A stretch of 64,000 nt of DNA, taken from positions 186,001 through 250,000 of the forward strand of contig NZ_PTJD01000004.1 in the NCBI RefSeq assembly GCF_002934625.1, in the 5' to 3' direction. Origin of the DNA: Kineococcus xinjiangensis (GTDB lineage: Bacteria > Actinomycetota > Actinomycetes > Actinomycetales > Kineococcaceae). Shown here piece by piece: positions 1 to 64,000 of the stretch (its first letter is position 1; each line of letters begins with the position of its first letter). The notes beneath the pieces are model-generated. The model worked only from the letters and a program-made list of their open reading frames with translations, did no database searches and was not told the DNA's origin. Made by a program: the position numbers and the translations under genes.

Positions 1-461
1 CCCTCGTGGCCGTGGCGGGTTCCGAGGTCGTGGTGCACCACGAGCAGCGTCCCGCCCGGTGCGACGAGGTCGGCGAGGGTGCGCTCGGCCACCGCGCCGG
101 GGACCTTGCGCAGGACGGGGTACTGCGCCGAGACGAGGTCGAAGCCCCCTGCCGGCAGGTCCGCCTCCACCAGCCCGGCGTGCACCCACGTCACCCGGAC
201 CCCGGCCTCCTCGGCCTGGCGCTGCGCGCGCTGCAGCGCGACGGCCGAGACGTCCAGGGCGGTGACCCGCCAGCCGTGGCGCGCGAGCCACACGGCGTCG
301 GCGCCCTCCCCGCAGCCCACGTCGAGGGCGCGCCCGGGCGCCAGCCCACCGGTCTCGGCGACGAGTGCGCCGTTCGGCTCCCCGCTCCAGGTGCGCTCGG
401 AGGTGCTGTAGCGCTCGTCCCACTCCGCGGCGCCGGGGGTGCGGTCCCTCTCCTCGATCAT
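1..461 (-). CDS. Class I SAM-dependent methyltransferase (3' end outside window)
   Basis: The frame opens at ATG 461 and runs off the left edge, so about 153 residues are visible. The SAM-binding signature is clear: motif I LDVGCGEGADAVWLA near residues 46-60, an acidic end of strand 2 (VTALDVS), and a motif II/III-like stretch FDLVSAQYPVL. This is the common class I fold of small-molecule or unassigned methyltransferases (Methyltransf_25/11 type); the substrate cannot be told. An N-terminal WDERYS segment is typical of the tellurite-resistance/thiopurine-like subgroup. The start lies 6 bases after a CAGGCT hexamer, fitting a leaderless transcript. It is divergent from the membrane-protein pair at 542. 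Confidence 0.8.
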   Translation of the reverse strand, partial: MIEERDRTPGAAEWDERYSTSERTWSGEPNGALVAETGGLAPGRALDVGCGEGADAVWLARHGWRVTALDVSAVALQRAQRQAEEAGVRVTWVHAGLVEADLPAGGFDLVSAQYPVLRKVPGAVAERTLADLVAPGGTLLVVHHDLGTRHGHE

Positions 462-467
462 GCGAGG

Positions 468-473
468 AGCCTG
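468..473 (-). promoter_or_regulatory. Candidate leaderless -10 for the methyltransferase
   Basis: CAGGCT on the minus strand ends 6 bases before ATG 461. This matches the spacing seen at a dozen other starts here. Confidence 0.4.
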
Positions 474-528
474 ACCCGGCTCGGGGTGCGGCGCCAAGCG
501 GCGTTGCCGGATCGGCAAGCCGCTGCCC

Positions 529-534
529 TACCGT
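529..534 (+). promoter_or_regulatory. Candidate leaderless -10 for the membrane-protein pair
   Basis: TACCGT ends 7 bases before GTG 542. An in-frame GTG at 533 overlaps this hexamer, which argues for 542 as the start. Confidence 0.5.
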
Positions 535-541
535 GAGGAGC

Positions 542-1030
542 GTGACCTCCCGCACACGCAGCGTGGTTCTGGTGGGGGCCGTGCTCGGCGCCTCGCTGCT
601 CCCCCTGGTGGTGCTGCTCGTCGACGTCGCCTCCGTGCTCGGCGGCGCCTACGACGACGCCCTCCCGCCGTCCGACGAGGGGTCGCTGCTGGCCGGGCGG
701 ATCGGCACCGCCCTGCTCACCGTCTCCGTCGTCCCCACGCTGCTGGTCGCCGCGGTCGGAGTGGCGGTCCCGGCCGCCGCCGTCCTGGCGGGAGGACGCT
801 CCACCCCCGGCCGGCTCCTGCGCGCCGTCGCGGCGGCGACCGCGACGCTGCTCGTCCTGGTCGCGCTGGCCACGGCGCTCGCCACCGTGCTCGGGTTCGG
901 ATGGGGCGGGTACCGGGGACTGGGACCCTCCTACGCCGCCGTCCACGCCCCGACCCTCGGGCCCCTCGTGTTCGTCGCCGTCTTCGCCGCCGCCGAGCTC
1001 GTGGTCCTCGTCCGGGGTGCCCGGTGGTGA
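542..1030 (+). CDS. Four-helix integral membrane protein, unknown function
   Basis: A 162-residue hydrophobic protein with four predicted membrane segments, roughly residues 7-34, 55-85, 92-118 and 135-158, separated by short charged loops. I recognise no family motif. The GTG start is chosen because TACCGT sits 7 bases upstream; another GTG at 533 is possible. Its stop codon overlaps the start of the next membrane protein in GTGA, so the two are translationally coupled and may form one complex. High codon-position GC and the overlap argue that it is a real gene although the function is unknown. Confidence 0.7.
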   Translation: MTSRTRSVVLVGAVLGASLLPLVVLLVDVASVLGGAYDDALPPSDEGSLLAGRIGTALLTVSVVPTLLVAAVGVAVPAAAVLAGGRSTPGRLLRAVAAATATLLVLVALATALATVLGFGWGGYRGLGPSYAAVHAPTLGPLVFVAVFAAAELVVLVRGARW

Positions 1031-1629
1031 GCACCGCGGACCGGGGCGGGCGGGTGGTGCCCTGGCTGCTGCTGGCCGCCGCCGCGGTTCCACTGCTCCT
1101 CGCGCTCGTCGCCGGCGATCGGGTGCTGGCGGGCGGGATCGACGGCGACAGCTACCCCTCGTTCCGCGGAGGAGCGTCGCTGACGGTGGCGCCGAACCTG
1201 GTCGACCGCCTCGGCGGGATGCTCTCGACGGTCGACTTCGCGACGGCGCTGTCGGCCACCGCGATCGGGGTGCTCGCGCTCACCGGCCTGTCCGCGCTCC
1301 CGGGCGCCCACCCCGCCGCACCGTCGCGCCCGGCCCGCGCGGCGGCGCAGCTCCTCGCGGCCGCCGGGACGGGGACGGCGCTGCTCGTGACGTCGGCCTC
1401 GTTGTGGACGACGTACGGCCCGCTGACCCCGCTGCAGCGGGAACTCAACCGCCCGGCGCCCGACGAGGCCACCGCGACCATCGCGTACGTCGTGAGCTTC
1501 CCGCTGGGTCAGGCGGCCGGCTCGCTGGCCGCGGCAGTGCTCATGGCTGCGGGCTGGTTCCTCCTCCGCAGGGGGCCGGTGGCCCGTCGGGAACCGGAGC
1601 CTCGGCGCGACGGCGAGCCCACGGGCTGA
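1027..1629 (+). CDS. Membrane protein, unknown function (coupled to upstream gene)
   Basis: A 200-residue protein starting at GTG 1027 inside the stop of the preceding gene (GTGA overlap). It has an N-terminal membrane segment (PWLLLAAAAVPLLLALVAG), two central hydrophobic segments around residues 77-95 and 110-128, and a C-terminal one ending in an Arg-rich tail (LLRRGPVARRE). A polar loop of about 50 residues after helix 1 probably faces outside. It resembles its neighbour in layout, so the pair may be diverged copies or partners. No enzymatic motif is seen. It is convergent with the RNA-ligase-like gene, and the 84 bases between them contain only GC-rich sequence. Confidence 0.7.
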   Translation: MSTADRGGRVVPWLLLAAAAVPLLLALVAGDRVLAGGIDGDSYPSFRGGASLTVAPNLVDRLGGMLSTVDFATALSATAIGVLALTGLSALPGAHPAAPSRPARAAAQLLAAAGTGTALLVTSASLWTTYGPLTPLQRELNRPAPDEATATIAYVVSFPLGQAAGSLAAAVLMAAGWFLLRRGPVARREPEPRRDGEPTG

Positions 1630-1713
1630 GCCCGGCCGGCGGCCCGCCGCCACCCGCCCTCGCCGTCGGGCCCGCCCCGCCGGCTCACCCTCGGCCGCCC
1701 CGAGGTCCCCCCG

Positions 1714-2223
1714 TCAGTCGCCCCGCAGCGGAGATGCCGCCACGGCCTCCCAGGGGCCGCCGAGGTAGCGCCACACCGCCACCCCCGTGGCGGTGGCGTC
1801 CGGCAGCGGCGGGGCGGCCGCCAGCTCCGCGTGCAGGGCGCGGGCCCGCTCCGGATCCACCTTGTTCTGCACCGTGACGTGCGCCGCGAAGCGCCGGGAG
1901 TCCTGGGGCGTCAGCCACGGCGCCCAGGCCGCGGCCAGCTCGGCCCGCAGCGCGTCGAGCTCGGGGGCGGCGAGGTCGTAGGCCACCCCCCGCCCGAGGA
2001 AGCGCACCCTCGTGACCGCCACCGGGAAGGGGGCGCGTGCGGTGGCGCGGGAGACGTCGCGGAGCACCTCGGCGCTGCGCTCGCTGGGCAGGGCGTGGAA
2101 CAGGGTCACGTGGGCGGCGAGGTGGTTGCGCTCCGGCGGGAAGTGCCGCCGCCGCAGGTCGTCGAAGCGCGCCTGCGCCGCCTCGTCGAGCAGCAGCGTC
2201 ACGACGAGCGGGGCGGCGGTCAC
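1714..2223 (-). CDS. 2'-5' RNA ligase / cyclic phosphodiesterase family protein
   Basis: A 169-residue protein of the 2H phosphoesterase superfamily. Two HxT motifs define the active site: HVTLFHALP near residue 38 and HVTVQNK near residue 115. The interval and total length fit LigT/ThpR-like proteins, which handle 2'-5' linked or 2',3'-cyclic RNA ends in vitro; the cellular role in actinobacteria is usually unknown. It starts at GTG 2223, 15 bases after the stop of the small membrane protein upstream, so the two are probably cotranscribed. No frameshift is present and both histidines are intact. Confidence 0.8.
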   Translation of the reverse strand: MTAAPLVVTLLLDEAAQARFDDLRRRHFPPERNHLAAHVTLFHALPSERSAEVLRDVSRATARAPFPVAVTRVRFLGRGVAYDLAAPELDALRAELAAAWAPWLTPQDSRRFAAHVTVQNKVDPERARALHAELAAAPPLPDATATGVAVWRYLGGPWEAVAASPLRGD

Positions 2224-2237
2224 GGCGGCGCGGGCCC

Positions 2238-2561
2238 TCAGCGGGTGAGCAGGAAGGCGATGCCCGAGACGAGGGCGAGGCCCCCCACCCCGACGGCGAT
2301 GAGAGCCTGCGCGCGGCTGCCGTCGCCCAGCCGCAGGGCGCGGAGCGCGACGACGACCGCCACGGCGCCGAGCAGCAGGCTCAGGGGGATGAGGACGAGC
2401 GAGGACAGCAGCGCCACGACGGCGAGGAACACGGCGACCGACGCGGTGGCGACGCGCTGCGGGTCGCCGGCCGCCGGCGGCGGGGCGGGTGCGGGCTGCT
2501 GCGCCCGGGGAGGACGGGGGGTGGGACGGCTGCCCGGCTTGCGGGTGCTGCGACGAGCCAT
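2238..2561 (-). CDS. Small two-helix membrane protein (DUF4190-like)
   Basis: A 107-residue protein starting at ATG 2561 (MARRSTRKPGS). A basic, Pro/Ala-rich cytoplasmic N-terminus of about 40 residues is followed by two hydrophobic segments joined by a short loop containing RALRLGDGSR, then a short tail. This layout is that of DUF4190-type small membrane proteins, whose function is unknown. It precedes the RNA-ligase-like gene by 15 bases. An upstream start at 2615 in the same frame would add 18 residues without family resemblance. Confidence 0.65.
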   Translation of the reverse strand: MARRSTRKPGSRPTPRPPRAQQPAPAPPPAAGDPQRVATASVAVFLAVVALLSSLVLIPLSLLLGAVAVVVALRALRLGDGSRAQALIAVGVGGLALVSGIAFLLTR

Positions 2562-2603
2562 GCGGCCAGCCTGCCACGGGCGCGGCACCGCTCCGACGGG
2601 CTC

Positions 2604-2636
2604 CCCGCCCGGCACCTCCAGCGGGAGCCGGGCGGG
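2604..2636 (-). terminator. Hairpin downstream of the subtilase
   Basis: A 10-bp perfect stem (CCCGCCCGGC / GCCGGGCGGG) with a 13-base loop lies 58 bases past the subtilase stop on the minus strand. There is no U-tract, as is normal in high-GC actinobacteria. Confidence 0.5.
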
Positions 2637-2693
2637 ACGCGGACCGCCCCGCCCCCGGCAGGCGGGGACGGGACGGTCGGGCGGGCGGGGGCG

Positions 2694-5600
2694 TCAGCCG
2701 ACGGCGACCACGGTCGGCGGGAGCGGGATCTCGGAGTCCTCGAGGACGTAGTCGACGATGCCGAGGTAGCGCTGCTCCGGATCCAGGCCGGACCAGGACG
2801 CCTCGTACGTCGAGACGCGCCCGGAGGTGAGGGCCAGCGGGTTCGGCTCCACCTCGAGGCTGCCCTCGACACTCGCCGAGTTCACCAGGAACGTCGCCTG
2901 CTCGAAGCCGTTGCTCGACTGGCCCGGCGGGTTGGCGAAGTTCATCACCAGCACCATGTACGTCCCCGGCTCCGGGGCGACCAGGTCGATGCGCTCGTCG
3001 GCGGAGGCGCTGGCGGAGATGCGCACCAGCTCCTCCTCGCCGTCGTCCCCGAGGCGGAACAGGGCGAGGTCGAAGTCGCCGCGCTGGTCCTCGGCGAGGA
3101 CCTCGAACCGGGCGAACTCGGTGCCGGGCTCGATGTCGACGTCCCAGAACCTCGTGCCGTTGCGCTCCAGGCGTCCCCGCTCGACGTCACCCGGGACCAT
3201 GCCGAGGGGGTCGAGCTCGACCTCGCCGGTCGTGCCCGCGGCGACCGGCACGGTCACGGACCCCTCGGCGCCGCTGCCGCGGACCTCCTCGGGCGCGTCC
3301 AGCGGGAGGGGGCGCACCGCGATGGGGCTGCGCACCGTGGTGCCGGCGCCCCGCCAGGTGAGGAACCCGCCGGCGTACTCGGCGAGCTCCGCCTTGCGCG
3401 TCGTGGTGAACGTGACCTTGAAGGTCTTGGTCTCCCCGGGCGCGTTGAAGTGCAGGACGCTCGGGGACACCCTGACCCTCATGCCGGGCACGCTGGCCCG
3501 GGCGAAGTAGAGGCCCGGGCTCACGGCCGTGACCCGCCGCGTCACCGTCTGCGTGCCGACGAGCTCGCCGATCGCGATGGACGGCTGGTTCAGGTCGCTG
3601 GGGTCGATGGCGCCGAGACCGGTGCCGGTGTCGATCCCGGAGCCCTCCATGAAGGCAATCCACTCCTCCGGGCCGGAGTCGTAGACGAGGCCGGGGTCGA
3701 GGAAGCGCCGCGGGGCGACGAACCCGGCGCCGCCCGCGAAGGCGTCGCGCTCGGGGGTGCCGTCCGCCCGGACGAGGTCGCGGGCGGTGGTCATCATGGC
3801 CGACTTCACGGCCATCGGGGACCAGTTCGGGTACCGGTGGAAGATCAGCGCCGCGAGGCCGGCGATGTGCGGCGACGCCATCGAGGTGCCGGACATGCCC
3901 CCGAAGTCGTTCTCGCCGTTGCCGGGCTGGGGGGCCACGGCCGCGAGGATGCCGACGCCGGGGGCGGCGATGTCCGGCTTGAGGACGTCGCCGTCGCTGG
4001 CCAGGGTCGGCCCGCGCGAGGAGAACCCGGCGATCTGCGGGGTGGGCGTCACGATCCCCGTGGTGTTGCCGCCCTCGAAGGCGACGGTCGCGCCCGGCTG
4101 CTCGGCGTAGGCGACGACCTCCTTCCCGGCGGCGGCGTCCAGGTGGACCGTCGGGACCAGGTGCACGTCGGCGTCGACGCTGCTGGGGGTCGGGTTGACG
4201 AGGACCATGCCGACGCCGCCGGCGCGCGCGACCTCGGCGGACTTCTCCACGCGGGGGTTCTCGCCGCGGTAGCAGAGGACCACCTTCCCGCGGGCCTCGG
4301 CGGGGTCGAGCGTGCCGGGCTTGCAGAGCCTCGCGTCGGCCTCCTTCGCCTTCTCCGTCTTCACGTCCGTCGACAGCACCAGCGGTGCCGCCGGCATCGG
4401 TCGCCCGCTGAGGCGGCCGCCGACGAACCTGCGGCCGTCCCCGAGCAGGACCGTGCCCTCGCGCGGCACCGCCGTCGCGGCCGCGACGGTGGTGAGCCAG
4501 GGGCTCGCGTGGTCCAGCGTGGAGGCTTCGGGACCGGCGTTGCCGGCGGAGGTGGCGACGAAGATGCCGGCGGAGGCCGCGGAGAGGAAGGCCAGCTCCA
4601 CCGGGTCGGCGACGGTGGTCGCCGCGCCGCCGCCGATGGAGTAGTTGATGACGTCGACGCCGTCCTCGACGGCGGCGTCGATGGCGGCCACCGAGTCGGA
4701 CGTGGCGCAGCCGGAGGCGGCGGTCGCCGTCCAGCAGACCTTGTACACGGCCAGGGAGGCGCCCGGGGCCATGCCCGACGTCGACCCGAAGTCCTCTCCC
4801 TCCAGCACGACCGGGATGTTGTCCTTGCCGGCGGCGGTGGCCGCGGTGTGCGAGCCGTGACCGTGGCCGTCGCGCGGGGAGAGGTACTCGACCTCGACGA
4901 GGTCCTCCTCGTCGACGTTCCTGAGGAAGCCCTCGGCGAAGTAGCGGGCGCCGATGACCTTGGTGCTGCAGGTCGTCTCGGACCAGCGCTCGCCCTCCTC
5001 GCAGACGCCGGTGAACGTGCCGCCGTCCCGCTTCTGCTGGACGATGCGGCCGTCCTCGCCGCGATGGGCCAGGAACGGCTTGCCGGGGGTCGGGCCCTCC
5101 GGGAGCTCCGCGCCGGCGAAGGCGGGGTTCTCCGGCCACAGGCCGGTGTCGAGGATGCCGACGACGACGCCCTCCCCCGCCCTGGCCTGGCCGCCGAGCT
5201 CCGCCCACACGCCGGCCGAGCCGGTGAGTCCGAGGTACTCGGGGGTGGTGGTCGTCTGGACCTGGCGCAGGGTGTCCGGGACGACGGAGAGGACGCCGGG
5301 GTGGCCGGCGAGCTTCTGCGCCTGCACCGCGCTCAGCTCGGCCGCGAAGCCGTTGAGGGCGACGGTGTAGCGCTGGTCGGGGCTGGCGCCGACGCTGGCG
5401 GCGACGTCGCTCTGCCGGCGCTCCAGGTGGCGGCGGTACTGCCGGGCCACCGGGCCCTTCATGTTCGGGCGGCCGTCGGGGGCGGCCTTCGGCACGGGGA
5501 TGCCCGCGACCCCGCCCTGGTACTCCGCGAGGGGAGCGCCGGTCAGGGTCACGACGTAGTGGCCGTCCTCGAAGCTGGAGAGGACGGGCACCTCGCGCGG

Positions 5601-5756
5601 GGCCGGGTCGGCCGGGGAGGCTGCCGCGGAGGTGAGCGGGGCGGCGGCGAGGAGGGCACCGGCCCCCCAGGCGATCGCGACCACCCCCCTCCGGCGCCGG
5701 GCGCGCTGTTCGCCGGGAACGGGCCCGGGACCTGCAGGGGCGTGGTCGTGGACCAA
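2694..5756 (-). CDS. Secreted subtilisin-family (S8) serine protease with PA domain
   Basis: A 1020-residue secreted protease. It has a signal peptide (Arg cluster at 19-23, then a hydrophobic run to about residue 47), an I9-type prodomain (about 65-165), and a catalytic S8 domain with Asp203 (GILDTGLWPE), His300 (GHGHGSHTA) and Ser625 (SGTSMASPH). A protease-associated (PA) insertion lies between His and Ser, around 440-570, followed by an Fn3-like domain and a C-terminal bacterial prepeptidase-like beta domain. The order resembles plant cucumisin-type and actinobacterial extracellular subtilases. The start is TTG 5756, chosen because GAGGAGG lies 7 bases upstream. It probably degrades extracellular protein; no membrane anchor or sorting signal is seen. 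Confidence 0.92.
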   Translation of the reverse strand: MVHDHAPAGPGPVPGEQRARRRRGVVAIAWGAGALLAAAPLTSAAASPADPAPREVPVLSSFEDGHYVVTLTGAPLAEYQGGVAGIPVPKAAPDGRPNMKGPVARQYRRHLERRQSDVAASVGASPDQRYTVALNGFAAELSAVQAQKLAGHPGVLSVVPDTLRQVQTTTTPEYLGLTGSAGVWAELGGQARAGEGVVVGILDTGLWPENPAFAGAELPEGPTPGKPFLAHRGEDGRIVQQKRDGGTFTGVCEEGERWSETTCSTKVIGARYFAEGFLRNVDEEDLVEVEYLSPRDGHGHGSHTAATAAGKDNIPVVLEGEDFGSTSGMAPGASLAVYKVCWTATAASGCATSDSVAAIDAAVEDGVDVINYSIGGGAATTVADPVELAFLSAASAGIFVATSAGNAGPEASTLDHASPWLTTVAAATAVPREGTVLLGDGRRFVGGRLSGRPMPAAPLVLSTDVKTEKAKEADARLCKPGTLDPAEARGKVVLCYRGENPRVEKSAEVARAGGVGMVLVNPTPSSVDADVHLVPTVHLDAAAGKEVVAYAEQPGATVAFEGGNTTGIVTPTPQIAGFSSRGPTLASDGDVLKPDIAAPGVGILAAVAPQPGNGENDFGGMSGTSMASPHIAGLAALIFHRYPNWSPMAVKSAMMTTARDLVRADGTPERDAFAGGAGFVAPRRFLDPGLVYDSGPEEWIAFMEGSGIDTGTGLGAIDPSDLNQPSIAIGELVGTQTVTRRVTAVSPGLYFARASVPGMRVRVSPSVLHFNAPGETKTFKVTFTTTRKAELAEYAGGFLTWRGAGTTVRSPIAVRPLPLDAPEEVRGSGAEGSVTVPVAAGTTGEVELDPLGMVPGDVERGRLERNGTRFWDVDIEPGTEFARFEVLAEDQRGDFDLALFRLGDDGEEELVRISASASADERIDLVAPEPGTYMVLVMNFANPPGQSSNGFEQATFLVNSASVEGSLEVEPNPLALTSGRVSTYEASWSGLDPEQRYLGIVDYVLEDSEIPLPPTVVAVG

Positions 5757-6010
5757 CGTCGTGCCTCCTCAGCGGACGACGGAGCGGGTACCGCTGCATC
5801 CGCCGGGGCGGAGAGACAGCCCTGGGCAGCCAACCGGGTGACGTCCGTTGCGTCAAGCATCCATTCGATTACAGACCTGGACTCCCTCCGGCGTGGCGCC
5901 GCCCACGGCCGGAAAAGCTCCGGTCGCGGGCGGTGACCTCGCGGCGACGGCGGACGATCCCCCCGGAGCGACGGCCCGCGCGACGCGCTCGGCACCCGCG
6001 GACGGGACGA
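5757..6010. other. Intergenic region between subtilase and nrdB
   Basis: Carries the strong ribosome-binding site of the subtilase and an AT-richer patch (5850-5880). On the minus strand a TTGACG near 5845 could be a -35 element, but no convincing -10 follows at 17 bases. I see no gene here. Confidence 0.4.
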
Positions 6011-6054
6011 GCCGGGGCCCCGTCCCTCCACGACGGGAGGGACGGGGCCCCGGC
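6011..6054 (-). terminator. Terminator of the nrdAB operon
   Basis: A perfect 19-bp inverted repeat with a 6-base loop begins 27 bases after the nrdB stop. It is one of the longest stems in the window and should end transcription of nrdAB before the subtilase. Confidence 0.85.
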
Positions 6055-6080
6055 TCAGCAGCGCACCCCGAGGGCGGCCG

Positions 6081-7274
6081 TCAGTCCCAGCTCAGGCCGC
6101 TGCCCGTCTGGTACTCGATCACCCGGGTCTCGAAGAAGTTCTTCTCCTTGCCCAGGTCCATGACCTCGCTCATCCACGGGAACGGGTTCTCCGCCTCCGG
6201 CATGACCGGCTGCAGGCCGAGCTGGACGCAGCGGCGGTTGGTGATGAAGTGCATGTACTGCTCGCACAGCTCGGCGTTGAGGCCGAGGATGCCGCGCGGC
6301 ATGGTCTCCCGGCCGTAGGCCACCTCCAGCTCGCAGGCCTCGCGGAGCATGCCGCGGACCTCCTCCTGGAAGGCGGGCGTCCACAGGTGCGGGTTCTCGA
6401 TCTTGATCTGGTTGATCGCGTCGATGCCGAAGTTCAGGTGGATCGACTCGTCGCGCAGGATGTACTGGTACTGCTCCGCGATCCCGACCATCTTGTTGCG
6501 CCGGCCGAGGGAGAGGATCTGGGCGAAGCCCGTGTAGAACCACATCCCCTCGAAGATCACGTAGAAGGCCACCAGGTCGCGCAGGAAGTCCTGATCCGCC
6601 TCCGGGGTGCCGGTGCGGAAGTCCGGGTCCTCCAGGTGCTTGGTGTACTTCAGCGCCCAGGAGTCCTTCGCCGTGATGGAGGGCACCTCCCGGTACATGT
6701 TGAACAGCTCGCCCTCGTCGAGGCCGAGGCTGGTGCAGATGTACTGGAAGGTGTGCGTGTGCACGGCCTCCTCGAAGGCCTGCCGCAGCAGGTACTGCCG
6801 GCACTCCGGGTTGGACAGCTGCCGGTAGACGGCGAGCACGATGTTGTTCGCGACCAGGGACTCCGCCGTGGCGAAGAAGCCGAGGTTGCGCTTGAGCATC
6901 AGCCGCTCGTCGTCGCTCAGGCCGTCCTTGGAGTTCCACAGGGCGATGTCGGCCTGCATGGAGACCTCGGTGGGCATCCAGTGGTTGTTGCAGCCCGAGA
7001 GGTACTTCTGCCACGCCCACTCGTACTTCAGCGGCAGGAGCTGGTTGACGTCGGCGCGGGCGTTGATCATCGCCTTCTCGCTGACGCTCACCCGGTGCGC
7101 GGTGGTGTCGATCTCCCCGAGGCCGGTGACGCTGGCCCCCGGGTCGGTGGTGGTGACGGCCGCGGCCGCCGCCACCGTCTCCGCGGTGGGCTGGGCCGGG
7201 ACCGACGTCGAGGTCGGACCGTCGCCGGCGGCAGCCGCGCCGGACGTCAGCGGGGTGTCGTCGAAGGTGGTCAC
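6081..7274 (-). CDS. nrdB: Ribonucleotide reductase small subunit, class Ic type (Phe at radical site)
   Basis: A 397-residue R2 protein that generates the oxidant for ribonucleotide reduction with NrdA. All metal ligands are present: Glu138, Glu169, His172, Glu242, Glu276 and His279. In class Ia R2 the residue four after the first histidine ligand is the radical tyrosine; here it is Phe176 (EEAVHTHTF). The first ligand is Glu rather than Asp. Both features and the spacing match Chlamydia trachomatis R2 (E89, E120, H123, F127, E193, E227, H230) at a constant offset of 49, so a Mn(IV)/Fe(III) cofactor is likely. An Ala/Thr-rich extension of about 60 residues precedes the core. The C-terminus ([11 protein letters not shown]) carries the interaction tail. 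The GTG start overlaps the nrdA stop. Confidence 0.95.
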
Positions 7275-10237
7275 TGGCAGGCCTCGCAATCGGGGTCGGT
7301 GATGGAGCAGGCGGCGGCGTCGGTGACGTCGACCACGGTCTTGTTCTCGGCGGCCCTCGCCTCAGGGCCGCGGGCCGGGGCGGGGACGCCCTGGGCCGCG
7401 CCCTGCCCGGAGCCCACCACGACGGGCGAGACGGCGTTGAGCTGACCGTCGGTGCCGCGCAGCGTGCTCTTCTCGACGTGCGTCGCGCTCTGCGAGCGCA
7501 GGTAGTACGTCGTCTTCAGGCCGCTGTGCCAGGCGTTGCGGTACATCTGGTCCAGCACCCGGCCGCTGGGGCGGTTGACGTAGAGGTTGAGCGACTGCGC
7601 CTGGTCGATCCACTTCTGCCGGCGGGCGGCCGCGGCGATGATCCAGGAGTGGTCCACCTCGAAGGCGGTGGCGTACAGCTCCTTGAGGTCGGCCGGCACC
7701 CGGTCGATGGGCGCCAGCACCCCGTCGAAGTGCTTGAGGTCGGCGATCATGACCTGGTCCCACAGGCCGCGGGCCTTCAGGTCCCGGACGAGGTGGGCGT
7801 TCACCACGGTGAAGTCGCCGGACATGTTCGCCTTGACGAACAGGTTCCGGTACAGCGGCTCGATGGACTGCCCGACCCCGCAGATGTTGGAGATCGTCGC
7901 GGTGGGCGCGATCGCCATCACGTTGGAGTTGCGCATGCCCGTGGCGACGACCCGCTCGCGCAGGGAGTCCCAGTCGAGGCGCTGCGTCAGGTCCACGTCG
8001 AACGCCATGCCGCGGTCGGCCGACTGCCGCGCCGCGGAGTCGATGGGCAGGATGCCCTGGCTCCACAGCGACCCCGGGAAGCTCTCGTAAGCGCCGCGCT
8101 CCTCCGCCAGGTCCACCGAGGCGGAGATGGCGTGGTAGCTGATGGCCTCCATGCTCACGTCCGCGAACTCCACGGCCGCGTCGCTGCTGTACGGGATGCG
8201 CTGGGCGAACAGCGCGTCGGAGAAGCCCATGAGGCCGAGGCCGACGGGGCGGTGCTTGAGGTTGGAGCGCTCCGCCTGCGGGATCGTGTAGAGGTTCGTG
8301 TCGATCACGTCGTCGAGCATCCGGACCGCGGTGCGGACCGTGCGCTCGAGCTTCTCGTGGTCGATGCCGTCGGGGCCGACGTGCTTGGCCAGGTTGATGG
8401 AGGCCAGGTTGCAGACCGCGACCTCGTCATTGGACGTGTTCAGCGTGATCTCGGTGCACAGGTTGGAGGAGTGCACCACGCCGACGTGCCGCTGCGGGGA
8501 GCGGACGTTGGCGGCGTCCTTGAAGGTGATCCACGGGTGGCCGGTCTCGAAGAGCACCGTCAGCATCCGGCGCCACAGGTCGAGAGCGCGGACCCGGCGG
8601 AAGGTGCGGATCTCACCCCGGTCGGCGGCGGCCTCGTACTCGGCGTAGCGCTCGGCGAACGCGGTGCCGTAGAGGTCGTGCAGGTCGGCGACCTCGTCAG
8701 GGGAGAACAGCGTCCACTGCCCGTCCTCCTCCACCCGCTGGAGGAAGAGGTCCGGCACCCAGTTCGCGGTGTTCATGTCGTGGGTGCGCCGGCGGTCGTC
8801 ACCGGTGTTCTTGCGCAGGTCCAGGAACTGCTCGATGTCGATGTGCCAGGTCTCCAGGTACGCGCAGACCGCGCCCTTGCGCTTGCCGCCCTGGTTCACC
8901 GCGACCGCCGTGTCGTTGGCGATCTTCAGGAAGGGCACGACGCCCTGCGAGACGCCGTTGGTGCCGCGGATGTGGGCGCCGAGGCCGCGCACCGGGGTCC
9001 AGTCGTTGCCGAGGCCGCCGGAGTACTTGGCCAGCAGTGCGTTGTCGCGAACCGCGGAGAAGATGCCGTCCAGGTCGTCCGGCACCGTGGTGAGGAAGCA
9101 CGACGACATCTGCGGGCGGGTGGTGCCCGAGTTGAACAGCGTCGGGGTGGACGCCATCACGTCGAAGGAGGACATCGCGTCGTAGAACTGCTGCGCGCGC
9201 TCGTCGCGGTGCTCCTCCGCCAGCGCCAGGCCCATCGCCACGCGCAGGAAGAAGGCCTGCGGCAGCTCGTAGCGCACCCCGTCGGTGTGCAGCAGGTAGC
9301 GGTCGAAGAGGGTCTGCAGGCCCAGGAAGGTGAAGTCGAGGTCCCGCTCCGGGCGGATCGACGCGCCGAGGCGGTCCAGGTCGAACTCGGCCAGCCGAGG
9401 GTCGAGCGCCCCCGTCTTCACACCGTGGTCGATGTACGCCCTGAAGTACTGCGGGTAGAGCTCCGCGACGCGCTGGCGGTCGAGGCCGGTCTCGGCCATG
9501 CCCAGACCCTCGAAGACCTCCCGCTGGAGGGTGTCCAGCAGCAGCCGTGAGGCGACGTAGGTGTAGTTCGGCTCGGTCTCCACCAGCGTGCGCGCCGCCA
9601 TGACGGGCGCGGAGTCCAGCTCGGCGAGGCTCATGCCGTCGTAGAGGCTGCGCGCGGTCTCGGTGAGGACGGCGTCGGGGGCGACGCCCTCCAGGCCCTG
9701 GCAGGCGTCGACGACGACGCGCTGGAGGCGCTCGACGTCCAGCGCCTCGCGGCTGCCGTCGGGCAGCTTCACCGTGGTGCGCGCGGCGCGCTCCAGGGCG
9801 GCCGGCGGCGGGGGCAGCTCGCCCCGGCTGGCGCGGGCCCGGGCGTGCTCCTCGCGGTAGAGGATGTAGGAGCGGGCGATCTCGCGGTGCCCGCCGCGCA
9901 TGAGGGCGAGCTCGACCTGGTCCTGGATGACCTCGACGTCGACGTGGCGGTCGGCCACGGCGCGGCGGCGGATGACGTCCACGACCTGCGCGGTGAGGGT
10001 GCTCACCAGGTCGCGCACGCGGGCGGAGGCGCCGGACGCCTCGCCCTCGACGGCGATGAACGCCTTGTGCAGGGCGGTCGCGATGCGGGACTGGTCGAAG
10101 GCGACGGGGGTGCCGTCGCGGCGGAGGACGGTGAGCGGGAGGGAGGTCTGGTCCCCGCCGTCGTTCGCCGACCGGCGCTGGTTGGGGGCGCCGCTCACGC
10201 TCAGGCCCTCGCGGGCCTCGGTCGAAAGGTCTGTCAC
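7271..10237 (-). CDS. nrdA: Ribonucleotide reductase large subunit with two ATP-cones
   Basis: A 988-residue R1 protein reducing ribonucleoside diphosphates. Two ATP-cone domains occupy roughly residues 34-130 and 150-245; the catalytic barrel follows. Active-site cysteines are visible in [16 protein letters not shown] and [10 protein letters not shown]; the paired radical-transfer tyrosines lie in KTTYYLRS and the C-terminal redox cysteines in DCEACQ. A duplicated cone is unusual but known, and may change dATP inhibition and oligomer state. The start is GTG 10237, with GAGGAG 7 bases upstream. It is cotranscribed with nrdB through a GTGA overlap, from a promoter near the NrdR boxes about 290 bases upstream. 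Confidence 0.96.
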
Positions 10238-10526
10238 TGCGCTCTCCTCGCCACGTCTGCGGATCGACCGGGTGCCGGTCGGGGGCAGGCTGATCGGCGG
10301 CAGGGCGCAGCGGTGTGCTGCACCTGCCTGCAGAGGGCGTGGCAGGACTGCACGGAGGCGCGCTGCGCCCCTCGGGCGGCCACCGTCTTCCCCGCTTCCC
10401 CACGGGACGCCGACTGCCGCCGAAACCCTCTGCCGAGGAGGTTCCCCCCGGTCTGCGGGAACCTTCCCCACCGGTCCGCCGGGGCCTCTCCAGCCCCGTC
10501 CGTCCCAGTGGTCAACCAGTGCCCCG
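10238..10526 (-). other. Long 5' leader of nrdAB
   Basis: About 290 bases separate the NrdR boxes from the nrdA start. A 7-bp stem (GGTTCCC / GGGAACC) with a 10-base loop lies at 10440-10463, and further GC-rich pairings are possible. I do not see a convincing B12 box, so no riboswitch is claimed. No gene is visible. Confidence 0.4.
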
Positions 10527-10542
10527 ACACTACATCTAGGGA
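10527..10542 (-). promoter_or_regulatory. NrdR box 1
   Basis: ACACTACATCTAGGGA matches 12 of 16 positions of the palindromic NrdR consensus (ACACTATATATAGTGT). It begins 31 bases before box 2, three helical turns, as at known NrdR targets. Confidence 0.75.
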
Positions 10543-10557
10543 TCGATCCGCGGCACG

Positions 10558-10573
10558 CTCCGACATCTTGTGT
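10558..10573 (-). promoter_or_regulatory. NrdR box 2
   Basis: CTCCGACATCTTGTGT keeps one good half-site (TTGTGT) and the ACATCT core of box 1. It matches the consensus less well than box 1, but its 31-base phasing supports it. Confidence 0.65.
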
Positions 10574-10603
10574 CGCGCGTGTCGTCGCGCCACCTGTCCG
10601 GAG

Positions 10604-10640
10604 CACATGTGGACGAGCCTGCGGACACCTGTGGACGAGC
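10604..10640 (-). promoter_or_regulatory. Paired DnaA-box-like direct repeats upstream of nrdAB
   Basis: The 15-base repeats CACATGTGGACGAGC (10604) and CACCTGTGGACGAGC (10626) lie 22 bases apart. Each contains TGTGGACGA, one base from the actinobacterial DnaA box (TTGTCCACA) on the minus strand. The following 260 bases to the sodA terminator show no gene. Confidence 0.35.
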
Positions 10641-10901
10641 GGGCGGAACCGCACGTCAGGGGCTGTGCACGACCGGGGCCACCGTCCTGCACCGGTTGTG
10701 GAGGACGCGGTCGACCTCGTCGCGGACCCGCCGCGCGCTTCGGCGTGTCGCGGCGCGCCGTGACCGCCGCCCGCAGTGCCCGGACCACGCCACCACCCCG
10801 CTCCACCCGCTCGACGCCACCGCCTCCACGGTCCCACCGGGGTCCGACACCCACCCTCCGGAACGCCCCTGCGGAGCAGCCGGGCGCCCCGCCCGGACGC
10901 A

Positions 10902-10937
10902 CGACGGGCGCCACCGGGGATCCGGTGGCGCCCGTCG
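10902..10937 (-). terminator. Terminator of sodA
   Basis: A perfect 16-bp inverted repeat with a 4-base GGAT loop, 36 bases past the sodA stop on the minus strand. It separates sodA from the nrdAB control region. Confidence 0.85.
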
Positions 10938-10973
10938 CAGGCGCGGCCGGCGCTCGGGCGCCGGGGCGGGAGG

Positions 10974-11600
10974 TCAGGCGGGGACGATGAGCCCCGCGGT
11001 CTGGGTGCGGGCGCGGGTGAAGCGCTCGGCGGCGTCGGCCCAGTTGACGACGTTCCACCACGCCTTGACGTAGTCGGCGCGCACGTTCTTGTAGTCCAGG
11101 TAGTAGGCGTGCTCCCAGCAGTCCAGGAGCACCACCGGCACCAGGCCCAGGGCGATGTTCGACTGCTGGTCGTAGAGCTGGACGATGATCAGCCGCTGGC
11201 CGACGGAGTCCCAGGCCAGGATCGCCCAGCCGGAGCCCTGCACCCCGGCCGCGACGGCCGAGAAGTGGGCGCGGAACTTGTCGAAGGAGCCGAAGTGCTC
11301 GTCGATGGCCGCGGCCAGCTCGCCCTCGGGCTTGTCACCGCCGTTCGGGGACAGGTTCGTCCAGAACGCGGCGTGGTTGACGTGCCCGCCGAGGTTGAAG
11401 GCGAGGTTCTTCTCGTGCAGGTTCACGGCCGCGAGGTCGTCGGCGTCGCGGGCGGCGGCCAGCTTCTCCAGCGCCGTGTTGGCACCGGTGACGTAGGCCT
11501 GGTGGTGCTTGTCGTGGTGCAGCTGCATGATCGCGCCCGAGATGTGGGGCTCCAGCGCCGCGTAGTCGTAGGGCAGGTCCGGCAGCGTGTAGTCGGCCAC
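10974..11600 (-). CDS. sodA: Superoxide dismutase, Fe/Mn family
   Basis: A 208-residue superoxide dismutase of usual length, converting superoxide to peroxide and oxygen in the cytoplasm. Metal ligands are His28 (LHHDKHH), His76 ([10 protein letters not shown]), Asp160 and His164 ([10 protein letters not shown]). The GGHVNH context is typical of Mn-type or cambialistic actinobacterial enzymes rather than strict Fe enzymes, but metal use cannot be fixed from sequence. It has no signal peptide. The GTG start is preceded by GAGGAG. The upstream region carries two sets of short tandem repeats and is divergent from the HAD-fusion gene. Confidence 0.95.
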
Positions 11601-11618
11601 GGTCTCCTCTTCCGGTCG

Positions 11619-11641
11619 GTGGATCGGTCAGTGGATCGGTC
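11619..11641 (-). repeat. Tandem 11-bp repeat in the sodA leader
   Basis: GTGGATCGGTC occurs twice, separated by one A (12-base period), 19-41 bases before the sodA start. A partial third copy (GGATCGG) lies at 11651. It could be an operator or a leader structure element. Confidence 0.5.
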
Positions 11642-11673
11642 TGCGCGTCGGGATCGGCGCGGGTGCCGGTGCA

Positions 11674-11700
11674 GTGCTCGTTCGTGCTCGTCCGTGCTCG
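11674..11700. repeat. Three GTGCTCG copies with a 10-base period
   Basis: GTGCTCG begins at 11674, 11684 and 11694. The 10-base phasing places all copies on one face of the helix, within the sodA/HAD divergent promoter region. Confidence 0.5.
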
Positions 11701-11798
11701 CCGCGACCCTTGCGCAGGCCGCGGCCCGCCGCAAGGTGCGGCAGGGCCATGATCGGTCAGCCCCTCCCGCGGCGCGCGGGCACCCCCGGCCCGCCGCC

Positions 11799-11804
11799 TA
11801 CCCT
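11799..11804 (+). promoter_or_regulatory. Candidate leaderless -10 for the HAD-fusion gene
   Basis: TACCCT ends 7 bases before GTG 11812. Confidence 0.5.
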
Positions 11805-11811
11805 GGGCGCC

Positions 11812-12936
11812 GTGGCCTCCCCCGGCGCGACGCGCTCCCCCGCCCTGCACCCCGTGGTCGGCTTCGACCTCGACATGACGCTCGTGGACTCCAGCGCGGG
11901 CATCGCCGCCACCCTGCGCGCCACCCTCGCCGAGCACGGCGTGCACGTCGGCGCCGCCGACGTCGACCTCTACGCGGGCCTGCCCCTGGACCTCATCATC
12001 GCGGGCCTCGCCCCCGGCACCCCGCCCGCCGCCGTCGACGCCCTGGTCGCGCGCTACCGGCAGCTCTACCCCTCCCTCGGGGTCGACTCCGTCACCGCCT
12101 ACCCGGGTGCGGCCGCGGCGCTGGCGGCTCCCCGCGCCCACGGCGGGCGCAGCCTCGTCGTCAGCGCCAAGCACACCCCCAACGTCCACCGCGTCCTGGC
12201 CGCCGCCGGCCTGGACGCGGCGGTGGCCGCGGCCGACGTCGCCGGCGACCTCTTCGCCGACGCGAAGGGGCCCTTCGTCGCCGCCGCGGGCGGCACCGCC
12301 TACGTCGGCGACCACCCCGGCGACGTCGCCGCGGCGCGCGCGGCGGGAGCGGTCGCCGTCGCGGTCACGACCGGCGCCCACGACGGCGACGCGCTGCGCA
12401 GGGCCGGCGCCGACGTGGTCCTGGCCGGCGTCGCGCAGGTGCCCGCCTGGCTGGAGGAGCACGTCCTCGACCTGCGCACCGCCGCCCTGCGGCACCGCCT
12501 CGCCGCGCTGGGCTCCGTGCTCGTCGTCCTGACGGGCACGCCAGGCTCGGCCCTGCTGCTGGCCGAGGCCGCCGCCGTCCTCGGCCCGGACCGGGTGGCC
12601 GCGGCGGTCCCCTCCCCGGCGCCGGGCACGGCGAGGGCGCGCGCCCTGGCCGCCGGCCTCGGGATCCGGGTCCACGAGCTCCCCGCCGGCACGGCCCCGG
12701 GCCCGCTCGCCGCGAGGCTCGGCCTGGCGCACGTGGCCGGCGGCCAGGACGCCGACGAGGTGCTGCCCCGCCCCGGCTCCCGCTCCGGGCCGGCCGGGGG
12801 CGACGTCGCGACCCCGCTGCGCGACGCCGCGCTCACCGGGGAGCAGGTGCGGGCCGCGTCGCGGCGACTCGCCCTGCCGGGCCCGTCCGGCGAGCCCGTC
12901 GCGGCTGCGGACGTGCCCGCGGCCGCACGGGACTAA
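11812..12936 (+). CDS. HAD-family phosphatase fused to a degenerate LarE-like domain
   Basis: A 374-residue protein. Residues 15-215 form a HAD hydrolase: Asp19 and Asp21 in GFDLDMTLVDSS, a motif II serine in LVVSAK, and motif IV YVGDHPGD. A phosphatase of the phosphoglycolate-like branch is plausible. Residues about 225-374 resemble the LarE/ATP-pyrophosphatase family (LRHRLAALGSVLVVL, then LLLAEAAAVLGPDRV, and a PLRDAALTGEQVRAASRRL segment). However, the nucleotide-binding PP-loop SGGVDS is replaced by TGTPGS at 241-246, and the usual Cys/Asp positions are missing. The second half is therefore probably structural or regulatory. The GTG start is chosen for the upstream TACCCT; an in-frame ATG at 11749 would add 21 residues. 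Confidence 0.75.
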   Translation: MASPGATRSPALHPVVGFDLDMTLVDSSAGIAATLRATLAEHGVHVGAADVDLYAGLPLDLIIAGLAPGTPPAAVDALVARYRQLYPSLGVDSVTAYPGAAAALAAPRAHGGRSLVVSAKHTPNVHRVLAAAGLDAAVAAADVAGDLFADAKGPFVAAAGGTAYVGDHPGDVAAARAAGAVAVAVTTGAHDGDALRRAGADVVLAGVAQVPAWLEEHVLDLRTAALRHRLAALGSVLVVLTGTPGSALLLAEAAAVLGPDRVAAAVPSPAPGTARARALAAGLGIRVHELPAGTAPGPLAARLGLAHVAGGQDADEVLPRPGSRSGPAGGDVATPLRDAALTGEQVRAASRRLALPGPSGEPVAAADVPAAARD

Positions 12937-13062
12937 CCTGGACACCGCGAGTCGCGCCGCGCAGTGCCCGCAACGGACGCAGGGCACCGCGCGCGCAGCA
13001 CCCGCACCGCAGACGCAGCGACGCAGGCCGCCCCGGCGGCCCTCCGACTCCGGAAGGTTCCC

Positions 13063-13446
13063 GTGCCGACTGGCAAGGTCAAGTGGTTCGACGCCGAGAA
13101 GGGTTTCGGCTTCCTCGCCGCCGAGGACGGCTCCGAGGTGTTCGTGCACGCCTCCGTGCTGCCCGCGGGGGCGACGACGCTGAAGCCCGGCAGCCGGGTG
13201 GAGTTCGGCATCGTGGAGGGCAAGCGCGGTGCCCAGGCGCTGTCCGTCCGCACCCTGGAGCCGCTGCCGTCGGTGGCGCGCGCCACCCGCAAGCCCGCCG
13301 ACGAGATGGTCGTCATCGTCGAGGACCTCATCAAGCTCCTCGACGGCGTCTCCGCCTCCCTCCGCCGCGGCCGCTACCCCGAGAAGGGCGCCGCGGGCAA
13401 GGTCGCGACCGTCCTGCGGGCCGTGGCCGACGACCTCGAGGCATGA
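13063..13446 (+). CDS. Cold-shock domain protein with C-terminal extension
   Basis: A 127-residue protein. Residues 1-65 are a cold-shock domain with both RNA-binding motifs (KGFGFLA and VFVHASV), which bind single-stranded nucleic acid and act as RNA chaperones. The remaining 60 residues (about 68-127) form a charged, probably helical extension absent from the usual 67-residue CspA proteins but common in an actinobacterial subgroup. The GTG start follows GGAAGG by five bases. Its stop overlaps the ATG of the DUF3027 gene (ATGA), so the three-gene set csp-DUF3027-GHKL protein is translated as a coupled unit. Confidence 0.93.
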   Translation: MPTGKVKWFDAEKGFGFLAAEDGSEVFVHASVLPAGATTLKPGSRVEFGIVEGKRGAQALSVRTLEPLPSVARATRKPADEMVVIVEDLIKLLDGVSASLRRGRYPEKGAAGKVATVLRAVADDLEA

Positions 13447-14474
13447 GCGCCGTGACACCACCGGCAGTCGACGACACCGCCACCGCTGCGGGCGCCCGAC
13501 CCCGCCGCGCGCGCAAGCCCGTCCTCGACGCCGCCGCGGCAGCGGCCGTCGACCTGGCCCGCGCCGCCGCCGAGGAGGTCGCGGAGCCCGGCTCCGTCGG
13601 CGAGCACCTGGGCGCGAGCGTGGAGGGCGACCGCATCGTCGGCCACTCCTTCGCGTGCCTGCTGCGCGGCTACCGCGACTGGCAGTGGGTCGTCACCGTC
13701 ACCCGCGCCTCCCGCGCCCGCACCGTCACCGTGAGCGAGGTGTGCCTGCTCCCCGGCGAGGGGTCGCTGCGCGCTCCCGAGTGGCTGCCCTGGTCGCAGC
13801 GCCTGCGGCCCGGCGACGTCGGCCCGCAGGACGTGCTGCCCCGCCGCGAGGACGACCCGCTGCTGGACCAGGGCTACGAGGACGCCTCCGACGAGGACGC
13901 CGACCGCCTCGCGATCTGGGAGCTCGGCCTCGGGCGCCCCCGGGTGCTCTCCCGCCTGGGCCGGGACGAAGCCGCCACGCGCTGGTACGAGGGCGACCGC
14001 GGCCCCCGCACGGAGATCGCCGAGAACGCCGGCGCCCCCTGCTCCACGTGCGGTTACTTCCTGCTGATGGCGGGGTCGATGCGGCAGGTCTTCGGCGTCT
14101 GCGCCAACGAGTGGTCCCCCGAGGACGGCCGCGTGGTGAGCGTGGACCACGGCTGCGGCGCGCACAGCGAGACCGACGTCGAGCCGCACGCCACGGACGT
14201 GGCCCCGCCGGTGGTCGACGACCTGGCGCCGGAGGTCCTCGAACTGGTCCCGACGGCGGAGCTTCGAGCAGGCGCGGAACCGGACGCGGAGCCGGCCGAG
14301 CCCGTCGAGCCGGCCGAGGCCACCGCAGAGCCGGCCGAGCCCGTGGAGCCCGTCGAGCCGGCCGAGCCCGTCGAGCCCGTCGAGCCCGCCGAGGTGGACC
14401 CCGTCGACCCCGTCGAGCCCGCCGAGGTGGAGCCGGTCGAGCCCGAGCCGGTCGAGCCCGAGGCCGGCGCCTGA
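13443..14474 (+). CDS. DUF3027 family protein with acidic Pro-rich tail
   Basis: A 343-residue protein of an actinobacteria-specific family (DUF3027) of unknown function. The conserved part spans about residues 25-245 and includes LLRGYRDWQWVVTV, EWLPWSQRLRPGD and a cysteine set: Cys200 and Cys203 (CSTCGYF), then Cys at about 220 and 239 (GVCANEW, HGCGAHSE). This could be a structural zinc site. The tail from about 280 is a low-complexity run of Glu-Pro-Val and Pro-Ala-Glu units. It is coupled to the cold-shock gene upstream (ATGA overlap) and apparently to the GHKL gene downstream (CTGA overlap). A link to RNA or stress metabolism is inferred from context only. Confidence 0.85.
   Translation: MSAVTPPAVDDTATAAGARPRRARKPVLDAAAAAAVDLARAAAEEVAEPGSVGEHLGASVEGDRIVGHSFACLLRGYRDWQWVVTVTRASRARTVTVSEVCLLPGEGSLRAPEWLPWSQRLRPGDVGPQDVLPRREDDPLLDQGYEDASDEDADRLAIWELGLGRPRVLSRLGRDEAATRWYEGDRGPRTEIAENAGAPCSTCGYFLLMAGSMRQVFGVCANEWSPEDGRVVSVDHGCGAHSETDVEPHATDVAPPVVDDLAPEVLELVPTAELRAGAEPDAEPAEPVEPAEATAEPAEPVEPVEPAEPVEPVEPAEVDPVDPVEPAEVEPVEPEPVEPEAGA
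14278..14463 (+). repeat. Low-complexity repeat encoding Glu-Pro-Val/Ala-Glu units
   Basis: Repeats of GAGCCCGTCGAGCC-like units encode the acidic proline-rich C-terminus of the DUF3027 protein. Such tracts expand and contract easily. Confidence 0.7.
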
Positions 14475-17400
14475 CCGCGGAGGAGCACGCCGACCCGTTC
14501 GGCACGGCCGCCCTGCGCGGGCGCGTCCTCGAGGCGTGGGCTGCCTCCCCGGCCCGGCTGCGGGAGGACGCCAACGCGGAGGAGGACGCCGCGCTCGGCG
14601 GCTACCGCGACCGCCTCGTCGTGGAGCTGGCGCAGAACGCGGCCGACGCGGCGGCGCGCGCGGGCGTGGAGGGCCGGCTGCTGCTGCGCCTCGTCCCGGG
14701 CACCGACGGCGGCCCCGCGACGCTGCTCGCGGCGAACACCGGCGCCCCGCTGGACGCCGCGGGGGTGGAGGGCCTGGCGACGCTGCGGGCCTCCGCCAAG
14801 CGCGACGACGGCACGGCCGTGGTGGGCCGCTTCGGGGTGGGCTTCTCCGCGGTGCTGGCCGTCAGCGACGAGCCCGCCGTCGCGGGGCGCGGCGGCGGGG
14901 TCCGCTTCAGCCGCACCGGCACCCTGGCGCTCCTGGAGGAGCGCTGCCGCACCGCCCCCGGCCTCGCCGCGGAGGTCGCCCGGCGCGGCGCGGACGTGCC
15001 GGTGCTGCGGCTGCCCTTCCCCGTGCCGGCCTCGGACCCGCGGGCCGCCGTCCCCGAGGGCTACGACACGCTCGTCACCCTCCCCCTGCGCGACGCCGCG
15101 GCGGCCGGCCTGGCGCAGGAGCTGCTGGCGGGCGCCGACGACGTGCTGCTGCTCGCGCTGCCTGCGCTGCGGGAGGTCGTCGTGGAGCTGCCCGGCAGGC
15201 CGGCGCGGCGGCTGGCGGACGTGGAGCGGCGCTGGCGGACGCTGCGCCGCTCCGGCAGGCACTCCGCCGAGGAGCTGGCCGGGCGCGGGTCGGAGGACCG
15301 CTCCCGCCCGGCGTGGGAGCTGACGTGGGCCGTGCCGCGGGCCGGGGAGGTCGCGGGGCCGGGGGTGCTGTGCGCGCCGACCCCGACGGACGAGCCGCTG
15401 CCCTGGCCCGCGGTCCTGCTCGCCACGCTGCCCCTGCAGCCGGACCGCAGGCACGTGCTGCCCGGTCCCGCGACGGAGGTGGTGCTGGACGCCGCGGCCC
15501 GCGCGTACGTGGACCTGCTCGTCGAGAGCGCCGCCGATGCGGACGACGCGGCGGGCGACGGCGCGGACGCCGATCCGCTGGACCTGCTCCCCCCGGGGGT
15601 CGCCGCCTCGGCGCTGGACGCGTCCCTGCGGGAGCGGGTGCTGGCGCTGCTGCCGGACGCGCCGGTCCTGCGGGCGGTCGCCGCCGTGGAGGGGGTGCGC
15701 CTGCGGGTGCGGCCGCGGGACGCCGTGGTGCTCGACGGTGCTGCGGGCGACGACCCGGCGGTGCTCGCCGCCCTCGCGCCGGTGCTGCCGACCCTCGTCG
15801 CCGCGCCCCGCCGGCACCTGCCGCTGCTGCGGATGCTGGACGTCGCGCGGACCTCCCTCGCCGACGTGGTGGAGGAGCTGCCCACGGCCGGCACCGCCCC
15901 GGCGCAGTGGCGGCGGCTGTACGCGGCGCTGCGGCACCTCGGCGCCGACCCGTCGGCGCGGGAGGCGCTGGCCGCGCTGCCGGTGCCGCTGGCCGACGGC
16001 CGGGTGGTGCGCGGGCCCCGGGGCCTGGTGCAGCTCGCACCGGGCAGCGGGGTGGGCGAGGACGCGCTCGCGGTGCTGGCCCCCTACGGCCTGCGCGTGG
16101 TGCACCCCGAGGCCGCCGACGAGCTGCTGGAGCGGCTCGGTGCGCGCGCGGGCGGTCCGTGGATGCTGCTGACCGACGAGGCGGTGCGCACCGCGGTGGC
16201 GGACTCCCCCGACGCCGACGACCCCGACGTGCTGGCCGAGGCGGTGCTGGAGCTCGTCGCCGCGCACCTGCCGGACACGGGCGCGGCGTCGGACGCGGCG
16301 CGGGAGGTGGCGCAGCGGCTGCCGTGGCTGGGCGACCTCGCGCTGCCGGACGCCGACGACGAGCTCGCCCCCGCCTCGGCGCTCGTGCTGCCCGGTTCGG
16401 TGGCCGCCAGGGTGCTGGACCCGGCCGAGGTCGCGGAGGTGCACCCGGACCTGCTCGCGGACTGGGGGCCGGCGCCGCTGCTCGCCGTCGGGGTGCTGGC
16501 GGACCTGGGCACGGCCCGCCTGCCCGAGGTCGCCGTCGACGCCGAGGCGCCGGAGGGAGCGGATCCCGAGGTGGAGCTGCCGGCGTGGGAGGAGTACCTG
16601 GAGCACCTGTGCTCGGCCGGTGCGGCCCTGGCCGAGGAGGCCGGAGCCGCGGGCGGGCTGCTGGTGGCCACCGACGTCGTGGCGGTGCGGGACCTGGACC
16701 TCGTCCGCCGGGGGGCGTGGGCGGAGGTGGTGCCCGCCCTGTGCGCGCAGCCGGCCGGGCGCCAGGCGCTGCTGGCCCGCTGGCCGGTGACGAGCGGTAC
16801 CGGTGCGGCGGGCGGGCCGGGGGCGGGCGGGCAGCCGGTGGGGACCGTGCTGGGCCACGCCGCCTGGTGGCTGCGGCACCGCGGGCCGCTGCCGCCGGTC
16901 AGCCGCGCACCGGGGGCCTCGCCCCTGCTGGGCTGGCTGGACCCCGCGCCGGAGTGGGCCGCCGCCCTGGACCCGCAGGTGCGCGTCGCCCTCGGGGTCC
17001 TCGACGAGTTGCCGCACGTGGACCGGGGGGCAGATCCGGAGGCGGTCGCGGCGCTGGTGGTGGCCGCGGCGGATCCCGCCCGCCGGGTGTCCGCTGCGGC
17101 CCTGCTGGCCCTGTGGCGGCTGCTGGCCCGGCACGCCCGCCACCTGGTGTGGGACACGGGATCGGACACCGGATCGAGCACGGGGTCGGCCGGGGCGTCG
17201 GACGGTGGGCCACCGCACCGCCTGCGGGTGCTGGACGGTGCCGGCACGACGGTGGCCGCCGCCGCCGACGTGCTGGTGGCCGACTCCCCGGCGTGGGCGC
17301 AGCGCCACGACCTCGGCCCCTGCGTGCTGGTGCCCGCCGCGGACGCCGAGGCGGTGGCGGACGTGCTCGACGTGGACCTGGCCTCCGAGCGGGCCGCCGG

Positions 17401-17710
17401 GACCGTCGACCGCGCCCCGGCGGTGGCGACGGCGGTGCCCGCGGAGGTGGAGGTGCTGCTGCCGGGGGCGCCGCGGCAGTGGTGGCGGACGGAGGAGCTG
17501 CGGGTGGACGGCGCGCCCGTCGGGTGGTGGAGCGCGCCGACAGGCCCCGGGGAGGCCGCGCTGGTGCACGCCCGCACACCGGCGGGTGCGGCGTGCGGCC
17601 TCGCCCTGGCCGCGGGCCGGTGGGAGCTGCGGCACGACGTCGCGGCGCTGCTCACGGCCCCCGACGCCGCGGCGCGCGCCGCCGTCCTGGCGGGAGCCCT
17701 GCCCGGCTGA
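14471..17710 (+). CDS. Large sacsin-like protein with N-terminal GHKL ATPase domain
   Basis: A protein of about 1079 residues. The N-terminus carries a GHKL (Hsp90/sacsin-type) ATP-binding fold: N-box VELAQNAADA (about residues 53-62), LLAANTGAPLD, and the glycine lid GRFGVGFSAVLAVSD (about 118-132). The rest is alpha/beta-rich with no catalytic motif I know, as in the actinobacterial sacsin N-terminal ATP-binding-like proteins. A chaperone-like role is inferred from the fold only. No ATG, GTG or TTG lies in frame near the expected start. The best candidate is CTG 14471 in a CTGA overlap with the DUF3027 stop, with GAGG about 8 bases upstream; starting further in would remove the N-box. Confidence 0.82.
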   Translation: MTAEEHADPFGTAALRGRVLEAWAASPARLREDANAEEDAALGGYRDRLVVELAQNAADAAARAGVEGRLLLRLVPGTDGGPATLLAANTGAPLDAAGVEGLATLRASAKRDDGTAVVGRFGVGFSAVLAVSDEPAVAGRGGGVRFSRTGTLALLEERCRTAPGLAAEVARRGADVPVLRLPFPVPASDPRAAVPEGYDTLVTLPLRDAAAAGLAQELLAGADDVLLLALPALREVVVELPGRPARRLADVERRWRTLRRSGRHSAEELAGRGSEDRSRPAWELTWAVPRAGEVAGPGVLCAPTPTDEPLPWPAVLLATLPLQPDRRHVLPGPATEVVLDAAARAYVDLLVESAADADDAAGDGADADPLDLLPPGVAASALDASLRERVLALLPDAPVLRAVAAVEGVRLRVRPRDAVVLDGAAGDDPAVLAALAPVLPTLVAAPRRHLPLLRMLDVARTSLADVVEELPTAGTAPAQWRRLYAALRHLGADPSAREALAALPVPLADGRVVRGPRGLVQLAPGSGVGEDALAVLAPYGLRVVHPEAADELLERLGARAGGPWMLLTDEAVRTAVADSPDADDPDVLAEAVLELVAAHLPDTGAASDAAREVAQRLPWLGDLALPDADDELAPASALVLPGSVAARVLDPAEVAEVHPDLLADWGPAPLLAVGVLADLGTARLPEVAVDAEAPEGADPEVELPAWEEYLEHLCSAGAALAEEAGAAGGLLVATDVVAVRDLDLVRRGAWAEVVPALCAQPAGRQALLARWPVTSGTGAAGGPGAGGQPVGTVLGHAAWWLRHRGPLPPVSRAPGASPLLGWLDPAPEWAAALDPQVRVALGVLDELPHVDRGADPEAVAALVVAAADPARRVSAAALLALWRLLARHARHLVWDTGSDTGSSTGSAGASDGGPPHRLRVLDGAGTTVAAAADVLVADSPAWAQRHDLGPCVLVPAADAEAVADVLDVDLASERAAGTVDRAPAVATAVPAEVEVLLPGAPRQWWRTEELRVDGAPVGWWSAPTGPGEAALVHARTPAGAACGLALAAGRWELRHDVAALLTAPDAAARAAVLAGALPG

Positions 17711-17727
17711 GCGCCCGCGGGCGGCAC

Positions 17728-17764
17728 CGGGAGGGTCAGCGGTCAGCGGCGGGAGGGTCAGCGG
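17728..17764. repeat. Two 15-bp direct repeats at the DUF2530 stop
   Basis: CGGGAGGGTCAGCGG at 17728 and 17750, 22 bases apart. The second copy contains the DUF2530 stop codon. Confidence 0.4.
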
Positions 17765-17994
17765 CGGCGGTCGCGGCGGCGCAGGTAGTGCAGGGCGACG
17801 AGCCCGAGGAGGAGTCCCGCGATGCAGGAGCCGAGCCAGCGCCCCTGCCCGCTCTGCCGCGCCTCCGGCACGAGCAGCCCGATGACGAAGAGACCCGTCC
17901 AGATCCCCATGCCCACGAGCACGGCGGCCCGGTCGTCGGTGCGCAGCGGCTCGGGAGGCGGTTTCGCCTCCGACGGACGCAGGAACAGGCGCAC
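17758..17994 (-). CDS. DUF2530 small membrane protein
   Basis: A 78-residue protein of the actinobacterial DUF2530 family. A short cytoplasmic N-terminus (LRPSEAKPPPEPLRTDDR) precedes two hydrophobic segments, about residues 24-42 and 53-70, and a basic RRRDRRR tail. Function is unknown. It starts at GTG 17994, six bases after TACCCT, so its transcript is probably leaderless. It is convergent with the sacsin-like gene and often sits near cold-shock and transporter genes in actinobacteria. Confidence 0.8.
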   Translation of the reverse strand: MRLFLRPSEAKPPPEPLRTDDRAAVLVGMGIWTGLFVIGLLVPEARQSGQGRWLGSCIAGLLLGLVALHYLRRRDRRR

Positions 17995-18000
17995 GGGCCC

Positions 18001-18006
18001 AGGGTA
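18001..18006 (-). promoter_or_regulatory. Candidate leaderless -10 for DUF2530
   Basis: TACCCT on the minus strand ends 6 bases before GTG 17994. Confidence 0.5.
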
Positions 18007-18043
18007 GGCGGGTGCGGGCGCTGCGGCACCCGCCTGCGCGCCG

Positions 18044-20227
18044 CTACGGCTGCGCGCCGAACAGGTCCGCCGCCGCGACGGGGCGGCCGAAGAGCCAGCC
18101 CTGGGCCCGGTCGCAGCCCATCTGCAGCAGCCGCTGCGCCTGCAGCTCCGTCTCCACCCCCTCGGCGGTGACGAGCATGCCGTGGGCGTGGGCGAGGGCG
18201 ATGAGCGCCTCCACGACCGCGTCGGCGCGCCGGCTCGTGCCGAGCGGCGTGACGAACGAGCGGTCGATCTTCAGGAAGCTCAGCGGGAACCGCTGCAGGT
18301 AGGCCAGCGACGAGTAGCCGGTGCCGAAGTCGTCCAGGCCGACGCGGACGCCGGCGCTGCGCAGCTCGTGGAGGCTGGCCCGGGTGGGTGCGCTGAGGTC
18401 GATGAGGGTGCGCTCGGTGACCTCGGCGAGCAGGTGGCTGCCGGCTCCGCTGTTGCGCTGCACGCTGTGGGCGAGCCGGTGCGAGAACGCGGGGTGCTCG
18501 AGGGTGCGCCCGGAGACGTTGACCGAGACCTGCAGGTCGGTGCCGGCGCTGCGCCACTCCTGGAGCTGGTCCAGCGCGGCGTCGAGCACCCAGGAGTCCA
18601 CGTCCACGATCAGGCCGGTGTCCTCGGCCGTGTCGACGAAGGTGGCGGGGCCGAACAGCCCCTCGACGGGGTCCTGCAGCCGCACCAGGCACTCGGCGGC
18701 GACGAGGTGGCGGTCGCGCAGGTCGACGATGGGCTGCCACACCAGGCGCAGGCCGCCGTCGCGCAGCGCCCGGCGCAGGCGCCGCTCGGAGTCGTGGCGG
18801 GTCCGGGCGTCCTCGCGCATCGCCAGGTCGTAGAGGGCGCACCGGTCCCGGCCGGCGGCCTTGGCGCGGTAGAGGGCCATGTCGGCGGAGCGGAGCAGGT
18901 CCTCGGCGCTGCCGCCGGCGGCGACGGCCACCCCGGCGCTCGCGGTGCACACGAGGGGCTCGGGGAGACCCGGGAGCTGGTGGGGGGCGCGGAGGCGGCG
19001 GACGAGGTCGTGCGCGAGCACCTGGGCGAAGTCGGGCCGGTCCACTCCGGGGAGGCAGAGGACGAACTCGTCGCCGCCGAGGCGCGCCAGGGTGGAGCCG
19101 GCCGGCGCGGCCGCGCGCAGCCGCTCGGCGACCCGGCGCAGCAGGGCGTCCCCGGCCTGGTGGCCGAGGCTGTCGTTGACGAGCTTGAAGTTGTCGAGGT
19201 CCAGGAGGACGAGGACGACCGCGCGGGCGGGCCCGGCCTGCTGCAGCGCCTCGGCGAGCCGGGCGTCGAGCAGGGTGCGGTTGGGCAGGCCCGTGAGGCT
19301 GTCGCTGTGGGCGAGCCGGACGAGCTCGCGGGTGTGCGCGTCGTCGTCGGACAGGTCGAGGGCCATCCCCCGCATGGGACCGCGTGCGGGGTCGTGCGCG
19401 GGGTCGTGCGCGGGGTCGTGCCCCGCAGAGGCGTCGCTCCAGCCGAGGAGGGTCCGGACCTCGCCCCCGGCGGTGGTGACGCGGAAGGGGTAGGTGGCGG
19501 ATTCGCGGCCGGGGACGGTGAGGGGGCCGCGGTCGTCGGCGTGGATTGTTTCGGACCAGGTGTCGGCGTCGAGGGCCGCGGTACCGGCGGGCAGGCCGAG
19601 CATCTCCCGCATGGTCTCGTCGAGGCGCACGCGCCCGTCGGGCTGCAGCTCCCAGCTGCCCAGGCCGCCCAGGGAACGGGCGCCGCCGAGGAGCGCGCGG
19701 GTGGCGGTGAGGTCCTGCTCGACGCCGTGGCGGGCCCGGGCCTCGGCGACACGGGCGAGGGCCAGGGTGGCGGCACCGGCGAGCGCCCCGACGAGGGGGC
19801 GGGCGGCCTGGGCGGGCTCGGCCAGCAGCCGGGGGCCGTCCTCGGTGGCGGCGGGGTGGGTCAGGGGCACGACGGCGGTGGCTGCGGGCGCCTCCCGCAG
19901 GAGGGTGCCGGGGGCGGGGGCGCCGGGCCCGGTGGCGGCGAGGACGGCGCAGGTGCCGTCGCGGTCGGGTGCGGCGAGCACGAGCGCGGTCCCGGCGCCG
20001 GCTGCGGAGAGGGCGGCGGCGAGCTCGCGGGCGACGGCGCCCTCGTCGGTGCAGGCGGCGAGGTGGCGCTGCGTGCGCTGCAGGAGGGACCAGGGGTCCG
20101 CGGGCGGGGGCTCGTGCCGGGTGGCGCGCCCGGGCGCCGCGCCGGTGGGCGGGGCCGGCACCAGGGGCGTCCGCCAGTCGGCGCGGCTGTCGCCGCGTTC
20201 CGCCCCCGCTCGTGCTCCGTCGCTCAC
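18044..20227 (-). CDS. GGDEF-EAL cyclic-di-GMP enzyme with N-terminal sensor region
   Basis: A 727-residue soluble protein. A GAF-like region (about 40-200) and a PAS-like region (about 205-300) precede a GGDEF domain (GGDEF at 384-388) and an EAL domain. The EAL signature is ECLVRL rather than EALVR, but the other catalytic residues are present: VNVSGR, EVTERTL, GLDDFGTGYSSL, LKIDRSF and AEGVETE. Both synthesis and hydrolysis of cyclic-di-GMP are therefore possible, unlike the two membrane relatives at 44420 and 46759. A His-Asp-Pro-Ala repeat (HDPAHDPAHDPA) lies just before the GGDEF domain. The GTG start at 20227 follows GAGGGGG by four bases. Confidence 0.92.
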   Translation of the reverse strand: MSDGARAGAERGDSRADWRTPLVPAPPTGAAPGRATRHEPPPADPWSLLQRTQRHLAACTDEGAVARELAAALSAAGAGTALVLAAPDRDGTCAVLAATGPGAPAPGTLLREAPAATAVVPLTHPAATEDGPRLLAEPAQAARPLVGALAGAATLALARVAEARARHGVEQDLTATRALLGGARSLGGLGSWELQPDGRVRLDETMREMLGLPAGTAALDADTWSETIHADDRGPLTVPGRESATYPFRVTTAGGEVRTLLGWSDASAGHDPAHDPAHDPARGPMRGMALDLSDDDAHTRELVRLAHSDSLTGLPNRTLLDARLAEALQQAGPARAVVLVLLDLDNFKLVNDSLGHQAGDALLRRVAERLRAAAPAGSTLARLGGDEFVLCLPGVDRPDFAQVLAHDLVRRLRAPHQLPGLPEPLVCTASAGVAVAAGGSAEDLLRSADMALYRAKAAGRDRCALYDLAMREDARTRHDSERRLRRALRDGGLRLVWQPIVDLRDRHLVAAECLVRLQDPVEGLFGPATFVDTAEDTGLIVDVDSWVLDAALDQLQEWRSAGTDLQVSVNVSGRTLEHPAFSHRLAHSVQRNSGAGSHLLAEVTERTLIDLSAPTRASLHELRSAGVRVGLDDFGTGYSSLAYLQRFPLSFLKIDRSFVTPLGTSRRADAVVEALIALAHAHGMLVTAEGVETELQAQRLLQMGCDRAQGWLFGRPVAAADLFGAQP

Positions 20228-20459
20228 CGGACCCCCTCGTCTCTCACCGTACGTGAGGGACAGTAACCAGTCAGTGAGATGGGTCGATTCGAGCTCCCCG
20301 TTCGGCGCAGTCGACACCTCCGCGGCCTGCCCGGTGGGTGCCGCGCGCTCTGCAAGGATGCGGGCACGCGCAGGCGCGTTCCCGATCCGCCTGCGCCCCG
20401 GCGCGGCCGGGACCGGTGCGCACCCGCCGCCCCCTCCCCCCGTTCCTGGAGGTACCGCC

Positions 20460-21947
20460 GTGCCCGCGACGACCGACGCCGCGCAGCCCACAGCCAGCCG
20501 CTCCACCCTCGACCGCTTCTTCCGCATCTCCGAACGCGGCTCCACGCTGGGCCGGGAGGTCCGCGGCGGCGTCGTCACCTTCTTCGCGATGGCCTACATC
20601 GTGGTGCTCAACCCGCTGATCCTCGGCCTCAGCCCGGACAGCACCGGGGCCTTCCTCGCCGGGGGCAGCGCACCGGACCTGCCGGCGATCGCCGCCGCGA
20701 CGGCCCTGGTCGCCGGGGTGCTGACGATCCTGATGGGCGCCGTCGCCAACTACCCCCTCGCCCTGGCCACCGGCCTCGGCCTCAACGCCTTCGTCGCCTT
20801 CGGGATCGCCACGCTGCCCGGGATGACGTGGGCTGACGCGATGGGCCTGGTGGTGCTGGAGGGCCTCATCATCCTCGTGCTGGTGCTCACCGGCTTCCGC
20901 CGCGCGGTCTTCCACGCCATCCCCGCACAGCTCAAGATCGCCATCAGCGTCGGCATCGGCCTGTTCATCACGATCATCGGCCTCGTCGACGCCGGCATCG
21001 TCCGCACCCCGGAGGGGGCCGCGGTCCCGCTGGAGCTCGGCGTGGGCGGCTCCCTGGCCGGCTGGCCGGTCGTGGTGTTCGTCGCGGGCCTGGCGCTGAT
21101 GACGGCGCTGTTCGTGCGGAAGGTGCGCGGCGCGCTGCTCATCGGCATCGTCGCGGCGACCGCGTTCGCCGTCGTCCTCGAGGCCGTCGCGGACATCGGC
21201 CCGAAGATCGGCGCCGACGGGGCGAGGAACCCCGTCGGCTGGGGCCTCAACGTGCCGGCGCTGCCCGAGAGCATCGCCGCCGTCCCCGACCTGAGCCTGC
21301 TCGGCGAGTTCGACCTGCTGGGGTCCTTCTCCGCGATCGGCGTGACCAGCGTCGTGCTGCTCGTCTTCACGCTCCTGCTGGCGGACTTCTTCGACACGAT
21401 GGGCACGATGGTGGCGATCGGTGCGGAGGCGGAGCTGCTCGACGAGGAGGGCAACCCGCCCGGCTCGCAGCGGATCCTCGTGGTCGACTCCGTGGCGGCC
21501 ATCGCCGGTGGTGCGGCCGGGATCTCCAGCAACACCTCCTACATCGAGTCCGCGGCGGGCGTCGGCGAGGGCGCGCGCACGGGCCTGGCCTCGATCGTGA
21601 CGGGCGTGCTGTTCCTGGCCGCGATGTTCCTGGCGCCGCTGGTGGCGGTCGTCCCCTACGAGGCCGCGACGCCGGCGCTGGTGATCGTCGGGTTCCTGAT
21701 GATGCAGCAGGTCGGGGGCATCGACTGGAAGGACGTGGAGATCGCCCTGCCGGCGTTCCTGACGATCGTGATGATGCCGTTCTCGTACTCGATCAGCGCG
21801 GGCATCGGTGCGGGCTTCGTGTCCTTCGTGCTCATCAAGGTGGTGCGGGGCAGGGCCCGCCAGGTGCACCCGCTCCTGTGGGTGGTCGCGCTGCTCTTCG
21901 TCGCGTACTTCGCGGTCAACCCGATCCGCCAGCTCCTCGGCGGCTGA
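20460..21947 (+). CDS. NCS2 purine permease (AzgA type)
   Basis: A 495-residue membrane transporter of the AzgA-like NCS2 branch (hypoxanthine/guanine/adenine uptake). Typical segments are GVVTFFAMAYIVVLNPLIL near residue 40, TGLGLNAFVAFGI, a DFFDTMGTMVAIG motif near residue 310 and the STSYIES-like SSNTSYIESAAGVG. About 12-14 membrane segments are expected. The GTG start is preceded by GGAGG seven bases upstream. It is divergent from the GGDEF-EAL gene across 232 bases. It probably imports purine bases by proton symport; exact substrate is inference from the family. Confidence 0.92.
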   Translation: MPATTDAAQPTASRSTLDRFFRISERGSTLGREVRGGVVTFFAMAYIVVLNPLILGLSPDSTGAFLAGGSAPDLPAIAAATALVAGVLTILMGAVANYPLALATGLGLNAFVAFGIATLPGMTWADAMGLVVLEGLIILVLVLTGFRRAVFHAIPAQLKIAISVGIGLFITIIGLVDAGIVRTPEGAAVPLELGVGGSLAGWPVVVFVAGLALMTALFVRKVRGALLIGIVAATAFAVVLEAVADIGPKIGADGARNPVGWGLNVPALPESIAAVPDLSLLGEFDLLGSFSAIGVTSVVLLVFTLLLADFFDTMGTMVAIGAEAELLDEEGNPPGSQRILVVDSVAAIAGGAAGISSNTSYIESAAGVGEGARTGLASIVTGVLFLAAMFLAPLVAVVPYEAATPALVIVGFLMMQQVGGIDWKDVEIALPAFLTIVMMPFSYSISAGIGAGFVSFVLIKVVRGRARQVHPLLWVVALLFVAYFAVNPIRQLLGG

Positions 21948-22011
21948 GGCCCTCGCCGCGGCCGGTCGAGGTGGGCTCCGTCCTCCCCCGGCCGGCCGCC
22001 GCCGGGTAGTG

Positions 22012-22026
22012 GTTAGCCTCGCTAAC
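22012..22026. promoter_or_regulatory. Perfect palindrome GTTAGC-CTC-GCTAAC at the marR promoter
   Basis: A 6-bp inverted repeat with 3-base spacer ends 3 bases before the TACCCT hexamer of the MarR gene, where bound protein would block RNA polymerase. It is likely the MarR operator; partial resemblance to a DtxR iron box is also present. Confidence 0.6.
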
Positions 22027-22029
22027 TAT

Positions 22030-22035
22030 TACCCT
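22030..22035 (+). promoter_or_regulatory. Candidate leaderless -10 for the MarR-MFS operon
   Basis: TACCCT ends 6 bases before GTG 22042. Confidence 0.55.
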
Positions 22036-22041
22036 GAGCAG

Positions 22042-22521
22042 GTGATCGCGGACCTGCCGGCAACCCCGTCCGCACCAGCCCCCGGCGAGGCCCCCGTCCC
22101 CCGCGACCCGGCCCACCTCGCGGGCGAGCTGCGCGTCGCGCTCATGCGCAGCACCCGCCGGTTGCGGACCATGAAGAGCGACGACGAGCTCTCCGACGCC
22201 CAGTACTCCGTCCTCGCGCTGCTCGACCGCACCGGCCCGCGCACCCCCGGGGAGCTCGCCGAGGCCGAGCACGTCCAGCCGCCCTCGATGACCCGCACGA
22301 TCGGCTGCCTCGTCGAGCGCGGCCTCGTCGAGCGCAACGCGCACCCCGGCGACCGGCGCCAGCTCCTCGTCGGCCTCACCCCCGCCGGGACCGCGGCCGT
22401 CGCCGAGACCCGCCGGCAGCGCGACGCCTGGCTCGCGACCCGCCTGGCCACCCTCGACCCCGCCGAGCGCGACGCCCTCGCCCGCGCCACCGAGATCCTG
22501 CGGCGGGTGGTCGCCCCGTGA
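22042..22521 (+). CDS. MarR-family transcriptional regulator
   Basis: A 159-residue winged-helix regulator. The core includes LSDAQYSVLALLDRTGPRTPGELAE, the recognition helix VQPPSMTRTIGCLVERGLV and the wing NAHPGDRRQLLVGLT. It is encoded directly before an MFS exporter with a GTGA overlap, the usual arrangement for a repressor of a drug or metabolite efflux pump. A 15-bp palindrome overlaps the promoter region, suggesting autoregulation. The ligand cannot be predicted. Confidence 0.9.
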   Translation: MIADLPATPSAPAPGEAPVPRDPAHLAGELRVALMRSTRRLRTMKSDDELSDAQYSVLALLDRTGPRTPGELAEAEHVQPPSMTRTIGCLVERGLVERNAHPGDRRQLLVGLTPAGTAAVAETRRQRDAWLATRLATLDPAERDALARATEILRRVVAP

Positions 22522-23825
22522 GCTCCACCTTCAGCTCCCTGCAGCACCGGCCCTACCGGCTGTGGGCGAGCGGCGCGATCGTCTCCAACGTCGGCACCTG
22601 GATGCAGCGCGTCGCCCAGGACTGGCTCGTCCTCACCGAGCTCACCGACGAGTCCGGCACCGCCGTCGGCATCACCACCGGCCTGCAGTTCGGGCCGATC
22701 CTGCTGCTCGCGCCCGTCGCCGGCACCCTCGCCGACCGCTTCTCCCGCCGCCGCGTGCTGCTGTGCACCCAGACGGCGATGGCCCTGCTCGGCCTCGGCC
22801 TCGGCGCGCTCGTCCTCTCCGGAGCCGCCCAGCTCTGGCACGTCTACGGCTTCGCCCTGCTGCTCGGCGTCGCCACCGCCATCGACGGGCCGGCGCGCCA
22901 GACGTTCGTCGCCGACCTCGTCCCGCGCGAGGACCTGCCCAACGCGGTCGGCCTCAACAGCGCCTCCTTCAACGCCGCCCGCCTCATCGGGCCCGGGGTG
23001 GCGGGGCTGCTCATCGCCCTGTGGGGCACCGGCCCGGTCTTCCTGCTCAACGCGCTCACCTTCGCCGCGCCCGTCGCGGTGCTGCTGCGGATCCGCCCCC
23101 CGCTGGAGCCGGAACGGCCCGCGCGCGCCACCGGCGAGCCGCCCCCTCCCGGCAGCGGCGGCACGCGGGAGGCGCTGCGCTACCTGCGCACCCGCCCCGA
23201 CCTCCTCGCCGTCCTGACGATCATCGGCGTGGTCGGCACGCTGGGACTGAACTACCAGCTCACCACCGCGCTGATGGCCCGCATCGCCTTCGGGGAGGGC
23301 CCCGAGAAGTACGGCCTGCTGGGCTCGATCATGGCGATCGGCTCGCTGGCCGGGGCGCTGCTCGCCGCCCGCCGCGACCGCCCCCGCCTGCGGCTCGTCG
23401 TGGGCGCCGCCGTGGCCTTCGGCATCAGCGCCACGGTGGCGGCGGTGATGCCGACGTACACGCTGTTCGCCGTGGCCCTGGTGCCCGTCGGGCTGTCCGC
23501 ACTGACCCTCATGACGGCCGCCAACGCCACCATCCAGCTCGGCACGGAGCCGGCGATGCGCGGGCGGGTGATGGGTGTCTACATGGCCCTCTTCCAGGGC
23601 GGCACCGTCGTCGGCGGCCCGCTCGTGGGGTGGATCGGGGAGGTGGTCGGGCCCCGCTGGTCGATCCTCGTGGGCTCGCTGTCCGCGCTGGCCGTCGCGG
23701 CGTTCGCCTCGGCGCTGCTCATCCGCAGGCAGCGCCTCACGGTGCGCTACCGGCTGCGGGACTCCCCGCACCTGCTCGTGGTGCCCGCCGCCGGCCGCGA
23801 CGAGCGGGACACCGCCGCGGCCTGA
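22518..23825 (+). CDS. MFS exporter (DHA3/EntS-like)
   Basis: A 435-residue transporter with about 12 membrane segments and the MFS_3 pattern: FSSLQHRPYRLWASGAIVSN at the start, GTLADRFSRRR as the loop 2-3 motif, and ARQTFVADLVPREDLPNAVG between helices 4 and 5. DHA3 proteins export drugs, macrolides or siderophores. The GTG start overlaps the marR stop (GTGA). Regulation by the adjacent MarR is very likely from the arrangement. The substrate is unknown. Confidence 0.9.
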   Translation: MSSTFSSLQHRPYRLWASGAIVSNVGTWMQRVAQDWLVLTELTDESGTAVGITTGLQFGPILLLAPVAGTLADRFSRRRVLLCTQTAMALLGLGLGALVLSGAAQLWHVYGFALLLGVATAIDGPARQTFVADLVPREDLPNAVGLNSASFNAARLIGPGVAGLLIALWGTGPVFLLNALTFAAPVAVLLRIRPPLEPERPARATGEPPPPGSGGTREALRYLRTRPDLLAVLTIIGVVGTLGLNYQLTTALMARIAFGEGPEKYGLLGSIMAIGSLAGALLAARRDRPRLRLVVGAAVAFGISATVAAVMPTYTLFAVALVPVGLSALTLMTAANATIQLGTEPAMRGRVMGVYMALFQGGTVVGGPLVGWIGEVVGPRWSILVGSLSALAVAAFASALLIRRQRLTVRYRLRDSPHLLVVPAAGRDERDTAAA

Positions 23826-23834
23826 GGCTGCTGG

Positions 23835-23840
23835 GAGGAT
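23835..23840 (+). promoter_or_regulatory. Candidate leaderless -10 (GAGGAT)
   Basis: GAGGAT ends 6 bases before GTG 23847. It is weaker than the TACCCT sites and could also act as a poor ribosome-binding site. Confidence 0.3.
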
Positions 23841-23846
23841 GGGGCC

Positions 23847-25061
23847 GTGCCCCACCCCCTCACCACCGCCCTGGAAGAGCTGCGCCCGCTGCTGCTGGAC
23901 CCCGACCGGCTCGTCCGCGCGGTGGCCGCCGGGCGCCGCCGCGGGCAGGAACCGCCGGAGCACGAGCGGGTGGAGCTGCGCCCCGTCGCGCTGCGCTCCG
24001 GGCCGCACCTGCAGGCCGTGGCCCGCTCCGGCCCGCGCGTCAGCACCCGCAACGCCGCGGTGGGCGAGGACGCCGAGCGCCTGGTCGAGGAGCTGCTCGC
24101 GCTGCCCTTCGGGAACTGGCACGTGGAGACGGCCGCGGAGGTCGTGCAGCTGCGCGTCACCAAGCGCGGCGAGGCGCAGCTGCACCGGGCGGCGACGTCG
24201 AAGCGGCAGGTGGCGGCGGGGCCGGCGGCCCACGACCGGGCCAAGCAGCGGCTCGTCGACCCCGCCGACCCGCTCTTCACGGTGCTGGGGGCCGGGGCCG
24301 ACAAGCGCCGGCAGGTGGACGCGTTCGTGCGGCTGCTCGCTCCCCTGGCGCCGAAGCTGCTGGACGGCGCCGCAGGCCGCGAGCTGCGGATGACGGACCT
24401 GGGCTGCGGCAACGCCTACCTGACGTTCGCCGCGCACCGCTGGCTGGGCGAGCGAGCCGCGGAGGCCGGTACGGCGCTGCGCACGGTGGGCGTGGACGTG
24501 CGCGAGGACGTCGTCGCCCGCAGCCGGGAGCTGGCGGGCAGCGCGGGGCTGGCGGGGCTGGACTTCGCCACGGGCACGATCGCGGGGGCGGTGCCGTTCG
24601 GGGAGGAGGCGCCGGACGTGGTGCTGGCGCTGCACGCCTGCGACACGGCGACCGACGAGGCCCTGGCCCGGGCGGTGCGGTGGGGGGCGCCGGTGGTGCT
24701 GGCGGCGCCGTGCTGCCACCACGACGTGCAGCGGCAGCTGCAGGGGTCCTTCGACGCGGTGGACGAGTCCCCGGCCCCGCCGCTGGTGCGCCACCCGATC
24801 CTGCGCGAGCGCTTCGCGGACGTGCTGACGGACTCCCTGCGCGCGCTGCTGCTGCGGCTGCTGGGCTACCGCACGGACGTCGTGGAGTTCGTGGACTCGC
24901 GGCACACGCCGCGCAACGCGCTGCTGCGGGCGGTGCGCACGGGCGCGCCGGCGCGGCCGGAGCTGGTGGCGGAGTACCGGCAGCTCACGGCCGCGTGGCG
25001 GGTGGAGCCCGCGCTGGCGCGGATGCTGCGCCCGGAGGTCGACGCCGTCCTCGGGGCGTGA
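23847..25061 (+). CDS. Class I SAM methyltransferase, Methyltransf_32/TRMT13-like
   Basis: A 404-residue protein. The N-terminal 170 residues contain KRGEAQLHRAATSK and HDRAKQRLVDPADPLFTVLG. The methyltransferase domain begins with DLGCGNAYLTFAAHRWL (motif I, about residue 184), followed by VGVDVREDVV and a late LALHACDTATDEAL plus APCCHHDVQRQL. The LHACDTATDEAL and PCCHH motifs are characteristic of the Methyltransf_32 group, which includes tRNA ribose methyltransferase TRM13-like and GSTCD-like proteins. An RNA substrate is possible but not shown. It starts 22 bases after the MFS stop. Confidence 0.85.
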   Translation: MPHPLTTALEELRPLLLDPDRLVRAVAAGRRRGQEPPEHERVELRPVALRSGPHLQAVARSGPRVSTRNAAVGEDAERLVEELLALPFGNWHVETAAEVVQLRVTKRGEAQLHRAATSKRQVAAGPAAHDRAKQRLVDPADPLFTVLGAGADKRRQVDAFVRLLAPLAPKLLDGAAGRELRMTDLGCGNAYLTFAAHRWLGERAAEAGTALRTVGVDVREDVVARSRELAGSAGLAGLDFATGTIAGAVPFGEEAPDVVLALHACDTATDEALARAVRWGAPVVLAAPCCHHDVQRQLQGSFDAVDESPAPPLVRHPILRERFADVLTDSLRALLLRLLGYRTDVVEFVDSRHTPRNALLRAVRTGAPARPELVAEYRQLTAAWRVEPALARMLRPEVDAVLGA

Positions 25062-25071
25062 GGCGGGTGCG

Positions 25072-25371
25072 TCAGGCGGCGGCGTAGGTCAGGCAGCGGG
25101 AGCCGTCGTCCTCGGAGGCGACCTCGATGGACTCCGCGTGGCAGGTGAGCTCCTCGTTGTGCCGGCAGTCGGCGAGCTGGCAGGCGCCGACGTGGCCGCC
25201 GGGCTTGCCGGCGCGCGCCTTGGACGGCATCCCGAGGAAGGTGCCGCAGTGGTTCTGCCCGTGGTCGCCGACGGTGATCGCCGGGGCGTGGCAGTGGACG
25301 TCCTCGTTGAAGGCGCATCCGGTGGCGGAGCAGCTGTGCACGGGCGTGAGGTCGAGGTTCACCGTGGCCAT
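25072..25371 (-). CDS. DUF1540 cysteine-rich protein (two repeats)
   Basis: A 99-residue protein made of two DUF1540 repeats: CSATGCAFNEDVHCHAPAI with NHCGTF (about residues 12-45), and CQLADCRHNEELTCHAESI with SRCLTY (about 62-95). Each repeat has four cysteines and several histidines, consistent with metal binding, though no biochemical role is established. ATG 25371 follows GAGGAG by nine bases. The promoter region upstream is unusually AT-rich and filled with short inverted repeats plus a sequence resembling a DtxR/IdeR iron box. Iron- or metal-responsive expression is therefore an inference worth testing. Confidence 0.88.
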   Translation of the reverse strand: MATVNLDLTPVHSCSATGCAFNEDVHCHAPAITVGDHGQNHCGTFLGMPSKARAGKPGGHVGACQLADCRHNEELTCHAESIEVASEDDGSRCLTYAAA

Positions 25372-25463
25372 GACCTGTTCTCCTCTTCGAGATCTGCGGT
25401 CCCCGGGTCGGGGCGGTCGCCGCGGCGCCCGAGGGCACCGCACCGCCCCGACCATAGCCACTC

Positions 25464-28123
<2,660 letters not shown>

Positions 28124-28185
28124 TCACGCCGGAGCGGTCGACCACCGGCCGGCGCCCAGTGACGTGCGACCGAAGGAGCAACCTC

Positions 28186-29025
28186 ATGAGGACCGTGCGC
28201 GCCGCGCTCGTCCAGGCCGCCTGGACGGGCGACAAGGAGAGCATGATCAAGGCCCACGAGGAGTACGCGCGGCAGGCGGCCGAGCAGGGCGCCCAGGTCA
28301 TCTGCTTCCAGGAGCTCTTCTACGGCCCCTACTTCTGCCAGGTGCAGGACTCGGAGTTCTACTCCTACGCGGAGTCCGTCCCCGGCCCCACCACGGAGCG
28401 GTTCCAGGCGATCGCCCGGGAGACCGGCATGGTGATGGTGCTGCCGATGTACGAGAAGGAGGAGGGCACGGGCATCCTCTACAACACCGCCGCGGTCGTC
28501 GACTCCGACGGCAGCTACCTCGGCAAGTACCGCAAGACCCAGATCCCGCACGTCAGCGGCTTCTGGGAGAAGTTCTACTTCCGCCCCGGCAACCTCGGCT
28601 TCCCCGTCTTCGACACCGCGGTCGGCAAGGTCGGGGTCTACATCTGCTACGACCGGCACTTCCCCGAGGGCTGGCGCGCCCTCGGCCTCAACGGCGCGGA
28701 GATCGTGTTCAACCCCTCGGCCACCAGCGCGGGGCTGTCGGAGTACCTGTGGAACCTCGAGCAGCGCGCGGCCGCCGTGGCGAACGAGTACTACGTCGGC
28801 ACCATCAACCGCATCGGCATCGAGGACCTCGGCGACGACGACTTCTACGGCCAGTCCTACTTCGCCGACCCGGAGGGCAAGACCGTCGGGGAACCCGGCT
28901 CCCGGCACTCCGACGAGGTGATCGTCCGCGACCTCGACATGGAGCTCATGGAGACCGTCCGCACCCGCTGGCAGTTCTACCGCGACCGCCGCCCGGACGC
29001 CTACGGCGACCTGGTGAAGCCGTGA
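28186..29025 (+). CDS. Nitrilase-superfamily amidohydrolase (beta-ureidopropionase/N-carbamoylase type)
   Basis: A 279-residue carbon-nitrogen hydrolase. The catalytic triad is Glu43 (ICFQELF), Lys117 (GKYRKTQIPH) and Cys154 (YICYDRHFPEGW). The sequence FYGPYFCQ and the context FNPSATSAGLSEYLW are typical of the N-carbamoyl-putrescine/beta-ureidopropionase group. Lying first in an operon with a hydantoinase, it most likely hydrolyses the N-carbamoyl amino acid or beta-ureido acid made by that enzyme, releasing ammonia and carbon dioxide. ATG 28186 follows GAAGGAG. Its stop overlaps the next start (GTGA). Confidence 0.92.
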   Translation: MRTVRAALVQAAWTGDKESMIKAHEEYARQAAEQGAQVICFQELFYGPYFCQVQDSEFYSYAESVPGPTTERFQAIARETGMVMVLPMYEKEEGTGILYNTAAVVDSDGSYLGKYRKTQIPHVSGFWEKFYFRPGNLGFPVFDTAVGKVGVYICYDRHFPEGWRALGLNGAEIVFNPSATSAGLSEYLWNLEQRAAAVANEYYVGTINRIGIEDLGDDDFYGQSYFADPEGKTVGEPGSRHSDEVIVRDLDMELMETVRTRWQFYRDRRPDAYGDLVKP

Positions 29026-30443
29026 GCCTGGCGTCGCGGCGCACGCTCGTCACGGGCGGCACCGTCGTCTCCACCACGGGCGCGACGCCGATGGACGTCC
29101 TCGTCGAGGGCGAGCGCATCGCCGCGCTGCTGGCGCCGGGCGCGGGCGAGGGCTTCACCGTGGACGCCACGATCGACGCGGCGGGGATGTACGTCCTGCC
29201 CGGCGGGGTGGACGTGCACACCCACATGCAGCTCCCGTTCGGCGGGACGGAGGCGTCGGACACGTTCGAGACGGGGACGCGGGCCGCCGTCTGGGGCGGC
29301 ACGACGACGATCGTGGACTTCGCGGTGCAGCGAGCCGGGGAGGTCGTGCAGGAGTCGCTGGCGGCGTGGCACGAGAAGGCGGCCGGCAACTGCGCGATCG
29401 ACTACGGGTTCCACATGATCCTGGGCGGGGTCGACGACGACGCGCTGAAGGCGATGGACCACCTCGCCGAGCACGAGGGCATCTCCAGCTTCAAGCTCTT
29501 CATGGCCTACCCGGGGGTGTTCCTCTCCGACGACGGGCAGATCCTGCGGGCGATGCAGCAGGCCAGCGGCAACGGCTCGACGATCATGATGCACGCGGAG
29601 AACGGCTCGGCGATCGACGTGCTCGTCTCCCAGGCGCTGGCCCGCGGCGACGTCGACCCCGTGCACCACGGGCTGACGCGGCCCTCCGCCATGGAGGGCG
29701 AGGCGGTGAACCGGGCGATCGCGCTGGCCGAGGTGGCCGGCGACACCCCCCTCTACATCGTCCACGTCTCCGCCTCGCAGGCGGTGGAGCGCATCGCGGA
29801 GGCGAGGTCGCAGGGGCGCAACGTCTTCGCCGAGACCTGCCCGCAGTACCTGTACCTCACGTTGGAGGACCACCTGGGCGCACCGGGCTTCGAGGGCGCG
29901 AAGTACGTGTGCTCCACCCCGCTGCGCAGCCGGCACGAGAGCCACGCCGCGGACCTGTGGAAGGGGCTGCGCACCGACGACCTCGCCGTCGTCTCCACCG
30001 ACCACTGCCCGTTCTGCTTCAAGGACCAGAAGGAGCTGGGCCGCGGGAACTTCGCGAAGATCCCCAACGGCATGGGCGGGGTGGAGCACCGGATGGACCT
30101 CATCCACCAGGGGGTCGTCGACGGCGAGCTGTCGCTGCAGCGGTGGGTGGAGACGTGCTCGACCACCCCGGCCCGGATGTTCGGCATGTACCCGCGCAAG
30201 GGCGTGCTGGCCCCCGGCTCGGACGCAGACATCGTGGTGTACGACCCGAAGGGGACGACGCGCATCAGCGCCGAGACCCACCACATGGCGATCGACTACT
30301 CCGCGTTCGAGGGCTTCGAGCTGACCGGGGCGGTGCGCACGGTGATGTCGCGCGGCACCGTCGTCCTGGACCGGGGCGTCTACTCCGGCCGGCCCGGCCA
30401 CGGGCGGTTTCTCAAGCGCGGCCCGTCGCAGTACCTGCGCTGA
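29022..30443 (+). CDS. Dihydropyrimidinase / D-hydantoinase
   Basis: A 473-residue cyclic amidohydrolase. It has the complete dinuclear metal site: His66 and His68 (DVHTHMQLP), the carboxylated Lys158 (SSFKLFMAYPG), His191 (MMHAENG), His248 (IVHVSAS) and Asp327 (STDHCPF). It opens dihydropyrimidine or 5-substituted hydantoin rings to N-carbamoyl products. It is coupled to the amidohydrolase gene through GTGA and followed 64 bases later by an F420-type oxidoreductase. No dihydropyrimidine dehydrogenase (preA/preT) gene is present in the window. The name hydantoinase or dihydropyrimidinase cannot be settled from sequence. Confidence 0.94.
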   Translation: MSLASRRTLVTGGTVVSTTGATPMDVLVEGERIAALLAPGAGEGFTVDATIDAAGMYVLPGGVDVHTHMQLPFGGTEASDTFETGTRAAVWGGTTTIVDFAVQRAGEVVQESLAAWHEKAAGNCAIDYGFHMILGGVDDDALKAMDHLAEHEGISSFKLFMAYPGVFLSDDGQILRAMQQASGNGSTIMMHAENGSAIDVLVSQALARGDVDPVHHGLTRPSAMEGEAVNRAIALAEVAGDTPLYIVHVSASQAVERIAEARSQGRNVFAETCPQYLYLTLEDHLGAPGFEGAKYVCSTPLRSRHESHAADLWKGLRTDDLAVVSTDHCPFCFKDQKELGRGNFAKIPNGMGGVEHRMDLIHQGVVDGELSLQRWVETCSTTPARMFGMYPRKGVLAPGSDADIVVYDPKGTTRISAETHHMAIDYSAFEGFELTGAVRTVMSRGTVVLDRGVYSGRPGHGRFLKRGPSQYLR

Positions 30444-30507
30444 CCGGATCGGCTGCGCCGCACCGATCCCCTTCCCGTCGAGAACCGAGCAGCGAGGAGG
30501 TACGCCC

Positions 30508-31611
30508 GTGGACTTCGGTGCCGTCCTGCAGTGCGTGGCGCCGGCCGCCCGTGTCGTGGAACTGGCGCGGCAGGCGGAGCTGTACGGCTTCAGCCACGTG
30601 TGGACGTTCGACTCCCACGTCCTGTGGGAGGAGCCCTACGTCATCCACTCCGCGATCCTGGGCGCCACCCGCAAGGTGGTGGTGGGCCCGATGGTGACGA
30701 ACCCGGCCACCCGCGAGTGGTCGGTGACGGCGTCGACGTACGCGACGCTGAACGAGATGTACGGACCCCGCACGATCTGCGGCATCGGGCGCGGTGACTC
30801 GGCCGTGCGCACGCTGGCGGGGAAGCCGACGACGCTGGCGACGCTGCGGGAGAGCGTCCACGTCATCCGGGAGCTCGCCAACGGCCGGCCGGTGGAGCAC
30901 CGCGGGCAGACCCTGCGCTTCCCCTGGGCACCGAGGACGCACGACGGCAACCGCACCGAGGTGTGGGTGGCGGCGTACGGGCCGAAGGCGCTGCAGCTCA
31001 CCGGTGAGGTCGCCGACGGGTTCATCCTCCAGCTCGCCGACCCGGACATCGCCGCCTGGACCATCAAGGCGGTGCGGGAGGCGGCCGAGCGCGCCGGGCG
31101 CGACCCCGCCGAGGTGAAGATCTGCGTCGCCGCGCCGGCGTACGTGGCCCCGGATGCGGAGCTGGAGCACATGCGGGACCAGTGCCGCTGGTTCGGCGGG
31201 ATGGTGGGCAACCACGTCGCCGACCTCGTCTCCCGCTACGGCACGTCCGGGGACGTGCCGGCGGCGCTGACCGACTACATCGCCGACCGGCAGGGCTACG
31301 ACTACAACGAGCACGGGCGGGCGGGGAACACCCACGCGTCCTTCGTCCCCGACTCCATCGTGGACCGGTTCTGCCTCCTCGGTCCCGCGCAGCGGCACGT
31401 CGAGCGGCTGCGGGACCTGCAGGCCCTGGGCGTCGACCAGTTCGCGCTGTACCTGCAGCACGACGCCAAGGAGCAGACGATGCGGGCCTACGCCGACGCG
31501 GTGATGCCAGCCCTGGCGGAACCGGTGCTCGCCGTCTCCGCCCTCCCGGCCACCGGAGCCACCGGAGCCGCCGACGCCCCGGCTCCCGCCGCGCTGCCGC
31601 TGAGCCCCTGA
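30508..31611 (+). CDS. F420-dependent LLM-class oxidoreductase (TIGR03842-like)
   Basis: A 367-residue luciferase-like flavin/F420 enzyme with a TIM barrel: FGAVLQCVAPAARVVELARQ, FSHVWTFDSHVLWEEPY, VVVGPMVTNPATREW, ICGIGRGDSAVRT and VWVAAYGPKALQLTGEVADG. This pattern matches the TIGR03842 group, which commonly lies beside dihydropyrimidinase genes. A redox step on a pyrimidine-like ring or hydantoin is inferred from that association; the substrate is not known. It ends in an Ala/Pro-rich tail of about 25 residues. GTG 30508 follows GAGGAGG, so it is probably the third gene of the catabolic operon. Confidence 0.85.
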   Translation: MDFGAVLQCVAPAARVVELARQAELYGFSHVWTFDSHVLWEEPYVIHSAILGATRKVVVGPMVTNPATREWSVTASTYATLNEMYGPRTICGIGRGDSAVRTLAGKPTTLATLRESVHVIRELANGRPVEHRGQTLRFPWAPRTHDGNRTEVWVAAYGPKALQLTGEVADGFILQLADPDIAAWTIKAVREAAERAGRDPAEVKICVAAPAYVAPDAELEHMRDQCRWFGGMVGNHVADLVSRYGTSGDVPAALTDYIADRQGYDYNEHGRAGNTHASFVPDSIVDRFCLLGPAQRHVERLRDLQALGVDQFALYLQHDAKEQTMRAYADAVMPALAEPVLAVSALPATGATGAADAPAPAALPLSP

Positions 31612-31713
31612 GGGGCGCCGGGTGAGCGACCCGCCGCGCGGTACGTTCCCGGCCGGACGCAGCGCCGGTGCCGTCCGCATCCCCGCCCGCACTCGCCGAA
31701 CGGAGCCGCAGCC

Positions 31714-33123
31714 ATGAACCTCGGATTCGGGTGGACCCTGCACGGGGACGGCGGCACGCCGCCCCCCGGGGAGTCCGTCGCCCCCCACGAACGCCTCAGC
31801 TGGGGCCGCACCGTCGGCATCGGGGCCCAGCACGTGGTCGCCATGTTCGGCGCCACGTTCGTCTTCCCCGTCATCATGGGCCTCGACCCGAACCTCGCCA
31901 TCCTGATGTCCGGTGTGGCGACGGTCCTGTTCCTGCTCATCGTCCAGGGCAAGGTCCCCAGCTACCTGGGGACGAGCGCCTCGTTCGTGGGGGCCGTCGC
32001 GACGATCCGCCTCGCCGGTGGTGACAGCTCCACCGTGACCGGCGCGATCCTCGTGGCGGGCCTCGCGCTGGCCGCGACGGGCGTCCTCATCCACGTCGTC
32101 GGCGGCAACGCCCTCAACCGGGTGCTGCCGCCCGTGGTCACGGGCGCGGTCGTCGCGCTCATCGGCCTGAACCTGGCGCCGGTGGTGTCGGGCATCTACT
32201 GGCCGCAGGACCAGTGGGTCGCGTTCGTCACGATGCTCGTCGTCATCGCCGGCTCGGTGCTGCTGCGCGGCTTCCTCGCCCGCATCGCCATCTTCGTGGG
32301 CCTGGTGTTCGGCTTCGTCCTGTCGTGGGTGCTGGACCGGATCGCCGGGCCCATCACCTCCCCCACCGGCGCCGGGGAGGTGGTCGCGCACGACCGGGTG
32401 GACCTGTCGGCGGTCGCGGAGGCCGCCTGGATCGGCCTGCCGGACCTGCACGCGCCGTCGTTCGAGGGCGCCGCGATCCTGGTGGCCCTGCCCGCGGTGA
32501 TCGCCCTCATCGCGGAGAACGCCGGCCACGTCAAGGCGGTCGGGGCGATGACCCGCACCGACCTGGACCCGTACCTGGGCCGGGCCGTGTTCGCCGACGG
32601 CATCGGCACGGCGCTGGCGTCGTCGGTGGGCGGCTCCCCCACGACCACGTACGCGGAGAACATCGGCGTCATGGCCGCCACCCGCGTCTACTCCACCGCC
32701 GCCTACTACGTGGCGGCGGCGGTGGCCCTCCTGCTGGGGTTCTGCCCGAAGTTCGGCGCGCTCATCGCCGCCACGCCCGGCGGTGTCCTCGGCGGCATCA
32801 CCGTCGTGCTGTACGGCATGGTGGCGCTGCTCGGCGTGAAGATCTGGGTCGAGAACCGGGTCGACTTCTCCAACCCGCTCAACCTGGTGCCGGCTGCGGC
32901 GGGCGTCATCGTCGGCGCGGGCAACGTGCCGCTGCGGATCACCGAGAACTTCGAGATCACCGGCATCGCCCTGGGAACGCTCATCGTCCTCGTCGGCTAC
33001 CACCTGATGCGCGCGTTCGCGCCGGCGCACCTGCGCGCCGCCGGGCGGGCGCCCGACGCCGACAGCCCCGTCGACGCCGTGGACGCGACGGCCGGCGCAC
33101 CCCGGCCGGTCGCCCGGAGCTGA
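31714..33123 (+). CDS. NCS2 uracil/xanthine permease
   Basis: A 469-residue membrane protein of the UraA/xanthine permease branch of NCS2. Conserved parts are GAQHVVAMFGATFVFPVIMG, the SSVGGSPTTTYAENIGVMAATRV loop and GNVPLRITENFEITGIALGT. About 14 membrane segments are expected. The catabolic neighbours suggest uptake of uracil, thymine or a related base for the hydantoinase pathway. A purine permease of the other NCS2 branch sits at 20460, so the strain has both types within 12 kb. ATG 31714 follows CGGAG. A TACGTT hexamer 70 bases upstream may give it a separate promoter. Confidence 0.93.
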   Translation: MNLGFGWTLHGDGGTPPPGESVAPHERLSWGRTVGIGAQHVVAMFGATFVFPVIMGLDPNLAILMSGVATVLFLLIVQGKVPSYLGTSASFVGAVATIRLAGGDSSTVTGAILVAGLALAATGVLIHVVGGNALNRVLPPVVTGAVVALIGLNLAPVVSGIYWPQDQWVAFVTMLVVIAGSVLLRGFLARIAIFVGLVFGFVLSWVLDRIAGPITSPTGAGEVVAHDRVDLSAVAEAAWIGLPDLHAPSFEGAAILVALPAVIALIAENAGHVKAVGAMTRTDLDPYLGRAVFADGIGTALASSVGGSPTTTYAENIGVMAATRVYSTAAYYVAAAVALLLGFCPKFGALIAATPGGVLGGITVVLYGMVALLGVKIWVENRVDFSNPLNLVPAAAGVIVGAGNVPLRITENFEITGIALGTLIVLVGYHLMRAFAPAHLRAAGRAPDADSPVDAVDATAGAPRPVARS

Positions 33124-33152
33124 GGCGCCGCACCCGCGGCCCGACGGCCACC

Positions 33153-33207
33153 GGCGGGGACGTTGCGCTGCACGACACCGGCGTGTCGTGCGCGGAACGT
33201 CCCCGCC
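33153..33207 (+). terminator. Terminator of the hydantoinase/permease cluster
   Basis: A long imperfect hairpin begins 30 bases after the permease stop. The outer 12 bp (GGCGGGGACGTT / AACGTCCCCGCC) are perfect, then a small internal loop and a second GC-rich stem close on CGG. Confidence 0.8.
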
Positions 33208-33252
33208 GCGACGTCCTGCGCGGGAACGCCCCGCCACGTCCGGTGCGGGTGG

Positions 33253-33258
33253 CAGGCT
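33253..33258 (+). promoter_or_regulatory. Candidate leaderless -10 for the DUF2252 gene
   Basis: CAGGCT ends 6 bases before GTG 33265. Confidence 0.4.
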
Positions 33259-33264
33259 GGGCCG

Positions 33265-34635
33265 GTGCCCGACACCACGCCAGCCTCCGAGCGCGACGAG
33301 CGGACCAGCACCATCATCGACGTCCTCACCGACGCCTTCGCGGACCTGATGGCCGCCGACCCGGCCGCGTTCCGCCACAAGTTCCGCAAGATGGCGGCGG
33401 ACCCGTTCGCCTTCTACCGCGGCACCGCCTGCCTGTTCTTCGCCGACGTCGCGGACCGGGAGGACCGGTGGGCGGACGAGCGGACGAGCCGGGTCTGGAT
33501 CCAGGGCGACCTGCACGCGGAGAACTTCGGCACCGCCATGGACGGCACCGGTCGCCTCGTCTTCGACGTCAACGACTTCGACGACTTCGACGAGGCGTAC
33601 CTGGGCCACTTCACGTGGGACCTGCAGCGCCTCGCCGCCAGCATCGCGCTCCTCGGCTGGACGAAGGCGCTCTCCGACGACGACATCAGCTCCCTCGTGG
33701 AGGTGTACGTGCGCGCCTACCTGGACCAGGTGCGCTGGTTCGCGCGCTGCGAGGGCGACGAGGAGTGGTCCCTGCGCCTCGGCACGGCCACGGGCGCGGT
33801 GCGCGCCGCGCTGCTGGAGGCGCAGCAGTCGACGCGGGTGTCCCTGCTGGACCGGGTGAGCGTCGTGGCGGAGGTGCAGGACGGCTACGACCGCCGGTTC
33901 CGCCACGGTCCGACCGTGCGCGTCCTGGAGGCGGAGGAGCGCGCCGTCGTGGAGTCCGCCTACCGCCGCTACCTGGACACCATCCCGCCCGCGAAGCGGT
34001 TCCGCAGCGGCACGTACGCGATCAAAGACGTGGTGGGCAAGAGCGGCTTCGGCATCGGCAGCGCGGGCCTGCCCGCGTACAGCCTGCTCGTGGAGGGCAC
34101 GTCCGAGGCCCTGGAGAACGACGTGGTGCTCACCGTGAAGCAGGGCGGCGTGCCCGCCGCGAGCCGGGTGGTGGACGACCCCCGCGCCCGGGAGTGCTTC
34201 GAGCACCAGGGGCACCGCACGACGGTGTCGCGCCGGGCGCTGCAGGCGCACGCCGACCCGTGGTCGGGGTGGTGCCGGATGGAGGGCGGCCCCTACGACG
34301 GGATCGGCTTCGTCGTGTCGGAGTACTCCCCCCACGAGACGGACCTGGACTGGTCGCAGCTGACGGAGGTGGACGACCTGGCCGAGACGCTGGCGCAGCT
34401 GGGCCGGGCCACCGCCAAGGCCCACTGCGTCTCCGACGTCGACGACGCGACGACGCCGCTGGTGGAGTTCCAGGTGGAGGATGCGATCGCCGCGGTGGTG
34501 GGTGAGCGCGACGACGAGCTGGTGGCCGACGTCGTGCGGTTCGCGCACGAGTACGGCGCCCGGGTCCGCGCCGACCACGCCCTGTTCGTGGACGCGTTCC
34601 GCGGCGGCCTGATCCCCGGGCTCGGCGCGCGGTAG
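33265..34635 (+). CDS. DUF2252 family protein (kinase-like fold)
   Basis: A 456-residue protein of the DUF2252 family, which is distantly related to aminoglycoside phosphotransferase/kinase folds. Family landmarks are FRHKFRKMAADPFAFYRGTA (about residues 32-51), the catalytic-loop-like GDLHAENFG, the DFG-like VFDVNDFDD, WDLQRLAAS and the late glycine-rich DVVGKSGFGIGSAG. No substrate is established for any member I know of. The GTG start is supported by CAGGCT at the leaderless distance. It stands alone between the permease terminator and a secreted subtilase. Confidence 0.85.
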   Translation: MPDTTPASERDERTSTIIDVLTDAFADLMAADPAAFRHKFRKMAADPFAFYRGTACLFFADVADREDRWADERTSRVWIQGDLHAENFGTAMDGTGRLVFDVNDFDDFDEAYLGHFTWDLQRLAASIALLGWTKALSDDDISSLVEVYVRAYLDQVRWFARCEGDEEWSLRLGTATGAVRAALLEAQQSTRVSLLDRVSVVAEVQDGYDRRFRHGPTVRVLEAEERAVVESAYRRYLDTIPPAKRFRSGTYAIKDVVGKSGFGIGSAGLPAYSLLVEGTSEALENDVVLTVKQGGVPAASRVVDDPRARECFEHQGHRTTVSRRALQAHADPWSGWCRMEGGPYDGIGFVVSEYSPHETDLDWSQLTEVDDLAETLAQLGRATAKAHCVSDVDDATTPLVEFQVEDAIAAVVGERDDELVADVVRFAHEYGARVRADHALFVDAFRGGLIPGLGAR

Positions 34636-34705
34636 GCCGAACGCGGGTCATCCGGAGGGCCTAGCCAGCTGCGTCCGCACCCTGCCGAAGCCCAGGTGGC
34701 GAGGA

Positions 34706-34725
34706 GCCCCGGGACGACCCGGGGC
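34706..34725 (+). other. Small hairpin in the leader of the LGFP subtilase
   Basis: An 8-bp perfect stem (GCCCCGGG / CCCGGGGC) with an ACGA loop, 29 bases before the ATG. It may be the terminator of the DUF2252 gene or a leader element. I do not recognise a riboswitch. Confidence 0.4.
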
Positions 34726-34753
34726 GTCGGAAGCAACCTGAGCAGGGAGCACC

Positions 34754-37063
34754 ATGGACCCCCGGAACCCGCGCACCGGTCGGCCTGCGACCGCGGCCCG
34801 CGGCCGCAGGCTGTCTGCGGCATCGCTCGTCGCCTGCACCCTGCTGCCGGTCGCCCCCGCCCACGCCGCCCCGTCCGGCGACGTCGCCTCGCTGCCGGCG
34901 GAGGTGCGGGCGGAGCTGTCCTCCGCCGAGGTCCGCGCCCTCTCGGACCTCACGCAGGGCACCTCGGTGGTGGTCAACGCCTTCGTCGAGACCGCCTCGG
35001 GGCCCCGGGTGGTGACGGTCACGTCCGACGCGGCCGGGGCGGCTGCGACGGCGGACCTGCTCGAGGCCCAGCCGAGCGTGCGGGCGGCGGACCGGGCGCA
35101 GACCGCCCGCCTCGCCACGCAGCCGGACTACACGCCCCTCCAGTGGGGAGACGTCCGGGTGCGGTCGGGGGCGGTGGCGTCGGAGCTGGCCTCCGGCCTG
35201 CGCTTCCTCAAGGTCGCGGTCCTCGACACCGGCACGGCCGTGCACCCGGACCTGCCGCACGTCGTCGCCGGCGCCGACTTCACCGACGACGACGGCGACG
35301 AGCGGGCGGACCTGCACGGCCACGGCACGCACGTCGCGGGCACGATCGGCGCGGCGCTGGGCAACGGAGGCGTCAACGGCATCGCCGCGGGCGTGGACAT
35401 CCAGCCCGTCAAGGTCCTGAGCAACACCGGCTCGGGCAGCTCGACGTGGATCGCGGAGGGGATCCTGTGGGCGGTGGCGAACGGCGCGAAGGTCATCAAC
35501 ATGTCGCTGACGATGGGCGGCGAGGACCGTGCGGTGACCGAGGCGATCGACCACGCCCGCCAGCAGGGCGTGGTCGTCGTCGCCGCCGCGGGCAACTCCG
35601 CCGAGCAGGGCAACCCGCTCCTGCACCCGGCGGCGCTCCCCCAGGTGATCGCCGTCGGCGCCACGACCAGCAGCGACACGCGTGCCGGCTTCAGCCAGTA
35701 CGGCCCGCAGGTCGACATCGCCGCTCCCGGTGACGACATCGTCTCCACCTTCAAGGACGCCTCCTACGCGATCATGAGCGGCACGTCCATGGCCACGCCG
35801 CACGTCGCCGCGGGTGCGGCGCTCGTGCTGGCGGCTGCGCCGACGCTCACACCGGACCAGGTGGCCGCGGCGCTGACGACGAGCGCCCACGACCTCGGGG
35901 CCGCAGGACGCGACGACCACTTCGGCGCGGGCCTGCTGCAGGCGGACGCCGCCGTGCAGGCGGGCCGGCTCCTGGCCGCCCCGCCGAACGCGGTGCCCAC
36001 GGCCACCGGGGACGCGCTGACGGTGGCGGCCGGCGCTTCGCGCACCAGGGTCGAGGTCCTCGCCAACGACTCCGACCCCGATGGCCACCCGCTGAGCGTC
36101 CTGTCCGTGGGCTCCGCCGCCCACGGCACCACCGCCCTCGACGGCGGCAGCGTCTACTACACCCCCGGCGCGGGGCACTCCGGCACGGACTCCTTCACCT
36201 ACACCGTCACCGACGGCCACGGCGGCACCGCCAGCGCGAGCGTGAGCGTGAGCGTCACCGCACCGGCTCCCGCACCCGCGCCGGCTCCCGCACCCGCGCC
36301 GGCTCCCGCGCCCGCTCCGGCTCCCGCACCGGCACCGGCACCGGCTCCCGCGCCCGCTCCGGCTCCCGCGCCCGCTCCGGCTCCCGCTCCGGCTCCCGCG
36401 CCCGCGCCGGCTCCCGCGCCGGCTCCCGCTCCGCTGCCCGGCAGCGGCCCCATCAGCGACCTCGCCCGGCGCACCCCGGCCCTGGGGACGCCGACCGGCG
36501 GCCCCTACCGCCTCGCCAGGGGCGGCACCGGGCAGTCCTTCGCCAACGGCCAGATCCTCGCCCGCGACGGCGGAGCCCCCCACGCGGTGCAGGGCGCCAT
36601 CTTCGAGCGCTTCCGCGCCACGGGGCACGAGAACGGCGCCCTCGGGTTCCCGACGACCGACGAGCTCTCCACCCCGACGAAGCCGGGCCGCTTCACCCAC
36701 TTCGAGGGCGGCAGCGTGTACTGGTCGCCGGCCACCGGAGCCCATGTCGTCCGCGGCGCCATCCGCGACGCCTGGGCCCGGCAGGGCTGGGAGAACTCGT
36801 CCCTCGGCTTCCCCACCACCGACGAGGTGGCCCTGCGCGGCGGTGCGTTCACCCACTTCGAGAACGGGTCCGTCTACTGGTCGCCGGCCACCGGGGCGCA
36901 GGTCGTCAAGGGAGCCATCCGCGACACCTGGTCCCGGCAGGGCTGGGAGACCGGACGCCTCGGGTACCCGCGCACCGGTGAGTACCCCGTCCGCGGCGGC
37001 GTCCGCCAGGACTTCACCGGGGGCTCCCTGACCTTCCTGTTCGCGACCGGGCAGGTGCGCTGA
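34754..37063 (+). CDS. Secreted subtilase with Ala-Pro linker and LGFP repeats
   Basis: A 769-residue exported protease. It has a signal peptide (RGRRLSAASLVACTLLP, cleavage near AHA-AP), a short propeptide, and an S8 domain with Asp158 (AVLDTGTAVHP), His190 (LHGHGTHVAG) and Ser345 (SGTSMATPH). A Big_9/cadherin-like beta domain follows at about 415-500, then an uninterrupted Ala-Pro run of almost 60 residues, and four LGFP repeats (for example ALGFPTTDE, SLGFPTTDE, RLGYPRTGE) to the end. LGFP repeats bind the mycoloyl or other cell-envelope layer in actinobacteria, so the protease is probably held on the cell surface by a flexible spacer. ATG 34754 follows AGGGAG. Confidence 0.92.
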   Translation: MDPRNPRTGRPATAARGRRLSAASLVACTLLPVAPAHAAPSGDVASLPAEVRAELSSAEVRALSDLTQGTSVVVNAFVETASGPRVVTVTSDAAGAAATADLLEAQPSVRAADRAQTARLATQPDYTPLQWGDVRVRSGAVASELASGLRFLKVAVLDTGTAVHPDLPHVVAGADFTDDDGDERADLHGHGTHVAGTIGAALGNGGVNGIAAGVDIQPVKVLSNTGSGSSTWIAEGILWAVANGAKVINMSLTMGGEDRAVTEAIDHARQQGVVVVAAAGNSAEQGNPLLHPAALPQVIAVGATTSSDTRAGFSQYGPQVDIAAPGDDIVSTFKDASYAIMSGTSMATPHVAAGAALVLAAAPTLTPDQVAAALTTSAHDLGAAGRDDHFGAGLLQADAAVQAGRLLAAPPNAVPTATGDALTVAAGASRTRVEVLANDSDPDGHPLSVLSVGSAAHGTTALDGGSVYYTPGAGHSGTDSFTYTVTDGHGGTASASVSVSVTAPAPAPAPAPAPAPAPAPAPAPAPAPAPAPAPAPAPAPAPAPAPAPAPAPAPAPAPAPLPGSGPISDLARRTPALGTPTGGPYRLARGGTGQSFANGQILARDGGAPHAVQGAIFERFRATGHENGALGFPTTDELSTPTKPGRFTHFEGGSVYWSPATGAHVVRGAIRDAWARQGWENSSLGFPTTDEVALRGGAFTHFENGSVYWSPATGAQVVKGAIRDTWSRQGWETGRLGYPRTGEYPVRGGVRQDFTGGSLTFLFATGQVR
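36260..36431 (+). repeat. GC-rich tandem repeat encoding the Ala-Pro linker
   Basis: About 170 bases of GCTCCCGC/ACCGGC-type hexamers with alternating synonymous codons encode the linker. Length polymorphism between strains is expected. Confidence 0.85.
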
Positions 37064-37139
37064 CGCACCGCGCGGCGCTCCGCGCGGGGAAGTCGGGGAC
37101 TCCCCCGAGCCGCGGCACTCCCACGGGCTCCCCGCGGGC

Positions 37140-37145
37140 TATCGT
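37140..37145 (+). promoter_or_regulatory. Candidate leaderless -10 for the glycosyltransferase
   Basis: TATCGT ends 6 bases before GTG 37152. Confidence 0.5.
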
Positions 37146-37151
37146 CCTGCG

Positions 37152-38156
37152 GTGTCCGCAGCCCCTCCGCCCAGCGCCACGGCCGCGCCGCGCGTGGCCG
37201 TCGTCGTCCCCTGCCTGAACGAGGCGGCGGCCGTCGGCAAGGTCGTCGACGACCTGCGCCGCGCACTGCCCGGGGCCGACGTGGTCGTGTACGACAACGG
37301 CAGCACCGACGGCACGGCCGAGGTCGCGGCCCGCCACGGCGCGCAGGTGCGCCACGAGGAGCGCCCAGGCAAGGGCACCGTGGTGCGGCGGGCCTTCGCG
37401 GACCTGGAGGCGGACGTCTACGTCCTCATCGACGGCGACGACACCTACGACGCGAGCGTGGCGGGCGATCTGGTGCGGGTCCTGCTCACCGGCGGCTACG
37501 ACCACGTCGTCGGGGTGCGGCAGGCCGGCACCGCGACGGCGTACCGCCCGGGGCACGCCACCGGCAACCGGGCGCTCAACGAGGTCGTGAGCCGCGTCTT
37601 CGGCACCCCCGTCGCGGACATGCTCAGCGGGTACCGGGTGGTCTCCCGCCGCTTCGCGAAGTCGTTCCCGGCGATCTCGCGCGGCTTCGAGATCGAGACG
37701 GAGCTGACCGTGCACGCGGTGAGCCTGCGGGTGCCGCAGCGGGAGGTGCCGGTGGGCTTCCGCGACCGCGCCGAGGGCAGCGAGAGCAAGCTGCGCACGT
37801 ACCGCGACGGGTGGCGGATCCTGCGCCTGATCCTGCGCCTGGCGCGCTACCGGCGGCCCATGGCGGTGCACTGCCTGCTGGGCGGGCTGATCGGTGCGGT
37901 GTCGCTGGTCCTGGGCATCCCGCTGGTCGTCGAGTTCGCCGAGACGGGCCTGGTGCCGCGCTTCCCCACCGCGATCCTCGCCTCCGGGCTCGCGATGATC
38001 GCTGCCCTGGTGGTGGCCGTGGGGATCGTGCTGGACGCGGTGCACCGCGCCGCCGACGAGACGATGCGCCTGACCTACCTGCGCCACCCCGCCCCGCCGC
38101 GGCCGCCGTCGGTGGTGCCCGCCCCGGCCGCCCCGCAGGGCCGGTTCCGGGGATGA
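37152..38156 (+). CDS. Family 2 glycosyltransferase with C-terminal membrane segments
   Basis: A 334-residue GT2 enzyme. The GT-A domain shows VAVVVPCLNEAAAVG, VVVYDNGSTDGTAEVA and LIDGDDTYD (nucleotide-sugar/metal site), then ADMLSGYRVVSRRFAK and GFEIETELTVHA. Two hydrophobic segments follow (about residues 240-262 and 275-300). This is the layout of polyprenyl-phosphate sugar transferases, so it may charge a lipid carrier for cell-surface glycan synthesis. Its stop overlaps the ATG of the next gene (ATGA), which is a large membrane protein and possible partner. Confidence 0.88.
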   Translation: MSAAPPPSATAAPRVAVVVPCLNEAAAVGKVVDDLRRALPGADVVVYDNGSTDGTAEVAARHGAQVRHEERPGKGTVVRRAFADLEADVYVLIDGDDTYDASVAGDLVRVLLTGGYDHVVGVRQAGTATAYRPGHATGNRALNEVVSRVFGTPVADMLSGYRVVSRRFAKSFPAISRGFEIETELTVHAVSLRVPQREVPVGFRDRAEGSESKLRTYRDGWRILRLILRLARYRRPMAVHCLLGGLIGAVSLVLGIPLVVEFAETGLVPRFPTAILASGLAMIAALVVAVGIVLDAVHRAADETMRLTYLRHPAPPRPPSVVPAPAAPQGRFRG

Positions 38157-39514
38157 GGCCGCTGCTGCGCTTCGCCGCGAAGGCGCTGGCGGGGCTGCTG
38201 GCCCTCCAGGTGGTGCTCCTGCTCCTGCTCGTCGCGGCGCAGGCGGTGCCGAACCGGCCGATCGTCGCGCACCTGGCGACGGCCGTGCAGACGGGCGACT
38301 ACGGGACGCCGTACGCGCCGGACGGCTTCGGCGGCCAGGCGGACCGGTTCACCGAGTGCGTGGTCCTCGGCTACGGCGTCAGCTCCCCCGGCGACCCCCG
38401 CGGCCTCTGGTACCGGGCGACGGGCGGCCCGCGCCTGAGCTCCTGCGAGGACGGCGCCGGGGAGATCCGCCACCTCGCCGCGGGCGGGACGCTGCTGACC
38501 CCGGCCACCTACTTCCGCTACTGGAACGGCTACTCGGTGCTCACCCGACCCGCGCTGGCGGCCCTCGGCGTGCCGGGGGTGCGGCTGGTGACGGCGGGGC
38601 TGCTGGCGGCCGCCACGGTCGCGGCGTTCGCGGCCGTGGCGCGGCGCGCGGGCCGCGGTCCCGCGCTGGCGCTGCTCGTGCCGCTGGCCGCGGCGACGAA
38701 CGCGGCCGCGATGCCCTCGACGGCGTTCAGCCACGGCATCGCGCTGGCCGCCGTGGCCGCGGGGGTGGCGCTGACCGCGGTGGCGGCGCGCAGGGGCTGG
38801 CGCGGCGCCGCCGTCGGCACCGGGGCGTCGGGGGCGCTGTTCTGCTACGTGGACCTGCTCACGGTGCCGCCGATGGCGTGGGCGCTGTGCGCCGCGGTCG
38901 CCGGGGCCGTGGCGTTCACCGCGCGCCCGCTGTGGTGGCCGACGGCGCGGGTGGTGCTCGCCGCGGGGATCGCCTGGCCCGCGGCGTTCGCGCTGACGTG
39001 GATCTCGCGCTGGGTCGTCGCCGCGCTCGTGCACGGCCCGGAGGTGTTCTCCCGGGTCGCGGAGGTGGGCCGCTTCCGCGTCAACGGCGACAACGGCGCG
39101 ATGGTCTCCCAGGCCCTGGGCGCGGGCCTGCGCGCGAACTGGCAGCACTGGCTGGACACGACCGCGACGGCGCGGCCGCTGCTGGTGGTGGCGGCGGTCG
39201 TGGCCCTGGCCGCCGTGGCGGTGGCCGTGGCGCGGCGGGGCCCGGCGGCGCTCGCCACGGCCGCGGTGCTCGCCGCCCCCGCGCTCGTCGTGCCGGTCTG
39301 GTACGAGGTGATGAGCAACCACTCCCAGATCCACGCCTTCTTCACGTACCGCAGCCTCGCCGCGGCGGTGGGGGTGGTCGTCATGGCCTGCCTGGTCGTG
39401 GCGCGCCGCTCCGAGGCGACCGCGCTGCCCGCCCAGGGGGACGGGCACGCGGCAGGATGGCGCCCGTGGAGGACCCCGCCGCGCGCCGTGTCGCCTACGC
39501 CGACGTCCCGCTGA
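38153..39514 (+). CDS. Polytopic membrane protein, possible glycan-related partner
   Basis: A 453-residue protein with about ten hydrophobic segments. After an N-terminal anchor it has an extracytoplasmic loop of about 80 residues (containing AVQTGDYG, FTECVVLGYGVSS and two cysteines), then a long Ala/Val-rich membrane part with a late loop NHSQIHAFFTYR. The NHSQIHAFFTYRSLA motif and the layout resemble membrane glycosyltransferases of the GT-C type, but I see no decisive catalytic Asp motif. Coupling to the GT2 gene by ATGA supports a joint role. Its 3' end overlaps the start of pdxH by about 49 bases in another frame. Confidence 0.75.
   Translation: MRPLLRFAAKALAGLLALQVVLLLLLVAAQAVPNRPIVAHLATAVQTGDYGTPYAPDGFGGQADRFTECVVLGYGVSSPGDPRGLWYRATGGPRLSSCEDGAGEIRHLAAGGTLLTPATYFRYWNGYSVLTRPALAALGVPGVRLVTAGLLAAATVAAFAAVARRAGRGPALALLVPLAAATNAAAMPSTAFSHGIALAAVAAGVALTAVAARRGWRGAAVGTGASGALFCYVDLLTVPPMAWALCAAVAGAVAFTARPLWWPTARVVLAAGIAWPAAFALTWISRWVVAALVHGPEVFSRVAEVGRFRVNGDNGAMVSQALGAGLRANWQHWLDTTATARPLLVVAAVVALAAVAVAVARRGPAALATAAVLAAPALVVPVWYEVMSNHSQIHAFFTYRSLAAAVGVVVMACLVVARRSEATALPAQGDGHAAGWRPWRTPPRAVSPTPTSR
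39453..39458 (+). promoter_or_regulatory. Candidate leaderless -10 for pdxH
   Basis: CAGGAT ends 7 bases before GTG 39466 and overlaps an alternative ATG at 39457. Confidence 0.35.
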
Positions 39515-40137
39515 GGGTCGAGGACCTCGCGCCCTCGCCGCTGGCGCAGTTCGACCGCTGGTACTCGGCGGCGGTGGACGCGCGGATCGCCGAGCCGAAC
39601 GCGATGGTGCTGGCCACGGGCGGGCCGGACGGGCCGAGCGCGCGCACGGTGCTGCTCAAGGGCGCCGACGCGCGCGGTTTCTCCCTCTACACCAACCGCA
39701 CGTCGCGCAAGGCGCGGGCGATGGCGGCGGAGCCGCGGGTGGGGCTGGTGTTCCCGTGGGTCGGGATGCAGCGGCAGGTGGCCGTGGTCGGGGACGTGGT
39801 GGAGCTGTCCCGGGAGGAGTCGTGGGCGTACTTCTCCTCGCGGCCGTACGGCTCCCGCATCGGGGCGTGGGCGAGCGCGCAGTCGGCACCGGCGGCCTCC
39901 GCCGACGAGGTGCGCGGGCGCTGGGCGGAGCTGACCGCGCGGTGGCCGGACACGGGTTGCGCCGACGACGTGCCGCTGCCGGAGCACTGGGGCGGGTACC
40001 TGGTGCGGGCGCGGGAGGTGGAGTTCTGGCAGGGCCGCCCGTCGCGGCTGCACGACCGGCTGGTGTTCGTGGCGGTGCGGGAGCACCCGGCGCTGGACGA
40101 CCCCGGCGGCTGGCGGGTGGAGCGCCGCCAGCCCTGA
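39466..40137 (+). CDS. pdxH: Pyridoxamine 5'-phosphate oxidase
   Basis: A 223-residue FMN enzyme that oxidises pyridoxine or pyridoxamine 5'-phosphate to pyridoxal phosphate. Family features in order: SPLAQFDRWYSAAVDA, PNAMVLATGGPDGPSARTVLLKG, FSLYTNRTSRKARAMAAEP, QRQVAVVGDV, YFSSRPYGSRIGAWAS, and the C-terminal EFWQGRPSRLHDR plus WRVERRQP, which close the active site. GTG 39466 is preferred because CAGGAT lies at the leaderless distance; ATG 39457 would add three residues. It begins inside the preceding membrane-protein gene and is convergent with the HxlR regulator. Confidence 0.95.
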   Translation: MEDPAARRVAYADVPLRVEDLAPSPLAQFDRWYSAAVDARIAEPNAMVLATGGPDGPSARTVLLKGADARGFSLYTNRTSRKARAMAAEPRVGLVFPWVGMQRQVAVVGDVVELSREESWAYFSSRPYGSRIGAWASAQSAPAASADEVRGRWAELTARWPDTGCADDVPLPEHWGGYLVRAREVEFWQGRPSRLHDRLVFVAVREHPALDDPGGWRVERRQP

Positions 40138-40159
40138 GGCGCCCGCGGACCCCGTCTGC

Positions 40160-40579
40160 TCAGGCGTTCGCCGCCTCGCGGGCGTCGTAGGCCTCGCGGG
40201 CGGTGAGGACGTCCTCGATGTGCGTCTCCGACCACGCCTTGAGGGCCTGGAGGACGGGCAGGAGGCTGCGGCCCAGCGCGGTGAGCTCGTAGTCGACGCG
40301 CACGGGCACCGACGGGGTGACCGTGCGGGTGACGAGGCCGTCGCGCTCCAGCGCGCGCAGGGTCTGGGTGAGCATCTTCTGGCTGGCCCCGGCGATCCTC
40401 GTGCGCAGCTCGCCGTGGCGGCGGGGGCCGTCGGCGAGGGCGTTGACGACGAGGCCGGCCCACTTGTCCCCGACGGTGGCCATCACCTGCCGGGTGGGGC
40501 ACAGGGCCATGTAGGCGTCGTAGACGACCTTCGCGTCGGTCCGGCGCTGCTCCGCGGTCCTCGTCACGGGTTCCCCCAC
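40160..40579 (-). CDS. HxlR-family redox-type regulator
   Basis: A 139-residue winged-helix protein of the HxlR/DUF24 family. The signature is CPTRQVMATVGDKWAGLVVNAL, with Cys27 in the position of the redox-sensing cysteine of YodB, HypR and QorR; the recognition part is ELRTRIAGASQKMLTQTLRALERDGLV. It is divergent from a quinone-oxidoreductase-like gene, as QorR is from qor2 in Corynebacterium glutamicum. An 18-bp palindrome lies just upstream of its start. Either GTG 40579 (SD almost adjacent) or GTG 40567 (GGGGGA upstream) could be used. Confidence 0.9.
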   Translation of the reverse strand: MGEPVTRTAEQRRTDAKVVYDAYMALCPTRQVMATVGDKWAGLVVNALADGPRRHGELRTRIAGASQKMLTQTLRALERDGLVTRTVTPSVPVRVDYELTALGRSLLPVLQALKAWSETHIEDVLTAREAYDAREAANA

Positions 40580-40586
40580 CTCTCCT

Positions 40587-40604
40587 AGGCACTTCCAGGT
40601 GCCT
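40587..40604. promoter_or_regulatory. Palindrome in the HxlR/quinone reductase control region
   Basis: AGGCAC-TTCCAG-GTGCCT, a perfect 6-bp inverted repeat with a 6-base centre, starting 8 bases upstream of the HxlR start. It is the best operator candidate for that regulator. Confidence 0.55.
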
Positions 40605-40685
40605 GCTTACTCGCAGAGACCTGGGAACCACAGGATACCGACGCAGCCCCTCACCGGGAGGGGCCGGACGGACGGAGGTGGCGAC

Positions 40686-41621
40686 GTGCGCGTCGTCGAG
40701 GTGCAGCAGTACGGCGGAGTCGAGGTCCTGCAGGTGGTCCGGCGGGCCGAACCGCGCAGCGCGGAGGGGACCGCGCGGGTGGCGGTGCGGGCCGCCACGG
40801 TGAACCCCGTGGACGCCTTCACCCGCAGCGGCGGCTTCCAGCAGGTCGTCCCCGGCATCACCCCGCCGCTCGTCCTGGGCTGGGACTTCACCGGAACCCT
40901 GCTCGAGCCCCTGGGCGACCTGCCCGCCGGGCAGGAGGTGGCGGGCATGCTGCCCTGGCCGGAGGCGGGCGGTGCCGGCGCCTACGCCGAGCAGCTCTCC
41001 GCCCGGCGCGACTGGGTGGCGCCCGTTCCCGCGGGGCTGCCGCCGACGCTGGCGGCGACCGTGCCGCTCAACGCGCTCACCGCCGACCAGGCGCTGACCG
41101 CGCTCGACCTGCGTCCCGGCGCAACCCTGCTCGTCACCGGCGCCAGCGGGGCCGTCGGCGGCTTCGCCGTGCAGCTCGCCGCGGCGGCGGGGCTGCACGT
41201 CCTGGCCGTCGCCTCCACCGGCGACGAGGAGCACGTGGCCTCCCTCGGCGCGAAGGAGGTCCTCGCCCGCGGGGACGGCTCCGCGGTGGCCGACGCGGTC
41301 CGCGACCTGCTGCCGGGCGGGGTGGACGCCGTCCTCGACGCCGCGGCCCTCGGGCAGCCCCTGCTGAGCGCCGTGCGCGAGGCGGGGACGTTCCTCGCCC
41401 TCGTGACCCCGCTGGCACCGGCACCGGAGCGCGGCGTGCGGGTGGCGACGATGATGGTCCGCCCCGACGCGACCCGCCTGCGGGAACTGCTGCTCGCCGT
41501 CGCCGGTGGCGGCCTCACCTCCCGCGTCGCGGAGGCGCTGCCGCTGGAGCGGGTGGCCGAGGCGCACGAGCGCACCGAGCGCGGCGGGCTGCGCGGCAAG
41601 CTCGTGCTGACCCTCGCCTAG
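40686..41621 (+). CDS. NADPH:quinone oxidoreductase-like medium-chain dehydrogenase
   Basis: A 311-residue medium-chain dehydrogenase/reductase of the zinc-free quinone reductase type. Key parts are AATVNPVDAFTRSGGF, PLVLGWDFTGTLLE, the coenzyme-binding GASGAVGGFAVQLAAAAG (about residues 152-169) and the C-terminal GGLRGKLVLT. No zinc-binding cysteine cluster is seen. It probably reduces quinones or enones with NADPH and detoxifies electrophiles, which suits control by the divergent HxlR. GTG 40686 follows GGAGG. Its stop shares the CTAG tetranucleotide with the stop of the convergent lacI-type gene. Confidence 0.88.
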   Translation: MRVVEVQQYGGVEVLQVVRRAEPRSAEGTARVAVRAATVNPVDAFTRSGGFQQVVPGITPPLVLGWDFTGTLLEPLGDLPAGQEVAGMLPWPEAGGAGAYAEQLSARRDWVAPVPAGLPPTLAATVPLNALTADQALTALDLRPGATLLVTGASGAVGGFAVQLAAAAGLHVLAVASTGDEEHVASLGAKEVLARGDGSAVADAVRDLLPGGVDAVLDAAALGQPLLSAVREAGTFLALVTPLAPAPERGVRVATMMVRPDATRLRELLLAVAGGGLTSRVAEALPLERVAEAHERTERGGLRGKLVLTLA

Positions 41622-42700
41622 CGCGGGACCCGCTGCGCGGCACTGGACGCGCGCACGACGAGGCGGGGCGGCAGCAGCGTGGCGTCCGCGCCGCCGCCCT
41701 CCTCGCCGGCGGCCGCCCTCAGCAGGAGCTGCACCCCCAGGCCCCCCAGCGCCGCGGAGGGGCGGACGAGGGCGGTCAGCGGCACGGCGGCGGAGGCCGC
41801 GGACCCGGTGTCGTCGCAGGCCACCACGGCCAGGTCCGCGGGGACGCGGACCCCGAGGCGGGCGCACTCCTGCAGCACGCGCAGGGCGGTGCGGTCGTCG
41901 GCGCAGGCCAGCGCCGTGGGCCGGCGGCGGGGCGGGCGGCGCAGGAGCTCCGCGACGACCCCGCCCCCCGCGGCCTCCAGCGGATGCGCTGCGACCACCT
42001 CGAGCTCGCGGTCGCCGAGCTCCGCCCGCACGCCCCGCAGGCGGCGCTGCACGGGCACGGCGGGGAACGGGCCGGGGACGGCCGCGACGAAGGCGACCAG
42101 CCGGTGCCCCGCCTCCCGCAGGTGCCGGCCGACGCACCGCCCGCCGTGCTCGTCGTCGACGGACACGGAGGGGGTTCCGGCGGGCGGGTCGGTCTCGTCG
42201 AGCAGCACCACGGCGACGCCGTGGCGGCGCAGCAGCGCGAGCGCCTCCTGCACGGGGGACGCGGTGGGTCCGAGCAGGACCCCGGAGACGCCCTGCCCGG
42301 CGAGGACGCGGAGGATGCGCCGCTCGCGCTCGGCGTCACCGCCGCTGGTGCACAGGTTCACGAGGAACCCGGCGGACTGGGCGGCGGACTCCGCACCCCG
42401 CAGCACTCCCGCGGAGGCCGAGGTGCCGAGGCCGCCCACCACGACGGCGAGGACGCGGCTGCTGCCGGCGCGCAACCGACGGGCGGGCTCGTGGCGGACG
42501 TAGCCGAGGTCGGCGATGGCCGCGGCGATCCTGCTGCGCCGCTCGGGCGCCATGTTCGGCGCCTGGTTGAGGTAGTTGCTCACCGTGCTGACGGAGACCC
42601 CCGCACGGGCGGCGACGTCCCGGATGTCACCGCCCGATCGCGCGGTGCGCCCGCTCCCCGAGGCGGTGCGGGGCAGCGGGAACGGGTCGGCAGGAGCCAC
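41618..42700 (-). CDS. LacI-family transcriptional regulator
   Basis: A 360-residue regulator. The DNA-binding domain is IRDVAARAGVSVSTVSNYLNQAPNMAPERR (given here by its ends, about residues 26-55), followed by the hinge helix ARRLRAGSSRVLAVVV and a periplasmic-binding-like sensor. The central half contains VSGVLLGPTASPVQEAL and SVSVDDEHGGRCVGRHL. GTG 42700 follows GGAGG. A near-perfect LacI operator with central CG lies 46 bases upstream, so autoregulation is likely. The neighbour is a solute-binding lipoprotein rather than a complete transporter. Confidence 0.9.
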   Translation of the reverse strand: MAPADPFPLPRTASGSGRTARSGGDIRDVAARAGVSVSTVSNYLNQAPNMAPERRSRIAAAIADLGYVRHEPARRLRAGSSRVLAVVVGGLGTSASAGVLRGAESAAQSAGFLVNLCTSGGDAERERRILRVLAGQGVSGVLLGPTASPVQEALALLRRHGVAVVLLDETDPPAGTPSVSVDDEHGGRCVGRHLREAGHRLVAFVAAVPGPFPAVPVQRRLRGVRAELGDRELEVVAAHPLEAAGGGVVAELLRRPPRRRPTALACADDRTALRVLQECARLGVRVPADLAVVACDDTGSAASAAVPLTALVRPSAALGGLGVQLLLRAAAGEEGGGADATLLPPRLVVRASSAAQRVPR

Positions 42701-42744
42701 CGGGACCTCCTCGTCGCGACGGTCGACCCGGCCCGCGGACCGGC

Positions 42745-42760
42745 CTTGAAGCGGTTCAAG
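42745..42760. promoter_or_regulatory. LacI-type operator
   Basis: CTTGAAGCGGTTCAAG: inverted half-sites CTTGAA and TTCAAG around GCGG, the usual LacI-family shape, 45-60 bases upstream of the regulator start. Confidence 0.65.
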
Positions 42761-42830
42761 CGCGTCTGCGCGAGGCTACCCGGACCATCCCCCCGGCCAT
42801 CGGCCCCTCTCGGCCACCGAGAGCGGCGGG

Positions 42831-42865
42831 CGCGGAGACCGGCCGGTTCCGGCCGGTCCCCCGCG
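42831..42865 (-). terminator. Terminator of the solute-binding protein gene
   Basis: GACCGGCC / GGCCGGTC, an 8-bp perfect stem with a 6-base loop, extended by a second CGCGG/CCGCG stem across a small internal loop. It starts 4 bases after the stop. Confidence 0.7.
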
Positions 42866-42869
42866 CGGG

Positions 42870-44189
42870 TCACCAGCCCTCGAGGCCCAGCTTCCCGGCC
42901 TGCGCGCGCACGTCGGCGTCGTAGAGCGCGGCGGCGTCGGCGCCGGAGCGGACACCCGAACCGGCCTCGGTCGCGAACCGCTCGAGGTCGGGGCCCTTCA
43001 CCGGGGAGAGGAACTCCAGCGCGGGGCTGTGCGCACCGGAGTCGAAGTAGGCCTGGACGTCGCGGGTGACCTGGGGAACGTCGGAGGGCAGCTCGCAGGT
43101 CTCGACGAGGTACGGGCCGGCGGGGGTGGCGGCCTTGCTGATGGACTCGCAGCCCTCGGCACTGGCGACGTAGGCGAGGAACCTCTGCGCCGCCTCCAGC
43201 TCCGCGCCCTTCGTCGCCTTGGGGATGAAGAGGCCCGGCGGGTACCAGGCCGTGGCGCCGTTGGCGGCGGCGTCGTCACCCGGCAGGGCGAAGAAGCCGA
43301 TGTCGCCCATCCTCTCCGGGGCGATGCCCATGATGGCCGTGGCCACCGCGGACAGCATGGGGTAGTGGGCGCCCTCGCCGAGGGCGAGCATGCGCAGCCC
43401 GTCGCCCAGCTGGGCCGTGGCGTGGTCGTCGTTGTGCAGCCCGAGGCGGTGGATCTGCTCCAGGTGCTGGAACCCCTTGCCCGCCGCGGCGTGGGTGGCG
43501 AACTTCCCCGTGCCGCGGCTGTAGGCGTCGGCGAAACCGGGGTCGGCAGCCGCGACGTTGTGGAAGTCGCCGAGGACGAGCAGCTGCGACGTCCACGGGT
43601 CGCCGTAGGTCTGGATGACCGGGGTGATGCCGGCCTCGCGGATCCGCTGGCTGTTCGCGAGGAACTCCTCCCAGGTCGCGGGGACCTGCAGGTTGAGGCG
43701 CTCGTAGACGGCCCGGTTGTAGAGGACGCCGCCGGCGTTGGCGCTGCCCAGCGGGACGCCGTAGAGCTGCCCGCCCACGGAGACCTGCGACAGGTAGTCG
43801 GCGTCGACCGCCGCGAGGAGCGCCGAGTCCTTCAGCGGCTGCAGGGTCTCGTACGGGTTGATCTGCTGGAACAGCGAGCCCGAGTTGTAGAGCAGGACGT
43901 CGGGCGAGTCGGCCTCCAGGCGCGTCCGCACGACCTCGTCGCCCTCGGCGCCGCCCGGGCGCTTCTCCACCACGACCGTGACGTCCGGGTTCTCCGCCTG
44001 GAAGTCCTTCGCAAGCTGCTCGGCGGGCGCCACGGTGGACGGGTCGCCGTCCACCAGCATGGTGATGCTCACGGGACCGGCGTCGGTCGCGGCACCTGGG
44101 GTGGCGCCGCCGCAGGCGGCCAGGGAGAGCGGCAGGACCGCGAGGGCGATGGCGGCGGCGGAACGGCGCAGGGCGGCACGGGGACTCAT
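42870..44189 (-). CDS. ABC sugar-type solute-binding lipoprotein (orphan)
   Basis: A 439-residue extracellular binding protein. The signal peptide ends in the lipobox LSLAAC, so Cys26 is the probable lipid-anchored first residue. The mature part is a family-1 (sugar-type) binding protein: DGDPSTVAPAEQLAKDFQAENPDVTVVVE, LEADSPDVLLYNSGS, GVPLGSANAGGVLYNR, ERLNLQVPATWEEFL and AQRFLAYVASAEG. It imports oligosaccharides or similar in combination with permeases, but no permease gene lies in the window, so it must use partners elsewhere or be an orphan. ATG 44189 follows GGAGGAG. It is next to a LacI regulator in the same orientation. Confidence 0.92.
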   Translation of the reverse strand: MSPRAALRRSAAAIALAVLPLSLAACGGATPGAATDAGPVSITMLVDGDPSTVAPAEQLAKDFQAENPDVTVVVEKRPGGAEGDEVVRTRLEADSPDVLLYNSGSLFQQINPYETLQPLKDSALLAAVDADYLSQVSVGGQLYGVPLGSANAGGVLYNRAVYERLNLQVPATWEEFLANSQRIREAGITPVIQTYGDPWTSQLLVLGDFHNVAAADPGFADAYSRGTGKFATHAAAGKGFQHLEQIHRLGLHNDDHATAQLGDGLRMLALGEGAHYPMLSAVATAIMGIAPERMGDIGFFALPGDDAAANGATAWYPPGLFIPKATKGAELEAAQRFLAYVASAEGCESISKAATPAGPYLVETCELPSDVPQVTRDVQAYFDSGAHSPALEFLSPVKGPDLERFATEAGSGVRSGADAAALYDADVRAQAGKLGLEGW

Positions 44190-44325
44190 GGGTTTCTCCT
44201 CCTCGAGACGGCCGGCCCGAGTGGCCCGCCGAGCCCTGGAACTGCTCAGGGCGACATCTCGAAGGTGCGGCCCGGCGCGCCCCGGCGACCAGCGCATTCT
44301 CACTCACCGAAAAAGCCCCGCACAA

Positions 44326-44338
44326 CAACACTCTGTTG
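44326..44338. promoter_or_regulatory. Short palindrome in the divergent promoter
   Basis: CAACA-CTC-TGTTG, in an AT-rich patch between the solute-binding protein and the first membrane GGDEF gene. It does not match the LacI operator at 42745. Confidence 0.3.
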
Positions 44339-44419
44339 CAGTAAAGCTACACACCGTCACCGAGACCGGTTGCCGGAACCGACCTCAAGCGGGCGGGAAC
44401 GGGCGCCGATGCCCCACCC

Positions 44420-46705
44420 ATGACGACCACCGATGCGGGCGAGGTCCCCGACACGGGCCTGCAGCGCATGCGGCGGTTCGTGCTCGGCGCCGGGCTGATG
44501 GGCTTCACCCTGCTCATCCCCGCCATCCTCGGCGCCCCCTACTCGGGGCAGCGCCGCCTCGTGGGCGTCGCCGCGCTGCTGAGCCTCATGGCGATCGCCG
44601 TCGTGACGTACCGGCGCTCGCGCCCGCTGCCGCTGGACGCGCTCCTCGTGCCGGTCCTGATGGTCGTCGCGGGCGTCAACCTCGTCGACGCCATGGCGAG
44701 CCTCGCCATCTGCATGAACGTGCTGTTCGTGATGTCCCTCTACGGCAGCCGGTTGCGCGCCGTGGTGCTCGCCACGCTCGCGGTGGGCGCCGTCATGGCC
44801 ACCCTGTGGCTCACGCCCTACCTCTCCGGTGACGTCATCCAGTGGCTGCAGCCGCACGCGCTGGCGAACCTGCCCCAGCTCGCGGTGATCGCCGTGCTGA
44901 CGCGCATCCTGCTCACGACCCTGCGGGCGCACTTCCGCGCCTCGCAGCGGGAGGCGCTGCTGGCCCGCACCGGCAGCCGGCTGCTGGCCGCCGCGTCCAT
45001 GCCGGAGCTGTGGCGCCTCAGCCGGGAAGCCGGCGAGGAGCTGTGCAGCCTGACCCGCGGAACCGCCGCCCTGGTGGTGGAGCTCGACGGCGACACCGTC
45101 CGCGTCCTCAGCTCCGCCGGCGACGTCGTCGCCCCCGACGAGCTCCACCTGCCCGCCTCGCTCCTCACGCGCGACGGCACGTGCGGTGAGGCCGCCTTCC
45201 TCCCGCTCGCCGAGCCGGTCGAGGCGCTGCGCACCGCCGCCCCGCACCTGCGGCACTGGTACGTGCTGCGCGTCGACGGCCCCGCCTCCCGCCGCTACGT
45301 CCTCATCGGCGGTCGACGCCCCGTGCACCTGGCCGTCCTCAACGCCCACCGCACCCTCGCCGACCAGTGCAGCCTCGCCCATGCCAGCCGCGCCGCCTAC
45401 GAGCGGCTGGACCACAAGGCCAGCCACGACGAGCTGACCGGCCTGCCCACCCGCGGGTTGTTCCTGGAGCAGGTCGGCGCGGCGATCGAGACCGCCCGCG
45501 AGGGCGTCACCCTGCTCAACATCGACCTCGACGACTTCAAGCAGGTCAACGACGTCCACGGCCACGCCGCCGGCGACGAACTGCTCGTCGAGGCCGCGCG
45601 CCGCATGCGTGAGGTGTGCGGCGCGGCCAGCGTCCCCGCCCGCTTCGGCGGCGACGAGTTCGCCGTCCTGCTGCCGACCTCCCTCGGCGGCGAGGACGCC
45701 GCGGAGCTCGCCCGCGCCCTGTGCCGGCGCCTGACCGACCCGATGGTCCTCTCCGCCGCCACCGTGACCGTCGGCGCCAGCATCGGCGTGGCGAGCTGGA
45801 GCGCACCGCTGACCGCCGGCGACGTGCTCCGCTGCGCCGACATCGCGATGTACTGGGCCAAGGCGATGGGCAAGAACCGCGTCGAGCACTTCGACCCGGC
45901 CCGCCACGGCGACATCGCCCGCCACCGCCTCCTGGAGGACCACCTCGCCTCCGCCGTCGAGCGCGGCGAGATCGTCGTCCGCTACGAGCCCAGCATCGAC
46001 GTCGTCACCGGCGAGTGCGTCGCGGTCGAGGCCGAGCCCCACTGGGAGCACCCCCTGCTCGGCCTGCTCGCACCGGCGGAGTTCCTCCCGCAGGCCCGCC
46101 GCTCCGGGCGGGTCAACGAGATCGGCGCGCACGTGCTCGCCACCGCCTGCGCCGAACTGGCCGCGTGGTCGGGCGTCCCCGCCCTGGAGCGGACCCGGCT
46201 CTGCGTCGACGTCACCGCCCGCCAGCTCACCGACCCCGCCTTCTCCGGCCGGGTCCTCGGCGCGCTCGCCGACGCGGGCCTGCCCCCGCAGCGGCTCACC
46301 CTGGAACTCACCGACGCCGACGACACCGACGAGCGCAGCGCCCACCCGCAACTGGCCGCCCTCGCCGAACTGGGCGTGCGGATCTGCGTCGACGGCTTCG
46401 CCACCGGGCGCGACACGCTCACGGTGCGCAACGCGTTCCCCGTCCACGAGCTCAAGATCGACGGGGCCGCGACGCTGGCGTCGCCCACCGACGCGGTGCG
46501 CAGCCTGCAGGTGGTGCGCGCCATCGGCGACGTCCTCGGCCTCCAGCTGACCGCGCACGGCGTCGGCGACGGGGAGCAGGTCGCGCACCTGCGCGAGAAC
46601 GGGGTCACCGCGGTCCAGGGTCCCGCCGTCGCGGGCGCCCTGTCCGCGCCGCAGCTCGCCTCCTGGGTGGCCGAGCACGGGCGGGCCGGGGCTTCCAGCC
46701 GCTGA
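44420..46705 (+). CDS. Membrane GGDEF protein with degenerate EAL domain (paralogue 1)
   Basis: A 761-residue protein. About six membrane segments occupy residues 20-165, followed by a cytoplasmic linker. The GGDEF domain is intact (RFGGDEF, GGDEF at 410-414; NIDLDDFKQVND) and should make cyclic-di-GMP. The EAL domain has lost its catalytic residues: VEAEPHW instead of EALVRW, DVTARQL instead of a VNxS motif, LTDADDTDE instead of a TE motif, and VDGFATG instead of DDFGTG. It is therefore probably a binding or structural module. It has a tandem paralogue directly downstream, with a terminator hairpin between. Confidence 0.9.
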   Translation: MTTTDAGEVPDTGLQRMRRFVLGAGLMGFTLLIPAILGAPYSGQRRLVGVAALLSLMAIAVVTYRRSRPLPLDALLVPVLMVVAGVNLVDAMASLAICMNVLFVMSLYGSRLRAVVLATLAVGAVMATLWLTPYLSGDVIQWLQPHALANLPQLAVIAVLTRILLTTLRAHFRASQREALLARTGSRLLAAASMPELWRLSREAGEELCSLTRGTAALVVELDGDTVRVLSSAGDVVAPDELHLPASLLTRDGTCGEAAFLPLAEPVEALRTAAPHLRHWYVLRVDGPASRRYVLIGGRRPVHLAVLNAHRTLADQCSLAHASRAAYERLDHKASHDELTGLPTRGLFLEQVGAAIETAREGVTLLNIDLDDFKQVNDVHGHAAGDELLVEAARRMREVCGAASVPARFGGDEFAVLLPTSLGGEDAAELARALCRRLTDPMVLSAATVTVGASIGVASWSAPLTAGDVLRCADIAMYWAKAMGKNRVEHFDPARHGDIARHRLLEDHLASAVERGEIVVRYEPSIDVVTGECVAVEAEPHWEHPLLGLLAPAEFLPQARRSGRVNEIGAHVLATACAELAAWSGVPALERTRLCVDVTARQLTDPAFSGRVLGALADAGLPPQRLTLELTDADDTDERSAHPQLAALAELGVRICVDGFATGRDTLTVRNAFPVHELKIDGAATLASPTDAVRSLQVVRAIGDVLGLQLTAHGVGDGEQVAHLRENGVTAVQGPAVAGALSAPQLASWVAEHGRAGASSR
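45512..45853 (+). repeat. Gene-conversion-like tract, copy 1
   Basis: 342 bases match 47845-48186 with five differences by my count, covering the GGDEF core. Flanking parts of the two genes are far more divergent. Confidence 0.85.
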
Positions 46706-46711
46706 GCACCA

Positions 46712-46740
46712 CCCGTCCAGGGGATGAAGCCCTGGACGGG
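46712..46740 (+). terminator. Hairpin between the two GGDEF paralogues
   Basis: Perfect 11-bp stem (CCCGTCCAGGG / CCCTGGACGGG) with a 7-base loop, 7 bases after the first stop. The second paralogue starts 18 bases later. Confidence 0.75.
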
Positions 46741-46758
46741 ACGGGTCGATGACCGGGC

Positions 46759-49041
46759 ATGCGCATCTCGAGGTGGGGCCGCCGGAGCACCCTCGACCGG
46801 GTCCGCCTCGTCGCCTGCGCGGCGGGCGCCACCGGGTTCCTCGGGATGGCACCGCCCGTCCTCGCCTCCCCCCACCCCCTGCCGTGGCGGCTGGCGGGGG
46901 TGGCGGCCCTGGTGGCGCTCGCCGTCCTGGCGGTCGTGACCTACCGCCGCCGGCGGCCGGTGCCGGGCGACGTGCTGCTGATCCCGGGGCTCATGGTCCT
47001 CGGGGGGATCAGCCACCAGGACCCCCTGTCCACCATCGGGGTCTGCTCCAACGCGATCTTCGCCTTCAGCCTCTACGGCTCCCACCGGCGCGGCGCGGTC
47101 CTCGCCGTCGCGGCGGGCCTGGCGATCCCCGTGGTGGTCTCCATCTCCCCCTACTCGCTGGGGCGGCTCATCCCCTGGCACCACCCCGCGGTCCTGGGCA
47201 ACCTGCCGCAGATGGCGCTCATGGCCCTGCTGATGCGCATCCTCCACTCCTGCCTGCGGGCCCAGGAGCTCTCCGCCCGCCGCGAGGGCCTGCTCGCCCG
47301 CACCGGGAGCCAGTTCCTGAGGCTGCGGGACCTCCAGGCGCTGCGGGAGGCCGTCACCGCCGCCGGGGAGGACCTGGCGGAGCTGGCGCCCGGCACCGCC
47401 GTGCTCGTCGTCGAGCGCCGGGCGGGATCGGCGATCGTCGTCGCCTCCTGCGGCGCCCTGCAGGGGCTCGCGGGAGCGGCGGTCCCCGACGACCTCTCCG
47501 CCGTGCTCGACGCCCTCCCGCCGGACGTCCTGACCCCGCTGCCGCAGGGCCCCGGTGCCCTCGGCGCAGCCGCCCCGCAGGTCGGGCACTGGCAGGGCGT
47601 GGCCCTCGCCACCGCGGAGGTCGAGCGGTTCCTCCTCCTCGGCGGCACCCGCCGCGTGGACGAGTCGGTGCTCGACGGCTACCGCACCCTCGCCGACCAG
47701 TTCAGCCTCGCCGAGGCGAGCTGCGCCTCCTACGAGCGGCTGAGCCACCGGGCCAGCCACGACGAGCTGACGGGACTGCCCACGCGTGCGCTGTTCCTGG
47801 AGCAGGTCGGTGACGCGATCGACATCCGGTGCGGCGCGGTGACGCTGCTCAACATCGACCTCGACGACTTCAAGCAGGTCAACGACGTCCACGGCCACGC
47901 CGCCGGCGACGAACTGCTCGTCGAGGCCGCGCGCCGCATGCGTGAGGTGTGCGGCGGGGCCAGCGTCCCCGCCCGCTTCGGCGGCGACGAGTTCGCCGTC
48001 CTCCTCCCGACCTCCCTCGGCGGCGAGGACGCCGCGGAGCTCGCCCGGGCCCTGTGCCGGCGCCTGACCGACCCGATGGTCCTCTCCGCCGCCACCGTGA
48101 CCGTCGGCGCCAGCATCGGCGTGGCGAGCTGGAGCGCACCGCTGACCGCCGGCGACGTGCTGCGCTGCGCCGACATCGCGATGTACACCGCCAAGGCGAT
48201 GGGCAAGAACCGCGTGGAGGTGTTCGACCCCACCCGCCACGGCGACGTCGCCCGCCACCGCCTCCTGGAGGACCACCTGATCTCCGCCGTCGAGCGCGGG
48301 GAGGTGTTCCTGCACTACGAGCCGGCCGTCGACCCGGCCACGGGCGCCTGCGTCGCGGTGGAGGCACGCCCGCACTGGATGCACCCGCTGCTGGGGCTGC
48401 TGCGCCCGGAGGACTTCCTCCCGCAGGCGCTGCGCTCGGGCCGCATCTGCGACATCGGCGCGCACACCCTGCGCACCGCCTGCACGGAGGTCGCCGCGTG
48501 GTCCGACGCGGACGGCATGGGGGAGGTGGAGGTCCGCGTCGACGTCGCCGCCCGCCAGCTCGCCGACCCGACCTTCGCCGACGTGGTGCTGGACGCCCTC
48601 GCCGCCTCGGGCCTGCCGGCGCGGCGCCTCCTCCTGGAGCTCGTCGACGCCGACGACACCGACGAGCGGACCGCACACCCGCAGCTGCGACGGCTGGCCG
48701 GGCACGGCGTGCGCCTGGTGGTCGACGGCTTCGCGGGTGGCCGGGACTGCCTGACGATGCACGAGGGCTTCCCGGTCTCCGAGCTCAAGCTCGACGCGGA
48801 GGCGGTCGAGCCGGGCGCCGACGCCCACCGCGTCCTCGGTCTGGCGCAGGCCATCGGCGGGTTCCTCGGGCTGCGGCTGACGGCGTGCGCGGTCGCCACC
48901 GCGGAGCATGCCGAGGAGCTGCGCGCCCTGGGCGTCGCCGCCGTGCAGGGGCCGGTGGTGGCGCCTGCGATGCCCGCGACCCACCTGGCCTCCTGGGTGG
49001 CCCGGCGGGCGAGGGTGAGCGCGGCGTCCGCCGCGGACTGA
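46759..49041 (+). CDS. Membrane GGDEF protein with degenerate EAL domain (paralogue 2)
   Basis: A 760-residue relative of the preceding protein with the same order: about six membrane segments (15-165), linker, GGDEF (408-412), degenerate EAL. The EAL part reads VEARPHW, DVAARQL, LVDADDTDE, VDGFAGG and ACAVATAEH in place of the catalytic motifs. The DADDTDER signature and the substituted motifs are shared with paralogue 1, so the degeneration preceded the duplication. The membrane parts have diverged strongly, suggesting different input signals for one conserved output domain. ATG 46759 lacks a strong Shine-Dalgarno sequence. Confidence 0.9.
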   Translation: MRISRWGRRSTLDRVRLVACAAGATGFLGMAPPVLASPHPLPWRLAGVAALVALAVLAVVTYRRRRPVPGDVLLIPGLMVLGGISHQDPLSTIGVCSNAIFAFSLYGSHRRGAVLAVAAGLAIPVVVSISPYSLGRLIPWHHPAVLGNLPQMALMALLMRILHSCLRAQELSARREGLLARTGSQFLRLRDLQALREAVTAAGEDLAELAPGTAVLVVERRAGSAIVVASCGALQGLAGAAVPDDLSAVLDALPPDVLTPLPQGPGALGAAAPQVGHWQGVALATAEVERFLLLGGTRRVDESVLDGYRTLADQFSLAEASCASYERLSHRASHDELTGLPTRALFLEQVGDAIDIRCGAVTLLNIDLDDFKQVNDVHGHAAGDELLVEAARRMREVCGGASVPARFGGDEFAVLLPTSLGGEDAAELARALCRRLTDPMVLSAATVTVGASIGVASWSAPLTAGDVLRCADIAMYTAKAMGKNRVEVFDPTRHGDVARHRLLEDHLISAVERGEVFLHYEPAVDPATGACVAVEARPHWMHPLLGLLRPEDFLPQALRSGRICDIGAHTLRTACTEVAAWSDADGMGEVEVRVDVAARQLADPTFADVVLDALAASGLPARRLLLELVDADDTDERTAHPQLRRLAGHGVRLVVDGFAGGRDCLTMHEGFPVSELKLDAEAVEPGADAHRVLGLAQAIGGFLGLRLTACAVATAEHAEELRALGVAAVQGPVVAPAMPATHLASWVARRARVSAASAAD
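47845..48186 (+). repeat. Gene-conversion-like tract, copy 2
   Basis: Partner of 45512-45853; the tracts are offset by exactly 2333 bases. Confidence 0.85.
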
Positions 49042-49072
49042 GGGCGGCACAGCGTCGCGACACGACGCCTCC

Positions 49073-49098
49073 TTGCAACTTTTGCAGCTTCCTTGCAA
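49073..49098. promoter_or_regulatory. TTGCA-type repeats upstream of the pullulanase
   Basis: TTGCAA, TTGCAG and TTGCAA begin at 49073, 49082 and 49093. Clusters of this hexamer are recognised by LacI-family maltose regulators (MalR/AglR type) in Streptomyces. The site ends 17 bases before a TAGCGT hexamer. Confidence 0.5.
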
Positions 49099-49115
49099 GG
49101 CGGTTTCGTCCGGCC

Positions 49116-49121
49116 TAGCGT
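49116..49121 (+). promoter_or_regulatory. Candidate -10 of the pullulanase gene
   Basis: TAGCGT, about 72 bases before the start codon, giving a leader of roughly 65 bases with a strong GAGGAGG. Confidence 0.4.
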
Positions 49122-49192
49122 GCGCGGGGCACCCTTCCCCGTCGGGGGATCCCGTCACTGGCCGCCCGCTGCCGCGCGGCCGAGGAGGTTCC

Positions 49193-52100
49193 GTGATCCG
49201 TCCCCGAGCGTCGCGTCCCCTGGTCGCCCTCGCCCTCGCCCCGCTCCTGATCACCGCCCTGCCGCAGACCGCGGCCGCCGACCACACCGGCACCCCGTCG
49301 TCCGTCGCCCTCGTGGGCACCCTCCAGTCGGAGCTCGGCTGCCCCGGCGACTGGCAGCCCGAGTGCACGCAGTCCTTCCTGCAGCCCGTCGCCGGCTCCC
49401 CCGGCCTCTACCGCGCCACGTTCGACGTGCCCGCCGGGAAGTACGACTTCAAGGTCGCCCTCAACGGCTCCTGGTCGGAGAACTACGGCGCAGGCGGCGC
49501 GGCCGGCGGAGCCAACATCTCCCTCACCGCCCCCGGCGGCCCCGTGACGTTCACGTACGACCACAGCACCCACGTCGTCGAGGACGACGTCGCCGACGCC
49601 CTGGGCGCCGGTGCGCACTGGCTGCGCGCCGACCTCCTCGCCTGGAACTCCGGCGCACCCGCCGAGGGCACCACCTACCGCCTCTACACCTCGCCCGAGG
49701 GCGCCCTCACCGTCGCGGACGGCGCGGTGAGCGGCGGGACGTTCGTCGAGCTGACCCGCGAGTCCGCGGACCTGCCCGCCGACGCCGCGCAGCGGTTCCC
49801 GCACCTGAGCTCCCTCGACACCCTCCGCCTGCCCCGCGACGTCGCCGCCCGGGCCGGCGAGCTGCTGAAGGGCCAGCTCGTCGTCGCCGCCGTCGACGGC
49901 GACGGGAAGGTCGTCGCCGCCACCGGCGTCCAGGTGCCCGGCGTCCTCGACGACCTCTACCCCGGCGCCGCGAAGCGCACCCTCGGCCTGAGCTGGAAGG
50001 ACGGGCGTCCCTCCCTCGCGCTCTGGGCGCCCACGGCCCGCAGCGTCACCCTCCACGTCCACGCGCCGGGCTCCGGCGAGGAGATCGCCACGGCCGCGCT
50101 GAGCGTCGACCGCGACGGCGTGTGGAGCACCACCGGGGACCGTCGCTGGAAGGGCGCCTCCTACACCTACGAGGTGGAGGTCTACGTCCCGGAGACGGGC
50201 CAGGTGGAGCGCAACATCGTCACCGACCCCTACAGCGTCGGCCTGACCACGAACTCCGAGCGCAGCCTCTTCGTCGACCTCGCGGACCCCGCGCTGGCCC
50301 CCAAGGGCTGGGACCGGCTGAAGAAGCCCCGCCTCGCCAAGCCCGAGGACCTCTCGATCTACGAGCTGCACGTCCGCGACTTCTCCATCGGGGACGAGAC
50401 CGTCCCCGAGGCGCAGCGCGGCACCTTCGCGGCGTTCACCCAGCGCCGCAGCGACGGCATGCGACACCTCGCGGACCTCGCCAAGGCCGGGCTCAACGCC
50501 GTGCACCTGCTGCCCGTCAACGACATCGCCACCATCGACGAGCGCCGCTCCCAGCACGCCGACCCCGCCTGCGACCTGGCCCTGCTGCCGCCGGACAGCC
50601 TGCAGCAGCAGGAGTGCGTCACCGCGGTCGCCGCGCAGGACGGCTTCAACTGGGGCTACGACCCGCTGCACTACACGACCCCCGAGGGCTCGTACTCCAC
50701 CAACCCCGAGGACGCGACCCGCATCCGCGAGTTCCGCGAGATGGTCACGTCGCTGAACCGGACCGGCCTGGGCGTCATCCAGGACGTCGTCTACAACCAC
50801 ACCCCCGACGCCGGCCAGGGCGGGCGCAACGACCTCGACCGGATCGTCCCCGGCTACTACCACCGCCTGGACGCCCAGACCGGCACGGTCGCCACGTCCA
50901 CCTGCTGCCCGAACACCGCCACCGAGAACGCCATGATGGGCAAGCTCATGGTGGACTCCGTCGTGACGCTGGCCAAGGCGTACAAGCTCGACGGCTTCCG
51001 GTTCGACCTCATGGGCCACCACACCAAGCAGAACATGCTCGACGTGCGCGCCGCCCTGGACGCCCTCACGCTCGAGCGCGACGGCGTCGACGGCAAGCGG
51101 ATCGTCCTCTACGGCGAGGGCTGGAACTTCGGCGAGGTCGCGAACGACGCCCGGTTCGTCCAGGCCACCCAGCTCAACATGGCCGGCACCGGGATCGCCA
51201 CGTTCTCAGACCGGCTGCGCGACGCCGTGCGCGGCGGCGGCCCGTTCGACGAGGACCCCCGCGTGCAGGGCTTCGCCAGCGGCCTGTTCACCGACCCCAA
51301 CGGCGCGCCCGTCAACGGCACCGCCGAGCAGCAGCTGCAGGAACTGCTCCTGTCGCAGGACCAGATCCGCGTCGGCCTCACCGGGAACCTGAAGGACTAC
51401 ACCTTCACCGACCGCACCGGCGAGCAGGTCACCGGCTCCCAGGTGGACTACAACGGGCAGCCCGCCGGGTACACCGCCGACCCGCAGGAGGTCGTCACCT
51501 ACGTCGAGGCGCACGACAACGAGACCCTGTACGACGCCCTGGCGTTCAAGCTGCCGCAGGACACCCCGATGTCGGACCGCATCCGGATGCAGACCCTGGC
51601 ACTGAGCACCACCGCCTTCGCCCAGGGCATCTCCTTCTGGCACGCCGGCGGGGAGCAGCTGCGCAGCAAGTCCCTGGACCGCAACAGCTACGACTCCGGT
51701 GACTGGTTCAACATCCTCGACCACACCGGCACGGAGAACGGGTTCGGCCGCGGCCTGCCGCCGAAGCCGGACAACGAGGACAAGTACGAGTTCATGAAGC
51801 CGCTGCTGGCGGACCCCGCCCTCAAGCCGTCGCCGGCGGACATCGCCACCGCCCGCGAGCGCGCCGAGGAACTCCTCGAGATCCGGCACAGCACCCCGCT
51901 GTTCCACCTGGAGACGGCCGAGCAGGTCCAGCAGAAGGTCTCCTTCCCGGGCAGCGGGCCGGAGCAGACCCCGGGCGTCATCGTGATGCGGATCGACGAC
52001 ACCGCCGGCTCCGACGTCGACCGCCGCCTCGACGGCCTCGTCGTGGTCTTCAACGCCTCCGACGAGGCGACCACGCAGACCGTGGCGGGCACCGAGGGCG

Positions 52101-52228
52101 AGCGCTACCGCCTGCACCCCGTCCAGGCCGGGGGCGGTGACCGCGTCGTGCGCGGCGCCACCCACGACGCGGGCACCGGCACGTTCACCGTGCCCGCCCG
52201 CACCGTGGCGGTGTTCGTCACGCGCTGA
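49193..52228 (+). CDS. pulA: Secreted type I pullulanase (GH13)
   Basis: A 1011-residue secreted debranching enzyme that cleaves alpha-1,6 bonds in pullulan or starch. A signal peptide (about residues 1-28, ending TAAADH) precedes an N-terminal X25/CBM-like domain (about 35-125), a CBM48-type domain, and a GH13 barrel. The barrel has the type I signature FNWGYDP, nucleophile Asp in GFRFDLMGHH, acid/base Glu in LYGEGWNFG and the third Asp in VEAHDNET. A pullulanase C-terminal beta domain ends the protein. GTG 49193 follows GAGGAGG. It should work on external starch fragments, whose products the nearby sugar-binding lipoprotein might capture (inference). Confidence 0.93.
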   Translation: MIRPRASRPLVALALAPLLITALPQTAAADHTGTPSSVALVGTLQSELGCPGDWQPECTQSFLQPVAGSPGLYRATFDVPAGKYDFKVALNGSWSENYGAGGAAGGANISLTAPGGPVTFTYDHSTHVVEDDVADALGAGAHWLRADLLAWNSGAPAEGTTYRLYTSPEGALTVADGAVSGGTFVELTRESADLPADAAQRFPHLSSLDTLRLPRDVAARAGELLKGQLVVAAVDGDGKVVAATGVQVPGVLDDLYPGAAKRTLGLSWKDGRPSLALWAPTARSVTLHVHAPGSGEEIATAALSVDRDGVWSTTGDRRWKGASYTYEVEVYVPETGQVERNIVTDPYSVGLTTNSERSLFVDLADPALAPKGWDRLKKPRLAKPEDLSIYELHVRDFSIGDETVPEAQRGTFAAFTQRRSDGMRHLADLAKAGLNAVHLLPVNDIATIDERRSQHADPACDLALLPPDSLQQQECVTAVAAQDGFNWGYDPLHYTTPEGSYSTNPEDATRIREFREMVTSLNRTGLGVIQDVVYNHTPDAGQGGRNDLDRIVPGYYHRLDAQTGTVATSTCCPNTATENAMMGKLMVDSVVTLAKAYKLDGFRFDLMGHHTKQNMLDVRAALDALTLERDGVDGKRIVLYGEGWNFGEVANDARFVQATQLNMAGTGIATFSDRLRDAVRGGGPFDEDPRVQGFASGLFTDPNGAPVNGTAEQQLQELLLSQDQIRVGLTGNLKDYTFTDRTGEQVTGSQVDYNGQPAGYTADPQEVVTYVEAHDNETLYDALAFKLPQDTPMSDRIRMQTLALSTTAFAQGISFWHAGGEQLRSKSLDRNSYDSGDWFNILDHTGTENGFGRGLPPKPDNEDKYEFMKPLLADPALKPSPADIATARERAEELLEIRHSTPLFHLETAEQVQQKVSFPGSGPEQTPGVIVMRIDDTAGSDVDRRLDGLVVVFNASDEATTQTVAGTEGERYRLHPVQAGGGDRVVRGATHDAGTGTFTVPARTVAVFVTR

Positions 52229-52237
52229 CGCCGTTCC

Positions 52238-53203
52238 TCATGCGCTGACGCTGTGCTCCGCGAGGGCCCCGGTGGTTTCTGCCACCGGGGCCCTCGTCGC
52301 GCCCCGGCCCCTCGTCGCGCCCGCGGCGCGCAGCCGCCCCCACGGAACCCGCAGCGCCGCCTGCGCCCCGAGGACCAGCACGACGCCCAGCACCTGCACC
52401 GCGCCCAGCCGCTCCCCCACCGCCACGCCGGCCGCCGCCGCCCACACCGGCTCGGTGACGAGGAGCACCGCGACCCGCTCCGGGGAGGTGCGGCGGCTGG
52501 CGAGGCGCTGGGCGAGCAGGGCGAACGCCGTGCAGGGGCCCGCGAGGAAGAGCAGCGCCCCCCAGGCGCCCACGCCCGAGGGCAGGCCGCCGTCGGCCGC
52601 GCCGGGCACGAGCAGCGCCGCGGCGAAGGACCCGGCCGAGACCACCCCGAGGCGCACCACGGTGCTGCGCAAGGGGTCGGGGTCCTCGCGGTCGCCGTCC
52701 ATCGCGGTGACCACCCCGCGCACCACGGCGGCGGCCAGCACCAGCAGGTCGCCGGTGCGCACCCCGCCGCCCGGGCCGAGCAGGAGGGCGACCCCACCGA
52801 CCGCCACCGCACCGGCCGCGGCCGCCCCCCAGCGCGGGGCGCGCCGCTCCCGCAGCGCGGCCGCGAAGGGCACCACCACGGCGAACACGGCGATGAGCAC
52901 GCCCGCCCGGGCCGGGCTCGTGCGCACCGCCCCGTGGGTCTCCAGCGTGAAGATGACGAGCAGCAGCAGCCCTGCCGGCCAGCCGCGCCGCAGCGCCCCC
53001 CGCCACGTCCCGGCGGCGGGCCGGCGCCGGGCGAGCAGCAGCGCCACCGGGAGCAGCAGCAGCACCGCGAGGGCGAAGCGCAGCCCGAGGACCAGGGCGA
53101 CCGAGGCGCCCGCCGCGGCCGCCTGCACGGCGACGAAGGAGCAGCCCCAGACGAGCGCCACGGAGAGGACGGCGGCGTCGGGGGCGAGGGTGCGCAGGTT
53201 CAC
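52238..53203 (-). CDS. EamA/DMT-family transporter
   Basis: A 321-residue membrane protein with ten hydrophobic segments in two EamA repeats (SVALVWGCSFVAVQAAAAGA and FLAGPCTAFALLAQRLASRRT with TEPVWAAAAGVAVGERLGAVQ). DMT transporters export metabolites or amino acids. The start is GTG 53203, divergent from a LysR regulator with 93 bases between, a typical regulator-exporter pair. The last 25 residues or so, after VPWGRLRAAG, are encoded by DNA that forms the perfect terminator hairpin of the convergent pullulanase gene. Confidence 0.88.
   Translation of the reverse strand: MNLRTLAPDAAVLSVALVWGCSFVAVQAAAAGASVALVLGLRFALAVLLLLPVALLLARRRPAAGTWRGALRRGWPAGLLLLVIFTLETHGAVRTSPARAGVLIAVFAVVVPFAAALRERRAPRWGAAAAGAVAVGGVALLLGPGGGVRTGDLLVLAAAVVRGVVTAMDGDREDPDPLRSTVVRLGVVSAGSFAAALLVPGAADGGLPSGVGAWGALLFLAGPCTAFALLAQRLASRRTSPERVAVLLVTEPVWAAAAGVAVGERLGAVQVLGVVLVLGAQAALRVPWGRLRAAGATRGRGATRAPVAETTGALAEHSVSA
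52261..52296 (+). terminator. Terminator of pulA, inside the EamA reading frame
   Basis: Perfect 15-bp stem (CGAGGGCCCCGGTGG / its complement) with a 6-base TTTCTG loop, 32 bases after the pulA stop. Confidence 0.85.
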
Positions 53204-53260
53204 CCGCCGATGACCTCACGGCTGGGATCGTGCAGTCCAGCGACATCTTCTGGAAGAACG

Positions 53261-53277
53261 GTTCAGGAGCACTGAAC
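53261..53277. promoter_or_regulatory. LysR-type palindrome
   Basis: GTTCAG-GAGCA-CTGAAC between the divergent EamA and LysR genes, with a second short palindrome CTTCTGGAAG at 53247. Probable LysR binding sites. Confidence 0.6.
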
Positions 53278-53284
53278 GATCGGC

Positions 53285-53290
53285 TACGGT
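53285..53290 (+). promoter_or_regulatory. Candidate leaderless -10 for the LysR gene
   Basis: TACGGT ends 6 bases before GTG 53297, next to the palindrome at 53261. Confidence 0.55.
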
Positions 53291-53296
53291 TGCCGG

Positions 53297-54229
53297 GTGA
53301 TCGACGTCCGCCGGCTCCGGGTGCTGCGCGAGCTCGCCGTGCACGGCACCGTCACCGCCACCGCCCGCGCCCTCTCCTACACCCCCTCCGCCGTCTCCCA
53401 GCAGCTCGCCGCACTGGAGCAGGAGACCGGCCACCGCCTCCTCGAGCGCGCCGGGCGCGGGGTGCGGCTCACCGACGCCGGCCGCGTCCTCGTCACCCAC
53501 GCCGACGCCGTCCTCGCCGAGGTCGAGCGCGCCGAGTCCTCCCTCGCCGCCTACTCCAGCGGCGACGTCGGCACCCTGAGGATGGCCGCCTTCCCCACCG
53601 CCGCCCGGGCGCTGGCCGCCCCCGCCCTCGGCCACCTCACCCGCGAGCACCCCGGCCTCGACGTCGAACTGCTGGAGATGGAGCAGCACGAGAGCCTCCA
53701 CCTGCTCGCCGCAGGCGACCTGGACGCCGTCCTCGGCCACCACGCCGCCGGTGAGCCCCGCCTCGGCCCGCGCCCCGTCGCCACCGTGCCCCTGCTCGAG
53801 GACCCCGTCCACGTCGCCCTCCCCCGCCGGCACCCCCGGGCGGCGGACCCGGCCGTCGACATGGCGGACCTGCGGGAGGAGACCTGGCTCGCCGCCCACC
53901 CCGACGCGCCCTGCAGCCAGATCCTCGACGCCACCTGCCGCCGGGCCGGCTTCACCCCCCGCCGCCGGCACCGCGCCATGGACTACGACGTCGTCCTCGC
54001 GATGGTCGCCGCCGGACTCGGCCTCGGCCTCGTCTCCCGCCTGGCGCTCGGCCCCGTCCCGGCCGAGGTCGTGCTGCGCCCCCTCGCCGGCGGCGCCGCC
54101 CGCCACGTGTGGCTCGCCACCCGCCCCGGCGGGGAGGAGCGCCCCGCCGTCCGCCACGTCCTCACGGCCCTGCGCGCCGTCGTGCGCGACCTCCCCCTCG
54201 GCCCCGCGCACCCCGGAGGCACCCCGTGA
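53297..54229 (+). CDS. LysR-family transcriptional regulator
   Basis: A 310-residue regulator. The N-terminal winged helix is typical: RLRVLRELAVHGTVTATARA, then LSYTPSAVSQQLAALEQETG and LLERAGRGVRLTDAGRVLV. The effector domain follows from about residue 90 (GTLRMAAFPTAARAL) with the late AMDYDVVLAMVAAGLGLGLV. It is divergent from the EamA transporter and probably controls it. The GTG start lies 6 bases after TACGGT. The ligand is unknown. Confidence 0.9.
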   Translation: MIDVRRLRVLRELAVHGTVTATARALSYTPSAVSQQLAALEQETGHRLLERAGRGVRLTDAGRVLVTHADAVLAEVERAESSLAAYSSGDVGTLRMAAFPTAARALAAPALGHLTREHPGLDVELLEMEQHESLHLLAAGDLDAVLGHHAAGEPRLGPRPVATVPLLEDPVHVALPRRHPRAADPAVDMADLREETWLAAHPDAPCSQILDATCRRAGFTPRRRHRAMDYDVVLAMVAAGLGLGLVSRLALGPVPAEVVLRPLAGGAARHVWLATRPGGEERPAVRHVLTALRAVVRDLPLGPAHPGGTP

Positions 54230-54276
54230 ACCACGGATCACCCCCGCCCGCATCCATGGCGCCGCGGGTTCCGGGC

Positions 54277-54282
54277 TACGGT
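54277..54282 (+). promoter_or_regulatory. Candidate leaderless -10 for the helR leader peptide
   Basis: TACGGT ends 7 bases before ATG 54290. Confidence 0.5.
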
Positions 54283-54289
54283 GGCGGAC

Positions 54290-54352
54290 ATGCCCGCTCC
54301 GCGCCGCCCCCGCAGCGGGGCCCCCGCAGCCGAGGACGCGGCGACGGCGTGA
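54290..54352 (+). CDS. Predicted 20-residue leader peptide coupled to helR
   Basis: A short open frame from ATG 54290 to a TGA that overlaps the helR GTG in GTGA. The ATG lies exactly 7 bases after TACGGT, the leaderless spacing found throughout the window. The peptide is Ala/Pro/Arg-rich (starting MPAPRRPRSG) with GC-rich third positions. Its termination would feed ribosomes into helR. It may be a regulatory leader or simply chance: helR could instead begin in its own frame at ATG 54256. No stalling motif is recognised. Confidence 0.35.
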   Translation: MPAPRRPRSGAPAAEDAATA

Positions 54353-56640
54353 GCGACCAGCACCTCCCGGCCGCGCCCGTCGACCCCGACCAGCAGCCGC
54401 AGCACCCGGACCTGCCCGCCGAGCGGGACTACGTCGCCGGCCTCTACGCGCGCCTGGACGCCCTGCGCGCCCAGACCGCCGAGCAGCTCGCCGAGGTCCG
54501 CCGCACCCGCCCCACCGGCACCCACCAGAGCCGCTTCGAGCGCGACGCCTTCGCCACCCTCTACGAGGACCGCCTCTCCCAGCTGTGGTCGGTGGAGAAC
54601 CGGCTGTGCTTCGGCCGCCTCGACCTGCAGCCGGGCGCCGAGGAACCCCGCCGCTACGTCGGCCGCCTCGGGCTCTCCGACGAGCGCGGCGGCCAGCTCC
54701 TCGTCGACTGGCGCGCCCCCGCCGCGCAGGACTTCTACCAGGCCACCGCCGCCGCACCCCGCGACGTCGTGCGCCGCAGGCACCTCCTCACCGCCGGGCG
54801 CCGGGTCACGGACCTCGAGGACGAGGTCCTCGTCGCCGGCGAGGGCGGCACCACCACCGGCGACGCCGCGCTGCTCGCCGCCGTCAGCGCCCCCCGCACC
54901 GGGCGCATGGGCGACATCGTCGCCACCATCCAGGCCGAGCAGGACCGCATCATCCGCGCCTCCGACCGCGGCGTGCTCGTCGTGCAGGGCGGACCCGGCA
55001 CCGGCAAGACCGCCGTCGCGCTGCACCGCACCGCCTATCTGCTCTACACCCACCGCGAGCGCCTCGCCCGCAGCGGCGTGCTCCTCGTCGGCCCGAGCCC
55101 CGTCTTCCTCCGCTACGTCGAGCAGGTCCTGCCCGCCCTCGGCGAGACCGGCGTCGTGACGCTGACACCGGCCGAGCTGTACCCGGCCGCCACCGCCACC
55201 GCCGAGGAGGACCCGGAGGCGGCGCGCGTGAAGGGCGACCTGCGCATGGTGGACGTGCTCGCCGCCGCCGTCGCCGCCCGCCAGCGCATCCCCGCCCGGC
55301 CGGTGCGCATCGACGTCGACGGCACCCCCGTCGCGCTGCGCCCCGACGCGGTCGCCTCCGCCCGCAACCGCGCCCGCCGCACCCGCAAGCCCCACAACGA
55401 GGCCCGGGTGACGTTCGTGCGGGAGGTGCTGTCCTCGCTGGCGCAGCAGCTCGCCCGCGGCCGCAACCTCGACCTCGCCGAGGAGCGCGCCGACCTCGTC
55501 ACCGAGCTGCGGGAGAACGTCGACGTCCGCCGCGAGGTGAACCTCTGCTGGATGCCGCTGACGCCCGAGAAGGTCCTCGCCCAGCTGCTGGTCTCCCCGG
55601 AGCGGCTGGCGGCCGCCGCCCCGCGCCTGTCCCCCGCCGAGCGGCGCGCGCTGCTGCGGCCGAGGGAACGGGCCACCGACTGGACCGAGGCCGACGTCCC
55701 CCTCCTCGACGAGCTGGCCGAGCTGCTCGGCGACCTCGACGACTCCACCCGCCGCGCCGAGGGCCGCGCCGCCGCCGAGCGGGAGGCCGAGCTGGCCTAC
55801 GCCCGCACCGTGCTGGAGACCACGAACGCCGGGCACGAGATGGTCAGCGCGGAACTGCTCGCCGACCGCTTCAGCGTCGACGGTCCCGTGGGCACCGTCG
55901 CCGAGCGCGCGGTCGCCGACCGCACGTGGGCCTACGGGCACGTCGTGGTCGACGAGGCGCAGGAGCTGTCCGCGATGGCGTGGCGGCTGCTGGAGCGGCG
56001 CTGCCCCAGCCGCTCCATGACCCTCGTCGGCGACGTGGCGCAGACCTCCTCCGAGGCCGGCGCGCACAGCTGGGCGCAGGCCCTGCAGCCCCTCGTCGAC
56101 GACAGGTGGCGGCTGGAGGAGCTGACCGTCAACTACCGCACCCCGGCGCGCATCGCGCGGGTCGCGGCGGACGTGCTGGCCGCCGCGGGGATCGACGCCA
56201 GGCCCCCGACCCCCGTGCGGGAGGGCGAGCACGAACCCGTCGCGGTCCTCCTCGACGCGACCGACCCCGCGGCGACGGTGCTCGCTGAGGTCCGCGAGCA
56301 GCTCCCCCACCTCGGCGGTGGACGCCTCGCGGTCCTCACCGCCCGGGAGGACGGGCCGCTCGGCGCCGGTGCGCTGCGACGGTCCCTGCGCGCCGCCCTG
56401 CCCGCCCGCACCGTCGCCGCGGGCCACGACGACCTCGACGCGCCCGTCAGCGTCCTCGACGTGCGCCGCGCCAAGGGCCTGGAGTTCGACGCCGTGCTCC
56501 TCGTCGAGCCCGCCGAGGTCCTGCACCGCGGGAGCCGGGGAGCCAACGACCTCTACGTCGCCCTGACCCGCGCCACCCAGCGTCTCGTGATCCTCCACGC
56601 ACAGCCACTGCCTCCGGGGATGGACGTGGCCGGGCGCTGA
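54349..56640 (+). CDS. helR: HelR/HelD-type RNA polymerase-recycling helicase
   Basis: A 763-residue UvrD-like superfamily 1 ATPase. An N-terminal helical arm (about 20-70) precedes a first lobe with Walker A GGPGTGKT at 214-221 and a split insertion. The second half has the DEAQ box (VVVDEAQELSAMAW), GDVAQTSSEAG, NYRTPARIARVAADVL and a final RAKGLEFDAVLLVEP plus LYVALTRATQRLVIL. This is the HelR family of actinobacteria, which frees stalled RNA polymerase and can give rifampicin tolerance. Homologues start with a similar Asp/Glu-rich stretch before RDYVAGLYARLD, supporting GTG 54349. No rifampicin-associated element is seen upstream. An alternative in-frame start is ATG 54256. Confidence 0.88.
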   Translation: MSDQHLPAAPVDPDQQPQHPDLPAERDYVAGLYARLDALRAQTAEQLAEVRRTRPTGTHQSRFERDAFATLYEDRLSQLWSVENRLCFGRLDLQPGAEEPRRYVGRLGLSDERGGQLLVDWRAPAAQDFYQATAAAPRDVVRRRHLLTAGRRVTDLEDEVLVAGEGGTTTGDAALLAAVSAPRTGRMGDIVATIQAEQDRIIRASDRGVLVVQGGPGTGKTAVALHRTAYLLYTHRERLARSGVLLVGPSPVFLRYVEQVLPALGETGVVTLTPAELYPAATATAEEDPEAARVKGDLRMVDVLAAAVAARQRIPARPVRIDVDGTPVALRPDAVASARNRARRTRKPHNEARVTFVREVLSSLAQQLARGRNLDLAEERADLVTELRENVDVRREVNLCWMPLTPEKVLAQLLVSPERLAAAAPRLSPAERRALLRPRERATDWTEADVPLLDELAELLGDLDDSTRRAEGRAAAEREAELAYARTVLETTNAGHEMVSAELLADRFSVDGPVGTVAERAVADRTWAYGHVVVDEAQELSAMAWRLLERRCPSRSMTLVGDVAQTSSEAGAHSWAQALQPLVDDRWRLEELTVNYRTPARIARVAADVLAAAGIDARPPTPVREGEHEPVAVLLDATDPAATVLAEVREQLPHLGGGRLAVLTAREDGPLGAGALRRSLRAALPARTVAAGHDDLDAPVSVLDVRRAKGLEFDAVLLVEPAEVLHRGSRGANDLYVALTRATQRLVILHAQPLPPGMDVAGR

Positions 56641-56762
56641 GCCGAGCGGGGGAACTCCCCGGGGAGAACCTCCGGATTCGCCCGTCCGGGTGAACGGGCA
56701 CCCCTACCGTGCCGTGGACACCGCTGTCGCGAGCGGTGCATCGACGGGTGGGGGGACGACAC

Positions 56763-57341
56763 GTGGAACGCACGACTCGTCGGGTGCTGGCCGTGGCGCT
56801 GGGCCTGGTCCTGCTGGCGAGCGGGACCGGCTGCTCGGGCGAGGAGGCGCAGGACGCGCCGACGCCGCCGGGCGCAGCCGGCGGGGGCACGACGGCCACC
56901 CCCGCCCAGTCACTCGCGCAGGACCTGGCCGTCGCCGGCGGCAGCACGGTCCCCGTCGACGCACCCGCCATCGCCTCCGCGCCCGCCGACACCTCCGGGG
57001 CGGTGCTGGAGGTGCTCGCCGTGCAGCGCCTGAGGGGGACGACCCTGCTGACGATGGCCGTGCGCAACGAGTCCGCGGACGAGCTGAGGATCATCAACAG
57101 GCTCGGCAGCCCCCACCTCGACACGCGCAGCGTCGCCCTCGTCGACCCGGTGGGCCTGAAGCGCTACCTGCCCTACGTGGACGGGGAGGACCGCTGCCTG
57201 TGCTCCTCGACCAAGTCGCAGGAGATCCCGCGCGGTGAGCGCACCATCCTCACCGCCCTCTACCCCGCGCTGCCGGAGGGCGTCCTCACCGTGGCCGTGC
57301 AGACCCCGATGGGCGGCATCGCCGAGGTGCCGGTCTCGTGA
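56763..57341 (+). CDS. Putative lipoprotein (partner of OmpA-domain protein)
   Basis: A 192-residue exported protein. The signal peptide ends in LLASGTGCSG, a lipobox with Cys about residue 21. A Gly/Thr/Pro-rich spacer follows, then a beta-rich domain of about 120 residues (GAVLEVLAVQRLRGTTLLTMAVRN, YLPYVDGEDRCLCS). No catalytic motif is seen. It has two conserved cysteines in RCLCS. The GTG start follows GGGGGGA. Its stop overlaps the OmpA-domain gene in GTGA, as in similar two-gene sets of actinobacteria, suggesting that the two proteins act together at the cell envelope. Confidence 0.78.
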   Translation: MERTTRRVLAVALGLVLLASGTGCSGEEAQDAPTPPGAAGGGTTATPAQSLAQDLAVAGGSTVPVDAPAIASAPADTSGAVLEVLAVQRLRGTTLLTMAVRNESADELRIINRLGSPHLDTRSVALVDPVGLKRYLPYVDGEDRCLCSSTKSQEIPRGERTILTALYPALPEGVLTVAVQTPMGGIAEVPVS

Positions 57342-57931
57342 GCACCCGCAGCGGGAGGGTCGTGCTGGTCTGCGCCCTCCTCGCGGCCGCGGTGCCGGCC
57401 GGGTCCGCCCTCGCCACCACCGCGCCCGGGCCCGGACCCCGGGACTGGGGCGGCAGGGCGGCGGGCGTGGCGGAGCTGCAGCCTCGCGTGGAGGACCTGC
57501 GCCCGCGCACGGACGACCTGCGCCCGAGGGTGGAGGACCTCGTCGTCGAGCGGCCGGAGGCCACGAGCATCGTGCTCGGCACCGACGTCCTCTTCGCCCC
57601 CGGCTCCGCCGACCTGCCCCCCGCGGCCGCCGGCCGCCTCGCCGGGGTGGTGGAGCGGATCCGCCTCACCGCCCCCTCCCCCAGCCTCGCGGTGCGGGTC
57701 GAGGTCCACACCGACGGCGCCGGGCAGCCGCAGGACGGCCAGGTGCTCTCGGAGCGGCGGGCCGCAGCCGTGGAGGGTGCGCTGCGCGCCGCGCTCGGAC
57801 CCGCCGTGCCGCCGATGAGCTGGGCGGGGTTCGGCGCGAGCCGCCCCCTCGTCCCGCCGCCCGCCCCCGGGCAGGACGACACCGCCGCCCGCGCCGCCAA
57901 CCGCCGCGTCGAGGTGACGATCCTGCGGTAG
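57338..57931 (+). CDS. Exported OmpA-family protein
   Basis: A 197-residue protein with a signal peptide (VVLVCALLAAAVPAGSALA), a short repeat region (LQPRVEDLRPRTDDLRPRVEDL) and a C-terminal OmpA-like peptidoglycan-binding domain (about 80-197: GTDVLFAPGSADLPPAA, VEVHTDGAGQPQDGQVLSERRA, NRRVEVTIL). It probably anchors the lipoprotein partner to the wall. The start is coupled to the lipoprotein stop. It is convergent with a TauE-type permease 5 bases away. Confidence 0.85.
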   Translation: MSTRSGRVVLVCALLAAAVPAGSALATTAPGPGPRDWGGRAAGVAELQPRVEDLRPRTDDLRPRVEDLVVERPEATSIVLGTDVLFAPGSADLPPAAAGRLAGVVERIRLTAPSPSLAVRVEVHTDGAGQPQDGQVLSERRAAAVEGALRAALGPAVPPMSWAGFGASRPLVPPPAPGQDDTAARAANRRVEVTILR

Positions 57932-57936
57932 CGCCC

Positions 57937-58683
57937 TCAGGCGGACGTCCAGAGGTGCAGCGCCAGCCCCAGGCCCGCCACGCCGATCACCGTGCGCAGC
58001 AGGACCACCGGCGCGCGGCGCACCACCGCCGGGCCCAGGTAGCCGCCGACGACGCAGCCCGCGCCGAGCGCGAGGGCCGCCGGCCACACCACGGGGCCGA
58101 GGAGGCAGAAACCGAGGGCCGCCACCCCGTTGGCGGCGCCGAGGAGGACGTTCTTCACGGCGTTGGTGCGCGCCAGGGGCTGCGCGGACTGCATGGACAG
58201 CAGCGCCAGCAGCAGCACCCCCGCCGCGGCCCCGAAGTAGCCGGCGTAGGCGGTCACCGCGAACGTGCCCAGCACCGCGGCGGGGTGGCTCGCGCCGCGG
58301 TGCCCGGGCTGCAGGAACCCCAGCCGCGGCTGGAGCAGGATCACCAGGGACGCCGTGGCGATGAGGAACGGCACGATCCGCTCGAAGACCCCCGGCGGGG
58401 TCAGCAGCAGCACCGCGGCCCCGCAGGCACCACCCGCCGCGGCGAGGGCCACCGCGCCCCGCAGCTCCCGCGCCCGCCCGGCCAGCTCCGGGCGCGAGCC
58501 CGCGACGGAACCGACGGTGGTCCCGATGAGCGCCACGGTGTTCGTGACGTTGGCCGTGAGCGGGGGCAGGCCCGCGGCCAGCAGGGCCGGGTAGGAGACG
58601 AGGGACGCCAGCCCGGCCGTGGAACCGGCCAGCCCCGCGCCGGCTCCCGCCAGGACGAGGAGCGCGAGGGTGGCGGTGTCCAC
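57937..58683 (-). CDS. TauE/SafE (TSUP) family permease
   Basis: A 248-residue protein with about eight hydrophobic segments and the TSUP pattern: GAGAGLAGSTAGLASLVSYPALLAAGL, then TANVTNTVALIG near residue 45, and the repeat ARTNAVKNVLLGAANGVAAL in the second half, with GGYLGPAVVRR. TSUP proteins export sulfite, sulfoacetate or other anions. No sulfur gene is adjacent, so the substrate is open. The start is GTG 58683. It is divergent from the helicase-associated WYL gene. Confidence 0.88.
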   Translation of the reverse strand: MDTATLALLVLAGAGAGLAGSTAGLASLVSYPALLAAGLPPLTANVTNTVALIGTTVGSVAGSRPELAGRARELRGAVALAAAGGACGAAVLLLTPPGVFERIVPFLIATASLVILLQPRLGFLQPGHRGASHPAAVLGTFAVTAYAGYFGAAAGVLLLALLSMQSAQPLARTNAVKNVLLGAANGVAALGFCLLGPVVWPAALALGAGCVVGGYLGPAVVRRAPVVLLRTVIGVAGLGLALHLWTSA

Positions 58684-58760
58684 GGGCCACCACCCTGCCA
58701 GGCCGGTCAGCGCCGGCCCGGTCCGTGCCCGCCCGTGGAGCCGGCCGGCCCCGCGCGGCC

Positions 58761-58766
58761 TAGGCT
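58761..58766 (+). promoter_or_regulatory. Candidate leaderless -10 for the WYL gene
   Basis: TAGGCT ends 7 bases before ATG 58774. Confidence 0.5.
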
Positions 58767-58773
58767 GGCAGCG

Positions 58774-61161
58774 ATGCCCAGCCGAGCCGGGAGCTCCCCG
58801 CGCACCCTCGCCGAGGAGCTGCGCTCCCGCGACGACACCGCCCTGGCCGCGCTGCTGCGCGCCCGCCCCGACCTCGCCGTGCCGCTGCCGGCGTCCACCA
58901 CCGCCCTCGCCACCCGCGCCACCACCCGCGCCAGCGTCCAGCGCGCCCTGGACGCCCTGGACGCCCCCGCGCTGCAGGTGGCGGAGGTGCTGGCCGCGCT
59001 GCCCTCACCGGTCACCGCCGCGGCGGTCTCCCGCGCCTGGGGCGCGAAGGCGTCGCCGCAGCTGGCGGTGCTGCGGGAGCAGGCGCTGCTGTGGGGCGGC
59101 GACCGGCGCCTGCAGGTGGTCACGGCGGTGCGCGACGTGCTCGGCCCCCACCCCGCGGGCCTCGGGCCGCCGCTGGCGGAGGCGTTGGGGCGGCGCTCCC
59201 CGCAGCGGCTGGCGGAGCTGCTGGAGGACCTCGGCCTGCCCGGCGCGGGCGACCCGGACCGGGCGCTGGCCGCGCTGGCGGCCCACCTGGGCGACCCGGA
59301 GGCGGTGGCCGCGCTGCTGGCGGCGGCTCCCGAGGGGGCGCGCACCGTCCTGGAGAGGCTCACCTGGGGTCCGCCGGTGGGTGCGGTCGCCCAGGCGGAG
59401 CGCTCGGTGCGGGCGGCCACGTCCACGGGCCCGGTCGACTGGCTGCTCGCCCACGGCCTGCTGGCGGTCGCCGGCGCGGGCACCGTGGTGCTGCCCCGCG
59501 AGGTGGGGCTGGTGCTGCGCGGCGGCCGGGTCCACCGGGAGCCGGCCACCGCCCCGCCGCCCCTGCCGCTGCGCGAGCAGCCCCCGGCCCGGGTCGCGGC
59601 GACCGCGGCCGGCGCTGCGGTGGAGGCGGTGCGGCTGGTGGAGGCGCTCGGGCAGCTGTGGAGCGAGGCCCCCGCGCCGGTGCTGCGCGCGGGTGGGCTG
59701 GGGGTGCGGGAGCTGAAGCGGGTGGCGCTGGCCCTGGAGGTCGACGAGCTGACGACCGCGCTCGTGGTGGAGCTGGCGCGGACGGCCGGGCTGGTGGCGG
59801 ACGACCAGGAGGTGGAACCCCGCTGGGTGCCCACCCCCCGCTTCGACGGGTGGGTGGAGGAACCCGTCGAGGAGCGCTGGGTGCGGCTGGCCTCGGCCTG
59901 GCTGCCCTCGACGCGGGTGGCGGCGCTGGTGGGCACCCGCGACGCCAAGGGTGCGGCGCGCAACGCGCTGGGCCCCGACGTCGACCGCGCGGCGGCGGTG
60001 CAGGTGCGGCAGCGCGTGCTGGCGGAGCTGGCGCAGCTGCCGGCGGACGCGGCGACGGAGCAGGCGGTGCTCGTGGAGCGGATGCGCTTCGCGGCGCCGC
60101 GGCGGGCGAGCCGGCTGCGGGAGGAACTCGTCGGCTGGACCCTGCGGGAGGCCGCCTGGCTGGGGGTGACCGGCGCGGGAGCGCTGTCGCCGGGTGGTCG
60201 CGCCCTGGTCGCCGGGGACGAGGAGGCCGCGGCCGCGGCGCTGGCGACCGCCCTGCCCGCCCCGGTGCGGCAGGTGCTGCTGCAGGCGGACCTGACGGCG
60301 GTGGCGCCGGGTCCCCTCGAACCCGAGCCGGCCCGCCGCCTGGCGCAGCTGGCGACGGTGGAGAGCCGCGGCGGCGCGACGGTCTACCGCTTCGACGCGT
60401 CCTCGGTGCGCCGCGCCCTGGATGCCGGCTCCACCGCCGACGAGGCGCTGCGCTTCCTCGCGGAGGTGTCCGCGACCGGCGTTCCGCAGCCGCTGGAGTA
60501 CCTGGTGCGGGACGTGGCGCGCCGCTACGGGCGGGTCCGGGTGGGGTCGGCGGGTGCCTACCTGCGGGCGGAGGACGAGTCGGTGCTGACGGAGCTGCTC
60601 AGCGAGCGCCGCTGCGCGTCGCTGGGCCTGCGCCGGCTGGCGCCGACGGTGCTGGCGGCCGCGGCGGAGCCGGACCGGGTGCTGGCGGTGCTGCGGGAGG
60701 TGGGCATCGCCCCGGCCGCGGAGGGCCCGGACGGGGAGCTCGTGCTGCGGCGCGCGACCGCCCACCGCAGCGGCACGCGGCAACTCCCGCGGCCCCTGCC
60801 GTCGGAGGTTCCGGCACCGACGGCGGCGCTGCTGGACGCGGCGGTGCGCGCGCTGCGCGCGGGCGACGAGGACGCGGTCGCGGAGGAGCGGCGGCGCGCG
60901 AGCACGGCGCAGGCGCCGCCGCTGCCGGCGATGGACCCGGCGGTCTCGCTGGCCGTGCTGCGGGACGCGGCGGCGCGGCGGCGGGCGGTCTGGCTGGGCT
61001 ACGCGGACGCGACGGGGCAGACGGCGCGGCGGCTGGTGGAGCCGCTGTCGGTGGAGGGCGGGCGGGTCACCGCGCTGGACCGGACGGATCCTGCGGGGGC
61101 GCAGGAGGTGCGCACGTACTCGGTGCACAGGGTCACGGGCGTGGCGGTGCACGACGGCTGA
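58774..61161 (+). CDS. Helicase-associated protein with C-terminal WYL-like domain
   Basis: A 795-residue protein that in actinobacteria is usually encoded beside XPB. No Walker motif is seen. The N-terminus carries helical repeats (LAEELRSRDDTALAALLRARPDLA, then several winged-helix-like modules), the middle matches the helicase-associated C3 region (LLQADLTAVAPGPLEPEPARRLAQLATVESRGGATVYRFD), and the last 80 residues resemble a WYL ligand-binding domain (AVWLGYADATGQTARRLVEPL). It may load or regulate the helicase encoded two genes downstream. ATG 58774 is supported by TAGGCT at the leaderless distance. Confidence 0.85.
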   Translation: MPSRAGSSPRTLAEELRSRDDTALAALLRARPDLAVPLPASTTALATRATTRASVQRALDALDAPALQVAEVLAALPSPVTAAAVSRAWGAKASPQLAVLREQALLWGGDRRLQVVTAVRDVLGPHPAGLGPPLAEALGRRSPQRLAELLEDLGLPGAGDPDRALAALAAHLGDPEAVAALLAAAPEGARTVLERLTWGPPVGAVAQAERSVRAATSTGPVDWLLAHGLLAVAGAGTVVLPREVGLVLRGGRVHREPATAPPPLPLREQPPARVAATAAGAAVEAVRLVEALGQLWSEAPAPVLRAGGLGVRELKRVALALEVDELTTALVVELARTAGLVADDQEVEPRWVPTPRFDGWVEEPVEERWVRLASAWLPSTRVAALVGTRDAKGAARNALGPDVDRAAAVQVRQRVLAELAQLPADAATEQAVLVERMRFAAPRRASRLREELVGWTLREAAWLGVTGAGALSPGGRALVAGDEEAAAAALATALPAPVRQVLLQADLTAVAPGPLEPEPARRLAQLATVESRGGATVYRFDASSVRRALDAGSTADEALRFLAEVSATGVPQPLEYLVRDVARRYGRVRVGSAGAYLRAEDESVLTELLSERRCASLGLRRLAPTVLAAAAEPDRVLAVLREVGIAPAAEGPDGELVLRRATAHRSGTRQLPRPLPSEVPAPTAALLDAAVRALRAGDEDAVAEERRRASTAQAPPLPAMDPAVSLAVLRDAAARRRAVWLGYADATGQTARRLVEPLSVEGGRVTALDRTDPAGAQEVRTYSVHRVTGVAVHDG

Positions 61162-61289
61162 CCGGGAGCCGGACGGGGGTTCTCGGGCGGGGGTGGCGGC
61201 CGTCGTCGGCTAGCGTCTGCCGTGGTGCCCGCCCGGGCGCCACCGGGGCTGGCGCTGGGCCGGCACGCAGTGGAGAGGGTGCCTGGACG

Positions 61290-62078
61290 ATGAGCGAGTC
61301 CACTCGCGGCGACGACGAGCAGCGGTCCTGGTGGACCCCCGACGACCGGGGCTCCGAGACGCCCCCCGGACCCGCGCGGCCCGCCGGCGCCCACCCCGCG
61401 GCCCCGCCCGGTGACCAGCACGACCCCTACCGCACTCCCGAGCAGGGCGGGCAGGCGTGGGGGCAGCAGCCCACGGGGCACCAGCCGTGGGGCGGGACCC
61501 CCGGGCAGCCGTCGCAGTACGGGCAGGGCGGGCAGTACGGGCAGGACCAGCCCTCCGAGCAGCCGGGGCAGTACGGGCAGGACCAGCAGACCTACGGGCA
61601 GCCGGGGCAGTACGGCCAGCCGGCGCAGTACGGCCAGGCCCCGTCGTCCTACGGGCAGTACGGGCAGGCCCCGTCCTACGGGCAGGGCCAGCCCTACGGC
61701 CAGAACCAGTCCTACGGGCAGCCCGTCTACGGCGGCGCGGGCGTTCCCGTCGCCGGCCAGGCGCAGGCGGTGCTGTGGACGGGCATCGGCTCCCTGGCGG
61801 TGCTGCTCTTCACCGCGGGCATCCTCGGCTTCATCCCGGCGATCATCGCGCTGGCGATGGCGCCCGGCGCCCGGCGCCAGGTCGAGGAGTCCCAGGGGCG
61901 GCTGCAGGGCCTCGGCCAGATCAAGGCGGGCAAGATCTGCGCCTGGATCACCCTGGCCCTGACCGTCCTCGGGCTCATCGGCGTCGTGATCTTCATCGCG
62001 GTCGTGGGCAGCCTCGCGGAGGCCGGCTCCTACGAGTCGGACCTGGACTTCGAGAGCACCGCCTCCCTCCTGGCCTGA
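61290..62078 (+). CDS. Gly/Gln/Tyr-rich DUF4190 membrane protein
   Basis: A 262-residue protein. Residues about 50-150 are low complexity, dominated by GQYGQ, GQPSQ and SYGQ units. Two hydrophobic segments follow (about 167-190 and 220-245) with the DUF4190 connecting loop APGARRQVEESQGRLQGLGQIKAGKI. The disordered part faces the cytoplasm or outside, which cannot be decided here; such Gln/Tyr-rich tracts can phase-separate. The gene lies between the WYL protein and XPB but is not obviously part of repair. ATG 61290 has only a weak GGA upstream. Confidence 0.8.
   Translation: MSESTRGDDEQRSWWTPDDRGSETPPGPARPAGAHPAAPPGDQHDPYRTPEQGGQAWGQQPTGHQPWGGTPGQPSQYGQGGQYGQDQPSEQPGQYGQDQQTYGQPGQYGQPAQYGQAPSSYGQYGQAPSYGQGQPYGQNQSYGQPVYGGAGVPVAGQAQAVLWTGIGSLAVLLFTAGILGFIPAIIALAMAPGARRQVEESQGRLQGLGQIKAGKICAWITLALTVLGLIGVVIFIAVVGSLAEAGSYESDLDFESTASLLA
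61507..61732 (+). repeat. Repeat encoding Gln-Tyr-Gly units
   Basis: Imperfect repeats of CAGTACGGGCAG encode the disordered region of the DUF4190 protein. Confidence 0.7.
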
Positions 62079-62139
62079 GGCCCTCGCTCCACGGCGCGGC
62101 GCGCCCCGGCGGAAGCAGGGGGCGTGCCGCGCTGTTGCA

Positions 62140-62154
62140 CCGGGGACGCCCCGG
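62140..62154 (+). terminator. Small hairpin before the XPB gene
   Basis: CCGGGG-ACG-CCCCGG, 62 bases after the DUF4190 stop and 45 bases before XPB. Weak candidate terminator. Confidence 0.35.
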
Positions 62155-62199
62155 CTGCGACCAGCCGGCCCCGCACCACCCCGCACAGGCAGGAGCCGC

Positions 62200-63876
62200 G
62201 TGAACGACGGACCCCTCATCGTCCAGAGCGACAAGACGCTGCTGCTGGAGGTCGACCACGACCGGGCACGCGCGTGCCGGGCGGCCATCGCCCCCTTCGC
62301 CGAGCTGGAGCGCGCCCCGGAGCACGTCCACACCTACCGGCTGACGCCGCTGGGGCTGTGGAACGCCCGGGCGGCCGGCCACGACGCCGAGCAGGTCGTC
62401 GACACGCTGCTGGAGTTCTCCCGCTACCCCGTGCCGCACGCCCTCCTCGTCGACGTGGCGGAGACGATGGCGCGCTACGGCCGCTTGCAGCTGCTCAACG
62501 ACCCCGCGCACGGCCTCGTGCTGCACGCGCTGGACACGCCGGTGCTGGAGGAGGTGCTGCGCTCGCGGAAGGTCGCCCCGCTCGTCGGTGCGCGCATCGC
62601 CCCGGACGCGGTCGTCGTCCACCCCAGCGAGCGCGGCAACCTGAAGCAGGTGCTGCTGAAGCTCGGCTGGCCGGCGGAGGACCTCGCGGGCTACGTCGAC
62701 GGCGAGGCGCACCCCATCGAGCTCGCGGAGGACGGCTGGTCGCTGCGCCCCTACCAGCAGGAGGCCGTGGAGGGGTTCTGGCACGGCGGCTCCGGCGTCG
62801 TCGTGCTGCCCTGCGGGGCGGGCAAGACGCTGGTGGGCGCGGGGGCGATGGCGCAGGCGAAGGCGACGACGCTGATCCTGGTGACCAACACCGTCTCGGC
62901 GCGGCAGTGGCGCGACGAGCTGCTCAAGCGCACCTCGCTCACCGAGGACGAGATCGGCGAGTACTCGGGGGCGCGCAAGGAGATCCGCCCGGTGACGATC
63001 GCCACGTACCAGGTGGTGACGACGAAGCGGAAGGGCGCCTATCCGCACCTGGAGCTGTTCGACGCGCGCGACTGGGGCCTGATCCTCTACGACGAGGTGC
63101 ACCTGCTGCCCGCGCCGATCTTCCGGATGACCGCCGACCTGCAGGCGCGCCGCCGCCTGGGGCTGACGGCCACGCTGGTGCGCGAGGACGGGCGGGAGGG
63201 CGACGTGTTCTCCCTCATCGGCCCGAAGCGCTACGACGCGCCGTGGAAGGACATCGAGGCGCAGGGCTACATCGCACCCGCGGACTGCGTGGAGGTGCGG
63301 GTGACGCTGCCGGAGTCGGAGCGGCTGCTGTACGCGACGGCCGAGGACGAGGACCGCTACCGGCTGTGCTCGACGTCGCCGGCGAAGTCGCGGGTGGTGG
63401 AGAAGCTGGTGAAGCAGCACCGCGGGGAGCCCACGCTGGTGATCGGGCAGTACATCGACCAGCTCGACGACCTCGCGGAGCGCCTGGACGCGCCCGTCAT
63501 CAAGGGCGAGACGACGGTGCGCGAGCGGCAGCGGCTGTTCGAGGCGTTCCGCACCGGTGAGATCAGCACGCTGGTGGTGAGCAAGGTGGCGAACTTCTCC
63601 ATCGACCTGCCGGAGGCGAAGGTGGCCATCCAGGTGTCGGGGTCGTTCGGGTCGCGGCAGGAGGAGGCGCAGCGGCTGGGACGGGTGCTGCGGCCCAAGG
63701 GCGACGGCGGCACGGCGCGCTTCTACACGGTGGTCTCGCGGGACACGAAGGACCAGGACTTCGCCGCGCACCGGCAGCGCTTCCTGGCCGAGCAGGGCTA
63801 CGCGTACCGGATCGTGGACGCCGACGACCTCGACCACGGGGTGCCGGACTCCGACGGGGTCCTGCCCGACGCCTGA
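62200..63876 (+). CDS. XPB/Ssl2-type DNA repair helicase
   Basis: A 558-residue superfamily 2 helicase related to archaeal and eukaryotic XPB. It has an N-terminal damage-recognition-like region (about 1-165), then PCGAGKT (Walker A, 205-210), DEVH box at 298-301, the RED-motif-like LVREDGREGDVF, and the C-terminal lobe with LVIGQYIDQLDDLAERL, VSKVANFSIDLPEA and GSFGSRQEEAQRLGRVLRPK. It probably unwinds DNA in nucleotide-excision-type repair. GTG 62200 follows GCAGGAG. A strong hairpin ends the gene at 63891. Confidence 0.93.
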   Translation: MNDGPLIVQSDKTLLLEVDHDRARACRAAIAPFAELERAPEHVHTYRLTPLGLWNARAAGHDAEQVVDTLLEFSRYPVPHALLVDVAETMARYGRLQLLNDPAHGLVLHALDTPVLEEVLRSRKVAPLVGARIAPDAVVVHPSERGNLKQVLLKLGWPAEDLAGYVDGEAHPIELAEDGWSLRPYQQEAVEGFWHGGSGVVVLPCGAGKTLVGAGAMAQAKATTLILVTNTVSARQWRDELLKRTSLTEDEIGEYSGARKEIRPVTIATYQVVTTKRKGAYPHLELFDARDWGLILYDEVHLLPAPIFRMTADLQARRRLGLTATLVREDGREGDVFSLIGPKRYDAPWKDIEAQGYIAPADCVEVRVTLPESERLLYATAEDEDRYRLCSTSPAKSRVVEKLVKQHRGEPTLVIGQYIDQLDDLAERLDAPVIKGETTVRERQRLFEAFRTGEISTLVVSKVANFSIDLPEAKVAIQVSGSFGSRQEEAQRLGRVLRPKGDGGTARFYTVVSRDTKDQDFAAHRQRFLAEQGYAYRIVDADDLDHGVPDSDGVLPDA

Positions 63877-63890
63877 GCAGGCACGCCCCT

Positions 63891-63941
63891 CGACGCGGCC
63901 CGCCCGCCTCCGGAGGTTCCGGGGGCGGGCGGGCCGCGTCG
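63891..63941 (+). terminator. Terminator of the XPB gene
   Basis: An 18-bp perfect outer stem plus five more pairs (one T-G wobble) around an AGGTT loop, starting 15 bases after the stop. It separates XPB from a minus-strand gene entering from the right. Confidence 0.85.
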
Positions 63942-63966
63942 TGCGGGGTGTCGTGCGGGGGCGGGC

Positions 63967-64000
63967 TCAGGCGGCGGCCGCCCGGGTGATCTGGGCCTCG
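63967..64000 (-). CDS. Possible 3' end of a gene continuing to the right
   Basis: A TGA at 63967-63969 on the minus strand closes an open frame that reads EAQITRAAAA up to the window edge. Position after the convergent terminator supports a real gene end, but ten codons are too few to name it. Confidence 0.3.
   Translation of the reverse strand, partial: EAQITRAAAA

Follow-up and report, generated by a model that had tools for sequence, protein, structure and literature searches.

Why should two tandem genes that are clearly diverged along most of their length share 342 bp that are almost the same in both? This question is raised by two neighbouring GGDEF genes, A and B, of Kineococcus xinjiangensis. 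They lie in a stretch of 64,000 nucleotides (the window; contig NZ_PTJD01000004.1, positions 186,001 to 250,000), for which the original prediction, made from the letters alone, proposed a recent gene conversion over the GGDEF core. Our analysis supports a conversion at this place. We conclude, with a probability of about 0.9, that one copy overwrote the other by homologous recombination along some 342 bp, that is, by ectopic and most likely non-reciprocal gene conversion. The features discussed are, in window positions:

44420-46705, + strand: gene A, an ORF of 761 aa whose product begins with a hydrophobic, apparently multi-TM region, followed by a linker, GGDEF and a degenerate EAL domain
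46759-49041, + strand: gene B, an ORF of 760 aa, tandem paralogue with the architecture of gene A
45419-45880, + strand: GGDEF domain of A (Pfam PF00990)
47752-48213, + strand: GGDEF domain of B (Pfam PF00990)
45512-45853, + strand: copy in A of the tract read as converted, 342 bp that span LLNIDLDDFKQVND to DIAMY and take in the GGDEF signature; 5 differences from B
47845-48186, + strand: copy in B of the same tract, at a register offset of 2333, placed by codon alignment and maximum-likelihood (ML) breakpoints
45854-45882, + strand: candidate extension in A beyond the 3' edge of the tract, a TGG/ACC codon difference followed by 26 identical bases; its counterpart in B is 48187-48215
46712-46740, + strand: hairpin with an 11-bp stem in the gap between A and B, found by folding; the stem is perfect and terminator-like, with no T run

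Both genes run head to tail on the + strand with an intergenic gap of 53 bp. The hairpin in this gap was considered as a dispersed repeat and rejected, as the whole genome holds one exact copy. Pfam placed GGDEF at aa 334-487 (E 3.9e-36) and EAL at aa 508-738 (E 2.2e-40) in A, and at aa 332-485 (E 1.5e-35) and aa 509-736 (E 3.6e-34) in B; the hydrophobic N-terminal region apparently reads as several transmembrane helices in both. A and B resemble the GGDEF-EAL proteins of c-di-GMP metabolism in carrying both Pfam domains and an intact GGDEF signature (ARFGGDEFAVLL in each). However, they differ from them in the altered EAL motif and DDF and in the RxxD I-site, which we did not find at its usual place when reading the sequences. 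The EAL motif has become EAE/EAR and DDF has become VDGF in A and B, so that the EAL/DDFGTG signature of a phosphodiesterase is absent, whereas two homologues from the Actinoplanes group keep both EAL and DDF intact. Since the GGDEF signature is intact and the EAL motif and the second Asp of DDF are replaced, A and B probably act as cyclases, their EAL domain being non-catalytic.

In the codon alignment, the two tract copies differ at five positions: 45624 (C/G, Ala/Gly) and four silent ones, 45670, 45673, 45715, and 45829. The description at the outset, 342 bases with about five differences, was exact. The only amino-acid change (Ala/Gly) sits where the inhibitory RxxD I-site would be. The longest exact runs common to both copies are 113 and 112 bp, and dense differences start again at 45511 and 45854. 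Nucleotide identity per window of 20 codons is 92-100% in the tract and roughly 43-88% in the flanks, with flank means of about 60% (5') and 72% (3'). The flanks are thus diverged as first described, and the uniform identity across the whole genes that would have spoken against a conversion is absent. An ML fit with two change-points, run on the gap-free 45227-46426 stretch of the A/B alignment, placed the ends exactly at 45512-45853, with flank rates of 0.27 and 0.25 and a 2lnLR of 129 that none of 2000 permutations matched. The 5' edge is sharp, confined within 2 lnL to 45512-45518. The 3' edge is soft and at the same margin spans 45846-45966, because of the 26 further identical bases beyond the TGG/ACC codon difference. 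A bounded tract of high identity that extends to silent sites, between diverged flanks, is what ectopic gene conversion leaves.

Silent positions give the same picture. At amino acids with four- and six-fold codons, silent identity between A and B is 73/77 in the tract vs. 143/246 outside. As a genome-wide control, we scanned GGDEF pairs with per-amino-acid codon expectations, using 92 genes of the K. xinjiangensis genome and 55 from three relatives; 4,721 within-genome pairs from the four genomes were long enough to test. A/B gave the strongest silent-site tract of them all, with 77 of 81 informative codons identical and a score of 21.0, about twice the next best (10.8). For this score, n*exp(-S) sets a bound of 2.4e-7, which correction for the 4,721 pairs raises to about 1e-3. 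Synonymous divergence (dS) in the tract is about 0.046 between A and B, and 0.48-0.63 in their flanks, where identity at informative codons (57-58%) approaches that of unrelated pairs (about 50%). These flanks are near silent saturation, thus the duplication is old.

In place of an orthologous A/B pair, the family, order, and class searches returned only a single-copy homologue, in Kineococcus radiotolerans (genome G005). Outside the tract the three genes are about equidistant, with nucleotide identities of 0.655 (A/B), 0.642 (A/homologue) and 0.644 (B/homologue). Inside it, A/B rises to 0.985 vs. 0.757 and 0.754 to the homologue; amino-acid identity is 0.991 for A/B and 0.711 for A/homologue, and dS between A and the homologue is 0.40. 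Inside the tract, then, A and B resemble each other more than either resembles the homologue; outside they do not, and a conversion would leave them so. Judged against this outgroup, about three of the five differences look like changes in B and the other two like changes in A. No orthologous A/B pair was found at E 1e-100 in the family (12 genomes) or in 297 genomes of the order and 395 of the class, where few candidates were scored per genome. Hence, the comparison with relatives that had been suggested delivered the excess of A/B identity in the tract through a single-copy gene and not through a second pair. In K. radiotolerans (C2, near 1240343-1242196), the homologue adjoins a different GGDEF gene; in the window, this neighbour is matched best by the GGDEF gene at about 18047-20593.

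Among trees built by region, those of the N-terminal half were not resolved and gave the A,B grouping the least support (p-AU 0.067); they do not order the A/B duplication against the split from Kineococcus. The EAL half favours A,B, and in the tract both are nearly identical. The affinity of A and B shifts between the N-terminal and EAL halves (Fisher p 0.009), and that of the EAL half could be an older, eroded exchange. No third donor for the tract appeared in the genome, where the best other match has 77% identity over about half the tract length; the only close copies are A and B themselves, which places the donor in the same genome.

It is extremely unlikely that purifying selection on the protein or the nucleotides (RNA structure, antisense ORF or codon bias) produced the tract without recombination. 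Conservation in these proteins does indeed peak in the GGDEF core, and two-fold amino acids give a high chance of codon identity in this GC-rich genome. However, the K. radiotolerans homologue reaches only 71% amino-acid identity to A and to B in the tract, with a silent identity of 35/51 and 33/51 vs. 73/77 between A and B. Moreover, the dispersed GGDEF pairs of the genome fall short of the A/B level, and an RNA family is opposed by the absence of any Rfam match. Since A and B are 98.5% identical in the tract, each is 75-76% identical to the homologue there, and all are about equidistant outside, neither protein nor nucleotide constraint explains the identity. The argument that selection on protein alone would not preserve silent sites was thus borne out by the outgroup contrast and by the silent sites inside and outside the tract.

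A short-read artefact, with one copy filled with reads from the other, had been named as a possible refutation. The assembly is a draft (4.62 Mb, 42 contigs), and at another near-identical pair of GGDEF genes the assembler did stop: the starts of contigs C11 and C29 lie in GGDEF gene ends with 96% identity over 247 bp. There it seems to have broken rather than blended, and a collapse of A and B would be expected to yield identity or a contig break of this kind. Instead, five diagnostic differences are spread along the tract, where no identical run exceeds 113 bases, and both copies have unique flanks well inside a 340-kb contig, which makes an artefact very unlikely. Direct tandem repeats also permit unequal crossing-over, by expansion to a chimeric third copy followed by contraction, and a chimeric tandem gene does exist in the C10 cluster described below. 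We give this route a small chance: it needs two crossovers with ends within 342 bp, and conversion needs one event. Counted against gene conversion are the single strain behind the assembly, the lack of an orthologous pair in the relatives searched, the five differences, and the similar tract that expansion and loss via two unequal crossovers would leave. In its favour stand the tract and its edges, the silent-site identity, the diverged flanks, the outgroup contrast, the lack of another donor in the assembly, and comparable mosaics in further tandem GGDEF clusters of this genome. The ML tract, the K. radiotolerans contrast and the top rank among 4,721 pairs agree with the conversion over the GGDEF core that was first proposed.

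For gene conversion, we envisage the following course. A and B would go back to an old tandem duplication and have drifted about as far from one another as either has from the K. radiotolerans homologue. The two direct repeats lie 2.3 kb apart, and homologous recombination between them would have copied about 342 bp (possibly about 370) of the GGDEF core from one gene to the other. RecA-type recombination may have started where this core still had enough identity, with the exchange probably between sister chromosomes, and the five tract differences would have arisen after copying. The likely effect, as far as the proteins can be read, is that the sensory halves stay different and the diguanylate cyclase core becomes almost common to both. 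The conversion is young relative to the duplication; yet with five differences and a tract dS of about 0.046 it is not extremely recent, and the word "recent" holds in the first sense only.

The c-di-GMP repertoire of this genome is very large, with some 100 GGDEF matches along its 4.6 Mb; four Kineococcus relatives that were checked have 67-92. We ranked by nucleotide identity the 2,211 pairs among the 67 GGDEF domains fetched first. The three highest each consist of tandem neighbours, namely A/B, one pair from the cluster at C10:36.5-45.5 kb and one from that at C1:84.8-91 kb. C10:36500-45500 holds four tandem GGDEF genes, of which gene 2 is chimeric. Its N-terminal part is 0.88 identical to gene 4 vs. 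0.68 to gene 1, and its GGDEF domain 0.90 to gene 1 vs. 0.74 to gene 4 (triplet test for a mosaic, Fisher p 8.6e-25). C1:84800-91000 holds three, two of which have patches of 0.95-1.00 around a patch of 0.73. On the single-tract test, both clusters were nominally significant only (p about 0.01-0.02). Besides, a dispersed GGDEF-EAL pair (C5:205942 / C12:52405), 76% identical overall, carries behind the GGDEF domain a stretch rich in silent-site identity (53/56 informative codons).

A general effect of tandem arrangement was discarded as not universal, since no tract showed in most of the other tandem pairs, nor in most of the 63 close GGDEF pairs from four genomes, and the match G010 369654/369954 was one gene counted twice. 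Tentatively, and at somewhat less than even odds, patchy recombination may recur in the tandem GGDEF clusters of this genome, holding the catalytic cores alike and leaving the sensory halves free to diversify, which would be a modular concerted evolution of c-di-GMP enzymes. Conversion would probably take hold where the conserved core still gives a long enough identity. If recurrent, the process would misplace tandem paralogues in GGDEF-domain trees and would offer a route for sensor diversification with outputs staying interchangeable.

Among the papers searched, we found no relevant report on gene conversion of GGDEF genes. The A/B case documents conversion between paralogous signalling genes of a bacterium cleanly and against a genome-wide control. 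Gene conversion between rRNA operons in E. coli (PMC8022953) is similar in being intragenomic copying between bacterial repeats; however, those repeats are near-identical over kilobases and kept so, and A/B has one patch in diverged genes. In methanogens, mtrA-1 and mtrA-2 of one operon have undergone long-lasting conversion (PMC4632066). They too are same-operon paralogues with a homogenised catalytic (non-TM) domain and differing membrane parts, but they encode an archaeal methyltransferase and span many lineages and a long time, whereas A/B concerns a c-di-GMP enzyme in one genome. The release-factor genes RF1 and RF2, with conversion over domain 3, also confine it to a functional domain common to diverged bacterial paralogues (PMC4530459). 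Unlike A/B, those are ancient events found by phylogeny with their direction resolved. A/B is a new, well-supported instance of this established process, the domain-limited conversion of paralogues.
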